DNA of 64,000 nt from Paraconexibacter algicola (GTDB taxonomy: Bacteria; Actinomycetota; Thermoleophilia; Solirubrobacterales; Solirubrobacteraceae): NCBI RefSeq assembly GCF_003044185.1, contig NZ_PYYB01000001.1:558001-622000 (forward strand), given 5' to 3'. Positions 1 through 64,000 of this stretch are shown here, piece after piece. The notes under the pieces are model-generated. The model saw only the letters and a list, made by a program, of their open reading frames with translations, searched no databases and had not been told where the DNA came from. The position numbers and the translations under genes were made by a program. The first letter of the stretch is position 1, and each line of letters begins with the position of its first letter.

Positions 1-1492
1 GGACCTGCGCATCCGCAAGGGCGTGCGCCGCAACCGCGTCACGCTCGCGGTCGCGACCCCGCGCCCGTCGTCGCTGGACCCCAACGCCGCGCTGTCCGTG
101 CGCTACGCGCCCGGCGGCGAGGCCGCGTTCGTCACCGCCCTCTCGGCCGCGCTGTTCGGCGGCGAGGTCGACGGTCCCGCCCGCGCGGCGGGCGCCGACG
201 CCGACGCCGTCCGCTCCCTGGCCGAGCTGCTGCGCACCGGTGGTGCGGAGAACAGCGCCGGGGACGTCGTGGTCCTGTACGGGCAGCGGCTGCTCGCCGC
301 CGGTCCCGGGGTCGCCCCCGCGCTGCTGAAGATCGCGGGCGGCCTGAACATCGTCGGTCGCGACGGCGCCGGCCTGCTGGCCGTGCCGCAGGACGCCAAC
401 GGCCGCGGCATCGCCGAGGCCGGTGCGCTGGCGGGCCGTGGCCCGGGCTACACGCCCGCGGGCGACGGCGCGCTCGACGCCGCCGGGATCGCGCAGGCGC
501 TGCGCGACGGCGACCTGACCGCCGTGCTGCTCGTCGGCACCGACCCGCTGCGCGACGCCGACGACGCCGCCGGCTGGGACCAGGCGCTCGAGAAGGCCTC
601 GATGGTGGTCGCGCACGCCAAGTACCTCACCGCCGGCATCGCCGAGCACGCCAACGTCGTCTTCCCCGCCGAGAGCTACGCGGAGAAGGAGGGCACCGTC
701 ACCCACCCGGACGGTCGCATCCAGCGGCTGCGTCCCGCGATCGGCCGCCAGGGCCAGATCCGGCCGGGCTGGCAGGTGCTCGACGACCTCGCCGGGCGCG
801 TCGGGCTCGACCTCGGCGTCCTCACCGGCGCGATGGCGACCACGCAGCTCGTCGAGGCGGTCCCGTTCTACGCGGGCGTCACCCTCGACGCCCTCGGCGG
901 CACCGGCCTGCGCTGGCCCGCGACCGACCCGGGCGTGCAGGCGTTCCCCGAGCCGCCCGAGCTCGCGGCGCCCACGGGCGACCTGCCGACGCTCGCGTCC
1001 CCCAACGGGCGCCTGCGCCTCGGCACGTACCGCTCGATCTGGGCGTCCCCCGAGGTCGAGGTCAGCCCCGCGCTGAAGTTCCTGACGCCCAAGCAGCAGG
1101 TCGAGATCTCCCCGGCGGACGCCGAGCACCTCGGCCTGCGCCACGGGCAGCGCGTCACCGTCGGCGAGGGCCGCGCCCAGGTCGCCGCCACCGTGCACCT
1201 GCGCGGGACCGCGCCGCAGGGCAGCATCTTCCTGCAGACCGGCATCGCCGACGGCTCCGCGAACCTGCTCGAGGGACCGCTGGTCCCCGTGGAGGCCCGT
1301 GAGCTCGCCGTCGTCGGCGCCCCTGCCGACGAGGCGGTCGCCGCCGCGGACGCCGCCCAGCCCGATCCGGTCGCCCCGGTGCAGCAGGCGCCCGAGGCCA
1401 CCGACGCGCACGAGACGTCCGAGACGGACGCGACCCCGGAGGGCACCGAGCCCTCCCCGACCGAGGGCGCAGGCCCGGAGGACCAGGCCTGA
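1..1492 (+). CDS. nuoG: NADH-quinone oxidoreductase subunit G (5'-truncated by window edge)
   Basis: C-terminal part of the large molybdopterin-oxidoreductase-like subunit of the peripheral arm of complex I. The reading frame is open from base 2, so the true start lies upstream. Visible family sequence includes the stretch around VVFPAESYAEKEGTVTHPDG and the following GRIQRLRPA, typical of NuoG. Near the end is a small beta-rich domain (LRHGQRVTVGEG) like the C-terminal dinucleotide-binding fold of the family. The last 60 or so residues are an Ala/Pro/Glu/Asp-rich tail of low complexity, longer than in many NuoG proteins. The stop overlaps the nuoH ATG by one base (TGATG), indicating translational coupling. 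Confidence 0.93.
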   Translation, partial: DLRIRKGVRRNRVTLAVATPRPSSLDPNAALSVRYAPGGEAAFVTALSAALFGGEVDGPARAAGADADAVRSLAELLRTGGAENSAGDVVVLYGQRLLAAGPGVAPALLKIAGGLNIVGRDGAGLLAVPQDANGRGIAEAGALAGRGPGYTPAGDGALDAAGIAQALRDGDLTAVLLVGTDPLRDADDAAGWDQALEKASMVVAHAKYLTAGIAEHANVVFPAESYAEKEGTVTHPDGRIQRLRPAIGRQGQIRPGWQVLDDLAGRVGLDLGVLTGAMATTQLVEAVPFYAGVTLDALGGTGLRWPATDPGVQAFPEPPELAAPTGDLPTLASPNGRLRLGTYRSIWASPEVEVSPALKFLTPKQQVEISPADAEHLGLRHGQRVTVGEGRAQVAATVHLRGTAPQGSIFLQTGIADGSANLLEGPLVPVEARELAVVGAPADEAVAAADAAQPDPVAPVQQAPEATDAHETSETDATPEGTEPSPTEGAGPEDQA

Positions 1493-2511
1493 TGCTCGCC
1501 GTCGTCGACTACTACGAGCCGTGGTGGATCCAGATCCTGAAGTCGATCGTGATCTTCGCGGTCGGCCTGCAGATCGTCCCCATCGTGCTCGTGGTCGAGC
1601 GCAAGCTCCTGGGCCGCTTCCAGCACCGCTACGGCCCCAACCGCGTCGGGCCGTTCGGCCTGCTGCAGCCGCTGGCGGACATCATCAAGCTCGCCACGAA
1701 GGAGGCCTTCCGCCCGAAGACCTCGATCGGCTGGCTGTTCCGGATCGCGCCGATCATCTCGATCATGACCGCGGTCGCCGCGTTCAGCGTCATCCCGTTC
1801 GGGGACACCGTCGACATCTTCGGCACCCAGGTCGGGCTCTACGGCGTCGACGTCGGGATCGGGCCGCTCTACCTCTTCGCGTTCGGCGCGGTCGCCTTCT
1901 ACGGGATCATGCTCGGCGGCTGGGCGTCCGGCTCGAAGTACTCGTTCCTCGGCTCGATGCGCGCCGCCGCGCAGCTCATCTCCTACGAGGTGGCGCAGGG
2001 CCTCGCGCTCGTCGGCGTCGTCATCACCGCCGGCACGCTGTCGCTGACGGAGATCGTCAACGCGCAGGCGGGCATGTGGTACTTCATCCCGCAGTTCGCG
2101 GGCTTCCTGATCTTCCTCACCGCGTCGTTCGCGGAGACGAACCGCGCGCCGTTCGACCTCGTCGAGGCGGACGCCGAGCTCGTCGGCGGCTACAACACGG
2201 AGTACGGCGGCGGCGGGTTCGCCTCGTACTTCTTCGCCGAGTACCTGAACATCCTCGTGGTCTCCGGCATCACCGTGACCTGCTTCCTCGGCGGCTGGAT
2301 GCTGCCGTTCGGCATCGACCCGCCCACCTGGGTCGACCCGTTCGTGGTCCTCGCGAAGATGTCGATCTTCGTCTTCCTCTTCGTCTGGATCCGCGCCACG
2401 CTCCCGCGTCTGCGCTACGACCAGCTGATGAGCTTCGGCTGGAAGGTCCTGCTGCCGCTGGCCACCCTCAACACGCTCGTCACGGCGATCCTCGTCGTGG
2501 CCACGAACTAG
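1492..2511 (+). CDS. nuoH: NADH-quinone oxidoreductase subunit H
   Basis: Membrane subunit that joins the peripheral arm to the membrane arm and helps form the quinone site. The 339-residue length is normal. Recognisable family stretches are [20 protein letters not shown] near residue 30, SYEVAQG mid-protein and [20 protein letters not shown] near residue 210, all signature NuoH sequence. It is strongly hydrophobic with about eight or nine membrane segments. The ATG overlaps the nuoG stop by one base, and the next gene nuoI begins 16 bases after its stop. Confidence 0.97.
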
Positions 2512-2527
2512 TCGGAGCTGGTCTGAC

Positions 2528-3067
2528 ATGCCGATCGAATGGAACCCGGGCGACGACGCGGTCGCCGTCCAGCGCGGGCCGCAGCCCGGCGGGGCCGGGG
2601 GCGCCTACCGCGTCTTCGGTGAGACGTTGCGCGGCCTGAAGACGACGTTCTCGCGCGTCGTCGAGGGCGTCAACACGATCTCCTACCCGGAGGAGAAGGT
2701 CCCGGTCTACCCGCGCTTCCGCGGCCGGCACCGGCTTCACCGCTTCGAGGACACGGGCCTGGAGAAGTGCGTCGGCTGCTCGCTGTGCGCGGCCGCCTGC
2801 CCCTCGGACTGCATCCGCGTCGTCGCGGCGGAGAACACGCCGGAGCACCGCGTGTCCGCCGGCGAGCGCTACGCCGCCGTCTACGAGATCAACCTGTCGC
2901 GCTGCATCTTCTGCGGCTACTGCGAGGTCGCGTGCCCGTTCGACGCGATCACGATGGGCCACGACTACGAGATGAGCGACTACAACCGCTCCGATCTCAT
3001 CTTCACGAAGGAGATGCTCCTCCAGGAGCCGATGGAGCGCACGCCGCTCCGCGCGCAGGGTGAGTGA
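2528..3067 (+). CDS. nuoI: NADH-quinone oxidoreductase subunit I (2x[4Fe-4S] ferredoxin)
   Basis: Peripheral-arm subunit carrying clusters N6a and N6b, which pass electrons to N2 in NuoB. Two complete CxxCxxCxxxCP ferredoxin motifs are visible: [15 protein letters not shown] around residues 81-95 and [15 protein letters not shown] around residues 126-140. The N-terminal segment with [17 protein letters not shown] is typical of the family. It has 179 residues. Its last eight bases overlap the start of the following small membrane-protein gene. In standard nuo operons nuoJ would follow here; instead nuoJ lies about 4 kb further on. Confidence 0.97.
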
Positions 3068-3632
3068 CGAGGCGGCGCGGGCCTTCGGCGCCCCGCCGCC
3101 GGCCCGTCCCGCCTCCCGGGCCGGCTACTGGGTCGGCGGGCTGCTCATCGGCCTCGGCGTCCTCGCCGCGGTCCTGTGGGCGGTCTGGGGGTTCGCGCGG
3201 TTCGGCGACGCGATCGACGACCTCGCGCGCGTGCCGGTCGGTGACGGCGGCGTCGTCGAGCTTTCGGCGGGCCGCAAGGCGATCTACTACGAGCGGTTCG
3301 ACGCGCAGGACCGCGTGCCCGCGCTGCGGATCGCGATCCGCCCGGTCGGCGGCCGGCCGCTGAAGATCGAGGACCACTCGGGCTCGGTGAGCTACGCGCT
3401 CAGCGGGCACACCGGCCAGTCGGTGGCGAGCGTTCGGATCCCGCGCGACGGGCGCTACGCGCTGACCGCGCGGGCGACCGATCCGGCGGTGACCGACGCC
3501 GAGCTCGCGATCGGCAAGGGCCTGGGCAACCGGATCGTGCGGATCATCGTCGGGGCGATCCTGCTCGTGATCGTCGGGGTCGTCGCGGGCACGGTGCTGA
3601 TCGTGGTGACGCAGCGCCGCCGCGCCGCCTAG
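3060..3632 (+). CDS. Two-TM hypothetical protein hitchhiking in the nuo operon
   Basis: Function not recognised. The GTG start at 3060 overlaps nuoI by eight bases, so it should be co-translated with the first nuo block. The 190-residue protein has a Pro/Ala-rich N-terminus, one membrane segment near residues 22-48, a beta-rich region of about 90 residues with alternating hydrophobics (for example [20 protein letters not shown]), a second membrane segment near residues 160-185, and a basic end QRRRAA. The beta-rich part probably lies outside the membrane between the two helices; this is inference from hydropathy. It meets the downstream gene on the other strand tail to tail, the two stop codons overlapping as CTAG. 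Confidence 0.75.
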
Positions 3633-4969
3633 GGCGCCGCGGGCGCCGAGCGTCCGACGCGGTAGCGGATCCACACCGGGGTCCCGCCGGTGCGGCGGTG
3701 CAGCTCGGCGTTCGCGTTGGCGCTGAGCGGCAGCGCGAACCGGGCGGTCCCGCGGCGCGCCGAGGCGCGGCAGGCGCCCGCCGCCTGCGCGTAGGGGGCC
3801 GCGCGGCGCGTGAGCGTCCAGCGTCCGTCGCGCGCGCACGCGGCGCGGCGACGCTCCGCGCACGGGGCGGCGACCCAGCGGCCGTCGGCGTCGGTGCGGG
3901 CGCAGCCGTCGCGTCGACCGGGCTCGCCGGGCGCCCAGCTCCAGAGCGTCGCGGCGAGGCGCCCGTCGGTCGGCGTCAGCTGGTCGAGGCCCAGGAGCGT
4001 CACGCCGCACGCGGTCATCGCCCGGACCTTCTCGGGGGTCAGGGCGTCGGGGTCCACGCTCGGGGTGGTCGGGTCCACGACGGTCGCCACGAGCGTCGAG
4101 TCCTCGAAGTAGCGGACGATCTTCTGCCCGTAGACGGCGCGCGGGTAGGTCGCGTCGCAGGCCGGGAACGGCCGGTAGCGGGCGGTGCTGCCGCTCTCGA
4201 CGTGGACGCTGCGCCACTCGTGGACCACCGAGCCCCAGCCGGCGGCGCAGTCACCCACGACGACGACCTGGGCGCCGCCCGCGCGGATCGCGCGGCGGGT
4301 CAGGTCGAGCGGCAGCGTGGCGCAGCCCTTCTCGGAGATGCGGGCCGGGTCGGGCCGGTGGATCCGCAGCTGCTCGGTGAGGGTCCGCACCACCCCGGCG
4401 TAGGCCTGCGCGTCCTCGACGTGGTCCTCCAGGTAGAGGAGCAGGACCTCGTCGGGGTTGGTGCGCAGCCACGCCGCCACGGGCGCGAGCACCTCGGCGA
4501 GCCCCGACTCGCTCGTGCAGCCGAGGTGCAGCTCGTCGCGGCCGCGGCCGTGGCAGACCCGCACGCGGCCGCCGACGAGGTGCAGGTCGAGCTCGAGCGA
4601 GCGGACGTCGGCGTCGAGCTGCTGCACGAGCGTCATGCGCTGGTTGCTGTCGGCGTGGCTGAGCGTGAGGCCCGCCGCGACCGCGTTGAACGAGTTGTGC
4701 GTGCCGACGAACGTGGCCTCGCGCAGCGGCAGCCGATCGCCCAGGCGCGACTGGAACACGGCCGCGCGGTGCTCCCAGCTCGCCCGGTAGGCGGCGAGGT
4801 CGGGCGCGAAGGCGGAGGCCGCCTCGGCGACCTTCTGCAGCGCGACGCACGGCAGCGCGATCGGGCTGAGCGCCGCGCAGCCGGTCGGCGCGGGCGCCTG
4901 CGCCGGCGCGGTCGCGGGGGCGAGCAGCAGCGCCACCGCCACGACACAGGACGTGAACATCGCTTTCAC
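3629..4969 (-). CDS. Secreted PI-PLC-like phosphodiesterase
   Basis: Secreted protein of the phosphatidylinositol-specific phospholipase C X-domain superfamily, expected to cleave a phosphodiester by acid-base chemistry. Visible motifs are GTHNSF at residues 89-94 (first catalytic His), LELDLH at 125-130 and a CHG motif at 139-141, in the order seen in TIM-barrel PI-PLC-like enzymes. The signal peptide covers about residues 4-24 and ends near APAQA. Start: GTG at 4969; the ATG three codons later is a good alternative. After the barrel comes a Cys/Trp-rich tail (LWSWAPGEPGRRDGC, then DGRW...C) that resembles the end of a C-type-lectin-like fold. The natural substrate is unknown. Confidence 0.82.
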   Translation of the reverse strand: MKAMFTSCVVAVALLLAPATAPAQAPAPTGCAALSPIALPCVALQKVAEAASAFAPDLAAYRASWEHRAAVFQSRLGDRLPLREATFVGTHNSFNAVAAGLTLSHADSNQRMTLVQQLDADVRSLELDLHLVGGRVRVCHGRGRDELHLGCTSESGLAEVLAPVAAWLRTNPDEVLLLYLEDHVEDAQAYAGVVRTLTEQLRIHRPDPARISEKGCATLPLDLTRRAIRAGGAQVVVVGDCAAGWGSVVHEWRSVHVESGSTARYRPFPACDATYPRAVYGQKIVRYFEDSTLVATVVDPTTPSVDPDALTPEKVRAMTACGVTLLGLDQLTPTDGRLAATLWSWAPGEPGRRDGCARTDADGRWVAAPCAERRRAACARDGRWTLTRRAAPYAQAAGACRASARRGTARFALPLSANANAELHRRTGGTPVWIRYRVGRSAPAAP

Positions 4970-5036
4970 ATCGCGACGTTCTCACATCCGGTGCGTCCCG
5001 TGGGCCGGTGGTGCGCCGCGCACCGCCGGCCCACGG

Positions 5037-5294
5037 TCAGGCGAACGCCATCGCCGTTGCGAACGCGGCACACCACGTGAGGATCGCGACGACCACCAGG
5101 CCGAAGCTGCGGTCCGCCCGACCGCTCGTCGCGACCACCAGCGCGAGCCACGCGGTCAGCAGGCCCGCCACCGTCAGCGCCCAGGCGACGCCCTTCGCCG
5201 CCTCCCCCAGGCTCGACCCGTCACCGGTCGCCCACGCGACGAACCCCGCGAAGCCGAGACCGCCGAGCAGGGTCAGCACGGCCAGCGCCCGCAT
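5037..5294 (-). CDS. Small hydrophobic membrane protein
   Basis: An 85-residue protein with three probable membrane segments (about residues 4-22, 33-55 and 63-84) and no recognised family. The ATG overlaps the TGA of the upstream ABC-F gene by one base (TGATG), so the pair forms an operon read right to left. The boundary was set by this coupling, since the reading frame stays open far upstream because of GC-rich codon bias. Function unknown. Confidence 0.7.
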   Translation of the reverse strand: MRALAVLTLLGGLGFAGFVAWATGDGSSLGEAAKGVAWALTVAGLLTAWLALVVATSGRADRSFGLVVVAILTWCAAFATAMAFA

Positions 5295-6916
5295 CAGCGC
5301 GCGCCGACCCCCTGCTCGAGCGCCGCGATCGCCTCGTCGGGCGAGCCGAGCGCGCGGACCCGGCCGTCGTGGCCGAGCAGCCAGAAGCGGTCGAGGCCGC
5401 GCAGGAACGCGCGGTCGTGGGAGACGGCCACGACCGTGCCCTCGAAGCCCTCCAGCGCCTGCTCCAGCGCCGCGCACGAGTCGATGTCGAGGTTGTCGGT
5501 CGGCTCGTCCAGGAGCAGCAGGTTGTGCCCCTCGAGCTCCAGGCAGAGGATCTCCAGGCGCGCCTTCTGGCCGCCGCTGAGGACGTCGTAGGCCCGGTCG
5601 TGCGCGTCGACGAGCCCGTAGCGGGCCAGCGCGCCCATCGCCCGCTGGTGGTCGGCGGTCCGCTCGTGCACGATCTCCAGGCACGTCCGTCCTGCGAAGT
5701 CGGTCCGCGCGTTCAGCTGCGAGAACACCCCGACGGACACGCGCGGGCCCTGCACCAGCGCACCGGAGTGCGGCACGTCCTCGCCCGCGATCAGCCGCAC
5801 GAGATGCGTCTTGCCCGAGCCGTTGGGCCCGATCAGCCCGACCCGCTCGCCGAAGTGGACCTCGTCGGTCAGCGGCCGCATCAGGTCGTCGATCCCCAGC
5901 GCCCGGAGGTCGAGCACGCGCCGCGCGCTGTCGCCGCCGCGCAGCCGCACGGTGATCGCGTGGTCGACCGCGGGCGCGGGCGGCGGCCCCGCGTCGACGA
6001 ACCGCTTCCAGCGGGTCTCGGCGGCGTCCGCCTTCTTCGCGAAGTCGGGGGAGTAGCGGGCGCGCTCCTTGAGGATCCGCACGTAGTCGCGCAGGCGCCG
6101 CTCCTCCTCCTTCCACTGCTTCAGCCGGTCGCCCATGCGCCGACGGCGCGCCTCCCGGGCCTCCGGGTAGGTGCCGTAGGCGTCCCCGTGCACCCAGGCG
6201 CCACCGGCCTCCAGCGTCACGATCGAGTCGACCGCCGCGGAGAGGACCTCGCGGTCGTGGCTGATCATGAGGATCGTCTTGCGGGAGCCGCGCACCGCGG
6301 CCTCCAGCGCGCGCTTGCCCGGGATGTCGAGGAAGTTGTCGGGCTCGTCGAGCAGCACGATCGCCGCGTCGGAGGCGAGCAGCAGGTCGAGCACGAGCCG
6401 CTTGCGCTCGCCGCCGCTCAGCGTCACCGCCGGGCGGTCCCCCACCTCCGACAGGCCCGCGCCGACGACGCGCCGGCAGGCGGCGTCCCACTGCGCCTCG
6501 AGCTCGTAGCCGCCGCCCCGGCCCCAGTCGTCGATCGCCTCGGCGAACGCCATGCCCGCCCGGGCGGCCGCCTCCGGGTCCGGGTCGGTGGTCTCGAGCT
6601 CGTGCTGCGCCATCCGCGTGCCCGCGTCGCGCAGCGGCGCGTCCGCGACCGACAGCAGCAGCTCGCGGACGGTCCGGTCCTCGTCCCCCACCCCGACGTC
6701 CTGGGGCATCATCGCGATCCGCCCACCGGCCGCGACCTCCCCCCCGTCGGCCGCCAGCACGCCCGCGACGACCTTCAGGAGCGTCGTCTTGCCGACCCCG
6801 TTCGCGCCCACCAGCGCGGCGTGCTGACCGGGCTTCAGGCGGAACGAGGCGCCCGAGAACAGGAGGTCTCCCCCCGGGTGGGCGTAGGCGAGATCGGTGA
6901 CGTGGAGGTGTGACAC
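5294..6916 (-). CDS. ABC-F family ATPase (ribosome-acting type)
   Basis: Soluble tandem-ATPase of the ABC-F class, whose members act on the ribosome (translation factors or antibiotic-resistance proteins) rather than as transporters. From the chosen GTG at 6916 the protein is 540 residues, normal for the class. Domain 1 has Walker A GANGVGKT (37-44), signature LSGGERKR and Walker B VLLDEPDNFLD. A charged linker rich in Arg/Lys/Glu follows (around KQWKEEERRLRDYVR). Domain 2 has GPNGSGKT near residue 360, LSGGQKAR and LLLDEPTDNLD. There are no membrane segments. The start was chosen because conserved sequence begins at HVTDLAYAHPGG; upstream codons look non-coding. It is divergent from nuoJ. 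Confidence 0.9.
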   Translation of the reverse strand: MSHLHVTDLAYAHPGGDLLFSGASFRLKPGQHAALVGANGVGKTTLLKVVAGVLAADGGEVAAGGRIAMMPQDVGVGDEDRTVRELLLSVADAPLRDAGTRMAQHELETTDPDPEAAARAGMAFAEAIDDWGRGGGYELEAQWDAACRRVVGAGLSEVGDRPAVTLSGGERKRLVLDLLLASDAAIVLLDEPDNFLDIPGKRALEAAVRGSRKTILMISHDREVLSAAVDSIVTLEAGGAWVHGDAYGTYPEAREARRRRMGDRLKQWKEEERRLRDYVRILKERARYSPDFAKKADAAETRWKRFVDAGPPPAPAVDHAITVRLRGGDSARRVLDLRALGIDDLMRPLTDEVHFGERVGLIGPNGSGKTHLVRLIAGEDVPHSGALVQGPRVSVGVFSQLNARTDFAGRTCLEIVHERTADHQRAMGALARYGLVDAHDRAYDVLSGGQKARLEILCLELEGHNLLLLDEPTDNLDIDSCAALEQALEGFEGTVVAVSHDRAFLRGLDRFWLLGHDGRVRALGSPDEAIAALEQGVGAR

Positions 6917-7006
6917 GGGTCTGGGGATTGTGCCGACTTCGTGACAGGCGCCACAGCCCGCGTGCAACCGTGCGCGACGAAGCCCACGCCGAGGTGCGCG
7001 GACCGA

Positions 7007-7012
7007 TAGATT
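7007..7012 (+). promoter_or_regulatory. -10-like hexamer for the nuoJ block
   Basis: TAGATT lies 10 bases before the nuoJ ATG in the 106-base divergent gap between the ABC-F gene and nuoJ. It fits the TAnnnT leaderless pattern seen at many starts in this window. A promoter is needed here because the genes immediately upstream run on the opposite strand and cannot feed transcription into nuoJ. Confidence 0.45.
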
Positions 7013-7022
7013 CCCGCAGCGG

Positions 7023-7709
7023 ATGGCCGAGGTTCTCTTCTTCATCGCCGCAATCGGCGCCATCGCGGGTGCGATCGGGACGGTCAGTCTGCGCAACCCG
7101 TTCTACAGCGTCCTCGCGCTGGTCTTCCACCTTCTCTCGCTCGCGGCGCTGTTCCTGCTGCTGCGCGCGGAGTTCGTGGCGGCCGCCCAGGTCGTCGTGT
7201 ACGCGGGCGCCGTCATGGTGCTCTACGTCTTCGTCGTCGCCTACGTCGGCGGCACGCAGGAGCAGGTCGGGCCCGCGACGGGCCCCGGCACCCGGGCGTT
7301 CAGCCTCGGGGTCGCGCTGATCCTCTTCATCGAGATCACGATCGCGGTGCTCGGCTCCGGCCTGAAGGCCATCGACGGAGACGGCGCCTCGTTCGAGCCC
7401 GGCTTCGGCAGCCCCGCCGCCATCGGCGAGCTGCTGCTGACCCGCTTCCTCATCGCGTTCGAGCTCGCCTCCTTCCTGCTGCTGATCGCCGCCGTCGGCG
7501 CGGTCACGCTGGCCCGCCGCCGCGGCGGCCTCGGCGAGGACCCCGGGGTCATCACCCCGCTGGACCTCGTCCGGCTCAAGCCGCGCGAGACCGGCACGAT
7601 GGCCGAGGGCGTCGGCAAGCACACCGAGGACGCGGGCGGTGTCGCGCGCGTCATGAGCGGCGCCGGCAGCACCCCGCGGCCCGCCGACGACTCCGGAGAG
7701 GACGCCTGA
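7023..7709 (+). CDS. nuoJ: NADH-quinone oxidoreductase subunit J
   Basis: Membrane-arm subunit of complex I. It has 228 residues with five hydrophobic segments; the conserved NPFYSVLALVFHLLSLAALF and QVVVYAGAVMVLYVFVV stretches are diagnostic. A C-terminal hydrophilic tail of about 65 residues, with Asp/Glu and Gly, extends past the last membrane helix. It is the first gene of the second nuo block and is followed by nuoK after a single base. Confidence 0.96.
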   Translation: MAEVLFFIAAIGAIAGAIGTVSLRNPFYSVLALVFHLLSLAALFLLLRAEFVAAAQVVVYAGAVMVLYVFVVAYVGGTQEQVGPATGPGTRAFSLGVALILFIEITIAVLGSGLKAIDGDGASFEPGFGSPAAIGELLLTRFLIAFELASFLLLIAAVGAVTLARRRGGLGEDPGVITPLDLVRLKPRETGTMAEGVGKHTEDAGGVARVMSGAGSTPRPADDSGEDA

Positions 7710-7710
7710 C

Positions 7711-8010
7711 ATGGCGATCGGCTGGTACCTCGCCGTCAGCGCGCTGATCTTCGCGATCGGCGCGGGTGGCGTGCTCACGCGTCGCAACCCCCTCGTCATC
7801 CTGCTCTGCCTGGAGCTGATGCTCAACGCCGCGAACCTCGCGCTCATCGCCTTCAGCCGCATGCACGGCGACGGCGACGGGCAGATCTTCGCGATCGTCG
7901 TCATGGTCGTCGCCGCGTGCGAGGTCTGCATCGGTCTGGGCGTCATCGTCGCCATGTACCGCCGCCAGCTCCCGATCGACGTCGACGAGCTGCGCGAGCT
8001 TCAGGGCTAG
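7711..8010 (+). CDS. nuoK: NADH-quinone oxidoreductase subunit K
   Basis: A 99-residue MnhC/Mrp-like membrane subunit with three helices. The typical NuoK stretch NPLVILLCLELMLNAANLAL carries the conserved membrane Glu, and a second conserved Glu is in VVAACEVCIGLGV. ATG follows the nuoJ stop by one base; nuoL begins 16 bases after its stop. Confidence 0.97.
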   Translation: MAIGWYLAVSALIFAIGAGGVLTRRNPLVILLCLELMLNAANLALIAFSRMHGDGDGQIFAIVVMVVAACEVCIGLGVIVAMYRRQLPIDVDELRELQG

Positions 8011-8026
8011 GACTCATCGAAAGCGC

Positions 8027-10036
8027 ATGAACGTCACGGACTACGGCTGGCTGATCCTGCTCTTCCCCCTGGTGGGCTCCGTGCTCATCGGGCTCACCAG
8101 CAGCAAGCTGCCGGGCAAGGCCGCCGGCGTCATCGGCACCGCCGCCATCGGCCTCGCCTTCCTCGCCACCCTCGGCGCCTTCTTCCAGCTCCAGGACAAG
8201 CCCGAGGAGGCCCGCCAGATCACCGGCGTCCTCTACGACTACGCCAAGACCGTCGGCGTCGACGCGGAGATGTCGATCCTCGTCGACCCGCTGTCGATCC
8301 TCATGTGCCTCGTGGTGACCGGCGTCTCGACGCTGATCCACCTCTACTCCACGGCCTACATGTGGAGCGACAAGGGCTACGCGCGCTTCTTCGCGTACCT
8401 GAACTTCTTCGTCTTCTCGATGCTGCTGCTGGTCCTGGCCGGCAACTTCATGATCCTCGTGGTCGGCTGGGCCTTCGTCGGCGCCGCCTCCTACCTGCTG
8501 ATCAGCTTCTGGTACCGCCGCACCACGGCGACGACCGCGGGCGTCAAGGCGTTCGTCATCAACGTCGTCGGCGACGTCGGCCTCGTGCTCGGCACGTACT
8601 TCATCTTCAAGCACACCGGGACGCTCGACTTCCTCAAGACGTTCAAGGAGGCCGAGGAGGTCGGGCGGACCGCCAACGGCGACCTCACCGCCGGCCTGAT
8701 CCTGCTGCTCGTCGGCGCGTTCGCGAAGTCCGCGCAGATCCCGTTCCACACCTGGCTGCCGGACGCGATGGAGGGCCCGACCCCGGTCTCGTCCCTCATC
8801 CACGCCGCCACCATGGTCACGGCGGGCGTCTACCTCATCGCCCGCATGCACCCGCTGTTCGAGCAGGCGCCCGCGGCCGCGGACGTCGCCGCCATCACCG
8901 GCGCGATCACCCTGCTCGTCGCCGGCACGATCGGCCTGGTCGTCACCGACCTCAAGCGCGTCATCGCCTACTCGACGATGTCCCAGATCGGCTACATGAT
9001 CATGGCCGTCGGCGGCGGCGCCTACGTGGCGGGCCTCTTCCACCTGATGACGCACGCGTTCTTCAAGGCGCTGCTCTTCATGGCGGCCGGCTCGGTCATC
9101 GGCGCGATGGCCGGCAACCAGGACCTGGACAAGATGGGCGGCTTCCGCAAGGCGATGCCGTTCACCTTCGGCTGCTTCGTCATCGGCGGCCTCGCGCTCG
9201 CCGGCATCCCGCCGTTCTCGGGCTTCTTCTCCAAGGACGAGATCCTCCTGATCATCGGGGACCGCGGCGGCTGGTACATCGCCCTGTACGTCGCCGGCTA
9301 CGTCGGCGCGCTGCTGACCGCCATCTACACGTGGCGCATGATCTTCCGCGCGTTCTTCGGCGAGGCGTGCCCCGAGGCCAAGGAGCTCGAGGGCGGCCAC
9401 CTGCACCACGCCCACGTCCACACGAACCCCGCCAACGGCGAGGTCGAGGACACCGAGGTCGGCTTCCCCGGCTCCGAGCACCACATCGCGGAGCGCTCCG
9501 TGCCGATGAAGGTCGCGATGGGCTGCCTCGCGGTCCTCGCGGTGATCGGCGGGTTCATCCAGGTCCCCAAGGTCAACCACTGGCTGGACGACTTCCTGCA
9601 CCCGACGTTCGAGGACAGCGCCATCGAGCAGCTGTCCAAGAACGACTCGCTCCTCTACTTCGGCCTCGCGCTCGGCACCGTGCTCGGGCTCGTCGGCATC
9701 GCGATCGCCTACCGCCTCTGGGTCCAGAGCCCGGAGATCCCCGCGAAGATCCAGGCGCGCTTCCCGTTCCTGCACCGCCTGTTCGTGAACAAGTGGTACT
9801 TCGACGAGCTGATCGACCTCGTGATCGTCCGCCCGTTCGGCTGGATCGGCCGCTTCGCGCAGCAGACCTTCGAGCGCATCGTCGTCGGCGCCGCGCTCAT
9901 CGGCGGGCCCAGCGGGCTCGTCAAGGCGGGCTCCGCCGCCGTCCGTGCCCTGCAGTCCGGCTTCCTGCGCGCCTACGCTGCGCTGCTGTTCGCCGGCGTC
10001 GCCGCGACCGTCTTCTACTTCCTCGTGCAGTCGTGA
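8027..10036 (+). CDS. nuoL: NADH-quinone oxidoreductase subunit L
   Basis: Largest antiporter-like proton-pumping subunit, 669 residues. Family stretches include WAFVGAASYLLISFWY, the KSAQIPFHTWLPDAMEGPTP motif with the conserved pumping Lys, and SSLIHAATMVTAGVYLIAR. A C-terminal amphipathic lateral helix region follows, with a His-rich loop (GGHLHHAHVHTN) near residue 460. The ATG has only a weak upstream purine tract. The next gene starts 4 bases after the stop. Confidence 0.97.
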   Translation: MNVTDYGWLILLFPLVGSVLIGLTSSKLPGKAAGVIGTAAIGLAFLATLGAFFQLQDKPEEARQITGVLYDYAKTVGVDAEMSILVDPLSILMCLVVTGVSTLIHLYSTAYMWSDKGYARFFAYLNFFVFSMLLLVLAGNFMILVVGWAFVGAASYLLISFWYRRTTATTAGVKAFVINVVGDVGLVLGTYFIFKHTGTLDFLKTFKEAEEVGRTANGDLTAGLILLLVGAFAKSAQIPFHTWLPDAMEGPTPVSSLIHAATMVTAGVYLIARMHPLFEQAPAAADVAAITGAITLLVAGTIGLVVTDLKRVIAYSTMSQIGYMIMAVGGGAYVAGLFHLMTHAFFKALLFMAAGSVIGAMAGNQDLDKMGGFRKAMPFTFGCFVIGGLALAGIPPFSGFFSKDEILLIIGDRGGWYIALYVAGYVGALLTAIYTWRMIFRAFFGEACPEAKELEGGHLHHAHVHTNPANGEVEDTEVGFPGSEHHIAERSVPMKVAMGCLAVLAVIGGFIQVPKVNHWLDDFLHPTFEDSAIEQLSKNDSLLYFGLALGTVLGLVGIAIAYRLWVQSPEIPAKIQARFPFLHRLFVNKWYFDELIDLVIVRPFGWIGRFAQQTFERIVVGAALIGGPSGLVKAGSAAVRALQSGFLRAYAALLFAGVAATVFYFLVQS

Positions 10037-10040
10037 TCTC

Positions 10041-11756
10041 GTGACCCTTCATCTCTCGATCTTCCTCTGGCTGCCCGCGGCGGCCGGCGTCCTCGGACTG
10101 CTCTCGCGGTCCGACAAGCTCGCCCGCGCGCTCGCGGTCCTCGGGGCCCTCGGCTCCCTGGGCTACGCGATCACCGCGGTCGTCGACTACGACCGCGACA
10201 CCGGTGGCCTGCAATACGTCACCGACCGCACCTGGATCTCCGAGCTCGGGATCCACTACAAGCTCGGCCTCGACGGGCTGAACCTGTTCCTGATCCTGCT
10301 GACCGCCGTGCTGTTCCTCGCGGCGATCCTGTGGTCGATGCGCACGCCGATCGAGCGCGAGCGCCACTACTGGCTGCACCTCGGCATCGGCCAGACCGCC
10401 GTCCTCGGCGCCCTCATGGCGCAGGACCTGGCGCTCTTCGTCGCGTTCTTCGACCTGATGCTGATCCCGTTCTTCTTCCTGACGATCGGGTGGTCCACGG
10501 CGGAGAACAAGACCGGCGCGGTCCTGAAGCTCGTCATCTACACGCTCGTCGGCTCGCTGCTGATGCTCGTCGCAGCGATCGGCATCGCGGTCCTCACCAA
10601 GGACGCGTCGGGCAACGACCTGACCTTCGTCCTCAGCGACCTCACCGCCACGACGCTGCCCGAGGGGTCGCAGGACTGGATCTTCCTCTGCTTCGCCGCC
10701 GCCTTCCTCGTGAAGATGCCGGCGTTCCCGTTCCACGGCTGGATGCCCGACGGGTACAAGGCGATGCCGCTGCCCGTCCTGGCCGTGTTCTCCGGCGTGC
10801 TGTCGAAGGTCGCCGCCTACGGCTTCCTGCGGATCGTCTGCCCGACGCTCCCCGACGCCGCGGTCGAGTTCCAGACGCTGATGCTCATCATCGGCCTGCT
10901 GTCGATCGTCTACGGCTCCGCGGTCGCCTTCACCACCACGAACGCCCGCCTGATCCTCGGGTACTCGTCGCTGGCCCAGCTCGGCTTCATCCTGCTCGGC
11001 GTCTTCGCGCTGAACCCGCAGGGCGCACAGGGCGCGATCCTCCAGTCGGTCAACCACGGCCTCGTCGTCGCGCCCGCGTTCTTCCTCGTCGCCCTGGCCG
11101 CCGAGCGCGCCCGCGGCTCGGAGGACATCCGCGACATGGGCGGCCTGGCGTTCAAGGCGCCGATCATCGCGGTCCTCTTCCTCATCGTCGCGCTGGCGAA
11201 CCTCGCGATCCCCGGGTCGTCGAACTTCGTCGGCGAGTTCTTCATCCTGCTCGGCGTCTTCAACGCCAAGGTCGCGATCGCCGCGATCGCCTTCACCGGC
11301 GTCGCGCTCGCCTCCGTCTACTCGCTGCGCCTGTTCATCCGCGTGATGCACAACCGCACCGGCGCGGAGACCGAGGGCCGCGAGATCAGCGTCCGCGACG
11401 GGCTCGTGCTCGTCCCGCTCGTGCTCGCGATCATCGCGCTCGCCTTCTACCCGCAGCTCGCGCTGCAGAAGGGCGAGAAGGACATCACCGGCGCGGTCGC
11501 GACCGCGTTCGAGAAGTCCGACCCCGAGCAGTTCGCCAAGGAGACCGGCGGTAGCGCCGAGCCCGCCGCCGCGCAGGCCGTCACGCCCGGTGCGGGCGCC
11601 GGCCAGGCGATCGATCCGGCCACCGGGGCGCCCGCGGGCGGCCAGGCGGTGCAGATCGACCCGCAGACCGGTCTGCCGATCGACCCGAACACCGGGCAGC
11701 CGATCCAGATCGATCCCGACCAGCTTCCCGCCGAGGCCCAGGAGGTCACGCCGTGA
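10041..11756 (+). CDS. nuoM: NADH-quinone oxidoreductase subunit M with repeat tail
   Basis: Antiporter-like membrane subunit. The GTG at 10041, four bases after nuoL, gives 571 residues starting with the first hydrophobic helix; codons further upstream belong to nuoL in another frame. Conserved sequence includes KMPAFPFHGWMPDGYKAMPL with the functional Lys, SVNHGLVVAPAFFLV, and the Glu/Lys pattern of the family. Unlike usual NuoM (about 500 residues), about 70 extra residues follow the last helix, Ala/Gln/Pro-rich with IDPxTGxP-type repeats. The stop overlaps the nuoN GTG (GTGA). Confidence 0.95.
   Translation: MTLHLSIFLWLPAAAGVLGLLSRSDKLARALAVLGALGSLGYAITAVVDYDRDTGGLQYVTDRTWISELGIHYKLGLDGLNLFLILLTAVLFLAAILWSMRTPIERERHYWLHLGIGQTAVLGALMAQDLALFVAFFDLMLIPFFFLTIGWSTAENKTGAVLKLVIYTLVGSLLMLVAAIGIAVLTKDASGNDLTFVLSDLTATTLPEGSQDWIFLCFAAAFLVKMPAFPFHGWMPDGYKAMPLPVLAVFSGVLSKVAAYGFLRIVCPTLPDAAVEFQTLMLIIGLLSIVYGSAVAFTTTNARLILGYSSLAQLGFILLGVFALNPQGAQGAILQSVNHGLVVAPAFFLVALAAERARGSEDIRDMGGLAFKAPIIAVLFLIVALANLAIPGSSNFVGEFFILLGVFNAKVAIAAIAFTGVALASVYSLRLFIRVMHNRTGAETEGREISVRDGLVLVPLVLAIIALAFYPQLALQKGEKDITGAVATAFEKSDPEQFAKETGGSAEPAAAQAVTPGAGAGQAIDPATGAPAGGQAVQIDPQTGLPIDPNTGQPIQIDPDQLPAEAQEVTP
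11610..11730 (+). repeat. IDPxTGxP-type repeats in the NuoM tail
   Basis: The end of nuoM codes for imperfect repeats: IDPATGAP, IDPQTGLP, IDPNTGQP and a final shortened IDPDQLP, separated by Gln/Ala/Gly. The DNA repeats follow, with related atcgatcc/atcgaccc units. The tail comes after the last membrane helix and is hydrophilic. Confidence 0.8.
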
Positions 11757-13300
11757 CGACCACCCTCCTCGCCGCCGCCGAGGCGCCGAAGATCGACTGG
11801 GGCGGGCTCTCCCCGCTCATCGCGCTGCTCGGCGGCGCCGTCATCGTCCTGATGCTCGGCCTGTTCCGCTCCGCGTTCGTGCGCGAGCAGGTCGTGCCGT
11901 TCCTCAGCCTCGTCGCCGTCGGCGCGTCCGCCGGCCTGACGATCTGGCAGTGGGACACCCGTCTGGACCTGATCAGCGGCGCGATGCGGGTCGACGGCCT
12001 GGCGCTGACGCTGAACCTCGTGCTGCTCACCGCCGCGTTCGCGACGATCCTGCTGTCCTGGCGCGCCAACGCCCCGCGCGAAAGCGCCCACGGCGAGTAC
12101 CACTCGCTGCTGCTGACCTCGGTCGCCGGCATGGTCGTGCTCGTCGGCGCCCAGAACCTCGTGACGCTCTTCATCGGGCTCGAGCTGTTCTCGATCCCGC
12201 TGTACGTGCTCTGCGCCACCGAGATGCGCCGCGCGACCGCGCTCGAGTCCGGCCTGAAGTACCTGATCGTCGGCTCCGCCGGCTCCGCGATCCTCCTGTA
12301 CGGCCTCGCGCTGCTCTATGGCGCCACCGGGGACACCGACTTCACCGGGATCGCCGCCGCGGTCGAGGACCAGGGCCTCGCCAAGGACTCGCTGCTGCTC
12401 GCCGGCGTCGCGCTCACCGCGGTCGGCCTCGCGTTCAAGTGCTCGATCGCGCCGTTCCACCAGTGGACGCCGGACGTGTACGAGGGCGCCCCCACGCCCG
12501 TGACCGCGTTCATGGCGGTCGCCACGAAGGCCGCCGCGTTCGGCGTCTTCCTGCGGCTCTTCGACGTCGCGCTGATCGGCTCGTCCGACGTCTGGGCGCC
12601 GTTCCTGGCGATCCTCGCCACCGTGACGATCATCGTCGGCAACGTCGGCGCGCTCGGCCAGTCGTCGCTGAAGCGGATGCTCGCGTTCTCGAGCGTCGCC
12701 CAGGCCGGCTACATGCTCGCCGGCGTGATCGTCGCGACGCAGCTCGGCGTCCGCGCGACCGTCTTCTACCTCGCGGTCTACCTCGTCATGAACCTCGCCG
12801 CGTTCGCGGTCATCGTCGCCCGCGAGCGCGAGACCGGTCACGGCGACGACATCGAGGCGATCAAGGGCATCGGCCGCGACCGCCCGCTGCTGGGCTGGGC
12901 GCTCACCCTGTCGATGCTCGGGCTCGCCGGTGTCCCGGCGACCGCCGGGTTCATCGGGAAGTTCTACCTCATCGATGCGGCCGTGGACGGCGACTACGCC
13001 TGGCTGGGCATCGTCATCGTGATCGGCTCGATGATCTCGCTCGCGTACTACCTGCGGGTCGTCGCGGCGGTCTGGAGCACCGAGGCCACCGCCACGGCCA
13101 CCACCGGCGCGGGCCCCCTCCCCGCGCTCGCGGGCGGCGCGCCCGACGGCCCGGCGGACTTCACCCCCGGCGCGGAGAAGCACTGGGAGGTCGCGCTCGT
13201 GGCCGCCGTGTTCGGTGCCGCCACGCTCGTGCTCGGCGTGATCCCGGGCCCGCTGTTCGACCTGATCCGCGACAGCGGCTCGGGCCTCGGCCTCTTCTAG
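11753..13300 (+). CDS. nuoN: NADH-quinone oxidoreductase subunit N
   Basis: Third antiporter-like membrane subunit, 515 residues from the GTG that overlaps the nuoM stop. Conserved blocks are LFIGLELFSIPLYVLCA, KCSIAPFHQWTPDVYEGAPT with the pumping Lys, and FSSVAQAGYML. It ends with a helix before ILGVIPGP-like sequence (LVLGVIPGPLFDLIRDSG). It closes the nuo gene set; a strong hairpin follows 30 bases later. Confidence 0.96.
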   Translation: MTTTLLAAAEAPKIDWGGLSPLIALLGGAVIVLMLGLFRSAFVREQVVPFLSLVAVGASAGLTIWQWDTRLDLISGAMRVDGLALTLNLVLLTAAFATILLSWRANAPRESAHGEYHSLLLTSVAGMVVLVGAQNLVTLFIGLELFSIPLYVLCATEMRRATALESGLKYLIVGSAGSAILLYGLALLYGATGDTDFTGIAAAVEDQGLAKDSLLLAGVALTAVGLAFKCSIAPFHQWTPDVYEGAPTPVTAFMAVATKAAAFGVFLRLFDVALIGSSDVWAPFLAILATVTIIVGNVGALGQSSLKRMLAFSSVAQAGYMLAGVIVATQLGVRATVFYLAVYLVMNLAAFAVIVARERETGHGDDIEAIKGIGRDRPLLGWALTLSMLGLAGVPATAGFIGKFYLIDAAVDGDYAWLGIVIVIGSMISLAYYLRVVAAVWSTEATATATTGAGPLPALAGGAPDGPADFTPGAEKHWEVALVAAVFGAATLVLGVIPGPLFDLIRDSGSGLGLF

Positions 13301-13330
13301 ACCGCCGCTTCCGGGCGCCTCTGCGCGCCG

Positions 13331-13350
13331 CGCCCCGGGTAGCCGGGGCG
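13331..13350. terminator. GC hairpin after nuoN
   Basis: A perfect 8-bp inverted repeat, cgccccgg-gtag-ccggggcg, begins 31 bases after the nuoN stop. There is no U-tract, so it would be a factor-independent terminator only in the loose sense used for high-GC actinobacteria. It also sits directly in front of the next ATG at 13352, so it could instead shape the leader of that gene. Confidence 0.45.
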
Positions 13351-13351
13351 C

Positions 13352-13567
13352 ATGAGCGTCATCCGCACCGGCACGAAGGTCTCCTGGTCCTGGGGGAACG
13401 GCACTGCGACCGGCACCGTCGCCGAGCGGTTCACCGACACGGTGACCCGCACGATCGAGGGGTCGGAGATCACCAAGCACGGCAGCGAGGACTGCCCCGC
13501 CTACCTGATCGAGCAGGAGGACGGCGGACGGGTCCTGAAGCTGAAGTCCGAGGTGCGCCGCGCCTGA
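13352..13567 (+). CDS. DUF2945 (HVA1-type Tudor-like) small protein
   Basis: A 71-residue protein matching the DUF2945 / hypervirulence-associated Tudor-like family: GTKVSWSWGNGTATGTVAER at the start, then ERFTDTVTRTIEGSEITKHG and SEDCPAYLIEQEDGGRVLKL. The fold is expected to be a small beta barrel. Bacterial members have no firmly assigned role. It stands alone between nuoN and the subtilase. Confidence 0.85.
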   Translation: MSVIRTGTKVSWSWGNGTATGTVAERFTDTVTRTIEGSEITKHGSEDCPAYLIEQEDGGRVLKLKSEVRRA

Positions 13568-13685
13568 TCGGCGGCGGCGGGTCGCAACCTGGTCTCGGAC
13601 CGCTCCCATCTCGCCGAGCGGTGTGGCAGGCTGACGGGGCGAGCGCGGGGGACCGGCCTTCGGCGCCGCACGCCGAGGAGCGCAC

Positions 13686-16600
13686 ATGTCCGTCGCACGC
13701 CCTGGCCGCGCGTCAGCGTGGGCCGTCCTGACCGCCGCCGTCGCGGCCACCCTCCTGCTGGTCTGGGCGCTCCCGGGCGGGCCCGGACGGGCGACCGCCA
13801 CCGCCGGCGGGACCGGCGCGTCCCACCTCTACCTCGTCCCGGCGGGCGCCGCGGCGGACCGCGCCGTCGCCTCCCCGGCCGTGCGCCTCGTCGCGCGCTA
13901 CGAGGACGCGGTGCTCGCCGAGACCTCCGCGCCCGACGCGGGCGCGCTCGTCGACGCCGGCGCCCAGATCCGCGACGACCTGCGCCGGGTCACGCTCCAG
14001 CGCCGCACCGTCGATCCCGCGGCCGAGCAGGCGGCGACCACGACGAAGCGGGCCCCGTCCCCGCTGGCGGCCGCGGACGGCCCCGTGCTCCAGGTCGTGC
14101 AGTACGTCGGCCCGCCGAAGGACGGCTGGCTCGAGGACCTCGCCGCCACCGGCGTGCGGATCGTGAGCTACCTGCCACAGGCCGCCTACCTCGTCCACGC
14201 CGAGGGCCGACAGCGCGACGCCCTCGCCGCCTACGCCGAGCGGTCGAGCGTCGTGCGAGCCACGTTCCCGCTCGCGGCCGCCGACAAGATCGCGCCCGAG
14301 ATCCCGGCGCAGGGCGCGAGCCCCGTGGCGGTCCAGACGCTGACCGGCGAGGACGGCACCCCGGCGCGCAGCGCGCTCGCCCGCGCCGCCGGGGCGACGA
14401 CCCCGCGCCCCGACATCCACCTCGGTCCGTACCTCACCCGGTACGCGACGCTCACGCGGACCGAGGTCGAGGAGCTCGCCGCGCAGCCGGGTGTCGTCTC
14501 GCTGGAGGCGGCGCCGATCCCGGAGCTGCTCGACGAGCGGCAGGCGCTGCTGATGTGGGACCCGGTCGCCGCGCTCGGCGCGGCCGGCACCTACCTCGGC
14601 CTCGTCGACGGCTACACGGGGACCGACACGTTCGACTTCGCGATCGACGTCACCGACGAGGGCCTGGACACCGGCAACGCCGCCGACATCGGTCACACCG
14701 ACTTCCGCGTCGGCGGCAGCGCCGCCAATCCCAGCCGGGTCGGGCGGATCGTCAACGCGCGCACGACCGGTCCCGTCGAGGACGGCTCGGACTGCGGCGG
14801 GCACGGGACGATCAACGCGGGCATCGCCGCCGGGTTCACCGCCAACACCACCCCGGCCACCGACGTCGACGCCGCCGGCTACCGCTATTCGATGGGCGTC
14901 GCACCGCGGGCGCGGATCAACGCCACCCGTGTGTTCCAGTGCAGCGGCCCCTGGAACGCCCCCAACCTCAGCACGGTCGCCGACACGACCTACGCGGCCG
15001 GCACCCGGATCCACACGAACTCCTGGGGCGCGAACAGCGGCGGGGCGTACACGCCGGAGGCGCAGCTGTTCGACCGCATCGTCCGCGACGCGCAGCCGGG
15101 CACGGCCGGCAACCAGCAGCTCGTCGAGGTGTTCTCGGCCGGCAACTCGGGTCCGAACCCGGGCACGATCGGCTCCCCCGGCACCGCGAAGAACGTCCTC
15201 ACCGTCGGGGCGACCGAGAGCGAGCGGCCGTTCGGCACCGACGCGTGCGGGATCACCGACGCGCTCGCCGACGACAACCGGCAGGTCATCGGCTTCTCCA
15301 GCCGCGGCCCGACCGCGGACGGTCGGCTGAAGCCCGACGTGACCGCCCCGGGCACGCACGTCTCCGGCACCCGGTCCCAGAGCGGGGCCTACAACGGCAA
15401 CGGCGTCTGCGGCGTCGCGGGCGGCGGGATCCAGTTCAACAACCGCTACACGGCCTCCTCGGGGACCTCGCACTCCGCGCCCGCCGTGGCGGGCCTCGCC
15501 GCGCTCGTGCGCGACGTCTTCACGCCGGTCATCGGGCGCGCACCGACCCCTGCGCTGACGAAGGCGCTGATCGCCAACGCCACCGTCGACATCGACGACC
15601 CGGCGGCCGGCGGCCACGCACCCAACACGTCGCAGGGCCACGGGACCGCCGCGATCCGCGCCACGCTCGACCAGGCGGCGACCGCGGCGATCCGCACCGG
15701 GACGTTCGCGGACTCCGGCACCACCCAGACGATCGTGCGCACCGTGCAGGACCCCGGCCGCCCGGTCCGGGTCGCGCTCGCGTTCACCGACGCGCCGGGC
15801 TCGACGGTCGGCAGCAGCGTGGTCAACGACCTCGACCTCGAGGTGACCGCCGGCGGGCAGGTCTACCGGGGCAACGCCCGCGACGGCGCGACCGGCCTCT
15901 CGCTCCCGGGCGGGACCGCCGACCCGCGCAACACCCTCGAGACGGTCGTGCTCCCGGCCGGCACCACCGGCACCTACGCGGTGACCGTGCGCGCGACGAC
16001 GATCGCCGGGGACGGCGTGCCGGGCGACGGCGATCTCACCGACCAGGACTACGAGCTGGTCGTCGACAACCAGACCGCCGCGACCGCGGGCTACGTCACC
16101 GGTGACGCCACGACGCTCCGCGACGAGGACGGGGACGGCGTGATCGAGCCCGGCGAGCCGTTCGCGGCCGAGACCACCGTCACGAACGTCGGCGGCTCGC
16201 CCGCGCAGAACGTCCGCTCGCAGATCTCCCCGGCGTCCCCCGACGTCACGGTGACCGAGCCGCGCGGGCCGGCGATCGAGCTGGCCCCCGGCGCGACCGG
16301 GACGCTCGCCGGGGCCCGCGGTGTGCTCGCCAGCTCGGCGCCGTGCGGCACGGGGGCGAGGATCGGGGTGGCGCTCGCCACGGACGCGCCCTCCGGCGCC
16401 GGGATCGGGCCGGGCGGCCGCATCGCCGGCCCCGCCTCCGTCGCCTTCCTGCGGACCGCCCCGACCGCCGTGGCGATCCCCGACGGCCCCGGAGGCGCGT
16501 CCGCGACGCTGCCGCTCGTCGTCAGCCGGCCCGGCCGCGTCGCGAACCTCGAGGTGATCCTCGACCTCACGCACACCTACGTCGGGGACCTCGCGATCAC

Positions 16601-17564
16601 GCTCACGAGTCCCGCGGGCACGACGGTCACGCTCATGAGCCGTCCCGGCCCCGGCGGCGCGGGCTCGCCGGGCGACGACCTCGTCGCGACGATCCTCGAC
16701 GACGACGCGACCCGGACGATCGAGTCGATCGTCGCCGCCGACGCACCGCACACCGGCCGCTGGCGGCCCGACCAGCCGCTGGCCGCGTTCGACGGGCAGA
16801 CGATCACCGGCACGTGGACGCTGACCGTCCGCGACCTCGCCGCCGGGGACACCGGGACGATCCAGCGCGTCGGGATCTCCGATCCGCCCGACTGCAACGT
16901 CGACCCCGTCCCGGCGTTCGACGCGCCCACCACCGCGCTCGTGGACGAGACCGTCACGCTCGACGCGTCCCCCGCGGTGGACCGCGACGGCTCCCTGACG
17001 CGGTTCGAGTGGGACCTCGACGGGGACGGGACGTTCGAGCGCGACAACGGCACCGCGCGCACGCAGACCGTCGCGTTCCCGACCGTCGGCGCGAAGCCCG
17101 TCGCCCTGCGCGTCACCGACGACCGCGGTGCCCGGAGGACGCGCAGCGCGACGATCACCGTCGGCACGCCCCCGCCCGCACCCCCGGCGCCCACCCCCAC
17201 CCCGTCGGCCACGCCCGCGCCGCAGCCGACCCCGACCACCGGGCAGGGCCTGCCGACCGGCGAGCGCCCCGCGAAGGTCGTCCCGTCGCTGCTCGGCGGC
17301 CCGTCGACGAAGCGGTGCCTGAGCCGTCGGACCGTGCGCGTCACGCTGAAGGCGCCGAAGGGCACGACCCTGCGCAGCGTCGTCGTGACCGTCAACGGGA
17401 CGCGGCGGCGCACCGTGACCGGCACCGGCCTGCGGCGCGCGATCAGCCTCGCGGGCCTGCCGAAGGGCCGGGTGGTCGTGAAGGTGCTCGCCACCACCAC
17501 GACCGGCGCCCGCCTGACCGCCAGCCGGACCTACCGGACCTGCACGCCGAAGAAGCGCCGCTGA
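13686..17564 (+). CDS. Large secreted S8 subtilisin-like protease with P-domain and PKD domain
   Basis: A 1292-residue secreted serine protease. It has a signal peptide or anchor over residues 12-32 and a long pro-region of about 280 residues. The S8 catalytic domain has Asp in VTDEGLD (about residue 324), His in CGGHGT (about 373), oxyanion Asn region FSAGNSGPNPG (about 485) and Ser in GTSHSAP (about 594). Next come a jelly-roll segment with bacterial subtilase features, a proprotein-convertase-like P domain (about 940-1070; DLTHTYVGDLAITLTSPAG), a PKD-like domain (about 1080-1155; WDLDGDGTFERDNG), a Pro/Thr-rich linker and a basic C-terminal beta domain. Likely extracellular nutrient or surface proteolysis. 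All three catalytic residues are intact. Confidence 0.9.
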   Translation: MSVARPGRASAWAVLTAAVAATLLLVWALPGGPGRATATAGGTGASHLYLVPAGAAADRAVASPAVRLVARYEDAVLAETSAPDAGALVDAGAQIRDDLRRVTLQRRTVDPAAEQAATTTKRAPSPLAAADGPVLQVVQYVGPPKDGWLEDLAATGVRIVSYLPQAAYLVHAEGRQRDALAAYAERSSVVRATFPLAAADKIAPEIPAQGASPVAVQTLTGEDGTPARSALARAAGATTPRPDIHLGPYLTRYATLTRTEVEELAAQPGVVSLEAAPIPELLDERQALLMWDPVAALGAAGTYLGLVDGYTGTDTFDFAIDVTDEGLDTGNAADIGHTDFRVGGSAANPSRVGRIVNARTTGPVEDGSDCGGHGTINAGIAAGFTANTTPATDVDAAGYRYSMGVAPRARINATRVFQCSGPWNAPNLSTVADTTYAAGTRIHTNSWGANSGGAYTPEAQLFDRIVRDAQPGTAGNQQLVEVFSAGNSGPNPGTIGSPGTAKNVLTVGATESERPFGTDACGITDALADDNRQVIGFSSRGPTADGRLKPDVTAPGTHVSGTRSQSGAYNGNGVCGVAGGGIQFNNRYTASSGTSHSAPAVAGLAALVRDVFTPVIGRAPTPALTKALIANATVDIDDPAAGGHAPNTSQGHGTAAIRATLDQAATAAIRTGTFADSGTTQTIVRTVQDPGRPVRVALAFTDAPGSTVGSSVVNDLDLEVTAGGQVYRGNARDGATGLSLPGGTADPRNTLETVVLPAGTTGTYAVTVRATTIAGDGVPGDGDLTDQDYELVVDNQTAATAGYVTGDATTLRDEDGDGVIEPGEPFAAETTVTNVGGSPAQNVRSQISPASPDVTVTEPRGPAIELAPGATGTLAGARGVLASSAPCGTGARIGVALATDAPSGAGIGPGGRIAGPASVAFLRTAPTAVAIPDGPGGASATLPLVVSRPGRVANLEVILDLTHTYVGDLAITLTSPAGTTVTLMSRPGPGGAGSPGDDLVATILDDDATRTIESIVAADAPHTGRWRPDQPLAAFDGQTITGTWTLTVRDLAAGDTGTIQRVGISDPPDCNVDPVPAFDAPTTALVDETVTLDASPAVDRDGSLTRFEWDLDGDGTFERDNGTARTQTVAFPTVGAKPVALRVTDDRGARRTRSATITVGTPPPAPPAPTPTPSATPAPQPTPTTGQGLPTGERPAKVVPSLLGGPSTKRCLSRRTVRVTLKAPKGTTLRSVVVTVNGTRRRTVTGTGLRRAISLAGLPKGRVVVKVLATTTTGARLTASRTYRTCTPKKRR

Positions 17565-17612
17565 CGCGACCCAGGCCCGACGGCGGGGCGGCCGATCCGC
17601 GATGATGCGTGC

Positions 17613-18074
17613 GTGCGCATCACCGCGAAGGCCGACTACGCCGTCCGGGCCGCGATCGAGCTCGCCGCCCATGCCGGGGACGACCGACCGACCAAGGGCG
17701 AGGCGCTCGCCCGCGCGCAGGACATCCCCCTGAAGTTCCTCGAGAACATCCTCGCGGACCTCCGGCAGTCCGGGATCGTGCGCAGCCGGCGCGGGGCCGA
17801 CGGCGGCTACCTGCTCGCCAAGCCCGCCGACGAGGTCACGATCGCCGACATCATCCGCGCCGTCGAGGGCCCGCTCGCGCACGTGCGCGGCGAGAAGCCC
17901 GAGGAGGTCGAGTACGCCGGCAACGCCGAGTCGCTGCAGCAGGTCTGGATCGCCGTGCGCGCCGCGCTGCGCAGCGTCGCCGAGACCGTGACGCTCGCCG
18001 ACGTCGCCGCCGGCGAGCTGCCCGAGTCGGTGACGAAGCTCGCCGCCGACCCGGAGGCCTGGGTCACGCGCTAG
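17613..18074 (+). CDS. Rrf2-family transcriptional regulator (cysteine-free, CymR-like)
   Basis: A 153-residue winged-helix regulator. The family start [17 protein letters not shown], the recognition region [20 protein letters not shown] and the wing [11 protein letters not shown] are all clear. It contains no cysteine, so it cannot bind an iron-sulfur cluster as IscR, NsrR or RsrR do; this is the CymR-like class that controls sulfur and cysteine genes. It overlaps the 3' end of cysA by 11 bases in convergent orientation. Control of the sulfate importer is inferred from this position. Confidence 0.9.
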
Positions 18075-19068
18075 GCGCGCTCGGAGCGGCCGGTGCGGTC
18101 GCCCCGGCGAGGTCCTCGGGGGCGAACGCGGACGCGCTCGTCGGCCGGACCCAGACGATGTCGCCGCTGCGCAGCTCGAGCGCCTGCGCCTCGTGGCGGG
18201 TGATCTGGGCGGTCAGGTCGGTGCCGTCGTGGAGCGTGAGCTCGACGCGCACCTGGAAGCCGAGGTGCGCCACGCGCGTCACCTGCGCCTCGACCGCGTC
18301 CTCGCGCGGCCCGTCGGACAGCTCCAGGTCGTGCGGGCGCACGACGCGCTCGCCGAGCTGGCTGACCTCGCCGAGGAACGACATCACGAACGGCGTCTCC
18401 GGGCGGTCGTAGAGCTCGCGGGGCGGCCCGACCTGCTCGATCCGCCCGTCGCTCATCACGGCGATCCGGTCGGTGACGTCCATCGCCTCCTCCTGGTCGT
18501 GCGTGACGAGCACGGTGGTCACGTGGACCTCCTCGTGCAGGCGGCGCAGCCAGGCGCGCAGCTCGGCGCGGACCTTGGCGTCGAGCGCGCCGAACGGCTC
18601 GTCCAGCAGCAGGACCTTCGGCTCGACGGCGAGCGCGCGGGCGAGCGCCATCCGCTGCCGCTGACCACCGGAGAGCTGCGACGGGTACCGCTTCTGGTAG
18701 CCGGCGAGCCCGACGACGCCGAGCAGCTCGTCGACCTTCTCCTCGATCTCGGCCTTCGGCCGCTTGCGGATCTTCAGGCCGAACGCGACGTTGTCACGGA
18801 CGCTCATGTGCTTGAACGCGGCGTAGTGCTGGAACACGAAGCCGACGCCGCGCTCCTGCGGCGGCACGTGCGTGACGTCCTTGTCCTCGAGCACGACCGA
18901 GCCGGCGTCCGGGCGCTCGAGGCCCGCGATGACGCGCAGCAGCGTGCTCTTGCCCGAGCCGGACGGGCCGAGCAGCGCCGTCAGCGACCCGGTCGGGATG
19001 TCCAGCGACACGTCCGTCAGGGCCTGGAAGTCGCCGTAGCGCTTGTCGACGTTGGAGACGGTGATCAT
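18064..19068 (-). CDS. cysA: Sulfate/thiosulfate ABC importer ATP-binding protein
   Basis: ATPase of the sulfate/thiosulfate importer. Of 334 residues, Walker [10 protein letters not shown] is at 34-42, the Q-loop follows in VFQHYAAF, signature [15 protein letters not shown], Walker [13 protein letters not shown] and the switch His in [11 protein letters not shown]. The C-terminal part is a TOBE-like beta region ([18 protein letters not shown]). It is last in the operon, 7 bases after cysW, and ends in an Ala/Pro tail overlapping the convergent Rrf2 gene. Confidence 0.94.
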
Positions 19069-19075
19069 CGGGACC

Positions 19076-19960
19076 TCAGTGATCCTTGCGGGGGTTGATG
19101 AGCGTCATCGCCAGCAGCGTGCCGAGGGCGATGACGGCGAGGAGCGCGGAGGCCGCGTAGGCGCCCGCGAGATCGAAGTTCTGGTACCGCTTCTCGACCA
19201 GCAGCGGCAGCGTCTCGGTCTCGCCGCTGATCTTGCCGGACACGACGCTGACCGCGCCGAACTCGCCGACCGCGCGCGCGGTCGAGAGGACGATGCCGTA
19301 GGCGACGCCCCAGCGGATCGACGGCAGCGTGATCCGGCGGAAGCTCTGCCAGCGCGTGGCGCCGAGCGTCGCCGCCGCCTGCTCCTGGTCGTCGCCGACC
19401 TCGCGCAGCACGGGGATGACCTCGCGCGCCACGAACGGCAGGCAGACGAACACGGTCGCGATCACCATGCCGGGGAGGCTGAAGATGATCTGGATGCCGG
19501 CGTCGGCGAGCTCGTCGCCGAACCAGCCGGTCTTGCCGTAGACGAGGATCAGCGCGAGGCCGACGACGACCGGGCTGATCGCGAACGGCAGGTCGAGGAT
19601 CGCCTCGAACACGGGCTTGAAGCGGCTGCGGCCCAGGCGACCGCGCACGAGCGACAGGGCGGCGAGCACGCCGAGCACCGTGTTGATCGGGACGGCGATG
19701 AGCGCGACCGTGACGGTCAGCCAGAACGCGCTGATCGCCGCCGGGGTCGTGACGCTCGCCCAGACCTCGTCGACGCCCGGCGCGAACGTCTCGTAGAGGA
19801 CGTAGCCGACCGGGAAGGCCAGCAGCAGGCCCAGGTACGTGAGGGCGATGACCCGCAGCCCGTAGCGGGCGACGCCGCGGCGCAGGACGCGCAGCACCGG
19901 GGACGGCGCGCGCTCGGGCTCCGTCGGGAGCACCGGCGTGACGGTCGCCTCAGCGCTCAT
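19076..19960 (-). CDS. cysW: Sulfate ABC importer permease CysW
   Basis: Membrane permease with six helices, 294 residues. The EAA loop that docks CysA reads [21 protein letters not shown]. The family-typical [21 protein letters not shown] and [15 protein letters not shown] are present; the latter pattern is shared by CysT and CysW. Its start overlaps the cysT stop by 11 bases. Assigned CysW rather than CysT by order and by the Gly-Trp-Phe-Gly stretch after helix 3. Confidence 0.92.
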
Positions 19961-20810
19961 GGCGGGTGCTCCAGCGCTCCAGCAGCCGCAGGCCGAGGAG
20001 GACGATCAGGGACAGGGCGAGCAGCACGACGGACACGGCGGCGGCGCCGCGCAGGTTGTCGGACTCGAGCTGCTTGAACACGAAGACGGACGCGACCTGC
20101 GTGTCGAACGGGACGTTGCCGCTGATGAGGATCAGCGATCCGAACTCGCCGATCGCGCGGGCGAACGCGAGCGCCGCGCCCGACAGGATCGCGGGCCCGA
20201 GGTTCGGCAGGACGATGCGGCGGAAGATCGTCACCGGGGTCGCCCCGAGCGAGGCAGCGGCCTGCTCCATCTCCCGGTCGAGCTCGATGATCACCGGCTG
20301 GACCGACCGCACGACGAACGGGAGCGTGACGAACAGCAGCGCCAGGACGACGCTGAACTGCGTGAAGCTGACGTTGACGCCGATCGGGCTCTTCGGCCCG
20401 TAGAGCGCCAGCAGGGTCAGGCCGGCGACGATCGTCGGGAGCGCGAACGGCAGGTCGATGATCGTGTTGACGAACCCCTTGCCGGGGAACTCGTCGCGCA
20501 CCAGGACCCACGCGATCACCGTGCCCATGACCGCCTGAACGGCGGCGACGATGAGCGAGACGATCAGCGTGAACTGCAGGGCGCTGACGGCCTGCCGGGA
20601 CGAGACGGCGGTCCAGAAGCCGTCGAGGCCGTCGTCGAACGAGCGGGTCGTCACGGCTGCGAGCGGCAGCAGGACGATCAGCCCGAGCCACAGGACGACG
20701 AGCCCGAGCGCGAGCGGACCGGGTCCGCCCACGACGCGGTCGGCCGCCCCGCCGCGCGCGACGCGGCGGGGCGACTCGTCGCCGGCGACGGTGGTCGCGG
20801 GCGTGCTCAC
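19950..20810 (-). CDS. cysT: Sulfate ABC importer permease CysT
   Basis: Partner permease, 286 residues, with LPFALPTIVAGLTLLALYG, EAA loop EQAAASLGATPVTIFRRIVLP, and ARAIGEFGSLILISGN. The GTG start overlaps the stop of the upstream binding-protein gene (GTGA). It forms a heterodimeric channel with CysW. Confidence 0.92.
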   Translation of the reverse strand: MSTPATTVAGDESPRRVARGGAADRVVGGPGPLALGLVVLWLGLIVLLPLAAVTTRSFDDGLDGFWTAVSSRQAVSALQFTLIVSLIVAAVQAVMGTVIAWVLVRDEFPGKGFVNTIIDLPFALPTIVAGLTLLALYGPKSPIGVNVSFTQFSVVLALLFVTLPFVVRSVQPVIIELDREMEQAAASLGATPVTIFRRIVLPNLGPAILSGAALAFARAIGEFGSLILISGNVPFDTQVASVFVFKQLESDNLRGAAAVSVVLLALSLIVLLGLRLLERWSTRHER

Positions 20811-21772
20811 TTGGCGGTCGACACTCCCGCCTCTTCCTCGATCTTCGCGATCGAGCCGGCCTCGGGGTCGAACAGCTCCGTGTTGAGCTTCTTCCAGCCG
20901 CCGATGTCCTCGATCGTCTTGAGGTTCTTGGCGGGCTTCAGCGGGCCGGACGGCGGGTCGTAGCCCCAGTCGGCGAAGAACTTCTGGCCCTCGGGGCCGG
21001 TCGCGTAGTCGATGAACGCGTCGGTGCCCTCACCGGCGGTCTTCGTCTTGGCGATGAGCAGGTCGATCTGCAGCGTGTCCTCGGGGACGACGACGTCGAG
21101 CTCCTCGCCCTTCTTCTGCGCGGTGATCGCCTCGTAGTAGTAGGAGAGCAGCACGTCGCCGGTGCCGGAGGTGAAGGTCTGCAGCGCCTCGCGACCGGAC
21201 TTGTCCTGGACCTTGACGTGGTCCTTGATGAGCGTGTCGACGTAGTCGATGCCGCCGTAGGCGAACGCGCCCATGAGGTTCCACTTCGCCGCCCCCGAGG
21301 TGAACGGGTTCGGGGTGACGACGGAGACGCCCGGCTTGATCAGGTCGTCCCAGTTGCGGATGTTCTTCGGGTTGCCCTTGCGGACGATGAAGGAGACCTG
21401 CGAGGTCGAGACCTTCTCGAAGTCGTCGACGAGGCCCGCGTCCTGCAGGCGGGTCATGTCGGGCTCGGTGGAGAAGGTGACGACGTCGGCCTTCTGGCCC
21501 GCCTCGACCGCGCGGCTCTGGTCGCCCGACGCGCCGAAGGAGGTCTTGAAGCCGATGCCCTCGCCCTCCGTGGTCTTCTCGAACGCGGGGATGAGCTCGT
21601 CGTAGACGACCTGCGGCGTGGAGTAGGCGACGAGCGAGAGCGTCGACCTCGAACCCGAGGAGGAGCCGGCGTCGGCGCCGTCGGTCGAGTCCGAGGCGCC
21701 ACCGCAGCCGGCCGCCACGAGGGCGAGGCCGGTGGCCGCGAGCGCGGCGATGCGGGGGAATGAGCGGTGCAC
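20807..21772 (-). CDS. sbp: Sulfate/thiosulfate-binding lipoprotein
   Basis: Extracytoplasmic binding protein of the importer, 321 residues. A lipoprotein signal ends at the lipobox VAAGC (Cys23), followed by a Ser/Gly/Asp linker. Family stretches include SLVAYSTPQVVYDELIPAFE, GASGDQSRAV, and VVTPNPFTSGAAKWNLMGAFAYG, close to Sbp/CysP proteins. GTG start with a good AGGAGG-like ribosome site (ggagg) eight bases upstream. First gene of the sbp-cysT-cysW-cysA operon, divergent from thyX. Confidence 0.93.
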   Translation of the reverse strand: MHRSFPRIAALAATGLALVAAGCGGASDSTDGADAGSSSGSRSTLSLVAYSTPQVVYDELIPAFEKTTEGEGIGFKTSFGASGDQSRAVEAGQKADVVTFSTEPDMTRLQDAGLVDDFEKVSTSQVSFIVRKGNPKNIRNWDDLIKPGVSVVTPNPFTSGAAKWNLMGAFAYGGIDYVDTLIKDHVKVQDKSGREALQTFTSGTGDVLLSYYYEAITAQKKGEELDVVVPEDTLQIDLLIAKTKTAGEGTDAFIDYATGPEGQKFFADWGYDPPSGPLKPAKNLKTIEDIGGWKKLNTELFDPEAGSIAKIEEEAGVSTAK

Positions 21773-21812
21773 GGGGTGGTCCTCCAGAAAGACTGAGTTG
21801 CTGATCGGGTTT

Positions 21813-21837
21813 TGCAGGATTGCACATTCCCGAGCAA
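21813..21837. promoter_or_regulatory. Candidate control region of the sulfate operon
   Basis: The divergent sbp/thyX gap holds one of the few AT-rich stretches in the area. It includes tgcaggattgca (21813-21824), a TGCA-N4-TGCA dyad, and gagcaa at 21832-21837, which on the minus strand reads TTGCTC and could be a -35. An Rrf2-type repressor site here is plausible but is not a match to a known consensus. Confidence 0.3.
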
Positions 21838-21912
21838 GCCGGTCGACAAGAGCGCCCCGGTCCCGATGGGATCCACCGGATTGGCGGAGTCCGGGCCCGC
21901 CGACGCGGCCGC

Positions 21913-21918
21913 TACGCT
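21913..21918 (+). promoter_or_regulatory. -10-like hexamer of thyX
   Basis: TACGCT ends 9 bases before the GTG start of thyX, with no ribosome-binding site between. This fits a leaderless transcript starting at or beside the GTG and supports the chosen start. Confidence 0.5.
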
Positions 21919-21927
21919 GACCGCCCC

Positions 21928-23535
21928 GTGCTCTACCCGGTCGAGTCCTTCACCCCCGACGAGCAGGCGCTGCTGGCGCCGCACGTGACGAACCTCGACC
22001 GCCCCGTGTTCGCGCTCGTCGGCCTGCCCGAGACGGTCAAGGGCGCGCTCTTCGCCCGCTACTCCCGCTACCAGGGCACGCTGCGCCGCCTGTTCCTCGA
22101 CGAGTTCGCCGACTCGCTGGGCGCCACCACCGCCGCCCCGGCCTGGGACGGCGACGAGGGCCGCCGCGCCGCCGACCTCTACGAGCGGATCTTCCTCGGC
22201 TACGGCGACGACTCCGTCGCGCAGCTCGGCGGCGCGCACGTCGCCTGCGAGTGGACCTCGAACGTCCTCACGAAGATCCTCCAGCGCCCGCGGCTGGGCT
22301 CCTACCTGGAGCAGTCCACGCGCTACATCGCCTACGACGCCCCGATCGAGGGCACGAGCGACTACCGCTACTACCGCGACGAGCAGCTCGGCCCCGTCTA
22401 CGAGGCGGCGATGGACGAGATCTTCTCGATCTACTCGGCCTGCATCCCGAAGGTGATCGCGTGGGCGGACGCCGCCTACCCGCCGCCGGACGGCGAGCCG
22501 ACCGCGGCGCACCGCCGGGCGATCACGGCGAAGGCGCTCGACCTGCTGCGCGGCCTGCTGCCGGCGTCGTCGCTGTCGCACATGGGGATCTTCGCCAGCG
22601 GTCAGACCTACGAGCAGCTGATCCTCCACCTGCTCGCCCACCCGCTGCCCGAGGCGCGCGAGTACGGCCGCATGATCCTCGACGCGATCAAGGCGACGAT
22701 GCCGAGCTTCGTCGCGCGCGTCGAGCGTCCCGACCGCGGCGGCGAGTGGGTCTCCTACCTCGAGCACCGCGAGAGCGCCGCGCGTCGCTGGGTGGCGCGC
22801 CTGGGGCTCGACCGGCCGTCCGGGGACGGCTCGGTGCGCCCATCGGTCGAGCTGCTGCACGTCGACGGCGACGAGGACGCCCTGCTCGCCTCGCTCCTGT
22901 TCGAGGCCGCCGGGGTGCGCGAGGAGGAGACGCGCATCCGCCTCTCCGCGCTCGGCGCCGACGAGCGCACCCAGCTCCTGGCCGACCTCGTCGGCGAGCG
23001 GCGCAACCGGCGCCACCGGCCCGGCCGCGGGTTCGAGGCGCTGCGCTACCGCTTCGAGATCGTCAGCGACTACGGCGCCTTCCGCGACCTGCAGCGCCAC
23101 CGCATGCTGACCGTGCAGTGGCAGACGCTCGGGCCGCACCTCGGCGCCGGCGTGCCGGACGAGGTCGTCGCCGCCGGCTGCGGGGACGAGTACCGCCGCG
23201 CGCTGGAGATCTCCCGCGCGGAGTTCCAGCGCCTGCACGACGCGGGCCTCGCGACCGCGGCGCCCTACGCGCTGTGCCTGGGCTTCCGCATCCGCTACGT
23301 GCTCGACTGCAACGCGCGCGAGGCGATGCAGCTGATCGAGCTGCGCTCCGGCCGCGAGGGCCACCCCTCCTACCGGGCGGTCGCGCACGAGATGCACGCG
23401 CAGATCGCGGCGGTGCACCCGGCGGTCGCGGGCGCCATGCGCCACGTCGACCGCGAGACCGAGCCGCGCCTGGAGCGCATCCTCGGCGAGATGCGCACGC
23501 AGGCGAAGCTCGACGCGCTCACGCCCCGCGCCTGA
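21928..23535 (+). CDS. Tandem-domain ThyX-like (flavin-dependent thymidylate synthase family) protein
   Basis: A 535-residue protein made of two ThyX-like halves; ordinary ThyX has about 220-260 residues per chain. The family motif RHRxxSxxxxSxRY appears in two imperfect versions. At 120-133 it is RPRLGSYLEQSTRY, with the His replaced by Pro; at 390-403 it is RHRMLTVQWQTLGP, with both Ser replaced by Thr and the distal Arg by Gly. FAD- and dUMP-binding features therefore seem divided between halves. Each half ends with helix-rich sequence like ThyX C-termini (for example GREGHPSYRAVAHEMH). The GTG start is supported by the upstream -10. Whether it makes dTMP or has another flavin-dependent role cannot be told from sequence alone. 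Confidence 0.82.
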   Translation: MLYPVESFTPDEQALLAPHVTNLDRPVFALVGLPETVKGALFARYSRYQGTLRRLFLDEFADSLGATTAAPAWDGDEGRRAADLYERIFLGYGDDSVAQLGGAHVACEWTSNVLTKILQRPRLGSYLEQSTRYIAYDAPIEGTSDYRYYRDEQLGPVYEAAMDEIFSIYSACIPKVIAWADAAYPPPDGEPTAAHRRAITAKALDLLRGLLPASSLSHMGIFASGQTYEQLILHLLAHPLPEAREYGRMILDAIKATMPSFVARVERPDRGGEWVSYLEHRESAARRWVARLGLDRPSGDGSVRPSVELLHVDGDEDALLASLLFEAAGVREEETRIRLSALGADERTQLLADLVGERRNRRHRPGRGFEALRYRFEIVSDYGAFRDLQRHRMLTVQWQTLGPHLGAGVPDEVVAAGCGDEYRRALEISRAEFQRLHDAGLATAAPYALCLGFRIRYVLDCNAREAMQLIELRSGREGHPSYRAVAHEMHAQIAAVHPAVAGAMRHVDRETEPRLERILGEMRTQAKLDALTPRA

Positions 23536-23541
23536 GGCCGG

Positions 23542-24579
23542 TCAGGAGCGCAGCGCGCTCGCCGGCAGGTCGTCCAGCAGCGCCAGCGGGGTGATCCGCC
23601 CGTCCTCCACGAGGATCGCGCCGCCGGGCCAGTACACGTGCGAGGGGTCGGCGCGGTGCAGCAGCAGCCGCTCGTCGACCCACGAGCCCGTGTTCCAGAT
23701 CCGCGGCAGGCCGGTGGGACCGACCCACTGGGTCGGATCGTCGCCGGGTCGCGGCCCGGCGCGGTGCACGTGGCCGAAGACGACGTCGTCCGCGTCGACG
23801 CCGAGACGGTGCACGACGCGCGCGAACGCCGGGATGCTCGCCCGCAGCATCTGCAGCCCCAGCAGGCGGGAGCGCAGCCGGGCGCGCCAGGCGCTGTCGC
23901 CCCCGGCCGCCGCAGCCGCCTGGGTGCCCGACATCGTGGCGCGCCGCGCGAGCGCGCCGAGGTCGGCGAGGCGGTCCGACAGCCAGCGCGGCAGCAGCCG
24001 GCCGAGCGGCCCCTCGATCGTCGTGACGCTCGAGCGCTGCTCGTAGTCCATCGGGGTCGCCCCGTCGCGCGGCAGCCGTCCGAGCAGGCCCCGCGCGATG
24101 CCGAACGCCGACTCGGGGAGCAGGTGGCGGTCGAGGTAGTGGCCGTGCGTCGCCCAGATGCGGTCGTCGAGCCACACGCCCGGGTAGCGGACGGTGACGG
24201 TCGCACCGCCGCCCGCCAGCCAGCCGACCACGCGGGCCAGCAGCGGGGAGGCGTCGGGTGGCACCCGGCTGTCCGGGCGCAGCACCCGGCCGGGCGTGCG
24301 CAGCCACGGCCGTACGAGCAGCCGGTCGTGGTTGCCCGCCAGCAGCACGATCTCGCGGCCCGGACCGAGCGCGTCCCCGATGTCCCGCAGCACCGACTCG
24401 GCGATCGCGAGCGCGTCCCGCGGGCGCGCCTCGGTCAGCTCGACGACGTCCCCGAGCAGCACGAGACGGTCGACGTCGGCCAGAGCGGCGAGCAGCCGGG
24501 CACGCGGCACGGGCGCGCGCAGCACATCGCGCTCGACCCGCGAGCCGAGGTGCAGGTCGGAGATGACGAGGGTGCGCAC
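23542..24579 (-). CDS. Calcineurin-like metallophosphoesterase
   Basis: Predicted dimetal phosphohydrolase, 345 residues. The five metal-ligand motifs are in order: DLHLG (residues 8-12), GDVVEL (about 43), GNHD (about 82-85), THGHYLD (about 150) and GHVHRAG (about 270). No signal peptide or membrane helix is evident. It starts 9 bases downstream of the acyl-CoA synthetase stop on the same strand, so it is probably co-transcribed. Convergent with thyX, leaving a 6-base gap. Substrate unknown. Confidence 0.88.
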   Translation of the reverse strand: MRTLVISDLHLGSRVERDVLRAPVPRARLLAALADVDRLVLLGDVVELTEARPRDALAIAESVLRDIGDALGPGREIVLLAGNHDRLLVRPWLRTPGRVLRPDSRVPPDASPLLARVVGWLAGGGATVTVRYPGVWLDDRIWATHGHYLDRHLLPESAFGIARGLLGRLPRDGATPMDYEQRSSVTTIEGPLGRLLPRWLSDRLADLGALARRATMSGTQAAAAAGGDSAWRARLRSRLLGLQMLRASIPAFARVVHRLGVDADDVVFGHVHRAGPRPGDDPTQWVGPTGLPRIWNTGSWVDERLLLHRADPSHVYWPGGAILVEDGRITPLALLDDLPASALRS

Positions 24580-24588
24580 GGGCGGCGG

Positions 24589-26163
24589 TCAGCCGCCCTG
24601 GCGGGCGCGCTCCTCCTCCTGCTGGCGCAACTCGATGCGCCGGATCTTGCCCGTGAGCGTCTTCGGCAGCTCGGTGACGAACTCGATCCGTCGCGGGTAC
24701 GCGTAGGCGGAGAGCCGCTCGCGCACGAACGCCTTGACCTCCTCGGCGAGCGCGTCGGACGGCTCGTGGCCCGCGGCCGGGACGATGAACGCCTTGACGA
24801 CGTGGCCGCGACGCTCGTCGGGCGACGCGACGGCCGCCGCCTCGGCCACCGCCGGGTGCTCCAGGCACGCGGACTCCACCTCGAACGGGCCGATCCGGTA
24901 GCCGGCGGCGATGATCAGGTCGTCGGCGCGGCCCTCGTACCAGTAGTAGCCGTCCTCGTCGGCGCTGGCCGCGTCGCCGGTGCGGAACCACTCGCCGCCG
25001 AAGACGCGCTCCGTGTCCTCGTCGCGGTTCCAGTAGCCGAGCGGGTAGTGCGGGTTGGAGCGGGCCTTCAGGGCGATCTCCCCGCGCTCCCCCGGCGTCG
25101 TGATCGGCCGCGAGTCCTCGTCGAGGATCGCCATCTCCCAGCCGGGCATCGGCTTGCCCATCGAGCCCTCGCGGACGTCCATCCACGGGTAGTTGGCGAC
25201 CATCGGGTAGCTCTCGGTCATCCCGTAGTAGTCCAGGACGGTCAGGCCGTACTGCTCGCGGAACCAGCGGATCGCCTCGGGGTTCAGCGGCTCGCCGGCG
25301 CTGCAGACGATCCGGAACCGCTGCGGGTAGCGGGTCCCGGCGTCGGAGATCCCCATCATCGACCGCATCGCCGTCGGCGTCGTGAAGACGTTGGTGACCT
25401 CGTTGCGGCTGAGGAAGTCGAGCTGCTGGTGGGGGTCGAAGCCGCCCTGGCGCTGCAGCACGACCTGGACCGCCCCGAGGCGCCACGGGCCGAGCAGCGG
25501 CGCGATCCCCGCGGCCCACGCCCACTCCCCCATGCCGTGGAACCGCTCGCCGGGCTGCACGTCGTGGGAGTGCACGAACTCGTTGTGCGCCAGCAGGTAG
25601 CGGTGGGCGTGGAGGATGCCCTTGGCCGCGCCCGTGGTGCCGGAGGTGTAGTAGAGCTGCGCCGGGTCGTCGGCGGCGGTGTCGGCGTGCACCGGCGTCG
25701 CGTCCGCGGCGGCGAGCGTCTCGGCGTCGAGCACGATCACCGTCTCGACCAGCGAGGTGTCGAACCGCTCGACGTTCGCCGCGTCGGTGACGAGCACCTT
25801 GGACTGTGAGTCGGTGAGCCGGTAGCGGATGCCGTCGTCGCCGTAGAGGACGCTCATGCTCAGCAGGATCGCCCCGAGCTTCCAGGTCCCGAAGAACAGG
25901 GCGGCGGTCTCGGGCGTCGGCGGGAGGACGACCGCGACGCGGTCGCCGCGCTGCACGCCGTGGGCGGCGAGCAGGTTCGCGGCGCGGTTGGCGAGGTCCT
26001 GCAGCTCGCCCCAGGTGAGCTCGCGGCGTTCCCCGTCGTAGCGCTCGTGGATCATCGCGAGCTGGTCCGGCGGGTGCTTCTCGCAGACGTCCTGGGCGAT
26101 GTTGTACCGCTCGGGGACCTCCCAGCGGTGGTCGGCGACGGCCTGCTCGTAGCGGTGGGACAT
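24589..26163 (-). CDS. Acyl-CoA synthetase (AMP-forming, medium-chain/ACSM-like)
   Basis: ANL-superfamily ligase that would activate a carboxylic acid to acyl-CoA through an acyl-AMP. It has 524 residues. P-loop YYTSGTTGAAKG, the A5 motif YYGMTESYP (the family Thr-Glu), A7 hinge WFRTGDAASADEDGYYWYEG, A8 GRADDLIIAAGYRIGPFEVE and the catalytic Lys in LPKTLTGKIRRIELR are all intact. It is closer to short/medium-chain synthetases than to long-chain FadD. A strong AGGAGG site lies 9 bases before the ATG. Likely partner of the nearby acs and symporter genes in acid assimilation. Confidence 0.9.
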   Translation of the reverse strand: MSHRYEQAVADHRWEVPERYNIAQDVCEKHPPDQLAMIHERYDGERRELTWGELQDLANRAANLLAAHGVQRGDRVAVVLPPTPETAALFFGTWKLGAILLSMSVLYGDDGIRYRLTDSQSKVLVTDAANVERFDTSLVETVIVLDAETLAAADATPVHADTAADDPAQLYYTSGTTGAAKGILHAHRYLLAHNEFVHSHDVQPGERFHGMGEWAWAAGIAPLLGPWRLGAVQVVLQRQGGFDPHQQLDFLSRNEVTNVFTTPTAMRSMMGISDAGTRYPQRFRIVCSAGEPLNPEAIRWFREQYGLTVLDYYGMTESYPMVANYPWMDVREGSMGKPMPGWEMAILDEDSRPITTPGERGEIALKARSNPHYPLGYWNRDEDTERVFGGEWFRTGDAASADEDGYYWYEGRADDLIIAAGYRIGPFEVESACLEHPAVAEAAAVASPDERRGHVVKAFIVPAAGHEPSDALAEEVKAFVRERLSAYAYPRRIEFVTELPKTLTGKIRRIELRQQEEERARQGG

Positions 26164-26240
26164 GGTGCCGATCCTCCTGCCCGCCGGGCGCCGCGGTCAA
26201 CCGTTGCACGGAGGTTCGCCGCGCGCCGGCCGGGGTCCCG

Positions 26241-26762
26241 TCAGGTGAGCCCGTCGACGAGCCGCCGCACGGCCCGGCGGTGCTCCTCGTCGACCGGGAG
26301 CGCGTCGACGCGCGCCGCCAGCGTCGCGACCGCGACGATCCCGGCCGCGACCGCCTGCCGGGCGAACGCGACGTCCTTCTCGCGCCCGGCGACGAGCTTC
26401 GAGAGCACGAGGTCGTGCGGCTCCAGGCACCAGCCGCGCGCGCCGCGGGTCGCCGGGCCCTCGACCAGCACGAGCCGGTCCTGCCAGCCTTCCGGGGCCT
26501 TGGCGGTCTCGGGGCCGACGCCGTGCGCGTAGTAGCCGAACGTCTCCTGGAAGATCGAGCCCTCGCCGATCGCGCCATCGATCAGGTCCGACCGCTCGGG
26601 CCGATCGCGCGGGAAGACGTCGGCCTCGACGGAGGTGAGCATCGCCGCGGGAGCGTCGGGCACGGACGCGAGGATCGCGCTGCTGTCGACGACCACCAGG
26701 TCGTCCTCGCCCGCGACCGCCGCCGCGGCGCGCAGCACGTGCTCGAGCTCGTCGCGGCGCAT
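26241..26762 (-). CDS. DUF6036-type nucleotidyltransferase-like protein
   Basis: A 173-residue protein resembling DUF6036, a family with a minimal nucleotidyltransferase-like fold. Features: VVVDSSAILASVPDAP (residues 23-38; the usual GSQA is DSSA here), MLTSVEADVFPRD with an acidic pair, DGAIGEGSIFQETFGYYAHGVG, and the conserved CLEPHDLVLSKLVAGREKD. The ATG overlaps the stop of the upstream 102-residue gene by one base. The two-gene arrangement resembles toxin-antitoxin modules with a nucleotidyltransferase toxin; that role is inference only. Confidence 0.75.
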   Translation of the reverse strand: MRRDELEHVLRAAAAVAGEDDLVVVDSSAILASVPDAPAAMLTSVEADVFPRDRPERSDLIDGAIGEGSIFQETFGYYAHGVGPETAKAPEGWQDRLVLVEGPATRGARGWCLEPHDLVLSKLVAGREKDVAFARQAVAAGIVAVATLAARVDALPVDEEHRRAVRRLVDGLT

Positions 26763-27070
26763 CAGCGCACCTCCCGCACGATGCGCCAGCGCGCCGCGGG
26801 CGGGACGACACCGGCGAAGGGGGTGTTCTGCCGCAGGTCGCGCATCCGCTCGTCGTCGCGCACGAGCGCTGCGGCGAGCTCGTCGGCGGGGCCGTCGAGC
26901 AGCGCCCGCCACGCCCGCGCGGCGGGCGGCGGGACCGGGCCCCCGTCTCGCAGCCACGCATCGACGCGCGCCCGGGCCGTCCCGACGACCTCCGGGGTCA
27001 GCCGCGCCCGGACCGCCGCGTGCAGCGCGATGCTGCGGCGCTCGGCGGTCCGGTGGTCCTCGACGGTCAT
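26762..27070 (-). CDS. Small partner protein of the DUF6036 gene (possible antitoxin)
   Basis: A 102-residue helical protein, first in the two-gene unit. It starts with SIALHAAVRARL and carries RARVDAWLRDGG, then AWRALLDGPADELAAALVRDD, and ends LRQNTPFAGVVPPAARWRIV. I recognise the pattern as one that accompanies DUF6036-like genes but cannot name a family. It starts at an ATG five bases after a TACCGT hexamer, so the unit may be leaderless. Confidence 0.65.
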   Translation of the reverse strand: MTVEDHRTAERRSIALHAAVRARLTPEVVGTARARVDAWLRDGGPVPPPAARAWRALLDGPADELAAALVRDDERMRDLRQNTPFAGVVPPAARWRIVREVR

Positions 27071-27075
27071 GGGGC

Positions 27076-27081
27076 ACGGTA
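27076..27081 (-). promoter_or_regulatory. -10-like hexamer of the DUF6036 module
   Basis: On the minus strand TACCGT is followed by gcccc and then the ATG of the 102-residue gene. This is the shortest spacing (5 bases) in the series of TAnnnT hexamers in this window. Confidence 0.4.
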
Positions 27082-27094
27082 GCGCCCCCGCCCG

Positions 27095-29104
<2,010 letters not shown>

Positions 29105-29130
29105 AGCGGGTACTCCTCGATCATGCCCGA

Positions 29131-29162
29131 TCGGCGCACCCCCGAACGCGGGGATACGCCGA
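29131..29162. terminator. Hairpin between the symporter gene and acs
   Basis: Inverted segments tcggcg...cgccga enclose cccccg...cgggg, making a stem-loop of about 32 bases in the 99-base gap after actP. There is no T-run on the minus strand. It could partly terminate actP transcripts or stabilise a processed 3' end, letting acs be set separately. Confidence 0.4.
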
Positions 29163-29203
29163 CCGGGCGGGTGGTTGCAGGGACGTTGCGGGGTGAGCGA
29201 GCC

Positions 29204-30793
29204 CTAGTGCGCCACGGCGCCCTCGGCGCCGATGCCGGTCTCCGCCCGCACGTTCAGCTCGTGGAACGACCGCTCCGCCGCGGAGGACCGCGACAGCACC
29301 GTGCCGAGGTAGCAGCCGAGGAAGCCGAGCGGGATCGACACGATGCCCGGGTTCGCCAGCGTCCAGCCGATCGGGGACCCCTCGGAGTCCGGCCCCGGCC
29401 ACACCTTCGGCGAGACGATCACGAGAAAGATCGAGCTGATCACGCCGACCGCGACCCCGGTGATCGCCCCGGTGGTGTTGAACCGCTTCCACGTGAGCGC
29501 CAGCAGCAGCGCCGGGAAGTTCGCGCTCGCCGCGACCGCGAACGCGAGGCCGACCATGAACGAGACGTTCAGCCCCTGGCCGCCGATGATCGCGACCGCG
29601 ATGGCGATGGCGCCGATCGAGATCGCGGCGATCCGGGCGACGAGCACCTCCTCGTGCTCGGACTCCCGGCCGCGGCGGATGACGCCGGACCAGAGGTCGT
29701 GGGCGACCGCGCCCGAGGCGCTGATGACCAGGCCGGCGACGACCGCGAGGATCGTGGCGAACGCGACCGCCGCGATGACGGCGAGCATCAGGTCCCCGCC
29801 GAGCGTGCCCGGACCGCCGCCGAGCTCCTCGGCCAGCAGCGGTGCGGCGAGATTGCCGCCCGCGCCCGCAGCGGCCTCGCCGCCGGTCCCGAGGATCGCG
29901 CGGGCGCCGAAGCCCAGCGCGGTCGTCATGACGTAGAACGCGCCGATCAGGAAGACGGCCCAGACGACGCTGGAGCGCGCGGCCTTCGCGTTGGGCACGG
30001 TGAAGAACCGCATGAGGATGTGCGGCAGGCCCGCGGTGCCGAGCACGAGGCCCAGGCCGAGCGAGACCGTGTCGATGGGGTTCGTGTAGAACAGCCCGGG
30101 CGCGAGGTACGCGTCGCCGCTGGGCGACTCGTCGCGCGCCTTGTTGAACAGGTCGATCGGGTTGCCACCGATCTTGACCAGCACCATGATCGTCAGCGCG
30201 GTCGCCGCGCCCATGAGCATCACGGCCTTGACGATCTGCACCCAGGTCGTCGCGAGCATGCCGCCGAAGACGACGTAGCAGAGCATGAAGATGCCGGTGA
30301 TCAGCACCGACGTCGTGAAGCTCAGGCCGACGAGCGCCTGGATCAGCACCCCGGCGCCGACCATCTGCGCGATCAGGTAGAACGCCGCGACTGCGAGCGT
30401 GCCGGAGGCCGCCGCGACCCGCGCGGGCTCCTGCTTGAGGCGGAAGCTCAGGACGTCCGCGATCGTGTACTTGCCCGCGTTGCGCATCCGCTCGGCGAGC
30501 AGGAACAGCACCGTCAGGAACGCGACGAGGAAGCCGACGGAGTACAGGAACCCGTCGAAGCCGAACAGGAAGATGAGGCCCGCGATCCCCAGGAACGAGG
30601 CGGCGGACATGTAGTCGCCCGCGATCGCGAAGCCGTTCTGCACGCCGCTGATGCCCCGCCCGGCGGCCCAGAAGTCGGCGGCGGAGCTCGTGCGCCGGGA
30701 CGCCCAGAAGGTGATCCAGAGGGTGATGCCCAGGACGACCGCGAAGATCGAGAGGGCGAGCTCGTTGAGGTCGGCGGCCAGCGGCAGACTCAC
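29204..30793 (-). CDS. actP: Cation/acetate symporter (SSS family)
   Basis: Sodium- or proton-coupled solute symporter of the ActP type, 529 residues with about 13 helices. Family sequence: DFWAAGRGISGVQNGFAIAG, DYMSAASFLGIAG, KYTIADVLSFRL, GTAGLPHILMRFFTVPNAK and ASGAVAHDLW. The GTG overlaps the stop of the DUF485 gene (GTGA), the usual actP partner. Located just upstream of acsA on the same strand. Confidence 0.93.
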   Translation of the reverse strand: MSLPLAADLNELALSIFAVVLGITLWITFWASRRTSSAADFWAAGRGISGVQNGFAIAGDYMSAASFLGIAGLIFLFGFDGFLYSVGFLVAFLTVLFLLAERMRNAGKYTIADVLSFRLKQEPARVAAASGTLAVAAFYLIAQMVGAGVLIQALVGLSFTTSVLITGIFMLCYVVFGGMLATTWVQIVKAVMLMGAATALTIMVLVKIGGNPIDLFNKARDESPSGDAYLAPGLFYTNPIDTVSLGLGLVLGTAGLPHILMRFFTVPNAKAARSSVVWAVFLIGAFYVMTTALGFGARAILGTGGEAAAGAGGNLAAPLLAEELGGGPGTLGGDLMLAVIAAVAFATILAVVAGLVISASGAVAHDLWSGVIRRGRESEHEEVLVARIAAISIGAIAIAVAIIGGQGLNVSFMVGLAFAVAASANFPALLLALTWKRFNTTGAITGVAVGVISSIFLVIVSPKVWPGPDSEGSPIGWTLANPGIVSIPLGFLGCYLGTVLSRSSAAERSFHELNVRAETGIGAEGAVAH

Positions 30794-31185
30794 GCCCGAT
30801 CACCCCCGGAGACCGTCGCCGCGCGGGTGTCGGCCTCGGCGCGGGCGGCGATCGCGTCGCGCAGCGGGTCGAGCTCCCGCTCGGAGTAGCGGACGTACGC
30901 GACCGACAGGCCCCAGACCATGAAGAACTGCGTCAGGGCGACCGCGTAGCCGACCGTGAAGCCCTGGTAGAGCGACTCGCCCATGAAGCCGTCGGCGTAG
31001 CCGGCCAGCAGGATGAACGCGAGGTACCAGGTCAGGAACCCCACGGTGGCGGGGACGACGAAGCGGCGGCGCTTCGCGACGAGCTCACGGAACTCGGGGG
31101 AGGCCTCGATCGCCTCCCAGTCGGGCTCGTGCGGCGGACCGCCGGTGGGGACGTCGACGCGCCCCTCGGTGGTGGTGACGGACAT
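30790..31185 (-). CDS. DUF485 membrane protein, ActP partner
   Basis: A 131-residue protein with two membrane helices (FVVPATVGFLTWYLAFILLAG and YAVALTQFFMVWGLSVAYV-like), preceded by the family pattern SPEFRELVAKRRRFV. DUF485 proteins are almost always encoded before acetate symporters. The ATG was chosen because aggagaggag lies about 8 bases upstream. Divergent from the lytS-like kinase gene. Confidence 0.9.
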   Translation of the reverse strand: MSVTTTEGRVDVPTGGPPHEPDWEAIEASPEFRELVAKRRRFVVPATVGFLTWYLAFILLAGYADGFMGESLYQGFTVGYAVALTQFFMVWGLSVAYVRYSERELDPLRDAIAARAEADTRAATVSGGDRA

Positions 31186-31344
31186 CGGGTGACTGCTCCT
31201 CTCCTCGGAATGGACCCGGAGCCGACCGTCCCCGGGACCCCGCTCGTCTGCCAGCGTCGGGTCCGCCGACCGGCGCGATCGCGCGACGAGCGGTGGCTGG
31301 GGCACGACGAGCGGTCACCGTTCGACGCGCTCCGGGCGCGGGGC

Positions 31345-31350
31345 TAGGCT
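31345..31350 (+). promoter_or_regulatory. -10-like hexamer of the LytS-type kinase gene
   Basis: TAGGCT lies 11 bases before the ATG at 31362 with no ribosome site between, consistent with a leaderless or near-leaderless message. Confidence 0.45.
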
Positions 31351-31361
31351 CGCCCCCGGTC

Positions 31362-32549
31362 ATGGACGTCCTGCTCGGCGTGCTCCTGGGTCTCGCGCTC
31401 GCCGCCTCGATCGCGGCGGGGTCCCGCCTGCTCGCCGCCCCGCGGCGCGTCCTCTCCCCCGAGGCGACCGCCACGCGCGCCGCCCTGCACACCGTCACCT
31501 CGACGCTGCCGCACCTGCGCCGCGGCCTGGACGCCAACAGCGCCACCACGGCCGCCCCGTACCTGCGGGCGCTCGTCGGGTCCCCCGCGCTGGCGCTGAC
31601 CGACGGGCACGTCGTGCTCGCGTTCGAGGGGCCCGGGTCCGAGCACCACTGCGCCGGGGACGCGGCCGCCCCGCTGTTCGTGCCCGCCCACGCCGACCGC
31701 GTGCACGTCGAGCCGCACTGGCACTGCGCCGACCCGGGCTGCCCGCACGGGGTCGCGGTGACCGCGCCGCTGCACGCCGGCCAGCGCCACGCGGGCACGC
31801 TGGTGGCGCTCTACCCGCGCGACCGGCGACTGGTGCCGGAGGACACCCAGGTGGTGCAGGACGCGGCGATGCTCGTCGGCGCGCAGCTCGCGCAGGCCGA
31901 GCTCGATGCGCAGGGCGCCCGCTTGGCGGAGGCGGAGCTGCGGGCCCTGCGCGCGCAGATCAGCCCGCACTTCGTCTACAACGCGCTCGCCGCGATCGCC
32001 GCGCAGATCCACGCCGACCCCGACGAGGCCCGCGAGCTGCTGACCGACTTCGCGGAGTTCACCCGCTACGCGTTCCGTGGCCGCCGGCCGTACGTGACGC
32101 TCGCCGACGAGCTCCGCTACGTCGAGAAGTACCTGCGGCTCGAGCAGGCCCGCTTCGGGGAGCGGCTGACGATCCGCATCGAGGTCGCCCCGGAGGTGCT
32201 GCCCGCCGTCGTGCCGGTGCTGAGCGTGCAGCCGCTGGTGGAGAACGCGGTCCGCCACGGCGTCGAGGCGCACGGGGGCCGCGGGCACCTGGAGATCCTC
32301 GGCCGCGACCTCGGCCCGGACGTCGAGCTGCGCGTCCACGACGACGGTCCCGGGATGTCGGCCGACCGGGCGCGCGAGGTGCTCGTCGGCGGTCGGGAGG
32401 ACGGCGGCATCGGCGTGTCGAACGTCGACGGGCGGATGCGGGCCGCGTTCGGGGAGGACTACGGGCTGCGGATCGACACCGCGCCCGGGGAGGGCACCGG
32501 CGTCGTCATGACCGTGCCGAAGTTCCGAGCGGGGGTGCGGGCGTCGTGA
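31362..32549 (+). CDS. LytS-type sensor histidine kinase
   Basis: A 395-residue kinase with one N-terminal helix (residues 2-22), a GAF-like sensor region and a His_kinase (LytS-type) domain. The phospho-accepting His203 lies in LRAQISPHFVYNALAAI. The N box is QPLVENAVRHGVEAHGG and the G box GGIGVSNVDGRM. The sensor contains an unusual His/Cys cluster, VHVEPHWHCADPGCPHG (114-130), which might bind a metal or haem. The gene overlaps its LytTR response regulator by four bases and heads a four-gene unit with a symporter, like the BtsSR/YpdAB logic of sensing carboxylates. Confidence 0.93.
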   Translation: MDVLLGVLLGLALAASIAAGSRLLAAPRRVLSPEATATRAALHTVTSTLPHLRRGLDANSATTAAPYLRALVGSPALALTDGHVVLAFEGPGSEHHCAGDAAAPLFVPAHADRVHVEPHWHCADPGCPHGVAVTAPLHAGQRHAGTLVALYPRDRRLVPEDTQVVQDAAMLVGAQLAQAELDAQGARLAEAELRALRAQISPHFVYNALAAIAAQIHADPDEARELLTDFAEFTRYAFRGRRPYVTLADELRYVEKYLRLEQARFGERLTIRIEVAPEVLPAVVPVLSVQPLVENAVRHGVEAHGGRGHLEILGRDLGPDVELRVHDDGPGMSADRAREVLVGGREDGGIGVSNVDGRMRAAFGEDYGLRIDTAPGEGTGVVMTVPKFRAGVRAS

Positions 32550-33325
32550 CCGCCGCGCCGCTGACCGTGCTCGCCGTCGACGACGAGCGCCCGGCGCTGG
32601 AGGACCTCGCGCGGATGCTGCGCGCCTCCGACCGGGTCGGGGAGGTCGTCACCGCCGCGGGTGCCAAGGACGCGCTGCTGGAGCTCGCGCAGCGCCGCTT
32701 CGACGCCGTCTTCCTCGACGTGCGGATGCCGGGCCTGGACGGTGTCGAGCTCGCCCGCGTCGCCGGTCGCTTCGCGCACCCGCCGGCGCTGGTGTTCGTC
32801 ACCGCGTACGAGTCCGCGGCGGTCGACGCGTTCGCGCTGCACGCCCTCGACTACCTGATGAAGCCGGCGAGCCGGGCGCGGATCGACGAGGCGCTCGCGC
32901 GTGTCCAGGCGCACGTGGCCGAGGCGTCCGCGCCTCCTGCGGGCGGGGAGCGCCCCGGCGACCCCGACGAGGTGCCGTGGGACGACGGCGGCGACGTCGT
33001 CCCGGTCGACAACGTCCGCGGTGGCGGCACGCGGCTGCTGCAGCGCAGCTCGATCCTCTACCTGCAGGCGCACGGCGACTACGTGCGGATCGTCAGCGAC
33101 GACGGCCGCTTCCTGCTGCGCGCGCGGCTGCACGACATCGAGCGGCGCTGGACGCCGCACGGCTTCGCGCGCGTCCACCGGGCCTACCTCGTCAACCTCC
33201 GCCGTGCGGTCGAGCTGCAGCCGCAGCTGAACGGGACCGCGGTGCTGCGCCTGGCGGACGGCAGCGAGGTGCCGATCTCCCGCCGCCAGGTCGGGGACCT
33301 GCGGCGGCGGCTCCAGGTGCGATGA
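32546..33325 (+). CDS. LytTR-family response regulator
   Basis: A 259-residue regulator: a receiver domain with phospho-acceptor Asp58 in AVFLDVRMPG and conserved FVTAYESAAVDAFALHALDYLMKP, an acidic linker, then a LytTR DNA-binding domain (ILYLQAHGDYVRIVSDD ... FARVHRAYLVNL). The GTG overlaps the kinase stop (GTGA). It probably controls the symporter downstream, and perhaps the actP operon opposite. Confidence 0.94.
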   Translation: MTAAPLTVLAVDDERPALEDLARMLRASDRVGEVVTAAGAKDALLELAQRRFDAVFLDVRMPGLDGVELARVAGRFAHPPALVFVTAYESAAVDAFALHALDYLMKPASRARIDEALARVQAHVAEASAPPAGGERPGDPDEVPWDDGGDVVPVDNVRGGGTRLLQRSSILYLQAHGDYVRIVSDDGRFLLRARLHDIERRWTPHGFARVHRAYLVNLRRAVELQPQLNGTAVLRLADGSEVPISRRQVGDLRRRLQVR

Positions 33326-33660
33326 GCACGCCGGACCGCCGTCCCGTCCGGTCCCCGCGCGACGAGCTCGTCGACCAGACCCCGGTCGGCGGCATCTACC
33401 TGCGGCGGCTCGTGCGCGCGCAGCTGACGCTGTCGCTCGTGTCGCTCGTCGCCTTCGGCGGGCTGCTCGGCGCGCTGCCGATCGCCCTGTACGTCGTGCC
33501 GTCGCTCAGCTCCGCGGCCGTGCTCGGCGTGCCCTGGGCGATCGTCCTCCTCGGACCCCCGGTGTTCCTCGTGCTGCTCGGCGTCGGCTGGCTGTACGCA
33601 CGGCGCGCGGACGCGCTGGACGAGGCGTTCCGCGACCTCGTCCACGACGACCGTCCCTGA
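33322..33660 (+). CDS. Two-TM protein preceding the symporter (DUF485-like role)
   Basis: A 112-residue protein. After a polar N-terminus with TPVGGIYLRRLVRAQL it has two membrane helices (about residues 37-58 and 68-92), then a short acidic tail. Its position directly before an SSS symporter mirrors DUF485, but the sequence is not clearly that family. It overlaps the regulator gene by four bases (ATGA) and ends two bases before the symporter ATG. Confidence 0.75.
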   Translation: MSTPDRRPVRSPRDELVDQTPVGGIYLRRLVRAQLTLSLVSLVAFGGLLGALPIALYVVPSLSSAAVLGVPWAIVLLGPPVFLVLLGVGWLYARRADALDEAFRDLVHDDRP

Positions 33661-33662
33661 CG

Positions 33663-35399
33663 ATGCTGTCGATCCTCGCGGTGTCGGTGGTGACGCTCGG
33701 GGCGGTCGGCCTGGGCGCGTGGGGCGTGCGGTTCGCGCGCACCACGAGCGACTTCTTTGTCGCGTCGCGCGCGATCAGCCCGTGGTGGAACGCGGCGGCG
33801 ATCAGCGGCGAGTACCTGTCGGCCGCGTCGTTCCTGGGCATCGCCGGACTGCAGATGAAGCTCGGTGCCAGCGCCCTGTGGCTGCCGGTCGGGTTCACCG
33901 CCGGGTACGTCGCCCTGCTGCTGTTCGTGGCGGCCCCGCTGCGCCGTTACGGCTCGTACACGATCCCGGACTTCGCGGAGGCGCGGCTCGACGCGCCGCG
34001 GATGCGGCTGCTCGCCGCCGGGGTCGTGCTGGTGATCGGCGGCTTCTATCTCGTGCCGCAGCTGAAGGGCGCCGGGATCGCGCTCGGGGTCGTGACCGGG
34101 GCCCCGTACTGGGTCGGGGTCGTGGGCGCGGGGGTCGTCGTGGCGCTCGTCGTCGCGCTGGGCGGGATGCGCGGGATCACCTACGTGCAGGCGTACCAGT
34201 ACTGGGTGAAGACGTTCGCGATCCTCGTGCCCGCGTGCCTGCTGCTGATCCACCTCGGCGGTCTGCCGCAGCGCAGCGCGCTGTTCGGGCAGGAGCTGCC
34301 GCGCGCCCCGGCCGCCGGGCTCGTGGTGTCCCTCGACGCGCCGACCGACGTCACGTTCCCCGCCGCCGCGACCTACACGATCGACGGGGTGCGCGCGTCC
34401 GCCGCGGCGGGCGAGGAGCGCACGCTGGCCGCCGGGGCGCTGCGGCTGCCCGCCGGGACGGTCGTGCCGGTCGCCGAGGGGATCGAAGCGCAGCGCGGCG
34501 AGGACTGGATCCGCCCGATCAGCGACGAGGGCCGGGCGTCCCCGCTGTTCGTCGGCTCGCTGCTGCTGGCCACGTTCCTCGGGACCATGGGCCTGCCGCA
34601 CATCCTCGTCCGCTTCTACACGAACCCGGACGGGCCGGCCGCGCGCCGCACGACCGTCCGGGTGCTCGGGCTGCTCGGGCTGTTCTACGTCTTCCCGGTC
34701 GTCTACGGGCTCCTCGGGCGCGTCCTGACGCCGCAGCTGTACGTGACCGGCGCCACCGACGAGGTCGTGCTGCGCCTGCCCGAGGCCGCGATGCCCGGGC
34801 TGGGCGGCGAGATCCTCGCCGCGCTCGTCGCGGCCGGCGCGTTCGCCGCGTTCCTGTCGACCGCGTCGGGGCTGCTCGTGTCGATCGCCGGGACGATCAG
34901 CCACGACCTGCGCCGCGCGCGCGGCGGGCGCGGCGGGCGCGGCGCGCGCGGCGGGCGCGGCGCCGACGTGCGCACCCGCCGGTTCCGCGGCGCGGCGCTC
35001 GGCGGCATGCTCGTGCCGGTCGTGCTTGCGCTCGTCGCCCGCGGCGTCGACATCTCGCTGCTCGTCGGCTGGGCCTTCGCGCTCGCGGCGAGCACGTTCT
35101 GCCCGCTGTTCCTGCTCGGGATCTGGTGGACGGGGCTGACGTCGACCGGGGCGGCCGCCGGCATGCTCGCCGGGGCGGCGACCGCGACGGCCGCGATCGT
35201 CGTCGGGGTGCTCAGCGGCGGCGAGGCCGTCACCGCCGGGGACGCCGTGCTCGCGCAGCCCGCGGTGCTCAGCGTGCCCGTGGCGTTCGCGACGATGGTG
35301 CTCGTGTCGCTGCGCACCCCGGCGCGCCTGCCGCGCGACGTGGAGGGCCAGTTGCGCGCGCTGCACGCCCCCGAGGGGCTCGGACTGCCCGCCCGCTAG
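33663..35399 (+). CDS. SSS-family symporter, ActP-like
   Basis: A 578-residue symporter related to ActP: TTSDFFVASRAISPWWNAAA, GEYLSAASFLGIAG, SYTIPDFAEARL, GTMGLPHILVRFYTNPDGPAARRT. Compared with ActP it has an inserted polar segment of about 80 residues (near 220-300) predicted on the outer face, and a Gly/Arg repeat in a cytoplasmic loop. The substrate is presumably a short carboxylate such as acetate or pyruvate, by family and by the LytS/LytTR context. Confidence 0.88.
   Translation: MLSILAVSVVTLGAVGLGAWGVRFARTTSDFFVASRAISPWWNAAAISGEYLSAASFLGIAGLQMKLGASALWLPVGFTAGYVALLLFVAAPLRRYGSYTIPDFAEARLDAPRMRLLAAGVVLVIGGFYLVPQLKGAGIALGVVTGAPYWVGVVGAGVVVALVVALGGMRGITYVQAYQYWVKTFAILVPACLLLIHLGGLPQRSALFGQELPRAPAAGLVVSLDAPTDVTFPAAATYTIDGVRASAAAGEERTLAAGALRLPAGTVVPVAEGIEAQRGEDWIRPISDEGRASPLFVGSLLLATFLGTMGLPHILVRFYTNPDGPAARRTTVRVLGLLGLFYVFPVVYGLLGRVLTPQLYVTGATDEVVLRLPEAAMPGLGGEILAALVAAGAFAAFLSTASGLLVSIAGTISHDLRRARGGRGGRGARGGRGADVRTRRFRGAALGGMLVPVVLALVARGVDISLLVGWAFALAASTFCPLFLLGIWWTGLTSTGAAAGMLAGAATATAAIVVGVLSGGEAVTAGDAVLAQPAVLSVPVAFATMVLVSLRTPARLPRDVEGQLRALHAPEGLGLPAR
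34923..34958 (+). repeat. Four 9-bp tandem repeats in the symporter gene
   Basis: ggcgggcgc occurs twice, then ggcgcgcgc, then ggcgggcgc again, coding for GGR-GGR-GAR-GGR. The repeat sits in a loop just after the SHDL sequence, predicted cytoplasmic. Units of 9 bases keep frame, so copy number can vary without breaking the protein. Confidence 0.85.
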
Positions 35400-35806
35400 T
35401 CGCGGTCGCGCCCGCGGCGCCCGGCGGCGATCGCCAGGCCGGTGAAGCCGACGCTCGTGGCCACGAACGACGCGGCCGCGCCCGCCACGTAGGCGGGGTG
35501 CTCGTCGACGTCGGGGCGGAACGCCAGCGGCAGGAACGCCATCGCGTTCGTCCACGCCCCCACCTGCAGGGCGCGTGCCGCGTAGCGCGGCGGCTCGGGG
35601 ACGGCGAGGCCGCAGACGACCGTGGCGGTGCCGAGCATCGCCAGGTCGAGATGCCACTGGCGCACCCGGGCGGTGTTGCGGATGCCCAGGCGCCGCGCGA
35701 GCTCGGGCTGCTGGCGGGCCAGCGTGTACACCCAGCCGCTCAGCGCCCCGGCTGCGAGCTCGGCCATGCCGGACCGCACGAGGGTGTCGCCGGTCGGGCG
35801 GCCCAT
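35396..35806 (-). CDS. Hypothetical membrane protein, four helices
   Basis: A 136-residue hydrophobic protein with about three or four helices (near residues 13-28, 50-68, 78-95 and 105-127) and a charged end GRRGRDRD. Family not recognised. Its ATG overlaps the upstream gene's stop by one base, and its stop overlaps the symporter stop on the other strand. Confidence 0.7.
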   Translation of the reverse strand: MGRPTGDTLVRSGMAELAAGALSGWVYTLARQQPELARRLGIRNTARVRQWHLDLAMLGTATVVCGLAVPEPPRYAARALQVGAWTNAMAFLPLAFRPDVDEHPAYVAGAAASFVATSVGFTGLAIAAGRRGRDRD

Positions 35807-36780
35807 CAGCGGCGCTTGCGCTTCTTCTTGTTCGAGGAGACGTGCGGCTTGCTCGGCGTGGGGGTGTCGTCGGCCGACGGGGGCGGCGGGGTCGCCTTGC
35901 GCCGCTCCGGCTCAGGCTCGGACGCGGCGGCGCCGCCCGCCTTCGCGCGCTCGCGCGCCTCGCGCAGCTCCTGCTGGGTCGGCCACGGCTCGGCGCGGCC
36001 GGACTGCCATGCCGGCGGCACGCCACCGGCGGTCCAGAGCTGCATGAACAGGAAGCCGAGCGCGACGAGCCAGAACGCCTGCACGACCGGCAGCTGGCCG
36101 CCGATCGGGATGACGAAGAGGACGCCGACGATGATCCCCAGCGTGCCCATGAAGCGCGTGAGCAGCCCGGCGCGCATCGCGTTCAGCGCGACGAGCACGA
36201 ACGCGAAGCCGATCGCCAGGACGCCGACCTGCCGCAGGATCTGGGAGACGATCAGCAGGTCGGAGGCCTGCAGGACGTCATGGGCGGTCCGGGTCGAGAA
36301 GTCCCCGGAGCTGACGAAGTCGCGGGCGCGGACGGCGACGACGACCTGGAGCATCAGGCCGCTGATCGCGACGAGCGCGGGACCGGCGATCACCGCGTAG
36401 ATCACCGAGCGCGGGAACTCCTTGCGCCGCGCGCTCGTGGCGCGCGCCAGGTAGGACAGCGGGACGGCGGTGAGCAGGGCGCCGAGCGCGAGCACGCCGC
36501 TGAGCAGCAGCAGCGTGACCATCTTGTCGTCGTAGAACTGGATCTGCGCGGTGCGCAGGCCTTCCCGCCCGATGTCCTGCCCGGCGGCGTCCCGGAGCGC
36601 GTCGAGCAGCAGGACGCTCGGGAGGTCCTGGTAGACGAGCCCGGCGGCGATGCCGCCGCCGAGCGTCAGGACCCCGGCGAGGATGCTGGCGATGCCGGCG
36701 CGGGTGCGCCACTCGCTCTCGCGAGCCAGGATCTCCTCGACCGGGACGTCCGTCTCGGCAGGGCTCTTCACTCGCGCCAC
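35806..36780 (-). CDS. Hypothetical multi-TM protein with basic disordered tail
   Basis: A 324-residue protein. A short polar N-terminus is followed by about six membrane helices up to roughly residue 245. The last 75 residues are polar: AEPWPTQQELREARERAKA, a Pro/Thr stretch and a very basic end NKKKRKRR. No family recognised; similar architectures are common, unannotated, in actinobacteria. The tail could bind nucleic acid or acidic lipid head-groups, but that is speculation. Confidence 0.72.
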   Translation of the reverse strand: MARVKSPAETDVPVEEILARESEWRTRAGIASILAGVLTLGGGIAAGLVYQDLPSVLLLDALRDAAGQDIGREGLRTAQIQFYDDKMVTLLLLSGVLALGALLTAVPLSYLARATSARRKEFPRSVIYAVIAGPALVAISGLMLQVVVAVRARDFVSSGDFSTRTAHDVLQASDLLIVSQILRQVGVLAIGFAFVLVALNAMRAGLLTRFMGTLGIIVGVLFVIPIGGQLPVVQAFWLVALGFLFMQLWTAGGVPPAWQSGRAEPWPTQQELREARERAKAGGAAASEPEPERRKATPPPPSADDTPTPSKPHVSSNKKKRKRR

Positions 36781-36802
36781 GGCGAGTGATTGTACGGCCA
36801 GC

Positions 36803-37765
36803 TCAGCCGTTCTGCGTGCCCGGCAGCCCGCCGGCGCCGGAGAGGCCCTGCTTGAGCAGGTTGCCCAGCAGCTGGGCCGCGTCGTAGGTGTCGCCGGCCG
36901 CCGGCGCGGTCAGGTCGAGCTTCGTCCCGAAATCCGACAGGACGTACTCCTGCTCGACGGTGCCGCCGGGCACGCCGTTCTGGGCGGGGAGCTTCACGGT
37001 GCTCGTGATCTTCCGCGCGACGCCGTCCTCGCCGACGTACAGGTCCGCGGGGATCTGCGTGTCGAGCCCGAGGGCCTCCGAGCCGCCCGCGAGCTTCTCG
37101 AGGTCGCCGAGCAGCTTGTTGATGCGGTCCTTCTGCTCGGCCGGGAGGGCGTCGATCGCCTGCTGGGGCGAGTAGGTGCCGCGGAAGTGGGTGGTCGGCT
37201 GTCCGTCGACCTGGACCTCGCCGACCTTCTTCAGCGTCCCGATCGACTCCAGGAGCTTCAGCTGGCTGGCCGGGTCGACCGAGTAGAGCTTGTCGAGGCC
37301 GGTCGTGTCGACCCCGGCGGACTTCGCGAGCGCGCCGATGTCGAGCTTCAGCCACTCGGCCCCGCCCGGGAGGGCCGGGATGCCGGCGCCCTGGGGGAGC
37401 TTCACGTTGACGACACCGCCGTCGTAGAGCACCTCGACGGTCCCGGAGAGCGGCGCACCGAGGCTCTGCGCCAGCGGCGCGAGGTCGATCGTCATCCGGC
37501 CGGCGGGACGGTCCAGCGCGGTGACGCCGGACGCCTTCAGCGCGATCGGCTTGGGCAGCCCGGCGCCGCTGATGCGGACGCTCAGTGCGAGCTTCGCGCT
37601 GCTCTTCTGCGCCGTGCGCTGCGCGGCCTGCGCGACGCTGACGACGCCGCCGTTGGTGCCGCCCCCGCCGCCGTCGCCACCGTCGTCGTCGCCGCAGCCG
37701 GCGGCGAGGAGGGCCCCGGGGGCGAGCAGGGACGCGGTGGCCAGTGCGGCGACGAGACGCTTCAT
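36803..37765 (-). CDS. Exported lipoprotein, LolA/LppX-like fold suspected
   Basis: A 320-residue protein with a clear lipoprotein signal: MKRLVAALATASLLAPGALL then lipobox LAAGC (Cys24) and an Asp/Gly linker. The mature part has alternating beta strands (MTIDLAPLAQSLGAP, GTVEVLYDGGVVNVKLPQ, PTTHFRGTYSPQQAIDAL), a pattern like lipid-binding LppX/LprG-type lipoproteins. The family call is by pattern only. ATG is 7 bases after TAGCCT on the minus strand. Confidence 0.75.
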   Translation of the reverse strand: MKRLVAALATASLLAPGALLAAGCGDDDGGDGGGGGTNGGVVSVAQAAQRTAQKSSAKLALSVRISGAGLPKPIALKASGVTALDRPAGRMTIDLAPLAQSLGAPLSGTVEVLYDGGVVNVKLPQGAGIPALPGGAEWLKLDIGALAKSAGVDTTGLDKLYSVDPASQLKLLESIGTLKKVGEVQVDGQPTTHFRGTYSPQQAIDALPAEQKDRINKLLGDLEKLAGGSEALGLDTQIPADLYVGEDGVARKITSTVKLPAQNGVPGGTVEQEYVLSDFGTKLDLTAPAAGDTYDAAQLLGNLLKQGLSGAGGLPGTQNG

Positions 37766-37772
37766 GGGGCCG

Positions 37773-37778
37773 AGGCTA
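37773..37778 (-). promoter_or_regulatory. -10-like hexamer of the lipoprotein gene
   Basis: TAGCCT on the minus strand, 7 bases before the ATG. It is back to back with the hexamer for the gene at 37824 on the other strand. Confidence 0.45.
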
Positions 37779-37811
37779 CCCGTCGGGAGCGCGAATCATG
37801 CCGCTCGCCGG

Positions 37812-37817
37812 TACGGT
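37812..37817 (+). promoter_or_regulatory. -10-like hexamer of the saccharopine-dehydrogenase-like gene
   Basis: TACGGT lies 6 bases before the ATG at 37824. This spacing places the expected transcription start on the A of ATG. Confidence 0.5.
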
Positions 37818-37823
37818 CACGCG

Positions 37824-38942
37824 ATGCCCGAGCAGCAGTCCTCCGCCCCCGTCGCCGTCTACGGCGCGACCGGCTACACCGGCAAGCTCGTCGTCGCGGA
37901 GCTGCGGCGCCGCGGACTCGAGGTCGTCGTGAGCGGCCGGTCCGCCGACTCGCTGGCCCGCGTGGCCGCCGACAACGGGTTGCCGTCGAGCGCCGTGCGC
38001 CCCGCCCCGGCCGACGACGAGGCCGCGCTCGCCCGCGTCTTCGAGGACTGCGCCGCCGTGATCGCGTGCGCCGGCCCGTTCCTCCAGGTCGGCGAGCCGG
38101 TGCTGCGCGCCGCCATCGCCTCCGGCACCCACTACGTCGACACGACCGGCGAGCAGCCGTTCATCAAGCTCGCGCTCGAGCGCTACGGCGTGGACGCGGC
38201 GCGGGCCGGGGTCGCCGTCGTCAGCGGCCTCGGCTTCGACTACCTGCCCGGCGACCTGCTCTGCGCCGTGACCGCCGAGGGCCTCGGGCCGCTGCGGGAG
38301 CTGCGGATCACCTACGCGGTCCAGGGCTTCGGCGCGACGCGCGGCACGATGCACAGCGCGCTGCTGATGATGGGCGGCGAGGAGTGGGAGTACCGCGGCG
38401 GGCGGCTCGCCAAGGCGCCGCTGCGCCAGCCGCTGGGCGAGACCGCCGACATCCCCGGCCTCGGCCGCGTGCCGGTCGCCCGCTACCCGTCGGGCGAGGT
38501 CGTGACCGTTCCCCGTCACGTCCACACGCAGGAGATCGTCTCGCGCATCACGGCGGCGACCTTCGCGCCGCACCCGCGCGCCGCGAAGGCCGTCCCCGCC
38601 CTGACCCCGGGCATCGCGGCACTGCTGCGCACGCCGCTGCGCGGGGTCCTCGACAAGGCGATCGACCGGCTGCCCGCCGGCCCGCCCGAGGACGCGCGCC
38701 GGGCCGCCGCCTACACGCTCGTCGCCGACGCGGTCCCCGCCAACGGCTCCGCCCCCCGGCGCGGCGTCCTGCGCGGCACCGACGTCTACGGGATCACCGC
38801 GGTCACGACCTCGCACGCCGCGCAGCTCCTGTCCGACCCGGCCTACGACCGGGCCGGTGCCCTGGCGCCCGCGGAGGCGTTCGACGCCCGCCCGTTCCTC
38901 GACGCGCTCGGCGAGCACGGCATCAGCTACGAGGTGGCGTGA
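37824..38942 (+). CDS. Saccharopine dehydrogenase-like NAD(P) oxidoreductase
   Basis: A 372-residue Rossmann protein of the saccharopine dehydrogenase-like group (trans-acting enoyl-reductase-like subset). The nucleotide motif is VAVYGATGYTGKLVVAEL (residues 9-26), followed by VVVSGRSADSLARV, then CAGPFLQVGEPVLRAAIASG and THYVDTTGEQPF, which are typical. C-terminal helices follow. The substrate is unknown; several relatives act on lipid-linked ketones. It overlaps the downstream methyltransferase gene by four bases. Confidence 0.82.
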   Translation: MPEQQSSAPVAVYGATGYTGKLVVAELRRRGLEVVVSGRSADSLARVAADNGLPSSAVRPAPADDEAALARVFEDCAAVIACAGPFLQVGEPVLRAAIASGTHYVDTTGEQPFIKLALERYGVDAARAGVAVVSGLGFDYLPGDLLCAVTAEGLGPLRELRITYAVQGFGATRGTMHSALLMMGGEEWEYRGGRLAKAPLRQPLGETADIPGLGRVPVARYPSGEVVTVPRHVHTQEIVSRITAATFAPHPRAAKAVPALTPGIAALLRTPLRGVLDKAIDRLPAGPPEDARRAAAYTLVADAVPANGSAPRRGVLRGTDVYGITAVTTSHAAQLLSDPAYDRAGALAPAEAFDARPFLDALGEHGISYEVA

Positions 38943-39865
38943 CGGTCTGCCCGGCCTGCGGGGCGCGCGTCGCCCCGTGGCGGGACGTGCCGTCCGGCGA
39001 GCCGGGCGTCGCGCCGCTGCCGGTCGGGCGCTGCGCGGCCTGCGGCACCGGGGTGACGCTCGCCGCCCCGGCCGCGCAGGAGGACTTCCACGAGTCGGGC
39101 GCCTACGCGCCGGTCGCGCCGCGCGGCGCGGCGCTCGCCGCACCGCTGCTGGCGCGCTTCGACCGGCAGCGCCTGCGGCTCCTGGCGCGCGCCTGTCCCG
39201 CCCCGGCCCGCGTCGTGGACGCGGGCGCCGGACGGGGCCGCTTCGTCGCCGCCGCCCGGGCCGCGGGCTACGACGCCACCGGCGTCGAGCCGACCGCGCG
39301 CGGCGTCGACATGGCCGCCTCGCGGTACGGCGTCGCGCTCGTCCGCGCCGCGATCGAGGACGCGCCCGTGCCCGCCGCGAGCGTCGACGCGGTCTCGCTG
39401 TGGCACGTGCTCGAGCACGTGGATGACCCGGCCGCCACGCTGCGGACCCTGCGGTCCTGGCTGCGGCCCGGCGGTGTGCTGCTGCTCGGCGTCCCGAACC
39501 TCGCGAGCTGGCAGGCGCGGATCGGCGGCGACCGCTGGTGGCACCTCGACCTGCCCCGCCACCGCACCCACTTCACGACGACCGGGCTGCGCGCGCTGCT
39601 GCGCCGCGAGGGCTTCACGGTCGAGCACGAGCAGCACCTGCTGCTGGAGCACAACCCGTTCGGGCTCTGGCAGTCCGCGGTGTCGCGCGTGACGCCGACG
39701 CCCTCCTGGCTCTACTACGCGCTCAAGCGCGTCGCCCCGCTGCGGGCCGCCGACGCGCTCCCGACCGTCGCGGCGATGCCGCTGCTCCCGGTCGCCGCGG
39801 GCGTGGAGGCCGCGGCCGGGCTCGCCCGGCGCGGCGGCACGGTCGCGGTGCTCGCGCGCACCTGA
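38939..39865 (+). CDS. Zinc-ribbon SAM-dependent methyltransferase
   Basis: A 308-residue class I methyltransferase. A zinc ribbon at the N-terminus uses CPACG (4-8) and CAACG (32-36). The SAM site is VVDAGAGRGRFVAAARAAGYD, with GVEPTARGVDMA and the post-motif SLWHVLEHVDDPAATLRTL. A C-terminal extension (GIGGDRWWHLDLPRHRTHFT-like) matches Methyltransf_23-type proteins that modify sugars or quinone-like substrates. GTG start overlaps the previous stop (GTGA), so the two probably act on the same substrate. Confidence 0.85.
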   Translation: MTVCPACGARVAPWRDVPSGEPGVAPLPVGRCAACGTGVTLAAPAAQEDFHESGAYAPVAPRGAALAAPLLARFDRQRLRLLARACPAPARVVDAGAGRGRFVAAARAAGYDATGVEPTARGVDMAASRYGVALVRAAIEDAPVPAASVDAVSLWHVLEHVDDPAATLRTLRSWLRPGGVLLLGVPNLASWQARIGGDRWWHLDLPRHRTHFTTTGLRALLRREGFTVEHEQHLLLEHNPFGLWQSAVSRVTPTPSWLYYALKRVAPLRAADALPTVAAMPLLPVAAGVEAAAGLARRGGTVAVLART

Positions 39866-39884
39866 CCGGCCGCTGCGCGGCGCG

Positions 39885-40223
39885 TCAGGCGCCCTTCGGC
39901 GGAAGACCGGCCACGACCGCCAGCCCCCGGTCCACCCAGGCGCGCAGTGCGGCGTCGTCCTCCAGCTGCGCCGTGGCGACGCGCAGCCAGCCGTCCATCT
40001 CGCGGCCGCCCATCACCATGCGCTCGACCCCCTGCTGCTCGACCAGCGCGGCCGAGGTCGCCGGGTCGACGCGCACGAGCAGGCCGCCGGTGCCGGACGC
40101 GCAGACCGCCATGTGCCCGTGCACGAGGAACGCGAGGCCGCCGAACATCCGCTTCTCGGTCACGGCGTCGCGGTCGGCGAGCGCGGCGCGCAGCCGCAGG
40201 GCGAGGTCCTCGTCGTGGGCCAT
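39885..40223 (-). CDS. TfoX N-terminal domain protein
   Basis: A 112-residue single-domain protein matching the TfoX_N fold: LRAALADRDAVTEKRMFGGL, AFLVHGHMAVCASGTGGLLV and VRVDP with later GGREMDGWLRV. In this form it lacks the C-terminal competence-regulator domain, as is common in actinobacteria; the role is unknown. The ATG overlaps the SGNH-hydrolase stop by one base. Confidence 0.88.
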   Translation of the reverse strand: MAHDEDLALRLRAALADRDAVTEKRMFGGLAFLVHGHMAVCASGTGGLLVRVDPATSAALVEQQGVERMVMGGREMDGWLRVATAQLEDDAALRAWVDRGLAVVAGLPPKGA

Positions 40224-40924
40224 CAGGGGATCCTGACGCGGGCGGCGAGGCGGCGGTAGCCGGCGACCGACGGGTGGTCCCCCTCGATCGTCAGGTCCGT
40301 GCGCATCCGACCGGGCGCCGCCGGGTCCTCCAGCGCCGTGTACCAGGGGGCGACCGGGACACCTTCCCGCCGGCCGATCGCGCGGATCCGCCGGTTCAGG
40401 TCGTCGATCAGCGGCGCCGCGGCGGGGTAGCCGTTGTTCCACGGCAGCAGCTCGACCATCGCCACCCGCAGGCCCGCGGCCTTCCCGCGCCGCACCATCG
40501 TGTCGAGGTCGTCGGCGGCGTCGGCGACCGGACGGCCCTGGGCGATGTCGTTGATCCCGCCCTGCACGACGAGCACGTCGGCCCCGCGCGCGCACCCGTC
40601 GAGGCGCTGCGCGATCTCGTCGGTGCGCTGCCCGTTGATCCCGCAGTTGCGCACCTCGGTCCCGGGGTGGTCGCGCTCGTACCAGTACGCCCACTGGGAG
40701 CGCTCGTCGAGCGCCGGCCCGATCTGGGCGCGCACCGACGGGTCGGGATCCCACAGCGGCGTCCCCGCGGTGATGGAGTCCCCGAGGGCGGCGACGACGG
40801 TCGTCGCACGTCGCTCGGCGGGCGGGTCCGGCCGGGGACCGGCCCCGGCACTCCCGGGGTCGTCCCCGCACGCGGCGAGCAGCAGGGAGAGCGCGAGGAG
40901 ACCCGCGAGGGCGAGGAGGCGCAT
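40223..40924 (-). CDS. SGNH/GDSL-family lipoprotein hydrolase
   Basis: Secreted lipid-anchored esterase-like enzyme. From ATG 40924 the protein is 233 residues; another ATG six codons upstream is possible. The lipobox LLAAC is followed by a Pro-rich linker. Catalytic blocks: GDSITAG (Ser), CGINGQRTDEIAQRL (Gly), GGINDIAQG (Asn) and EGDHPSVAGYRRLA (Asp/His), all intact. Substrate unknown. Its start codon lies only 16 bases from that of the divergent gene at 40941. Confidence 0.87.
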   Translation of the reverse strand: MRLLALAGLLALSLLLAACGDDPGSAGAGPRPDPPAERRATTVVAALGDSITAGTPLWDPDPSVRAQIGPALDERSQWAYWYERDHPGTEVRNCGINGQRTDEIAQRLDGCARGADVLVVQGGINDIAQGRPVADAADDLDTMVRRGKAAGLRVAMVELLPWNNGYPAAAPLIDDLNRRIRAIGRREGVPVAPWYTALEDPAAPGRMRTDLTIEGDHPSVAGYRRLAARVRIP

Positions 40925-40940
40925 GTGCGACGATCTGGTC

Positions 40941-41207
40941 ATGGACGGTTTCGGTGGTCTTTTCGGCGATCCAGAAGAGCTCCAGAAGCGGATGGCGGAG
41001 TTCGCGGATCAGATGCAGGGCCAGCAGCGCCTGGCCTGGGCGGACAACGCGATCAAGCTCGCGGTGGACATGACGGTCGCGGCCGTCAACCGGATCAACC
41101 TGCAGGGAGACGCTGAGGCCCAGGCCCAGCAGATCCGGCAGGTGATGGCGGTGGTCTTCCCGGAGGCGGTCACGTTGGTCCGCGAGGCGCGCCAGGGCCT
41201 GCAGTAG
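40941..41207 (+). CDS. Small helical hypothetical protein
   Basis: An 88-residue protein: MDGFGGLFGDPEELQKRMAE then long amphipathic helices rich in Gln/Ala (DAEAQAQQIRQVMAVVF). No family recognised. It starts 16 bases from the divergent lipoprotein gene, so promoters must overlap coding sequence. It ends 3 bases before the convergent flippase-like gene. Confidence 0.65.
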   Translation: MDGFGGLFGDPEELQKRMAEFADQMQGQQRLAWADNAIKLAVDMTVAAVNRINLQGDAEAQAQQIRQVMAVVFPEAVTLVREARQGLQ

Positions 41208-41210
41208 CGC

Positions 41211-42326
41211 TCAGCGCTTCGCGCGGCGCGACGCCCGCCGAGCCCGCCGCTCGGCGCGGTCCCGTGCGGTCGCGGCCTCCTCGTCCAGCCAGGACTCGCC
41301 GGGCGGGGCCGCCGCGCGCGCACCCGCGGTCGCGACGACCGTCTCCCCCTCCGGCGCGAACCCGACCTCGGCGTCCTCCCGCCCCCGCGCGGCCTTCCCC
41401 GCGTCGATGACCTCGCGGAACGAGCGGAAGCGGAAGATCGTGACGATCGCGAGGAAGCCGAGGCCGATGCTGAACGCGGCGATCGCGATCTGCTGGCCGA
41501 CCGAGTAGGCCGCCGCGCCCGCGCCGAACACCTTCACGAGGAACGCCTGCTGCACGCCCGCACCGCCGGGCGTGAACGGCACGATCGCCGCGACCGCGTT
41601 GACGCCGAGCACGAGCAGCACGTTCTTCACCGAGCCGCCGATGTTGAACGCTTCGAGCAGGCACCAGAACGCCGTGAAGCGGAAGCACCAGCCGTAGAAC
41701 TGGAAGGCGAAGACCTCCCGCAGGTAGCGCGGCCGGTCGTAGAGGATCGTCAGACCCTGCTGCACGCGCGCCCAGAACGCCTGCACGCGCCGCGACAGCA
41801 CCGCGAAGAGCACGAGCGAGAGCACCCCGAGCGCGGTGAGGAAGAACAGCGTGAACCGCGGATGGCTGGCGAAGAAGCTCAGGTCGAACGCGCCGAGCGC
41901 CGCGAAGTCCGGGGGCTTGGGGAAGACGCCCTGCGAGAACGCGAAGGTGAGGATGAAGATCCCCATCGTCAGGTCGAAGACGCCCTCGACGAAGAACGCG
42001 GCGCCGACCGCCGGGTAGGACGAGCGGGGCACCGACGTCTTCGTGAGGAACAGCTTCATCACGTCGCCGCCGCGCGCCGGCACGACGTTGTTGAAGCCGT
42101 ACGCGGCGACGTACGCGCCCCAGATGCGGCGGAACTCGATCCGCTCCGCCGGGTACGCGGCCCGCAGCACGTGGAAGAACGCGCGGGCGCGGAAGCTCAG
42201 GTAGATGCCGAACGCAGCGAGGCCGAGCGCCAGCCACTGGAACTGCACGTCCGCGAGGTTCCCGACGAACTCCTCGACGGCGTCGACGAACTTCGAGACG
42301 TCCTCGCTGATGCTCGCGATCGGCAC
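41211..42326 (-). CDS. YbhN/AglD-like (lysylphosphatidylglycerol synthase TM-region) flippase-like membrane protein
   Basis: A 371-residue integral membrane protein of the family sharing the MprF membrane domain. Typical stretches: [22 protein letters not shown] (the Pro-Ala-Arg-Gly-Gly loop) and [21 protein letters not shown]-like sequence. About eight helices are followed by a cytoplasmic tail of 70 residues ending [12 protein letters not shown]. Relatives are proposed to move polar lipids or polyprenyl-linked sugars. GTG start with a TACCCT hexamer 8 bases upstream. Confidence 0.85.
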
Positions 42327-42334
42327 GGGCCACG

Positions 42335-42340
42335 AGGGTA
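42335..42340 (-). promoter_or_regulatory. -10-like hexamer of the flippase-like gene
   Basis: TACCCT on the minus strand, 8 bases before the GTG at 42326; no ribosome site lies between. Confidence 0.45.
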
Positions 42341-42408
42341 CGCGATGGCCGCGCCGGGGCTCGGGGTCGCGGGCGAGGACGGCGGCGCCGTGCGATCATC
42401 GCGCGCCC

Positions 42409-43632
42409 ATGGGCATCCAGGAGACGATCGGCACCCCGGGCACCGCAGGCGCGACGCGCCTGGTGCTCCTCGGCAGCGGCGAGCTCGGCCGGGAGGTCGC
42501 GCTCGAGGCGATGCGGCTCGGCGCCGAGGTCGTGGCGGTCGACCGCTACGCGGGGGCGCCCGCGATGCAGGTCGCGCACCGCTTCCACGTCGTCGACATG
42601 ACCGACCCGGCGGCGCTCCGCGCCGTCCTCGAGGAGGAGCGCGGTCGCCCGTGCGCGGCGCTGCACGTCGTCCCCGAGATCGAGGCGATCGCCACCGAGG
42701 TGCTCGTCGAGCTCGAGGCCGACGGCCTGCTCGTGACGCCGACCGCGCGCGCCGCCCGGCTGACGATGGACCGGGAGGGCATCCGCCGGCTCGCCGCGGA
42801 GGAGCTCGGGCTGCTGACGTCGCCCTACCGGTTCTGCGAGAGCGCCGAGGAGGTCGACGCCGCCGTCGCCGCGCTCGGCGTGCCCTGCGTGGTGAAGCCC
42901 GTCATGTCCTCGTCCGGCAAGGGCCAGTCGGTCGTGCGCAGCGCCGACGGCGGCCGCGCCGCCTGGGACTACGCCCAGGAGGGGTCGCGCACGAGCATCG
43001 CCCGCGTGATCGTCGAGGGCTTCGTCGAGTTCGACTACGAGATCACGCTGCTGACCGTCCGCCACGCGGGCGGCACCTCGTTCTGCGCCCCGATCGGGCA
43101 CGTGCAGGAGGACGGGGACTACCGCGAGTCGTGGCAGCCGCAGCCGATGAGCGACGCGGCCGCCGCGCGCGCCGAGGAGGTCGCCCGCGCGGTCACCGAG
43201 GCGCTCGGCGGGCACGGCCTGTTCGGCGTGGAGCTGTTCGTCGTCGGCGACGACGTGCTGTTCAGCGAGGTCTCCCCGCGCCCGCACGACACCGGGATGG
43301 TGACGATGGCGACGCAGGCACTCAGCGAGTTCGGACTGCACGCCCGGGCGATCCTCGGCCTCCCCGTGCCCGCCGGCCGGGTGCCGCTGCGCGCCCCGGG
43401 GGCGAGCGCGGTCGTGCTCGGGTCCGACACGGTCGAGGCCCCGGTCTTCGCCGGGGTCGCCGCCGCGCTCGCGACCGACGACCGGATCGACCTGCGCCTG
43501 TTCGGCAAGCCGGAGTCGCGGCCGGGCCGCCGGCTGGGCGTCGCTCTCGCGACCGGCCCGGACGCGGACGCGGCGCGCACGCTCGCGCGGGACGCCGCCG
43601 CGCACGTGCGCGTGGAAGCCGGGCTGCGCTGA
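42409..43632 (+). CDS. purT: Formate-dependent phosphoribosylglycinamide formyltransferase
   Basis: ATP-grasp enzyme making formyl-GAR from GAR, formate and ATP in purine synthesis. It has 407 residues. N-terminal [32 protein letters not shown] motif, the central [14 protein letters not shown] phosphate-binding loop, [44 protein letters not shown] with metal ligands, and C-terminal [17 protein letters not shown] are all diagnostic. Stand-alone gene, as usual for purT. Confidence 0.96.
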
Positions 43633-43657
43633 CCCGGCTCCCGGGGCCGGGGCTGGC

Positions 43658-44323
43658 TCAGCGCAGGCCGAGCGCGGCGTGGACCGCGTCGTCGGCGAGC
43701 GAGCCGGCGAGCAGGTCCGCGTGCGGCAGCTCGGTCCCGGGCAGGTAGGGCACGCCGATCACGAACATGCCCGCGGCGTGGGCGGCGGCGACCCCGGGGG
43801 GCGAGTCCTCCAGGCCCGCGCAGCGCTCCGCGGGCACGCCGAGCGCCGCGGCGGCGGCGAGGTACAGGTCCGGTGCGGGCTTGGGGTGCTCGACGTCGTC
43901 GGCGGTCAGGACGATCGCGAAGCGGTCACGGACGCCGCCGACGGTGAGCGCGCGCTCGCAGAAGGGCCGCGAGCTGTTGGACGCCAGCGCGAACGGGCGG
44001 CCGGCCGCCTCGAGCGCGTCGAGCAGCTCGAGCGCCCCGGGGCGCGGCGGGCAGCCGCCGAGCAGCTCCTCCATGACGAGGTCGTGCAGCTCGTCCATGA
44101 GCGCGATCCCCTCCCCCGGCCGGTCGAGCATCTCCTCGAGCTTGCGGGCGGCAACCGCGCGCGAGCTGCCGATGATGTAGCGCTTGTGCTCGTCGGTGAA
44201 CGTGCGGTCGCGGCGGGCGAAGAGCGTCACCTCGGCGCGCGTCCACGCGACCTCGGTGTCCAGGAGCAGGCCGTCGTTGTCGAAGACGACGGCGTCGGGC
44301 GGCGTGGCGGTCACGACGCACAT
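43658..44323 (-). CDS. HAD-superfamily phosphatase (beta-phosphoglucomutase-like)
   Basis: A 221-residue HAD hydrolase. Motif I is VVFDNDGLLLDTE; the usual DxD appears as DND, so the general acid position is the second Asp. Helical cap from about residue 25 to 90; motif II is ALASNSS; motif III/IV KPAPDLYL and LEDSPPGVAAAHAAGM. Probable sugar-phosphate or nucleotide phosphatase. ATG at 44323; a GTG three codons in is an alternative. Convergent with purT. Confidence 0.88.
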   Translation of the reverse strand: MCVVTATPPDAVVFDNDGLLLDTEVAWTRAEVTLFARRDRTFTDEHKRYIIGSSRAVAARKLEEMLDRPGEGIALMDELHDLVMEELLGGCPPRPGALELLDALEAAGRPFALASNSSRPFCERALTVGGVRDRFAIVLTADDVEHPKPAPDLYLAAAAALGVPAERCAGLEDSPPGVAAAHAAGMFVIGVPYLPGTELPHADLLAGSLADDAVHAALGLR

Positions 44324-44402
44324 GGTGGCCGATCGACCCCCGCGAGCGTCGTTGCGCCAGATCGACTCAAGCAGCGCCGGCGCTGGCCGACCACGCGCGT
44401 AG

Positions 44403-45674
44403 ATGCTCCTGCTCGTCGTCGCGCTCGCCGGCTGGGGACTCGCGGCGGCGGGTGCCCTCGTCGCGCTGCGCGCCCACCGGGCGGCCCGCCACGCCGAGCG
44501 GGAGGCGCAGGCCCACCGGGCGCAGCGCGAGGAGACCGAGGGCCGGCTCGGCGCGATCGCCGCGATCGACGCGCAGACCGGGCTGCTCAACCACCGGGCG
44601 TTCCACCAGCGGCTCGAGGACGAGGTCGGGCGCGCGCTGCGCCACGAGCGCCCGCTGAGCGTCGTCGTCCTGGACCTCGACCACTTCAAGGCGATCAACG
44701 ACCGCCACGGGCACCCGGCCGGTGATCGCGTCCTCGCCGAGGCGGCCGCGCGGATCACGGCGATCGCCCGCGTCGGCGAGCACGTCGCCCGGGTCGGCGG
44801 CGAGGAGTTCGCGCTGATCCTCCCGGACGCCGACGGCGTCGGCGCGTTCGCCGCGGCCGAGCGGCTGCGGCAGGCGATCGCGGCGCGACCGTTCGCCGAG
44901 GTCGGCACGCTCACCGTGTCGGTGGGGGTGTGCGCGCTCAGCACCGCCGGGTCGGCCACCGAGCTCTACCGGCTCGCGGACGTCGCCCTCTATTGGGCCA
45001 AGGACCACGGCCGCAACATGACCTTCCGCTACACGCCCGAGGTCGCCGCCGAGCTGCAGCCGCAGCGCGAGCGTGACGGCGCGTCGGATCGCGCGCGGGC
45101 ACTCGCGAGCCTGCGGGCGCTCGGCACGCTCGTGGACGACCGGCACCCGTCGACCGTGGGGCACGCCGAGCGCGTCGCGGCGCTCGCGCACGCACTGGCG
45201 CTCGAGGCGGGCTGGTCACCGGACCGGGCGCAGCGCCTGCGCGACGCCGCGCTCGTGCACGACGTCGGCAAGGTCGCGCTGCGCGAGGAGGTCCTGCTGA
45301 AGACCGCGCAGCTCGACAGCGACGAGCGCGCCCACGTGCAGACGCACGCGATGATCGGCGCGCGGATCGCCTCCTCGGTCCTGGACGAGGAGCAGCTGCG
45401 CTGGATCCGCGGGCACCACGAGCGCTGGGACGGCACCGGCTACCCGGACGGCCTGGCGGGCGACGCGATCCCGGACGGGGCGGCGCTGCTGGCGCTCGCC
45501 GACGCGTGGGACGCGATGCGCAGCGACCGCTGGTACCAGCGGTCGCGCGATCCCTCCGGGGCGCTGGCCGAGGTCCGCCGCGAGGCGGGACGGCACTTCG
45601 CCCCCGGCGCGGCCAGGCTCCTGGAGGGCCTGGCGGCGACGGGGCGGCTGCGCCGGATGACCGGCGTGCGCTGA
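44403..45674 (+). CDS. Bifunctional GGDEF / HD-GYP cyclic-di-GMP enzyme
   Basis: A 423-residue protein with one N-terminal helix (residues 2-24), a coiled stretch, a GGDEF diguanylate cyclase domain (about 45-205) and an HD-GYP phosphodiesterase domain (about 225-420). The cyclase active site is GGEEF (132-136), and DLDHFKAINDRHGH is intact; the feedback I-site is RVGE instead of RxxD. The phosphodiesterase keeps HDVGKV and HHERWDGTGYPDGL. Both domains look catalytically competent, so the protein could make or break c-di-GMP depending on an unseen signal. Confidence 0.92.
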   Translation: MLLLVVALAGWGLAAAGALVALRAHRAARHAEREAQAHRAQREETEGRLGAIAAIDAQTGLLNHRAFHQRLEDEVGRALRHERPLSVVVLDLDHFKAINDRHGHPAGDRVLAEAAARITAIARVGEHVARVGGEEFALILPDADGVGAFAAAERLRQAIAARPFAEVGTLTVSVGVCALSTAGSATELYRLADVALYWAKDHGRNMTFRYTPEVAAELQPQRERDGASDRARALASLRALGTLVDDRHPSTVGHAERVAALAHALALEAGWSPDRAQRLRDAALVHDVGKVALREEVLLKTAQLDSDERAHVQTHAMIGARIASSVLDEEQLRWIRGHHERWDGTGYPDGLAGDAIPDGAALLALADAWDAMRSDRWYQRSRDPSGALAEVRREAGRHFAPGAARLLEGLAATGRLRRMTGVR

Positions 45675-45677
45675 GCC

Positions 45678-45812
45678 TCAGCGGCCGGGGCGACCGCCGC
45701 CCCGCTGGGGCGGCAGCTTGCGGGGCACCTGCCGCACGACGCGGTGGGTCGGCGGCTGCTGGAGCCGGCGCGGGGCGCGCCGGCCGGTGGGGAATGGGTC
45801 TCGCTCTCGCAC
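45678..45812 (-). CDS. Possible 44-residue basic Pro/Arg-rich protein
   Basis: GTG at 45812 is preceded by gagaggag, a strong ribosome-binding match at 5-base spacing, rare in this window. The product is 44 residues with about a dozen Arg and many Pro (RRAPRRLQQPPTHRVVRQV), ending three bases from the convergent GGDEF/HD-GYP stop. The composition is like small nucleic-acid-binding or ribosome-associated peptides, but no family is recognised. Short length makes this tentative. Confidence 0.42.
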   Translation of the reverse strand: MRERDPFPTGRRAPRRLQQPPTHRVVRQVPRKLPPQRGGGRPGR

Positions 45813-45831
45813 GAGCGCTCCTCTCGGAAAC

Positions 45832-45854
45832 GGGGTCGACCCCGCGACGGGGTC
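45832..45854 (-). promoter_or_regulatory. Mutually exclusive hairpins before the small basic gene
   Basis: Two inverted repeats share sequence: ggggtcgacccc (45832-45843, perfect palindrome) and gaccccgcgacggggtc (45838-45854, 6-bp stem). They cannot form together, and the first lies directly upstream of the ribosome site at 45818-45825. This is the layout of an attenuator or translational switch. Confidence 0.4.
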
Positions 45855-45989
45855 CGGATGCGGCGACACGCCCGGGCACGGACTGGTCACGGACGGTGCC
45901 GGTAGTAGACGTCGCGGGCGCGATGGCGGAGCGACGTGCTGCACGCTGCGAGCGCCTGGTCGGCGCGAGCGATCGGGCGCGCGGCCCGT

Positions 45990-46010
45990 CTACAGGAACA
46001 TGGAGTCCAT
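45990..46010 (-). CDS. Possible leaderless 6-residue leader peptide (MDSMFL)
   Basis: ATG at 46010 is 9 bases after a TACGGT hexamer and opens a frame of six codons, Met-Asp-Ser-Met-Phe-Leu, then TAG. It lies about 180 bases before the small basic gene on the same strand. It could be a leader ORF, or simply a chance match. Confidence 0.3.
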   Translation of the reverse strand: MDSMFL

Positions 46011-46019
46011 GACGCCCCG

Positions 46020-46025
46020 ACCGTA
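46020..46025 (-). promoter_or_regulatory. -10-like hexamer of the leader/basic-protein transcript
   Basis: TACGGT on the minus strand in an otherwise empty 324-base region (45813-46136). It has the same form as the hexamer used for the gene at 37824. Apart from the leader ORF and hairpins listed, I see nothing else in this region. Confidence 0.35.
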
Positions 46026-46136
46026 GCGCAGCCACGCGCTGCGCGCAACCGCGTCACCCGTCGCGTATCGCGGTGGTGGTGCCGTCGAGGCCGGACTGCT
46101 CGTGAGCGGTCGGCACGGTCCGGTCGTCCTCGCACC

Positions 46137-46513
46137 GTGGCGGGCTCCGCGAACGACGCGCGCATCCGGGCGCAGGTCCTCGACATCGTCCGCGGGCTCC
46201 AGGGGGTCGGCTCACCACGCACCAGGCGATCGGGGACGAGCTCGACGTGCCCGCCCGCCACGCTGCGTACATCCTCTCCCGCGAGGACGCCCCGGCCGTC
46301 CCGGTCCACCGGGTCGTCCGCGAGGACGGCTCCGTCGGCGGCGGCCGCCGCGCAGCGGCGCTGCGTGCCGCGCTGCAGGTCGAGGGCGTGCCGCTCGGCG
46401 ACCGCGGGCGCGTGACGGACCTGGCGGCGCGGTTCGAGCGGCCGGTGCTCGACGCCGAGAGCCGCGCCGACCCGGCGACCCCGCTGGAGCGGTCCCCCCT
46501 CGCGGAGCGGTGA
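46137..46513 (+). pseudogene. Alkyltransferase-like (MGMT DNA-binding domain) gene, frameshifted
   Basis: Two frames together encode an MGMT-family domain. Frame one from GTG 46137: SANDARIRAQVLDIVRGLQG. Frame two from about 46205: GRLTTHQAIGDEL, then VPARHAAYILSRED, VPVHRVVREDG and LQVEGVPLGDRGRV. They join at a run of five G (46202-46206); a sixth G would give one continuous reading frame. The Cys of the PCHR active site is replaced by Val (PVHR), so it would be an alkyltransferase-like binder rather than a methyltransferase. Either a broken gene, a sequencing error in the G run, or a -1 slip site. Confidence 0.72.
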
Positions 46514-46529
46514 GGTCGCCCGGCGCCCG

Positions 46530-47165
46530 TCAGCCGCCGACCGGCCGCCACATGCCCCAGAAGTGCGGACCGCCGAACGGCGCGTCGTACTCGCAGGCGG
46601 TGCGGAAGCCGAACCGCTCGTAGAGGCGGACGTTGTCCGGGTCCGACGCCTCGAGCCAGCACGGCATCCGGTCCGCGTCCGCGCGGGCGACGCCCTGCTC
46701 GAGCAGGCGGCTGCCGACCCCCAGGCCCTGGTGCGCCGACCCGACGCCGAGGTAGTGCAGCCACCAGAAGCGGTGATCGGGCGGGATGTGCCCGGTGACG
46801 GCATGGTCGACGACCGCAGCCCGCCACGTCCCGACCCCGAAGATCCGCAGCATCGCGACGGTCTCCGCGAGCGGACGCACGGCGGGCGTGCGGAACCCGG
46901 GCGCCTGCCAGAGCGCGGCGCCGCGCACGACGCCGTCCTCCCCGGCCGCGACGTCGACCGGACCGGTGTCGGCGTCCTGCGGTGTGATCCGGGCGAAGAA
47001 CGCCGCCAGGGCACGGGTGCGACGGGCGGCATCCGGCACGATGAAGCGGAACGCCCGGTCGACGAGGAACGCGTCGGCGAGCACGCCGGCGACCGCGGCG
47101 TGCTCGGCCGCGCCGGCCTCACGTGCGGACACGACGGGACGCTCGGCGCTGCGGGAACGGGCCAT
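46530..47165 (-). CDS. GNAT-family N-acetyltransferase
   Basis: A 211-residue acetyltransferase. Acetyl-CoA site LHYLGVGSAHQGLGVGSRLL (motif A with the QGLGVG loop), then LEASDPDNVRLYERFGF (motif B). The N-terminal part is Ala-rich. Substrate unknown. The ATG is 6 bases after TAGGGT. Convergent with the frameshifted alkyltransferase-like gene and located just outside the integrated element. Confidence 0.88.
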   Translation of the reverse strand: MARSRSAERPVVSAREAGAAEHAAVAGVLADAFLVDRAFRFIVPDAARRTRALAAFFARITPQDADTGPVDVAAGEDGVVRGAALWQAPGFRTPAVRPLAETVAMLRIFGVGTWRAAVVDHAVTGHIPPDHRFWWLHYLGVGSAHQGLGVGSRLLEQGVARADADRMPCWLEASDPDNVRLYERFGFRTACEYDAPFGGPHFWGMWRPVGG

Positions 47166-47171
47166 GCGGCG

Positions 47172-47177
47172 ACCCTA
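47172..47177 (-). promoter_or_regulatory. -10-like hexamer of the GNAT gene
   Basis: TAGGGT on the minus strand, 6 bases before the ATG at 47165; leaderless geometry. Confidence 0.5.
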
Positions 47178-47240
47178 CCGGCGGGGCGCCAGCCGGACGG
47201 GCGGGCCCGGCCGGGCCCGGCCCGCGCGGCCCGCGGCGCG

Positions 47241-47389
47241 TCAGCCGACGCCGAGCTCGTCCAGCGCGGCGAAGACGAGCTGCTCGTGCTGCTTGGGCTG
47301 CACCTTCGGCAGCACCGCGGCGATCGTGCCGGAGCCGTCGATGATGAACGTCGCGCGCTGGGCGCCCCAATAGGTCTTGCCGTACATCG
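47241..47389 (-). pseudogene. Displaced 3' end of the bcp/prxQ peroxiredoxin gene
   Basis: Encodes only the last 48 residues of a peroxiredoxin, MYGKTYWGAQRATFII onward to DELGVG, with no catalytic Cys. The codons begin exactly at the element junction. The same region of the intact gene at 54822-55298 reads MYGKTFWGSSRTTFII. This is most simply the original chromosomal 3' end cut off by integration; it lacks start signals and is probably not expressed. Confidence 0.85.
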
Positions 47390-47409
47390 CTAGACAACTG
47401 AGGGGAGCA
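47360..47409. other. attL junction of the integrative element
   Basis: Left boundary. Chromosomal bcp sequence runs up to the shared core ccgtacatcg (47380-47389), then element sequence begins, with the arm agacaactgaggggagca at 47392-47409. The same ten-base core occurs at the right junction (54967-54976). The dyad of the reconstructed attP falls at the central AC (47384-47385). Confidence 0.8.
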
Positions 47410-47429
47410 ATGCGAATATCGGCGGCCTT

Positions 47430-49130
47430 ATGGACCGCAAGCTCCGCGTCGTCATCGCCATCCGCGTCTCGTCGGAGGCGCAGGTCAAGGAAGGCTACGG
47501 CCACGCAGCCCAGCGCGAGAGCCTGCCGAAGCTCGTCGAGGCGGCAGGGATGGTCGTCGCCAAGCGGCCCGACGGGACCGAGGCGATCTACGACGAGGGC
47601 TTCGCGTCGACCACGGCACCCGACGCGAACGAGACCAGCCTCGACCACCGGCCGGTCTTCCAGCAACTCCTCGCCGAGCTGAAGGACACGCAGCCCGACT
47701 ACCTCGTCTGCCGCCAGCTCGACCGCCTCCGGCGCGATACCTACGAGCACGAGTTCATCGTCAAGAAGCTGCGAGCTGCGGGCGTGCGGGGCTTCGGGGA
47801 GGCCCCGACGCTCCGCGAGCTGACTCTGCGCGAGATCGGCGACGACCGCGACGCCGCGATGGCGACCATCGAAGCGGTCTTCAGCGGCCTCCAGAAGGCC
47901 GACACGAAGGTCAAGCTCATCTCGGGCCGGCGGCACCGCGCCTTCACCGAGAAGCTGCCGAACGGCGGCAAGACGCCATACGGCTACCGGCGCCAGGGCA
48001 AGAAGGAGCCTCTGGCCGTCGACGAGGACGAGGCAGCGACCTACCGCCTGATGGTCCGGCTGGTCATCGACCACGGGCACGGGCCGGCCGCGATCGTCAA
48101 CGAGCTGACCAGGCGTCGGGTCAAGACCCGGGGCGGTGGCGGCTGGCAGGCAACGACGGTCAAGCGCATCCTGGAGAGCAAGGCCCAATGCGGCTTCATG
48201 CGGGTCCGCTTCGCCGAGGACGGCGAGGGCTTCAAGTGGGTCCCGGCCGCCGGACAGCCCAAGATCATCGAGGAGGATGAGTGGACCCAGATGCGGGCCG
48301 TGCTCGACGCCCGTAAGCGCGGCAGCGGCGTCAACCAGCGCAGGCATGTGCTCGCCGGGCTGCTCCGATGTGCCGAGTGCGGCATGACTCTCAAGGCCAA
48401 CCCGGACCGACGCCGCGACAAGGACGGAAAGCGCTACATCAACTACAGCTGCCGGGTCTACAACAGCGGCTGCCCGAAGGGCCACAGCATCTCCGAGCGC
48501 AAGGCGCTGCGCGAGCTGGAGACGTGGGTCGACGAGTTCTTGGCGGCCACCGACGCCGAGGGCTGGCGCGATGACCTCGCCACCGTGCAGCCGGCCGACG
48601 TCGGCTTGCTGGAGGAGCGCATCGCCACTCTTGCGGGCGCGCTCAAGAAGGCCAAGCGCGCCTACGATAAGGCGTACTCAGCCTGGATCGACGCCGAGGG
48701 TCGGCACGAGGACCAGGCGCTCGTCGAGCGTGACCGGCGCCGAGACGAGGTGGCGCGCATCGAGATCGAACTGCAGGACGCGCAGGAGCGCTACGGGTCC
48801 TTGCAGACGTCGTCCGCGCTGGACGTCTCGCTCGACGAGCTGCGCGAGCTGCTCGACGGCTGGAAAGACTTCCCGGCCGCAGAGAAACGGGAGGCGCTCG
48901 GCATTATCATCGACCACGCCGTGCTCGGCCCGCCCGGCCCCGGCGCTCGGCTGACGGTCGTCGCGTCGGACGGCGTGCCGGAGGCCGCCAAGACCCGCGC
49001 GCACGGGACCCGGGCACGGAAGGCCAAGCTGGCGACGGGGGCGGATGCGGACGCCGCCTGGACGGCCTCCACCAAGACGGACGCCGAGGGAGGCACGACG
49101 TCGACCGAGGGCGACGCGCCAGACGCCTGA
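47430..49130 (+). CDS. Large serine recombinase (integrase)
   Basis: A 566-residue site-specific recombinase. The N-terminal resolvase domain has the nucleophile Ser in RVSSEAQ (residues 12-18) and the conserved LVCRQLDRLRRD. A recombinase domain follows (NGGKTPYGYRRQ, VNELTRRRVKTRGGGGW, RILESKAQCGF), then a zinc ribbon with LRCAECG and a distal Cys pair around CRVYNSGC. A coiled-coil region (about 395-460) comes next, and a 60-residue Ala/Thr-rich tail. It begins 40 bases inside the left junction, the usual place next to the attachment site. It would catalyse attP x attB integration without host factors. Confidence 0.93.
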   Translation: MDRKLRVVIAIRVSSEAQVKEGYGHAAQRESLPKLVEAAGMVVAKRPDGTEAIYDEGFASTTAPDANETSLDHRPVFQQLLAELKDTQPDYLVCRQLDRLRRDTYEHEFIVKKLRAAGVRGFGEAPTLRELTLREIGDDRDAAMATIEAVFSGLQKADTKVKLISGRRHRAFTEKLPNGGKTPYGYRRQGKKEPLAVDEDEAATYRLMVRLVIDHGHGPAAIVNELTRRRVKTRGGGGWQATTVKRILESKAQCGFMRVRFAEDGEGFKWVPAAGQPKIIEEDEWTQMRAVLDARKRGSGVNQRRHVLAGLLRCAECGMTLKANPDRRRDKDGKRYINYSCRVYNSGCPKGHSISERKALRELETWVDEFLAATDAEGWRDDLATVQPADVGLLEERIATLAGALKKAKRAYDKAYSAWIDAEGRHEDQALVERDRRRDEVARIEIELQDAQERYGSLQTSSALDVSLDELRELLDGWKDFPAAEKREALGIIIDHAVLGPPGPGARLTVVASDGVPEAAKTRAHGTRARKAKLATGADADAAWTASTKTDAEGGTTSTEGDAPDA

Positions 49131-49467
49131 CCGGCGTCGACCGCCTCGATAGTGGCGGGGTGCGGCGTCGGCTTGGCCGGCCGGGACGCCGGGACCTCGT
49201 GCAGTGCGGCGCCGGCGGGGTCCTTGCCCTCCCGCAGCAGCTTGACGCGCAGGGCCACCTCCAGCAGCCGCTGCTGCTGGTAGCGCGTGCCGGGGCGGAC
49301 GCTGGGGCGTCGCTCGTGGTCGCGGGTGGTGGTGGCCGGGTGCCTCACGTTGGGACAGTCAGTCGTCGTTCGACCTCCACCGGGCGCCTTGGCTGGCGTG
49401 GTGTCGGTCGTCGTGAGGCCGGGCTTCAGGCCGGAACAGGTCCGCCTCTAGGCGGCCTCATTCCAAT
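49131..49467. other. Non-coding gap after the integrase
   Basis: No convincing gene. An antisense frame reaches in from the integrase 3' end (first codon near 49348, with helical QQQRLLEVALRVKLLREG) but has no ribosome site, so I leave it out as a gene. A hairpin, ccgcc-tcta-ggcgg at 49442-49455, lies between two convergent units and may act as a bidirectional terminator. Confidence 0.4.
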
Positions 49468-50241
49468 CTACCCGCCCGGCGCTGCCTTGCTGGGCGGCTC
49501 GTCGAGCCATCCTGGAACGCGCATCCAGATGAGGTCATCCATGCCGTTCAGGTTGGGGTCATCACCGACGGCCTGCGCCTCGGCGTCAGCACGGGTGCGC
49601 GCTTGAAGGGGTAGCCGCAGCCGAGCGCGGTCGACGCGCTGCGCGAACCCCTTCTGACCGCCGGAGCGACTCATGTAGTCAGACAACTCCGCGAGGACCG
49701 CGTCCAGGTCGTCGGTCCCACGCCGGGCGGCGTAGGCAGCCAGAACACCCCCGAGCTGCGCGAGGAGCGGACCGGCGTCGGGGCTGCGGCGCGGGCGCCG
49801 CACGAGCGGGCCGGCCGTGTCGCGCTCGCCGAAGCCGCCCGAAGTGCTCAGGGCTGCCCACCAGCCTTGGGGCTTACCCCGACTGAGGCGCGTAGTCGAG
49901 CCGGGGACCTTCAGGACTAGCCACTTCGTCGTCAAGTGCTCCCAGACGGCATCGAGGTGGTGCTCCAGGAAGGCGCGCGGGTCGGCGTCCATGAGCTGCT
50001 GGTCCCCGACGGCCAAGTCCCGCAGGAACTTGCCGCGCAGCTCGAACTCGACCCGCCACGCCTGCTCGTCCGCACCGACCGGACGGCCGAGCTGGGCAGC
50101 CCAGTGATCGCGGATCAGCGCGTCGGGATCCGCCTCCAGAGACTTGTCGTACAGGCGCGCGTACACGGCGGAGCCGCGCTTCCCGAAGGTCATTCCGGTC
50201 AAGCGCCGGCCGACGAGGTGGACCTGGGCCGCCCCGCTCAC
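49468..50241 (-). CDS. Rep-like protein, C-terminal half
   Basis: A 257-residue protein. RRLTGMTFGKRGSAVYARLYDKSLE, with QAWRVEFELRGKFLRDLAV, resembles the second half of replication-initiation (Rep_trans-like) proteins, where the Tyr of the YxKxxE-type motif is catalytic; here ARLYDKSLE is at about residues 28-36. The last 100 residues are helical and basic. Its GTG overlaps the stop of the preceding half by four bases (GTGA), so the two halves are translationally coupled. Assignment rests on motif pattern only. Confidence 0.6.
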   Translation of the reverse strand: MSGAAQVHLVGRRLTGMTFGKRGSAVYARLYDKSLEADPDALIRDHWAAQLGRPVGADEQAWRVEFELRGKFLRDLAVGDQQLMDADPRAFLEHHLDAVWEHLTTKWLVLKVPGSTTRLSRGKPQGWWAALSTSGGFGERDTAGPLVRRPRRSPDAGPLLAQLGGVLAAYAARRGTDDLDAVLAELSDYMSRSGGQKGFAQRVDRARLRLPLQARTRADAEAQAVGDDPNLNGMDDLIWMRVPGWLDEPPSKAAPGG

Positions 50242-50825
50242 GCCTCGCCCTCCGGCTCATCGTGCAGCGCCCGTCGGGCGTTGGCCCTCGAGACGAAGTG
50301 CGGCAGGCGGTTCGGGGCGAGTTTGGCACCGAGGACGTCGGCCGCCAGGTCGATGCGGGCGATGCGCCAGCACGGCTCGTCGTCCTCCTCGGGCAGGCCG
50401 CCGACCCACGGGAGCAGCTGCTCCTCGACCCAGGCGGTGACCTCGTCCCACGCGGCAAGCCGGCCGACGCGCAGCAGGTACTCGGCGCGGCACTGCACCG
50501 TGATGCGCGGGCGGCGGGAAGAGATGGCGGCGACGAAGAGCGTCCAGTCGCCGCACTCCAGGCAATACCGCTGTCCCCGGCGCATCGCGCCGGGATGCAG
50601 GATCACCGGCTCCCCCGCTCCCCACGTCCAGTCGGTCTCGACGGCGCACTGCGGCGCCTGGCTGCGCGCGAGCTGGACCAGCTCGGCCAGCTCGCGCTCC
50701 AGGGCGTCGACGCCGCCCTCGTCGAGCAGCAGCCGTACCTGCCCGAGCGAGCAGGTGATCTCCAGCGCATCGACGTGCAACGACAGCAGGCGTACGCCGC
50801 GCGCCAGCGACGGTGCGCCGTTCAC
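50238..50825 (-). CDS. Rep-like protein, N-terminal half
   Basis: A 195-residue protein from the GTG that overlaps the upstream stop (GTGA). It opens with a beta-strand region LLSLHVDALEITCSL and ends with CWRIARIDLAADVLGAKL, the RxDLxxD pattern found before the catalytic half of Rep_trans-like initiators. It also contains a Cys pair in YCLECGDW. In related proteins both halves are one chain; here they are separate, overlapping genes. Confidence 0.58.
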   Translation of the reverse strand: MNGAPSLARGVRLLSLHVDALEITCSLGQVRLLLDEGGVDALERELAELVQLARSQAPQCAVETDWTWGAGEPVILHPGAMRRGQRYCLECGDWTLFVAAISSRRPRITVQCRAEYLLRVGRLAAWDEVTAWVEEQLLPWVGGLPEEDDEPCWRIARIDLAADVLGAKLAPNRLPHFVSRANARRALHDEPEGEA

Positions 50826-51322
50826 GGGCTGGCCTCCCGCGCCCAGTCGAGCGCGGCCTGGAGGACGACCCACGCAGCGAGGTGAGCGGGCTGAGCGGTG
50901 TATGGGTCACGTGCGTCCTCCTCACGGAGCTGGAACCAGCGGTTCTCCACGGCCTCGTCGAGCCGGGAGCGGATGGGATGGCCAGGCTTGAACAGCTTCG
51001 CCGTGTAGCGCCACACAGCGGTCTCGCAGTCGGACAGCTGCTCGGGCGAGAGGGCGGCAAGTTGCCCGGTGGCCGCCAACAGCGTGCGCGCGCGCTCGTA
51101 CAGCTCCAGGCTGCCGAGCGGGTGCAGCGGGAAGCAGGCCGAGGCCGACGGCTTCGGCCACGGCGCCATCTGAATGGCGAGCAACGGCGTGGCGATCACG
51201 GCGGGGACCGGCACGGCCGGGTTCGGCGTGATCCGCATGCGACTGCCGTCCTGCGCCCGCGCGGCACCGGGAGGCACGAACGTGCCGAAGGACCACGCCG
51301 CATAGGCGTTCGGCGTGCTCAT
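50822..51322 (-). CDS. Element-encoded hypothetical protein
   Basis: A 166-residue protein with an N-terminus rich in small residues (MSTPNAYAAWSFGTFVPPGA), a central Pro stretch and C-terminal helices (SDCETAVWRYTAKLFKPGH, VVLQAALDWAREA). Not recognised. Start and stop overlap both neighbours by four bases (ATGA and GTGA), so it is a fixed part of the Rep operon. Confidence 0.68.
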   Translation of the reverse strand: MSTPNAYAAWSFGTFVPPGAARAQDGSRMRITPNPAVPVPAVIATPLLAIQMAPWPKPSASACFPLHPLGSLELYERARTLLAATGQLAALSPEQLSDCETAVWRYTAKLFKPGHPIRSRLDEAVENRWFQLREEDARDPYTAQPAHLAAWVVLQAALDWAREASP

Positions 51323-51696
51323 CGCGCGTCACCTCCGGCGCGGGCGAGGGCAGCCTCGACGGCCGACCGGTCAACCTGACCGATCAGCTCGCCCCGGCCG
51401 CGACCGGGACGGACCGCATCGACGTGCAGCTGGACAAGGGTGCCCGGGACCGCCGAAGCGAGGCTATCGGCCGGCCCGTCGAGCCAGAGGACGACGGACT
51501 GGCTGAGACGGCGCGGGTCGCGCAGCTCGACGACCGTCCGCTCGATGCCGTCCTTCGTACGAATGGTCCGGACGTCATCGGCCAGGAGCCACGCGAGGTG
51601 GAAGCCACCGAGATGCGGCGGGTTGTGGTTGGACGTGGGGGTAGTGGATTTGATCTGGGACATGGTTAGAGGAGTGGCGGGCCTCCTGGCCCGCAT
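51319..51696 (-). CDS. First gene of the Rep operon, possible OB-fold protein
   Basis: From ATG 51696, chosen because aggag lies 6 bases upstream, the protein is 125 residues; an ATG six codons earlier is the alternative. After a polar N-terminus it has strands such as DGIERTVVELRDPRRLSQSV, VVLWLDGPADSLASAVPG, TLVQLHVDAVRPGRGRGELI. This resembles an OB fold seen in small single-strand-binding proteins of replicons; that is inference. Confidence 0.6.
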   Translation of the reverse strand: MRARRPATPLTMSQIKSTTPTSNHNPPHLGGFHLAWLLADDVRTIRTKDGIERTVVELRDPRRLSQSVVLWLDGPADSLASAVPGTLVQLHVDAVRPGRGRGELIGQVDRSAVEAALARAGGDAR

Positions 51697-51709
51697 CGGG
51701 TTCTCCTCA

Positions 51710-51737
51710 GACATACCTCGCGGGCAGGGACTTGCAA
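51710..51737 (-). promoter_or_regulatory. Candidate promoter of the Rep operon
   Basis: On the minus strand TTGCAA (51732-51737) and TATGTC (51710-51715) are separated by 16 bases, a sigma-70-like pair in an AT-richer patch. The expected start is near 51703, giving a very short leader. Confidence 0.35.
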
Positions 51738-51755
51738 TGGCCTTCTGCCGCTATC

Positions 51756-51800
51756 CGCCGAACTTCTTCGGCGAGGACCCCCTTCGGTGGTCTTTAGACC
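51756..51800. repeat. Hairpin cluster upstream of the Rep operon
   Basis: cgccgaa-cttc-ttcggcg at 51756-51773 is a perfect 7-bp stem. ggtct-tt-agacc at 51789-51800 is a second perfect stem of 5 bp. Both lie in the intergenic block beside Rep-like genes, a usual place for a nick site or single-strand origin; they could equally be terminators of the R-M operon. Confidence 0.5.
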
Positions 51801-51833
51801 CCCTCTGTTAGACGCTGCCACCGCCCTGACCAG

Positions 51834-51899
51834 CCCGCCGGTTCCGGGCCTCGCCTGCGCTCCCGCTGCGCTCCGCTTGGCGCGGCGCGGACCGGCGGG
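51834..51899. repeat. 9-bp inverted repeat after the restriction gene
   Basis: cccgccggt (51834-51842) and accggcggg (51891-51899) are perfect complements across 48 bases of GC-rich sequence that contains related gcgctcc units. It starts two bases past the stop of the endonuclease gene on the minus strand and may end that transcript or belong to an origin. Confidence 0.45.
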
Positions 51900-51900
51900 G

Positions 51901-52989
51901 CTACAGCTCGTACCAGGCCAGCTCGGCGCCGGGTTCGTCGGCGTACCAGGCGAAGGTGCCCGCCGCCAGATCCTTCAGGCGCCGCCGCGCTGCCGCGCTG
52001 TTTCTCGATGCGAACGCGGACAAGAACTCGCACCCCCCATCGGGGATGCGCTGACTCTGCGCCCACTGGATCAACGCACGTTTTCGATCCTCGGTCACCG
52101 CACCATCGGTCGCAACGGCCTCGACGATCCAGAAGACCGGCGGCTGCTGTGCGATGTCGACCAGCACAGCGTCCGGCAGCAGCGTCGCCTGGTCGATGCG
52201 CAACCCCAGCTGGCCGAGCACCTTGGCGTCGGCCACGTAGATCTTGTCCCCTGGTTCGGAGACGGTGAGCACCACCGCGTCCTTGAGCCGAGCGGGCGCC
52301 CAGACCTCGATGACGCCCTTGAGGATCACCGACGCCTCCCCCGGTTCCAGCTCGCGGACGGTGCCGTCGGGCAGCGTGACGCGCACGGCATGTTGGGTCT
52401 GCTCGCGCTGCTGGGCAGTCAACGCCTTGAGCTTCGCCCCGGGCGTCATGTGGGCGTCGCGCCAGGCGTCGATGGCCGCGACGAGCTGGTCTCCCAGCAG
52501 GCGCGGGTCGAACAAGTCGGCGAAGGACTCACACAGCGCCCAGCGAGGCGCCGGGCTGGTGGTCTTGACCCCTGGGCGGACGCGCATCGCCCCGTTGTCC
52601 AGCCAGCCCGGGAAGGTCTCGTCCCGCAGCGTCTCGCGTGTGTTGTCGCCGTAGAGCGGCACGTGAGCGTGACCCCAGGAAGCATGCAGCGCAGCGACCT
52701 TCTCCTTCGCACGTGCGCCGACGGCGGCTCGGTAGTACGCGGTTCTCGACGCCGCGTCGGTCCGCGCATAGGCAACCTCCGAGAGCCACAGACATGTCGT
52801 CGGCCGCACCCATCGAGCGTCATCGGGGACCGGCGCGTTGTCGGGGACGACGGCGTCCACGTAGAGCATGGCCGCGACGGCCGCGCCGGCGCCGGGCGAC
52901 GACAGGACGGTGTCGAACGCCGAGCGCGGGAAGATGCGCTCCAGGCGCTCCGCGCATCTGTCAATCCTCGGAAGTGCTCGGTAAGCCAT
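51901..52989 (-). CDS. BsuBI/PstI-type restriction endonuclease
   Basis: A 362-residue protein; ATG two bases after the methyltransferase stop. The N-terminal half is helical, as in the BsuBI/PstI N-terminal DNA-binding domain. The C-terminal half has the family pattern: KIYVADAKVLGQLGLRIDQA, TLLPDAVLVDI, FWIVEAVATDGAVTEDRKRAL, matching the catalytic region with Asp and Glu before the VATDGAV stretch. Family members are type II enzymes cutting CTGCAG; the same specificity here is an inference. It needs the adjacent methylase to protect host DNA. Confidence 0.85.
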   Translation of the reverse strand: MAYRALPRIDRCAERLERIFPRSAFDTVLSSPGAGAAVAAMLYVDAVVPDNAPVPDDARWVRPTTCLWLSEVAYARTDAASRTAYYRAAVGARAKEKVAALHASWGHAHVPLYGDNTRETLRDETFPGWLDNGAMRVRPGVKTTSPAPRWALCESFADLFDPRLLGDQLVAAIDAWRDAHMTPGAKLKALTAQQREQTQHAVRVTLPDGTVRELEPGEASVILKGVIEVWAPARLKDAVVLTVSEPGDKIYVADAKVLGQLGLRIDQATLLPDAVLVDIAQQPPVFWIVEAVATDGAVTEDRKRALIQWAQSQRIPDGGCEFLSAFASRNSAAARRRLKDLAAGTFAWYADEPGAELAWYEL

Positions 52990-52991
52990 CC

Positions 52992-54809
52992 TCAGCCCAA
53001 CCGGTAGGCGCGGTGCACAGCCGACTCTAGGACGGCTCCTCGCAGTCCCTCCCAGGACCGCAGTACGTCGGGCGGAGGAAGCGGCAGCGCCTCCAACTCG
53101 TAGGCGCTCAACGCGACGGAACCGGACACGCACCGAACGACCCGGTCGATGCACTCCGTCGCCAGCACGGCGCACAGCAGACCGCGCGAGACTATCGGCG
53201 CGGTGTTCGGGTCGCGCGGACGCAGCACGTTGACGTGGTTCTCGACGACGACCTGGCCGCCCCAGCGATGCAGGTCATCCTCGGTCAGCTCCGCCGCCAC
53301 GACCCGACGAGCCTGCTCGGGCGCGGTTGTCCGCTGGACGAGGATCGCCGGGGAGCGCAACGCGAGCACCTCGGCGTCCCTGTCGTCACGGAGCGTGATG
53401 TAGCGGAAGGCGTCACGGGACGGGTCGCGGTGGAGGCGTCCGCCATCGAGATCCGCCGCCCAGATGATCGGGCAACGGCCCTCGCCAGCTTCGTCCGCGA
53501 GATCTGCGCGACGGCGGTTCCAGACCAGAGGACCCGTCGAGGCGCGCCATCCCGTCGCGCCCAGGTTGAGCGGCATTGCTGCGGCAGCTGCCGCGATGGG
53601 CGCGTCGTCGGAGCGACGTGGAAGCAGCCACGGCGCGCCGCCGCGAGGAGCCGCGAGCTTGGCGACGTCTACGACGCGGCCGTTCATGCTCGCCACTGAC
53701 ACCTTGCGTGCCTTCCGTCGGGAGAAGACAGCGAGGCACGTCTCCTGGAGCACGCCGGCGAAGACGCCGTCGCGCTCCTCCACGAAGGTCGCGTCGCGCA
53801 GCGGGGCGGTGGCGGCGAGCGTCGTTCTGAGGTTGCTGAAGTAGCGCCCAGCCAGAAAGGACGTAGGCACGAGCGCTCCGAGGACGCCCTTCGCATCCAG
53901 TTGCTCGACACCGGCGCCCATGAACAGCGTGTAGAGGTTCGCGTGGCCGTAGAGAACGTCCGCGAAGCGCGCGCGCTCATCCGGCGCCAGGCGCACGCGA
54001 CCGTAGGGCGGGTTCATCACGACGGCACGGGCTGAGCGCTCCTGCGCTTCGAGACCGTCTCCGACTCTGGCGAGCGCCGGTAGAGGCCGGCGCCGCGCCT
54101 CGGGCACCAGCGCAACGAGCGGCAGCAGCTCGGCAGCTAGTACGACGTTGGTCAGCCAGACCGCTGCTGGGTCGGCGTCAATACCTTCGACCAGGTTGGG
54201 GATCCCCGCGAGGGTGACGCGCGGGTCCGAATGAGCGAGCGCCTGAACATGCTCGCGGACAGGCGGCAGCAGCAACGCTCCGGCCCCACAAGCGGGGTCG
54301 CGGAGAAGACCGGGCAGCGGACCGAGCCGGCCTCGGACAAGGCCCAGGCTGGCTCGCGTCATGGTCCATAGCCGCACCGACAGCTGTGGCGGTGTGTAGT
54401 GCCGACCGTGCCGTGCCCGCACGCCCGCGTCCAAGGAAGCAACGTACGCCGCCCCGAGATCCTCGGCGGTCGACGTCACTAGATCGAGCCGCTTGGTGCG
54501 ACTTCCGCCGCCAGCTGCCTCGGGCGCCGAGGCGTCGAGCGCCTGCTCAAGGTCCAGCCAGCGCCCCGACAGTCCGAATGCGCGCGCCTGCGCCTCCCAC
54601 CACGCCGGGACCACCGCCAGCACATCGCAGGCGGACGCCGGGAGCGGGCCGGCTGGGTCGGCCTCGCCGACTGGGTTCCGCGAGCCGCGCGCTCCAAGTT
54701 CCCTTGCCAGGCTCAGCTTTGCCCGCTCTGCAGGCGCGGTCATCGATGCTGGGCGGCCGAGCGAGTCATCTGGCGCCATCCTGCCAGTCTCGGCCGACGG
54801 TATGACCAC
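52992..54809 (-). CDS. N6-adenine DNA methyltransferase (PstI/Eco57I-like)
   Basis: A 605-residue modification enzyme. SAM motif I is DPACGAGALLLPP and the catalytic motif IV is NPPYGR, the signature of gamma-class N6-adenine methylases. RHGRHYTPPQLSVRLW precedes motif I as in Eco57I-type proteins. The C-terminal half (target recognition) includes ENHVNVLRPRD and SAYELEALPLPPPDVLRSW. GTG start 12 bases after the rebuilt bcp stop; an ATG ten codons later is an alternative. The methylase precedes the nuclease in the operon, which favours protection before cutting. Confidence 0.88.
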   Translation of the reverse strand: MVIPSAETGRMAPDDSLGRPASMTAPAERAKLSLARELGARGSRNPVGEADPAGPLPASACDVLAVVPAWWEAQARAFGLSGRWLDLEQALDASAPEAAGGGSRTKRLDLVTSTAEDLGAAYVASLDAGVRARHGRHYTPPQLSVRLWTMTRASLGLVRGRLGPLPGLLRDPACGAGALLLPPVREHVQALAHSDPRVTLAGIPNLVEGIDADPAAVWLTNVVLAAELLPLVALVPEARRRPLPALARVGDGLEAQERSARAVVMNPPYGRVRLAPDERARFADVLYGHANLYTLFMGAGVEQLDAKGVLGALVPTSFLAGRYFSNLRTTLAATAPLRDATFVEERDGVFAGVLQETCLAVFSRRKARKVSVASMNGRVVDVAKLAAPRGGAPWLLPRRSDDAPIAAAAAAMPLNLGATGWRASTGPLVWNRRRADLADEAGEGRCPIIWAADLDGGRLHRDPSRDAFRYITLRDDRDAEVLALRSPAILVQRTTAPEQARRVVAAELTEDDLHRWGGQVVVENHVNVLRPRDPNTAPIVSRGLLCAVLATECIDRVVRCVSGSVALSAYELEALPLPPPDVLRSWEGLRGAVLESAVHRAYRLG

Positions 54810-54821
54810 CCGGCCCGGCGG

Positions 54822-55298
54822 CTACGCACCCGCCTGATCCATGTCCCGCAGCGCCGCGAGGACCTGTTCGTCGTGCTCGGCGGGCTTGACCTTCGGGATC
54901 ACCTTCCGGATCACGCCAGTCTCGTCGATGATGAACGTGGTCCGACTGCTCCCCCAAAATGTCTTTCCGTACATCGACTTCTCGACCCAGACGCCGAACT
55001 GCTCGCACACCGCGTGGTCCTCGTCGGCGAGCAGCGTGAAGTTCAGAGATTGCTTGTCGTGGAACTTCTTGACCTTCGCGACCGGGTCGGGCGACACGCC
55101 GATCACGACCACGTCGCGGTCCGCGTACGCCGCCGACGCGTCGCGCACGCCGCACGCCTGCGTGGTGCAGCCGGGCGTGTCGGCCTTGGGGTAGAAGTAG
55201 AGGACCACCGTCTTCCCGGCGTGGTCGGCGAGCGCGACGGCGTCGCCGTCCTGGTCGGGGAGGGTGAACGCGGGGGCTGGGGTTCCGGCTTCGAGCAT
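54822..55298 (-). CDS. bcp: Bcp/PrxQ peroxiredoxin, 3' end supplied by the element
   Basis: A thiol peroxidase of 158 residues, normal for Bcp. Peroxidatic Cys44 and resolving Cys49 are in KADTPGCTTQACGVRD; VVLYFYPKAD and VIGVSPD are typical. From Met109-Tyr-Gly-Lys onward the sequence is encoded by the integrated element: the core ccgtacatcg covers those codons, and a divergent copy of the same 3' end is at 47241-47389. The fused gene keeps frame and length, so the enzyme probably still works. Promoter is chromosomal (TACCCT six bases before ATG). Confidence 0.93.
   Translation of the reverse strand: MLEAGTPAPAFTLPDQDGDAVALADHAGKTVVLYFYPKADTPGCTTQACGVRDASAAYADRDVVVIGVSPDPVAKVKKFHDKQSLNFTLLADEDHAVCEQFGVWVEKSMYGKTFWGSSRTTFIIDETGVIRKVIPKVKPAEHDEQVLAALRDMDQAGA
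54947..54996. other. attR junction of the integrative element
   Basis: Right boundary. The element arm tgctcccccaaaatgtct (54947-54964) is followed by the core ccgtacatcg (54967-54976) and then chromosomal bcp sequence. The arm is the imperfect reverse complement of the arm at 47392-47409: both read TGCTCCCC-N5-TGTCT from outside in. Confidence 0.8.
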
Positions 55299-55304
55299 CA
55301 CGCC

Positions 55305-55310
55305 AGGGTA
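55305..55310 (-). promoter_or_regulatory. -10-like hexamer of bcp
   Basis: TACCCT on the minus strand, 6 bases before the bcp ATG. It belongs to the chromosome, not the element, and may also drive the downstream methylase and nuclease genes. Confidence 0.5.
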
Positions 55311-55459
55311 CGTCCCGGGGTGCGTCGAGGATCGTCGGCACGCCGTGTTCGAGGTCGTCCTCCTCCATGAGGACCACGATCTCGGTCCCTGACCGGAAGT
55401 TCGCCCGCGGCGAGGACGCCGCGCGCTCCGACAGGCCCCGCCCGCCCGCCCCGCGGCGT

Positions 55460-55609
55460 GTGAACGGACATTTCCAGACCCTCCGGGGGCGGAAGATGGA
55501 CAGGCTGGAGCGGTATCCGTGCGGGGCGCGGGAGCGATGCGACGGGCGGCAAACGGTCGCCCGGACTGTCCATCTCCTGCCCCTCCAGGGTCTGGAAATG
55601 TCCGTTCAC
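55460..55609. repeat. 150-bp near-palindrome with 44-bp arms
   Basis: Arms 55460-55503 and 55566-55609 are reverse complements with 39 of 44 matches; the outer 23 bases are identical and begin gtgaacggacatttccagac. The loop is 62 bases and GC-rich. This fills most of the 394-base gap between bcp and the EEP gene, where I see no convincing gene. Transcribed RNA would form a long hairpin. Similar repeats might exist elsewhere in the genome; no second copy is visible here. Confidence 0.88.
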
Positions 55610-55692
55610 CGCCCGCCCGCCCGAAGGGGCGGCGTGAGGATCCCGTGAGAAGGCGTGGTGTGGGACGGGGGGTCGCGGGAAGGATCGGGGGC

Positions 55693-56685
55693 ATGACCGC
55701 TCCCGCCCGCCCGCTCACGCCGCCCGGCCGCACGCCCACCCGCGCCACCCGCAGCGGACAGGCCGGGCGGATGCTGCGGCGCGGCGCGCTCGCCGTCGTC
55801 GCGCTCGGCCTGGCCGCGCCGACCGTCGGGAGCGTCGCGCCCGCCTCCGCGTCGACCTCGGTGCGCGTCATGACCTTCAACATCGCCCAGCTGCGCGTCG
55901 AGGACAGCCGCGACCGGATCGTGCGGCTCATCCGCTTCTACGACCCGCAGGTCGTCTTCCTCAACGAGGTCGACGGTCCGAACGACCAGCGCAACCAGGC
56001 GCACAGCCTGGCCGCCGCGCTCGGCATGCAGGCCCAGACCTACCTCACCGAGCGGCACGGCAGCGTCCTGCGCGGCAACGCCATCCTGATCCCGAAGCGG
56101 CTGCGGTTCCTGCGCGTGAGCCGCAGCCGGCTCACGCCCAACGGCTGCTACCTGCGCGGCGTCGTCGGCGCGACCGTCGACCTCGGGGCCGCGAACGTCA
56201 ACCTCGGTGTCGCGCACCTCGACGGCAAGGAGGCCGGGGCGAGCTGCTCCAACGACCCCGGCTACCCCGTCACCAGCGCCGACGCCGCGCTCGAGCAGGC
56301 CAAGCAGCTGCGGCGCATCGTCGGCAACCCGAGCTGCGCGACGTTCGTCGGGGGCGACATGAACCGCGTGCCCGGCAGCTCCACGCACCGGGTCCTGACC
56401 ACGTTCCTCAAGGACACGTGGCTGCAGCGCTTCGACGGTCGCCCCGTCCACCGCGGCGGGAACCAGTACACCTACGGCTGGGCGACGGGCGGCACCCCGG
56501 CCAAGCGCATCGACTACCTCCTCTACGACAACGCCACGCCGATGAACGCCGACGTCCCGGACGACGGCCTGCGTGTGCCCGGCGGCGAGCCGGACGACTA
56601 CGGCGCGGGCACCTTCCCCTCCGACCACAAGCCGGTGATCGCCAGCTACCGCATCCCCGCGGCCCGCTCCTGCCCCGCGGGCTAG
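55693..56685 (+). CDS. Secreted endonuclease/exonuclease/phosphatase-family protein
   Basis: A 330-residue EEP-superfamily enzyme. An N-terminal basic segment and hydrophobic stretch (MLRRGALAVVALGLAAPTVG) end near SASTS, a likely signal peptide. Catalytic blocks: MTFNIAQLR, VFLNEVDG (metal Glu), GGDMNRVPGS (Asp/Asn), RIDYLLYD and SDHKPV (Asp-His). It could be an extracellular DNase or a phosphodiesterase acting on lipids; not decided by sequence. ATG chosen near purine-rich aaggatcggggg. Confidence 0.87.
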   Translation: MTAPARPLTPPGRTPTRATRSGQAGRMLRRGALAVVALGLAAPTVGSVAPASASTSVRVMTFNIAQLRVEDSRDRIVRLIRFYDPQVVFLNEVDGPNDQRNQAHSLAAALGMQAQTYLTERHGSVLRGNAILIPKRLRFLRVSRSRLTPNGCYLRGVVGATVDLGAANVNLGVAHLDGKEAGASCSNDPGYPVTSADAALEQAKQLRRIVGNPSCATFVGGDMNRVPGSSTHRVLTTFLKDTWLQRFDGRPVHRGGNQYTYGWATGGTPAKRIDYLLYDNATPMNADVPDDGLRVPGGEPDDYGAGTFPSDHKPVIASYRIPAARSCPAG

Positions 56686-56688
56686 GTC

Positions 56689-58677
56689 CTACGAGGGCGC
56701 TCGAAGCTCGGACCGACGCGGTCCGAGCGGTGGCATCGCGCCCAGCGGGTGCGCGGTCTGGACCCGGCCGAGCGACGTGCCGTCGACGTCGCGGACCGTG
56801 ACGCCGCGGACCCGCACCCGGACCTCGGAGCCGTCCGCGCGCACGATCAGCAGCTCCGTCTCCGCCGTGCCCTCCGCGTCGAGGCGGGCCGCGTAGGCGA
56901 ACGCCTCGTCCAGCGTGGCGGTGCGGATGAAGAAGTACGGCCGCCGCGCACCGATCAGCTCGTCCTCGCGGTAGCCGGTGAGCGTGCAGAACGCCTCGTT
57001 GACCGCGACGACGACCCCGTCGAGCGTCTGCAGGAACGGCTCCTGCATCGCGTCGCGGATCGCCTCCGACAGGTCGCGCTCGGCCACGAGCCGGCGCTCC
57101 GTCTCGCGGCGCTGCGTGATGTCCTTGAACGTCACGAGCCGCAGCCCGCGTCCTCCGCGCGGGTCCTGCACGAAGCGGACGCTCACGATCACCGCGACGC
57201 GGCGACCGCCGCGGCAGTAGAGCTCGTGCTCGGCGGTGTGGTCGTCGTGCGGATCGCGCTCGCGGATTCGTGCCGCGTCCTCGATCGCCGTCTCCGGCGG
57301 CAGGTACGGGAACTGGCCGGGTGACGCGCTCAGCAGCTCGCCGCGGGTCCAGCCGGTGAGCGCGACGAACCGGTCGCTCACGTCGATGATCCGCGCGTCG
57401 TCCCCGAGGACGATGAACGGGTCGGGGAACCCCGCGACGAGCGCCGCGTTCCACTCGCGCTCCCGCCGCAGCGAGGACTCGAGCTCGCGCCGCGCTTCGA
57501 TCGCGGCGTCCCGCAGGCGGACCGTGACGCGGCAGCCCGCCCCCGGCGCCGTGTCGATCTCGAGCTCCCCCTGCAGGTCCGCCACCCGGCGCCGCAGGCC
57601 CGCGTGCCCGAGGTGCCCGGACCGCTCGGCGTCGACGAGCTCCGCGCGCGTGAAGCCCCGCCCGTCGTCGGCGACGCGCAGCAGCAGGCCGCCCGCCTCG
57701 CGACGCAGCTCGACGGCGAGCTCGCTCGCCTCGGCGTGCCGCTCGGCGTTGGCGACGAGCTCCCGCAGGATCGGCAGCACGACGGTCGCGACGTGGCCAT
57801 CGATCTCGGGGTCGACCGCCACGTGCGCGGTCAGGCCGGAACGGCGGACCGCCTCGTCGACGATTCGGCCGATGCCCGACTCGAGGCCCGCCGCCTCCAG
57901 GGCGTCGTCGTGGACGACGTGGGTGAGGCTCCGCAACGCGCGCGTCGCCTCGGCGAGCCCGTCGCGGACGTGCTCGAGCGCCGACGGGTCGCTCTCGGCA
58001 CCGTCGAGGTCCTGCCGGGCGGCCAGCAGCCGCTGCAGCGCGTCGTCGTGAAGCAGCTGGGCGATGCGGACGCGCTCGCGCCGCTGCAGGTCCTCGGCGT
58101 CGGCCTGCAGCGTCGCGGTGTGGCGCTCGAGCGCGACGAGTCCGTCGAGCCGCTCCCGCATCTGGCGGGCGACGACCGCGCAGACGCCGACGACGACCGC
58201 GATGAAGAAGCCGTTGCGGGCGGCATCCGCGACGCCGTGATGCACGAGCTCGACGGGGACGATCGCGCCCGCGATGCCGACGCCGCGCGCCGCGAGCGCT
58301 CGCGGCGACAGGAACATCGACCAGACGACGAACAGCAGGATGAGCGGGACGAGCGCGGCGACGCTGCGGCTCGGGTGCGCCGCGACCGCCAGCCCGAGCA
58401 CCATCGCCACGTCGAGCGCCGAGACGACCGCGGAGGGCAGGGCGACCCGGCGACGCACCAGCAGCCAGACCCCCGTGGCGTAGGTCTGACAGACCGCTGC
58501 GGCGAGGAGGAAGGCGCCGTCGCGCAGCGCCCCGTCGTCGAGCGCGAAGCTCGCGCTGCAGGCCAGCGGGACGGTGCTCAGTCGCGCGGCGGCGATGACC
58601 GCCGCGCGGTCACGGCGCGGCAGCCGCATCCGGTGGGTGAGCCCACTCGGCTGCGCGGAACTGGGCGGTGACGCCAC
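56689..58677 (-). CDS. Sensor histidine kinase with two C-terminal PAS domains
   Basis: A 662-residue protein with six or so N-terminal helices (about 25-175), a short coiled coil, then a HisKA_3/DesK-like dimerisation region RVRIAQLLHDDALQRLLAARQDLD, the phospho-His being in LLHDDA. An HATPase domain follows (RELVANAERHAEASE; ADDGRGFTRAEL; GLRRRVADLQGELEIDT). Two PAS domains come after the kinase (about 415-530 and 535-650; SDRFVALTGWTRGELL and NEAFCTLTGYREDELIG). PAS domains normally precede the kinase. GTG start; TAGGGT is six bases upstream. No partner regulator is adjacent. Confidence 0.87.
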   Translation of the reverse strand: MASPPSSAQPSGLTHRMRLPRRDRAAVIAAARLSTVPLACSASFALDDGALRDGAFLLAAAVCQTYATGVWLLVRRRVALPSAVVSALDVAMVLGLAVAAHPSRSVAALVPLILLFVVWSMFLSPRALAARGVGIAGAIVPVELVHHGVADAARNGFFIAVVVGVCAVVARQMRERLDGLVALERHTATLQADAEDLQRRERVRIAQLLHDDALQRLLAARQDLDGAESDPSALEHVRDGLAEATRALRSLTHVVHDDALEAAGLESGIGRIVDEAVRRSGLTAHVAVDPEIDGHVATVVLPILRELVANAERHAEASELAVELRREAGGLLLRVADDGRGFTRAELVDAERSGHLGHAGLRRRVADLQGELEIDTAPGAGCRVTVRLRDAAIEARRELESSLRREREWNAALVAGFPDPFIVLGDDARIIDVSDRFVALTGWTRGELLSASPGQFPYLPPETAIEDAARIRERDPHDDHTAEHELYCRGGRRVAVIVSVRFVQDPRGGRGLRLVTFKDITQRRETERRLVAERDLSEAIRDAMQEPFLQTLDGVVVAVNEAFCTLTGYREDELIGARRPYFFIRTATLDEAFAYAARLDAEGTAETELLIVRADGSEVRVRVRGVTVRDVDGTSLGRVQTAHPLGAMPPLGPRRSELRAPS

Positions 58678-58683
58678 GCCTCG

Positions 58684-58689
58684 ACCCTA
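58684..58689 (-). promoter_or_regulatory. -10-like hexamer overlapping the upstream stop
   Basis: TAGGGT on the minus strand, whose TAG is also the stop codon of the upstream kinase gene. It lies 6 bases before the GTG of the downstream kinase, so that gene may have its own leaderless promoter. Confidence 0.4.
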
Positions 58690-60342
58690 CCCCAGCCTCG
58701 AGCGGTCCCCCTGGACGTGCGGCCTCGGCTGCCGCAGGCGCGGCCGCAGCCTCGCCGGGTGCAGCGCCGCGAGCTCGTCCCGGAGCTCGGTGCCCGTGGA
58801 GAGGTCCTTGAACGTCACCAGGTGCAGGCGCCGCCCGCCACGCGGGTCGACGACGACCGATGCGGTCGCGAGCACGTCGACGCGACGCCCGTCCTTCGTG
58901 GCGATGTCGTAGCGCGTCTCGTGCTCGAGGTCGGCGCTCAGGTCGGTCGCGATGCGCCGGATCGCCGCGCGGTGCTCGGGCGGCCAGTACGGCAGGTCAC
59001 CCGCGGGCGCGGCCAGCAGCTCCGCGCGGGTGAACCCGGTCAGCTCGACGAAGCGGTCGCTGACCTCGACCAGACGCAGGTCCGGGGTGGCGACGACGAA
59101 CGCGTCCGGGAACCCGGCGACGAGCGCGGCGTTCCACCCGCGCTCGTGGCGCAGCGCCTGCTCGAGCGCGCGGTGCGCGCGGACGTCCGCGTCGGCGAGG
59201 ACGACCTCCACCCGGGTCCCGGCACCGGGCCGGGCGTCGACGGTCAGCGAGCCGTGCAGCTGCTCGACCCGGCGGCGCAGCGCCGCGTGGCCGAGGTGCC
59301 CGGCGGCCTGCGCGGTCCCGAGGTCCTGGAGGCGCAGCCCACGGCCGTCGTCCTGCACGACGATCGACACGGCAGTGCCGTGACGCTCGACCGTCACGTC
59401 CAGGCAGGTCGCGGCCGCGTGGCGCTCGACGTTCCCGACGAGCTCCCGGACGACCGCGAGGACGAGCGGGTTCGCCGCCCCGGCCGCCCCGGCGTCCACG
59501 CCGACGGTCGCCTCCAGGTCGGCCCGTCGCGCGGTGTCGTCGACGAGCCGGCGCACGGCGGCCTCGAGGCCGGCGGCCTGGAGCGCCTCGTCGTGCACGA
59601 CGCGGGTGAGATCCCGCAGCGATGCGGTGGCGGCCCGCAGACCCTCGCGGGCGCGGTCCAGCGCCTCGGCGTCGCCGGACAGGCTCTGGTCGAGGTCCTG
59701 CCGGGCGGCGAGCAGCCGCTGCAGCGCGTCGTCGTGCACCAGCTGGGCGATCCGCTCGCGTTCCCGGCGCTCGAGGTCGGCGACCTCGACGAGCAGCTCG
59801 TCGGCGCGCTGCTCGACCTCGGCGGTGAGCCGGTCGCGGCGGCGCAGCTCGGCGGCGACGAGCGCCCCGACCCCGACGGCCACGACCGACCCGGCGAGCG
59901 TGCGGAGGTTGGGCTCACCCCCGCGCAGCAGCAGCTGCAGGACCGTGACGGTCGCGGCGATCCCGAGGCCCGAGACGACGAGGTGCCGGGGCGTGCTGGT
60001 GAGCGCCCAGGCGCCGATCGCCAGCAGGGCCATGGCCCGCCCGGCCGGATCGACGCGCGGGTTCGCGGCGACGATCAGCACCACCAGGACGACGAGGTCC
60101 GCCGCGGTGGATCGCGTGCCCAGCGTCGCGCCGCGACGGGCCAGCTCCCAGCGCACGAGCGCGTACGCGAAGCACGCGGCCGCCACGCCGAGGAACACGG
60201 GGTCGCGGGTCGCGGGACCGTCGGCGGCGATGCTCGACAGCAGCGCGATCGGCACGACGAGCAGCCGCAGCAGGGCGCCGATGCGCGCGTGCCCGGCCGC
60301 ATCCGGCCCACCGGCCGGTCCCCTGTGGTCGTGCCGCACCAT
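58687..60342 (-). CDS. Sensor histidine kinase with one C-terminal PAS domain
   Basis: A 551-residue paralogue of the next gene. Membrane helices span about residues 20-165. The dimerisation motif RERIAQLVHDDALQRLLAARQDLD is nearly identical to that of its neighbour, and the ATPase has RELVGNVERHAAAT, QDDGRGLRLQDL and LRRRVEQLHGSLTVDARPGAG. One PAS domain follows (SDRFVELTGFTRAELLAAPAG), then a short basic tail. Probably arose by tandem duplication with loss or gain of one PAS. Confidence 0.87.
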   Translation of the reverse strand: MVRHDHRGPAGGPDAAGHARIGALLRLLVVPIALLSSIAADGPATRDPVFLGVAAACFAYALVRWELARRGATLGTRSTAADLVVLVVLIVAANPRVDPAGRAMALLAIGAWALTSTPRHLVVSGLGIAATVTVLQLLLRGGEPNLRTLAGSVVAVGVGALVAAELRRRDRLTAEVEQRADELLVEVADLERRERERIAQLVHDDALQRLLAARQDLDQSLSGDAEALDRAREGLRAATASLRDLTRVVHDEALQAAGLEAAVRRLVDDTARRADLEATVGVDAGAAGAANPLVLAVVRELVGNVERHAAATCLDVTVERHGTAVSIVVQDDGRGLRLQDLGTAQAAGHLGHAALRRRVEQLHGSLTVDARPGAGTRVEVVLADADVRAHRALEQALRHERGWNAALVAGFPDAFVVATPDLRLVEVSDRFVELTGFTRAELLAAPAGDLPYWPPEHRAAIRRIATDLSADLEHETRYDIATKDGRRVDVLATASVVVDPRGGRRLHLVTFKDLSTGTELRDELAALHPARLRPRLRQPRPHVQGDRSRLG

Positions 60343-60390
60343 CGCCGCCGGTCATTCAACCAGCCGCGGAGCGGTACGTCACCGCGCGGC

Positions 60391-61278
60391 TCACTTCAAC
60401 AGCCGCGACAGGCGACGATCCTTCAGCACCTTCCCGTCGGTCTGGCACCACGGGCAGTAGCAGAGCACCTGCTCCTCGTAGTGGACCGCCTCGATCGTCG
60501 TGCCGCAGCGCGGGCACGGCTCACCGTGATGCCGGTGCACGAGCAGCGGCAGCGGCAGCTTGTCCGGGATCGGCAGCCGCACGACGTCCTCGTAGTGCGC
60601 CAGTGCGGCCCCGAGCCGGTCGACCATCGCGGCACGCAACGCGGCCGCGTCCTCGTCCGAGAGGCCGCCGGCGCGCGCGAACGGCGAGAGCCGCGCCTCC
60701 CAGAGGATCTCGTCCACCCACGACCGACCGATCCCGGCGAGCACCCGCTGGTCACGCAGGACCGCCTGCAACGGCCGGGCCTTCTGGGGGCCGAGCACGT
60801 CGCGCAGGTCGGCCGGCGGGTCGGGCCACGCCTCCGGGCCGAGCGTCGCCAGCGCCGGATCGGCGGCGAGCTCGTCGGCGCGCAGGAGCTTCGCCCACGC
60901 CGCCTGCTTCGTGCCGAACTCCTTCAGCCGCAGCTCCCGGTCGGGCGGCCGGCCGTCCTCGTCGGCGATGCGCAGCAGCAGGCGGTTGGCGCGGTCCTTC
61001 ATCGAGGCGCGCTTCTCGAACAGCTGCAGCCGGCCGGCCGACATCAGGTGCAGCAGCAGCGCGACCGGGCCGCCCGCCGCGGGCGCGTCGAGGTCGACCA
61101 CGAGGTGCTTGCCGATCCGTCGCACCCCGGTGATCGTGGCGCCTTCGAGCGCGTGCAGGGGCGGGTCGAACGTCTTCAGCGTGTTGAGCCCCGGCGCAAG
61201 CGCCGACGCGACCGTCGCGCCCTCCAGGGCCGCCGAGAGGCGGCGCGCGGTGATCTCGACCTCGGGCAGCTCGGGCAC
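60391..61278 (-). CDS. Fpg/Nei-family DNA glycosylase
   Basis: Base-excision repair glycosylase/AP lyase, 295 residues. The catalytic N-terminus PELPEVE follows the initiator, exposing Pro as nucleophile with Glu next. The beta-barrel Lys is likely in RRIGKHLVVDL. The helix-two-turn-helix region reads VLAGIGRSWVDEILWEARLSP. The C-terminal zinc finger has CPRCG and CPWCQ, but the loop between them (HYEEQVLCY) lacks the usual Gly-Arg before the Cys pair. GTG start, three bases after the upstream gene's stop. Confidence 0.92.
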   Translation of the reverse strand: MPELPEVEITARRLSAALEGATVASALAPGLNTLKTFDPPLHALEGATITGVRRIGKHLVVDLDAPAAGGPVALLLHLMSAGRLQLFEKRASMKDRANRLLLRIADEDGRPPDRELRLKEFGTKQAAWAKLLRADELAADPALATLGPEAWPDPPADLRDVLGPQKARPLQAVLRDQRVLAGIGRSWVDEILWEARLSPFARAGGLSDEDAAALRAAMVDRLGAALAHYEDVVRLPIPDKLPLPLLVHRHHGEPCPRCGTTIEAVHYEEQVLCYCPWCQTDGKVLKDRRLSRLLK

Positions 61279-61281
61279 GGC

Positions 61282-62985
61282 TCAACCTCCTGCGGGGGTG
61301 AGGATGACGTCGTAGGCGCGTTCGGTGCGGCGCAGGCGGCAGGCGTCGGGACCGCAGCTCGCGGCGCGCAGCTCGAGCGTGATGCGGCCCGATCCGGTGC
61401 CGAGCGGGACCGCGACGCGGGCCGGCAGCGCGTCCAGCCACCACGTCCGCTCGCCCGGCAGGAGGGCCTCGTCGGTCGCGCGCGCGGTCACGCGGACGGG
61501 CGGGCCGCCGGCCGGATCGAGCGCGTCGCCGTCGAGCGGGACGTCGAGCGTCGCGTGCAGGACGCCGTCCTCGGCCAGGATCGCGGTCTCGGCGACGACC
61601 GGGGCCCCGGGCTCGTCGCGCGAGGGTGGCCGGCCGACGTCGATCGCCTCCGCGCGGGCGGCGACGGGGTCGACGAGCACGACGCGGTGCGCGCCGGTGT
61701 CGGCGACGACGAGCCGACCGTCGGGCAGGACGTCGAGGCCGCCAGGCTCGTCGAACCCCTCGACCGGCACGGTCCACAGGTGCTCCCCGCGCCACACGCG
61801 CAGCCGGTGGTTGTAGGTGTCGGCGACGAACAGGGAGCCGTCGGGCGCGGCGGCGAGCCCGAGCGGGTGCTGCAGCATCGCGCGGTCGCGGTCCCCGTCG
61901 CTCGCGCCCCAGTCGAACAGGCCCTGCCCGGCGAGCGTGCGGACGGTCCCGGCCGGACGGTCGAGCACGCGCAGCGCGGAGCTCTCGGCGTCGAGGAACG
62001 CCAGCTCGTCCCGGGCGGTGACCGCGAGCGCACTGGGCTGGGCGAGCAGCGCGCGCAGGGCCGGCCCGTCGAGCAGCTCCTCCGCCCCGGTCCCCGCGAT
62101 CACCTGCGCCTCGCCGCCCGCGTCGATCGCGCACAGGACGTGGCGGCCGGCCCCGGCGATGACGACGTGCCCCTGCCAGCGCACGACGTCCCACGGGCTC
62201 TTCACCTGCTCGGTGAGGAGCGTCCGCGTCCCGCCGGGCAGCTCGATCCGCCAGACGCGGTCGCGCGCGGTCTCGCAGACCAGCAGGGCGTCGGGGCCGT
62301 CGAAGCGCACGCCCTGCGGCTGGTAGAGCCCGCCGAGCTCGACCAGGACGACCCCGTCGAGCGTGGTGACGAGCACGCGGTCGTGGCCGCTGTCGGCGAC
62401 GACGAGCCGCTGCCCGTCGGGGGCGATCGCGACCTTGCCGGGGAACGCGAGCTCGCCGCGCCCGGCGGCGGACGGACGGACGGACGGCAGCGGGCCGGGC
62501 GGGCCGAGCGTGCCGGCCTCGCGGGCCTCCTCGACGAGCGCCTCGATCGCGGCGGCGAGCTCGACGGCGTGGCCCTCCCCCGCCACCGTCGCGGCGACGC
62601 GGCCGGTCGGGTCGATCAGCACGAGCGTCGGCCAGGCGCGCACCCCGTAGGCGTCCCACAGCGCACCGTCGGGGTCCTCGAGCACCGGGTGCTCGAGCCG
62701 CAGCCGGGCGGCGGCCGCGGCGACCGCGCCGTGGTCGCGCTCGTGCGGGAACTTCGGGGTGTGCACGGCGATCGTGGTGAGGACGTCCGCGAAGCGCCGC
62801 TCCAGCCCGCGGAGCTCCTCGGCGACGTGCAGGCAGTTCACGCAGCAGCTCGTCCAGAAGTCCAGCAGCACCACGCGGCCGCGCAGGTCGGCGAGCGTCA
62901 GCGGCCCGCCGCCCGACCAGCGGCCAGTACTCCGGAGTTCTGGCGCACGGACGCGCACGCGGTGGATGTCGAGGGGTCCGGACAC
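61282..62985 (-). CDS. Thioredoxin-NHL repeat protein (NHLRC2-like)
   Basis: A 567-residue soluble protein. Residues 30-150 are a thioredoxin/TlpA-like fold with active site CVNC in DFWTSCCVNCLHVAEEL. Several NHL beta-propeller repeats follow (FPGKVAIAPDGQRLVVADSG, LGLAAAPDGSLFVADTYNHR, LDVLPDGRLVVADTGAHRV), then a C-terminal beta domain with a Cys pair (CGPDAC). The arrangement matches NHLRC2-type proteins. The role is unclear, perhaps disulfide exchange. The GTG was chosen because similarity begins there. It is in an operon with the Fpg/Nei gene. Confidence 0.85.
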   Translation of the reverse strand: MSGPLDIHRVRVRAPELRSTGRWSGGGPLTLADLRGRVVLLDFWTSCCVNCLHVAEELRGLERRFADVLTTIAVHTPKFPHERDHGAVAAAAARLRLEHPVLEDPDGALWDAYGVRAWPTLVLIDPTGRVAATVAGEGHAVELAAAIEALVEEAREAGTLGPPGPLPSVRPSAAGRGELAFPGKVAIAPDGQRLVVADSGHDRVLVTTLDGVVLVELGGLYQPQGVRFDGPDALLVCETARDRVWRIELPGGTRTLLTEQVKSPWDVVRWQGHVVIAGAGRHVLCAIDAGGEAQVIAGTGAEELLDGPALRALLAQPSALAVTARDELAFLDAESSALRVLDRPAGTVRTLAGQGLFDWGASDGDRDRAMLQHPLGLAAAPDGSLFVADTYNHRLRVWRGEHLWTVPVEGFDEPGGLDVLPDGRLVVADTGAHRVVLVDPVAARAEAIDVGRPPSRDEPGAPVVAETAILAEDGVLHATLDVPLDGDALDPAGGPPVRVTARATDEALLPGERTWWLDALPARVAVPLGTGSGRITLELRAASCGPDACRLRRTERAYDVILTPAGG

Positions 62986-62995
62986 CTGCGGGAAG

Positions 62996-63001
62996 TATCC
63001 T
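62996..63001 (+). promoter_or_regulatory. -10-like hexamer of the GAF kinase gene
   Basis: TATCCT lies 8 bases before the GTG at 63010. The overlapping sequence on the other strand, ATACTT, is placed similarly before the divergent thioredoxin-NHL gene, so the two promoters share bases. Confidence 0.45.
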
Positions 63002-63009
63002 CCCCCCGC

Positions 63010-64000
63010 GTGACCGGTTCCGCAGGACAGGAGCTCGACGACCCGCGGCGGCTCGCCGCACTCGAGCGCCGTGGCCTGTTCGCCTCCGCTCCCGACACCT
63101 CGTTCGACCGCTTCACCCGCATCGTCGCAACGGTGCTCGACGTGCCGCTGGCGCAGCTGTCGCTCGTCGGCGAGCACGAGGAGCGCTACCTGAGCCGTCG
63201 CACCGACGACCCCGACCTGGCGGCGATGCTCTCCGGCCCGGTGGCCGACTCGGCGTGCCAGTGGGTCGTGCGCAGCGGCGCCGAGATCGTCGCCGAGGAC
63301 GCCGAGTCCCACGAGCTGCTGGCCGACAGCCCGGCGATCGGCAAGGGCCTGCGCGCGTACTGCGGCTTCCCGCTGCGCCGGTCCGGGGGCGAGATCATCG
63401 GGACGCTCTGCGCGATCGACTTCGCGCCGCGGCCGTGGACCGAGGAGCACGTGAAGCTCGTCTCCGACCTCTCCGACATGGTCGTCACCGAGATCGAGCT
63501 GCGCGACGCGCTCGAGCTCGCCACCGAGCGCACGCAGGAGCTCGAGGACGCGGCACGCGGCCTGCGGACGCTGCAGGACGTGCTCGACGAGTCCGAGCAC
63601 GAGCGCGACCGCACCGAGCGCGTGTCGATCGACCTCGCGTCGACGATCGCGCACGAGCTGCGCACGCCGCTGTTCGCGATCCGCGGGCTCGCCGAGGTGA
63701 TGCTCGCCGAGGCGCCCGCGTCCGGCCTCGCCACCGACGTGGCGATGATCGACCGGACCGCGCAGGAGGCGCTCGAGCTCGTCAACGAGCAGCTGCAGCT
63801 CGCGCGGACGGAGGCCGGGCACGCGGTCGTCGACGCCTCCGACGTCGCGCTCGAGGAGGTCCTCGGCGCGCTGCGCGGCATGATGGCCCCGGTCCCGCGC
63901 GCACCGGGCGTCGAGCTCGTCGTCGAGCCTGCGCCCGCCGACGTGCCGGCGCTGCGCACCGACCCGGGGAAGCTCGCGCAGATCCTGCGCAACCTCGTCG
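63010..64000 (+). CDS. GAF-domain sensor histidine kinase (3'-truncated by window edge)
   Basis: Frame open from GTG 63010 to the end of the window, 330 codons. A GAF domain (about residues 20-165: SLVGEHEERYLSRRT, DSACQWVVRSG, GTLCAIDFAPRPWTEE) is followed by a helical linker and a HisKA domain with the phospho-His in STIAHELRTPLFAIRG (about residue 215). The ATPase domain begins near the end (TDPGKLAQILRNLV). It is soluble, with no membrane helix, so it likely senses a cytoplasmic cue. The partner regulator would be downstream of the window. Confidence 0.88.
   Translation, partial: MTGSAGQELDDPRRLAALERRGLFASAPDTSFDRFTRIVATVLDVPLAQLSLVGEHEERYLSRRTDDPDLAAMLSGPVADSACQWVVRSGAEIVAEDAESHELLADSPAIGKGLRAYCGFPLRRSGGEIIGTLCAIDFAPRPWTEEHVKLVSDLSDMVVTEIELRDALELATERTQELEDAARGLRTLQDVLDESEHERDRTERVSIDLASTIAHELRTPLFAIRGLAEVMLAEAPASGLATDVAMIDRTAQEALELVNEQLQLARTEAGHAVVDASDVALEEVLGALRGMMAPVPRAPGVELVVEPAPADVPALRTDPGKLAQILRNLV

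What the first reader, a model, noticed from the sequence alone, without database searches (positions are those of the whole stretch)
21928..23535. Tandem ThyX-like protein with the signature motif divided between two halves
The RHRxxSxxxxSxRY motif occurs twice in degenerate, complementary forms: RPRxxSxxxxSxRY at 120-133 keeps both Ser and the distal Arg, while RHRxxTxxxxTxGP at 390-403 keeps the His. The two halves may pair to form a composite active site, replacing the homotetramer by a pseudo-tetramer of two chains, or one half may be purely structural.
Basis: partly seen in the sequence, partly recalled or inferred. Interest (0 to 1): 0.6.

Follow-up and report, generated by a model that had tools for sequence, protein, structure and literature searches.

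The report
Two-domain ThyX with shared active site
This bacterium appears to make DNA's letter T with an unusual double-length version of the enzyme ThyX, whose two halves have each kept a different, complementary set of the catalytic parts, so that neither half should work alone; about a third of the Actinomycetota genomes sampled rely on such an enzyme, and I found no published biochemical study of it.

Summary
ORF 21928-23535 (+) encodes 535 aa with two Thy1 (PF02511) domains and the two degenerate motifs exactly as described. It is the only Thy1 gene in the genome; no ThyA, DHFR or thymidine kinase was found. The split is not a private oddity. In 67 full-length relatives (62 from Actinomycetota, Bacteroidota and IMG/VR, 4 Bacillota plasmids, 1 phage), the C-half always keeps Arg78, His79, Arg80 and Arg174 (T. 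maritima numbering). The N-half always keeps Glu86, Ser88, Arg90 and Tyr91, and always lacks His79 and Arg174. In solved homotetramers, the first set comes from one subunit of each active site, and Ser88, Arg90 and Tyr91 from another. So the tandem protein looks like an obligate hetero-domain ThyX with a composite site. Of 198 Actinomycetota genomes, 60 carry it; none of the 60 has a canonical ThyX or an intact ThyA, and 59 lack DHFR, as expected for a sole, ThyX-type synthase. Both halves are predicted to have the ThyX fold. A 'ThyX domain duplication' was mentioned for Chloroflexi in 2009 as uncharacterised, and RefSeq already names such proteins FAD-dependent thymidylate synthase. New here: the conserved, role-matched division. 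Activity and quaternary structure are untested.

The parts
21928..23535 (+). Tandem ThyX-like protein, 535 aa, GTG start
   Evidence: ORF, Pfam PF02511 twice, 40-78% identical full-length relatives in about 60 Actinomycetota genomes
22162..22707 (+). N-half Thy1 domain (PF02511 match, profile 36-191)
   Evidence: genome 580162-580707; AlphaFold2 model of residues 1-295 matches ThyX structures, best Z 11.8
22204..22215 (+). GDDS loop (res 93-96), equivalent of the GHxS FAD-phosphate loop; Ser96 invariant
22285..22326 (+). N-half motif RPRLGSYLEQSTRY (res 120-133): keeps Glu86/Ser88/Arg90/Tyr91 equivalents (E128 S130 R132 Y133), lacks His79
22597..22632 (+). N-half counterpart of the N163-x-R165...R174 helix (res 224-235), degenerate: S224, Q226, L235
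23011..23424 (+). C-half Thy1 domain (PF02511 match, profile 47-191)
   Evidence: genome 581011-581424; model residues 302-513 match ThyX structures at Z about 16
23095..23136 (+). C-half motif RHRMLTVQWQTLGP (res 390-403): keeps Arg78-His79-Arg80, lacks Glu86/Ser88/Arg90/Tyr91
23311..23346 (+). C-half N462-A-R464...R473: keeps Asn163/Arg165/Arg174 equivalents
21913..21918 (+). TACGCT, -10-like hexamer ending 9 nt before the GTG; similar TANNNT at this spacing in several relatives (possible leaderless transcript)
   Evidence: by eye only

Best explanation
This is the cell's only thymidylate synthase: a flavin-dependent (ThyX-type) enzyme in which an ancient tandem pair of ThyX domains has divided the labour. 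The C-half supplies the FAD site (Arg390-His391-Arg392) and the Arg174 equivalent (Arg473) that polarises the uracil. The N-half supplies the substrate loop (Glu128, Ser130, Arg132) and the Tyr lid (Tyr133). Each productive site forms where a C-half meets an N-half, as two different subunits meet in the canonical homotetramer. Two chains would then give a pseudo-tetramer with two live sites (C-half RHR plus N-half SxRY) and two decayed ones. Shown here: the sequence, the fold by prediction, conservation of the split, and exclusivity with other thymidylate synthases. Inferred: FAD and dUMP binding, activity, two-chain assembly, two live and two dead sites.
For: Two Thy1 domains above cut-off. 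Role-A residues Arg78/His79/Arg80/Arg174 are in the C-half in 67/67 proteins; role-C residues Ser88/Arg90/Tyr91 are in the N-half in 67/67. The N-half lacks His79 and Arg174 in 67/67; the C-half lacks Arg90 and Tyr91 in 67/67 (alignments). The structural literature assigns RHR and R199 (Tm R174) to subunit A and S105/R107/Y108 (Tm S88/R90/Y91) to subunit C of one site (PMC6514825); the PBCV-1 structure likewise puts Gln75 and Arg182 on one monomer and Ser88 on the other (PMC3498832). Tm S88A, R90A and Y91A impair catalysis (PMC8316439). Of 198 Actinomycetota genomes, 60 have the tandem gene and 0 of these have canonical ThyX or full ThyA; 132 of the other 138 have another synthase, Fisher p 2.6e-44. 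DHFR: 17/17 strong-ThyA genomes, 1/60 tandem genomes. Own genome: no ThyA, DHFR or TK. Fold: C-half Z about 16, N-half Z up to 11.8, unrelated rows about 5.
Against: No activity, cofactor binding or oligomeric state was measured. The protein scores below the NCBIfam ThyX equivalog cut-off (41.1 against 87.9). The third subunit's residues (Mtb Ser71, Arg190) do not fall cleanly into one half: Arg165 is in the C-half in 62 proteins but in the N-half in the 5 Bacillota/phage ones, so the exact arrangement of halves is unresolved. The FAD-binding GHxS loop is GDDS in the N-half and is replaced by PGR in the C-half. N-half regions 67-81 and 90-100 have low model confidence. The genome is 95.6% complete, so an absent gene could be missing from the assembly, although the same absence holds in one-contig relatives (e.g. 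G121, G016, G078).
Confidence: 0.8

Rival explanations
1. Only one half is catalytic and the other is a purely structural or regulatory relic.
For: Each half has lost several canonical residues; asymmetry after duplication often leaves one dead partner.
Against: Neither half keeps a complete set: the N-half lacks His79 and Arg174, the C-half lacks Arg90 and Tyr91 in every relative, and the kept sets are invariant. Relaxed selection on a relic would not preserve E-x-S-x-R-Y in 67/67 or RHR...R174 in 67/67.
Confidence: 0.08
2. It is a ThyX-fold methylase with another substrate (for example UMP/dUMP methylation like PolB of Streptomyces cacaoi), not the thymidylate synthase.
For: PolB is the top Foldseek match (4p5b) and the weak best PDB sequence match; C. 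glutamicum ThyX is known to be dispensable (titles of 3ge9 and 3fnn).
Against: It is mutually exclusive with all other thymidylate synthases in 198 genomes, it is the sole candidate in 60, and DHFR is absent. The closest PDB matches by VIA Z are canonical ThyX (6j61, 1o26).
Confidence: 0.06
3. The halves arose by recent independent fusion or degeneration in this lineage, and the match to subunit roles is a coincidence.
For: Halves are very divergent from each other and from canonical ThyX (hhalign finds no N~C similarity).
Against: All N-halves form one clade (100/100) and all C-halves one clade (100/98) across Actinomycetota, Bacteroidota, Bacillota plasmids and a phage, with the same division.
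Confidence: 0.04

Closest known systems
ThyX / flavin-dependent thymidylate synthase (T. maritima TM0449, M. tuberculosis ThyX)
   Same: Thy1 fold in both halves; the set of FAD- and dUMP-binding residues is present when the halves are pooled; genomes lack ThyA and DHFR as most ThyX-only genomes sampled here do
   Different: Two domains in one 535-aa chain; the RHRX7S motif is intact in neither; predicted two live sites per four domains instead of four identical sites
Duplicated ThyX of Chloroflexi (Valas and Bourne 2009, PMC3224940)
   Same: [quoted passage not shown] very probably the same family
   Different: The passages on ThyX in that paper do not describe the motif division; I could not fetch a Chloroflexi sequence to align
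RefSeq 'FAD-dependent thymidylate synthase' tandem proteins (e.g. WP_164711104.1 Euzebya, WP_009276148.1 Parabacteroides plasmid)
   Same: 40-44% identical over nearly the full length, same division
   Different: Annotation only; no function tested in the record
Chlamydia trachomatis FDTS (Griffin et al. 2005, known here only from citations)
   Same: From memory, of about 529 aa and possibly the same tandem architecture; a lead, not a test

Membership tests
Pfam Thy1 (PF02511) | Curated gathering score 24.8 bits | tested here: met
   49.8 and 42.5 bits for the two halves; 93.8 for the protein
NCBIfam ThyX equivalog TIGR02170 | Curated cut-off 87.9 bits | tested here: not met
   41.1 bits
ThyX (FDTS) | Intact RHRX7S signature within one domain | tested here: not met
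   N-half RPR...S.RY, C-half RHR...T.GP; intact only when the halves are pooled
ThyX (FDTS) | Thy1/ThyX fold | tested here: met
   Predicted models only: C-half Z about 16 to 6j61/1o26, N-half Z 11.8 to 2af6
ThyX (FDTS) | Active-site residues R78, H79, R80, S88, R90, Y91, R174 present in the protein | tested here: met
   All present, divided between halves, 67/67 proteins
ThyX (FDTS) | Homotetramer of about 220-270 aa chains with four active sites | not testable with these tools
   The chain is 535 aa with two domains; oligomeric state unknown
ThyX (FDTS) | FAD-dependent dUMP to dTMP activity, complements thyA- | not testable with these tools
   Indirect support only: sole thymidylate synthase candidate and no DHFR
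ThyA (PF00303) | ThyA domain present | tested here: not met
   The only family matched by this protein is Thy1; no PF00303 in the genome

The most novel reading that the evidence does not exclude
Gene fusion freed two of the four sites of the ThyX tetramer from catalysis, and these decayed sites have a new, conserved role (for example nucleotide sensing or separate NADPH or folate binding). The invariant residues that canonical ThyX lacks (N-half GDDS, K116 and Q226; C-half NRR-PGR and W398-Q399) would serve that role, and the third contributor to the live site was swapped between lineages.
Probability: 0.2. Interest if true: 0.7.

Novelty: new variant of a known kind. Interest (0 to 1): 0.52.

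Why it matters
If right, about a third of sampled Actinomycetota, and other bacteria and phages, make thymidylate with an asymmetric ThyX whose active site cannot be built from one domain. It is a natural experiment in subfunctionalisation of an interface active site. It would allow each subunit role in the still debated ThyX mechanism to be mutated separately, which a homotetramer does not permit. It also bears on annotation, because signature-motif scans of single domains would call both halves broken.

Tried and rejected
Direct PDB sequence match: only weak (4p5a, E 0.043; 8ceg, E 0.46, is taken as a chance match). A search for tandem relatives or separately encoded halves in five genomes with only a weak Thy1 hit found none; these encode a different, single, divergent Thy1 of about 300 aa. 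Viral contigs with the single protein: nothing; with the alignment: one locus. Literature for CT632 and for 'two ThyX domains': nothing beyond Valas and Bourne; the Leduc 2004 paper on the three-monomer site is not held. Sigma-70 and terminator scans: nothing. A dimer or tetramer model with ligands could not be run (single-chain predictor only). VIA on the full model lists mainly the C-half; the N-half was therefore folded alone.

Full report
The observation. The ORF at 21928-23535 (+) encodes 535 residues and carries two Thy1 domains. The frame is coding: third-position GC is 99.1% and relatives from other genomes start at or within a few codons of this GTG. Each half passes the Pfam cut-off on its own (49.8 and 42.5 bits against 24.8), so the tandem architecture is not chance.

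The genome. The whole genome (4.74 Mb, 6 contigs, 95.6% complete) holds no other Thy1 match, no ThyA, no DHFR of family PF00186 and no thymidine kinase PF00265. Nothing else recognised here would make thymidylate.

The family. A protein search in 198 Actinomycetota genomes found the tandem protein in 60; full-length matches are 40-78% identical. A scan of GTDB genomes gave 43 loci, mostly Solirubrobacterales. Distant full-length relatives lie on two large actinobacterial plasmids, a Parabacteroides plasmid, Bacillus and Paenibacillus plasmids of about 200 kb and the jumbo phage Tunturi_5, and one on an IMG/VR contig. RefSeq already labels the plasmid-borne ones 'FAD-dependent thymidylate synthase'.

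Mutual exclusion. The same 198 genomes were scanned for Thy1, ThyA, DHFR and TK and tallied. None of the 60 tandem genomes has a single-domain ThyX or a full ThyA; one (G129) has a ThyA fragment and a DHFR on one contig. Of the other 138, 132 have canonical ThyX and/or ThyA or a ThyA-like gene (Fisher p 2.6e-44; genomes are related, so the p-value overstates independence). DHFR, which ThyA organisms need because ThyA oxidises the folate (established biochemistry), is in 17 of 17 strong-ThyA genomes, in 1 of 60 tandem genomes (G129) and in 2 of 87 canonical-ThyX genomes without strong ThyA. The tandem genomes therefore behave like ThyX genomes. Sixteen of 60 have a thymidine kinase; the genome in hand has none.

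The division. Active-site residues were mapped through alignments to M. tuberculosis and T. maritima ThyX and counted over 67 full-length tandem proteins. The C-half keeps Arg78, His79, Arg80 and Arg174 in 67/67 and has lost Arg90 and Tyr91 in 67/67; Ser88 is replaced by varied residues. The N-half keeps Glu86, Ser88, Arg90 and Tyr91 in 67/67 and has lost His79 and Arg174 in 67/67. The Bacillota and phage proteins, only 20-25% identical to the window protein, show the same division.

Structural meaning. In the homotetramer each site is built by three subunits. The review PMC6514825 states that RHR and Arg199 (Tm Arg174) come from subunit A, Ser105, Arg107 and Tyr108 (Tm Ser88, Arg90, Tyr91) from subunit C, and Ser71 and Arg190 (Tm Arg165) from subunit B. 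The PBCV-1 structure agrees: Gln75 and Arg182 from one monomer, Ser88 from the other (PMC3498832). The C-half of the tandem protein has thus kept role A and the N-half role C. Pairing C-half with N-half rebuilds a full A/C face; N-half RHR with C-half SxRY would be dead. Tm mutants S88A, R90A and Y91A are strongly impaired (PMC8316439), so a half lacking them should not work alone.

Role B is less clear. In the 62 Actinomycetota, Bacteroidota and IMG/VR proteins Arg165 is in the C-half (Arg464) and a Gln is in the N-half; in the 5 Bacillota and phage proteins it is the reverse. The two possible ways to place two N- and two C-halves in a 222 tetramer make role B either a C-half or an N-half, so the lineages may use different arrangements. 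This is inference.

Fold and origin. AlphaFold2 with the family alignment gave mean pLDDT 83 and pTM 0.83. Residues 302-513 match ThyX chains at Z about 16. The N-half folded alone (pLDDT 80, pTM 0.76) matches ThyX chains at Z 8.5-11.8, with unrelated chains at 4.6. Profile comparison and a tree put all N-halves in one clade (100/100) and all C-halves in another (100/98): one ancient tandem, with the division made before these lineages parted.

What was known. [quoted passage not shown] I found no description of the split motif in the open literature searched; most subscription papers are not held. From memory, the Chlamydia trachomatis enzyme (Griffin et al. 2005) is about 529 aa and could be of this type; if so, activity of a tandem ThyX has already been shown. 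This I could not test.

Verdict. A real, conserved, widespread and apparently uncharacterised variant of ThyX, best read as a composite-site thymidylate synthase (confidence 0.8). The two-chain pseudo-tetramer and the two dead sites are predictions.

Noticed in passing
28 genomes (e.g. G015, G020, G030, G043): Actinomycetota genomes without any Thy1, strong ThyA or PF00186 DHFR carry only a weak 225-250 aa PF00303 match (about 34-47 bits), perhaps an archaeal-type ThyA; how they recycle dihydrofolate is unclear.
   Followed up: no
L108-L112 (genomes G051, G039, G009, G075, G162): A single, divergent Thy1 protein of about 300 aa (seen in L112: HRVFSRNSASSRAIP, with THR in place of RHR) is the only Thy1 gene in these genomes, which have no tandem ThyX and no full ThyA.
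   Followed up: partly
L096, L099, L100, L101, L103: Distant tandem ThyX genes on Bacillus and Paenibacillus plasmids of about 200 kb (beside helicase genes in three) and on jumbo phage Tunturi_5, with the Arg165 equivalent in the opposite half.
   Followed up: partly
window 21913-21918: TACGCT ends 9 nt before the GTG start, and similar TANNNT hexamers stand at about this distance in several relatives, suggesting a leaderless transcript.
   Followed up: no
G129 contig C181: A ThyA fragment and a DHFR gene on one contig of a tandem-ThyX draft genome (350 contigs): contamination or a recent acquisition.
   Followed up: no
L027, L039, L041, L060: MAG records titled Bifidobacterium breve encode Solirubrobacterales-like proteins (69-77% identical to the window's); the titles look wrong.
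   Followed up: no
window 17613-21772: Next to the gene, by eye: an Rrf2-like regulator (+) and a sulfate-type ABC transporter set (binding protein, two permeases, ATPase) on the - strand.
   Followed up: no
G040: This draft genome carries two tandem ThyX genes (C71 and C5).
   Followed up: no
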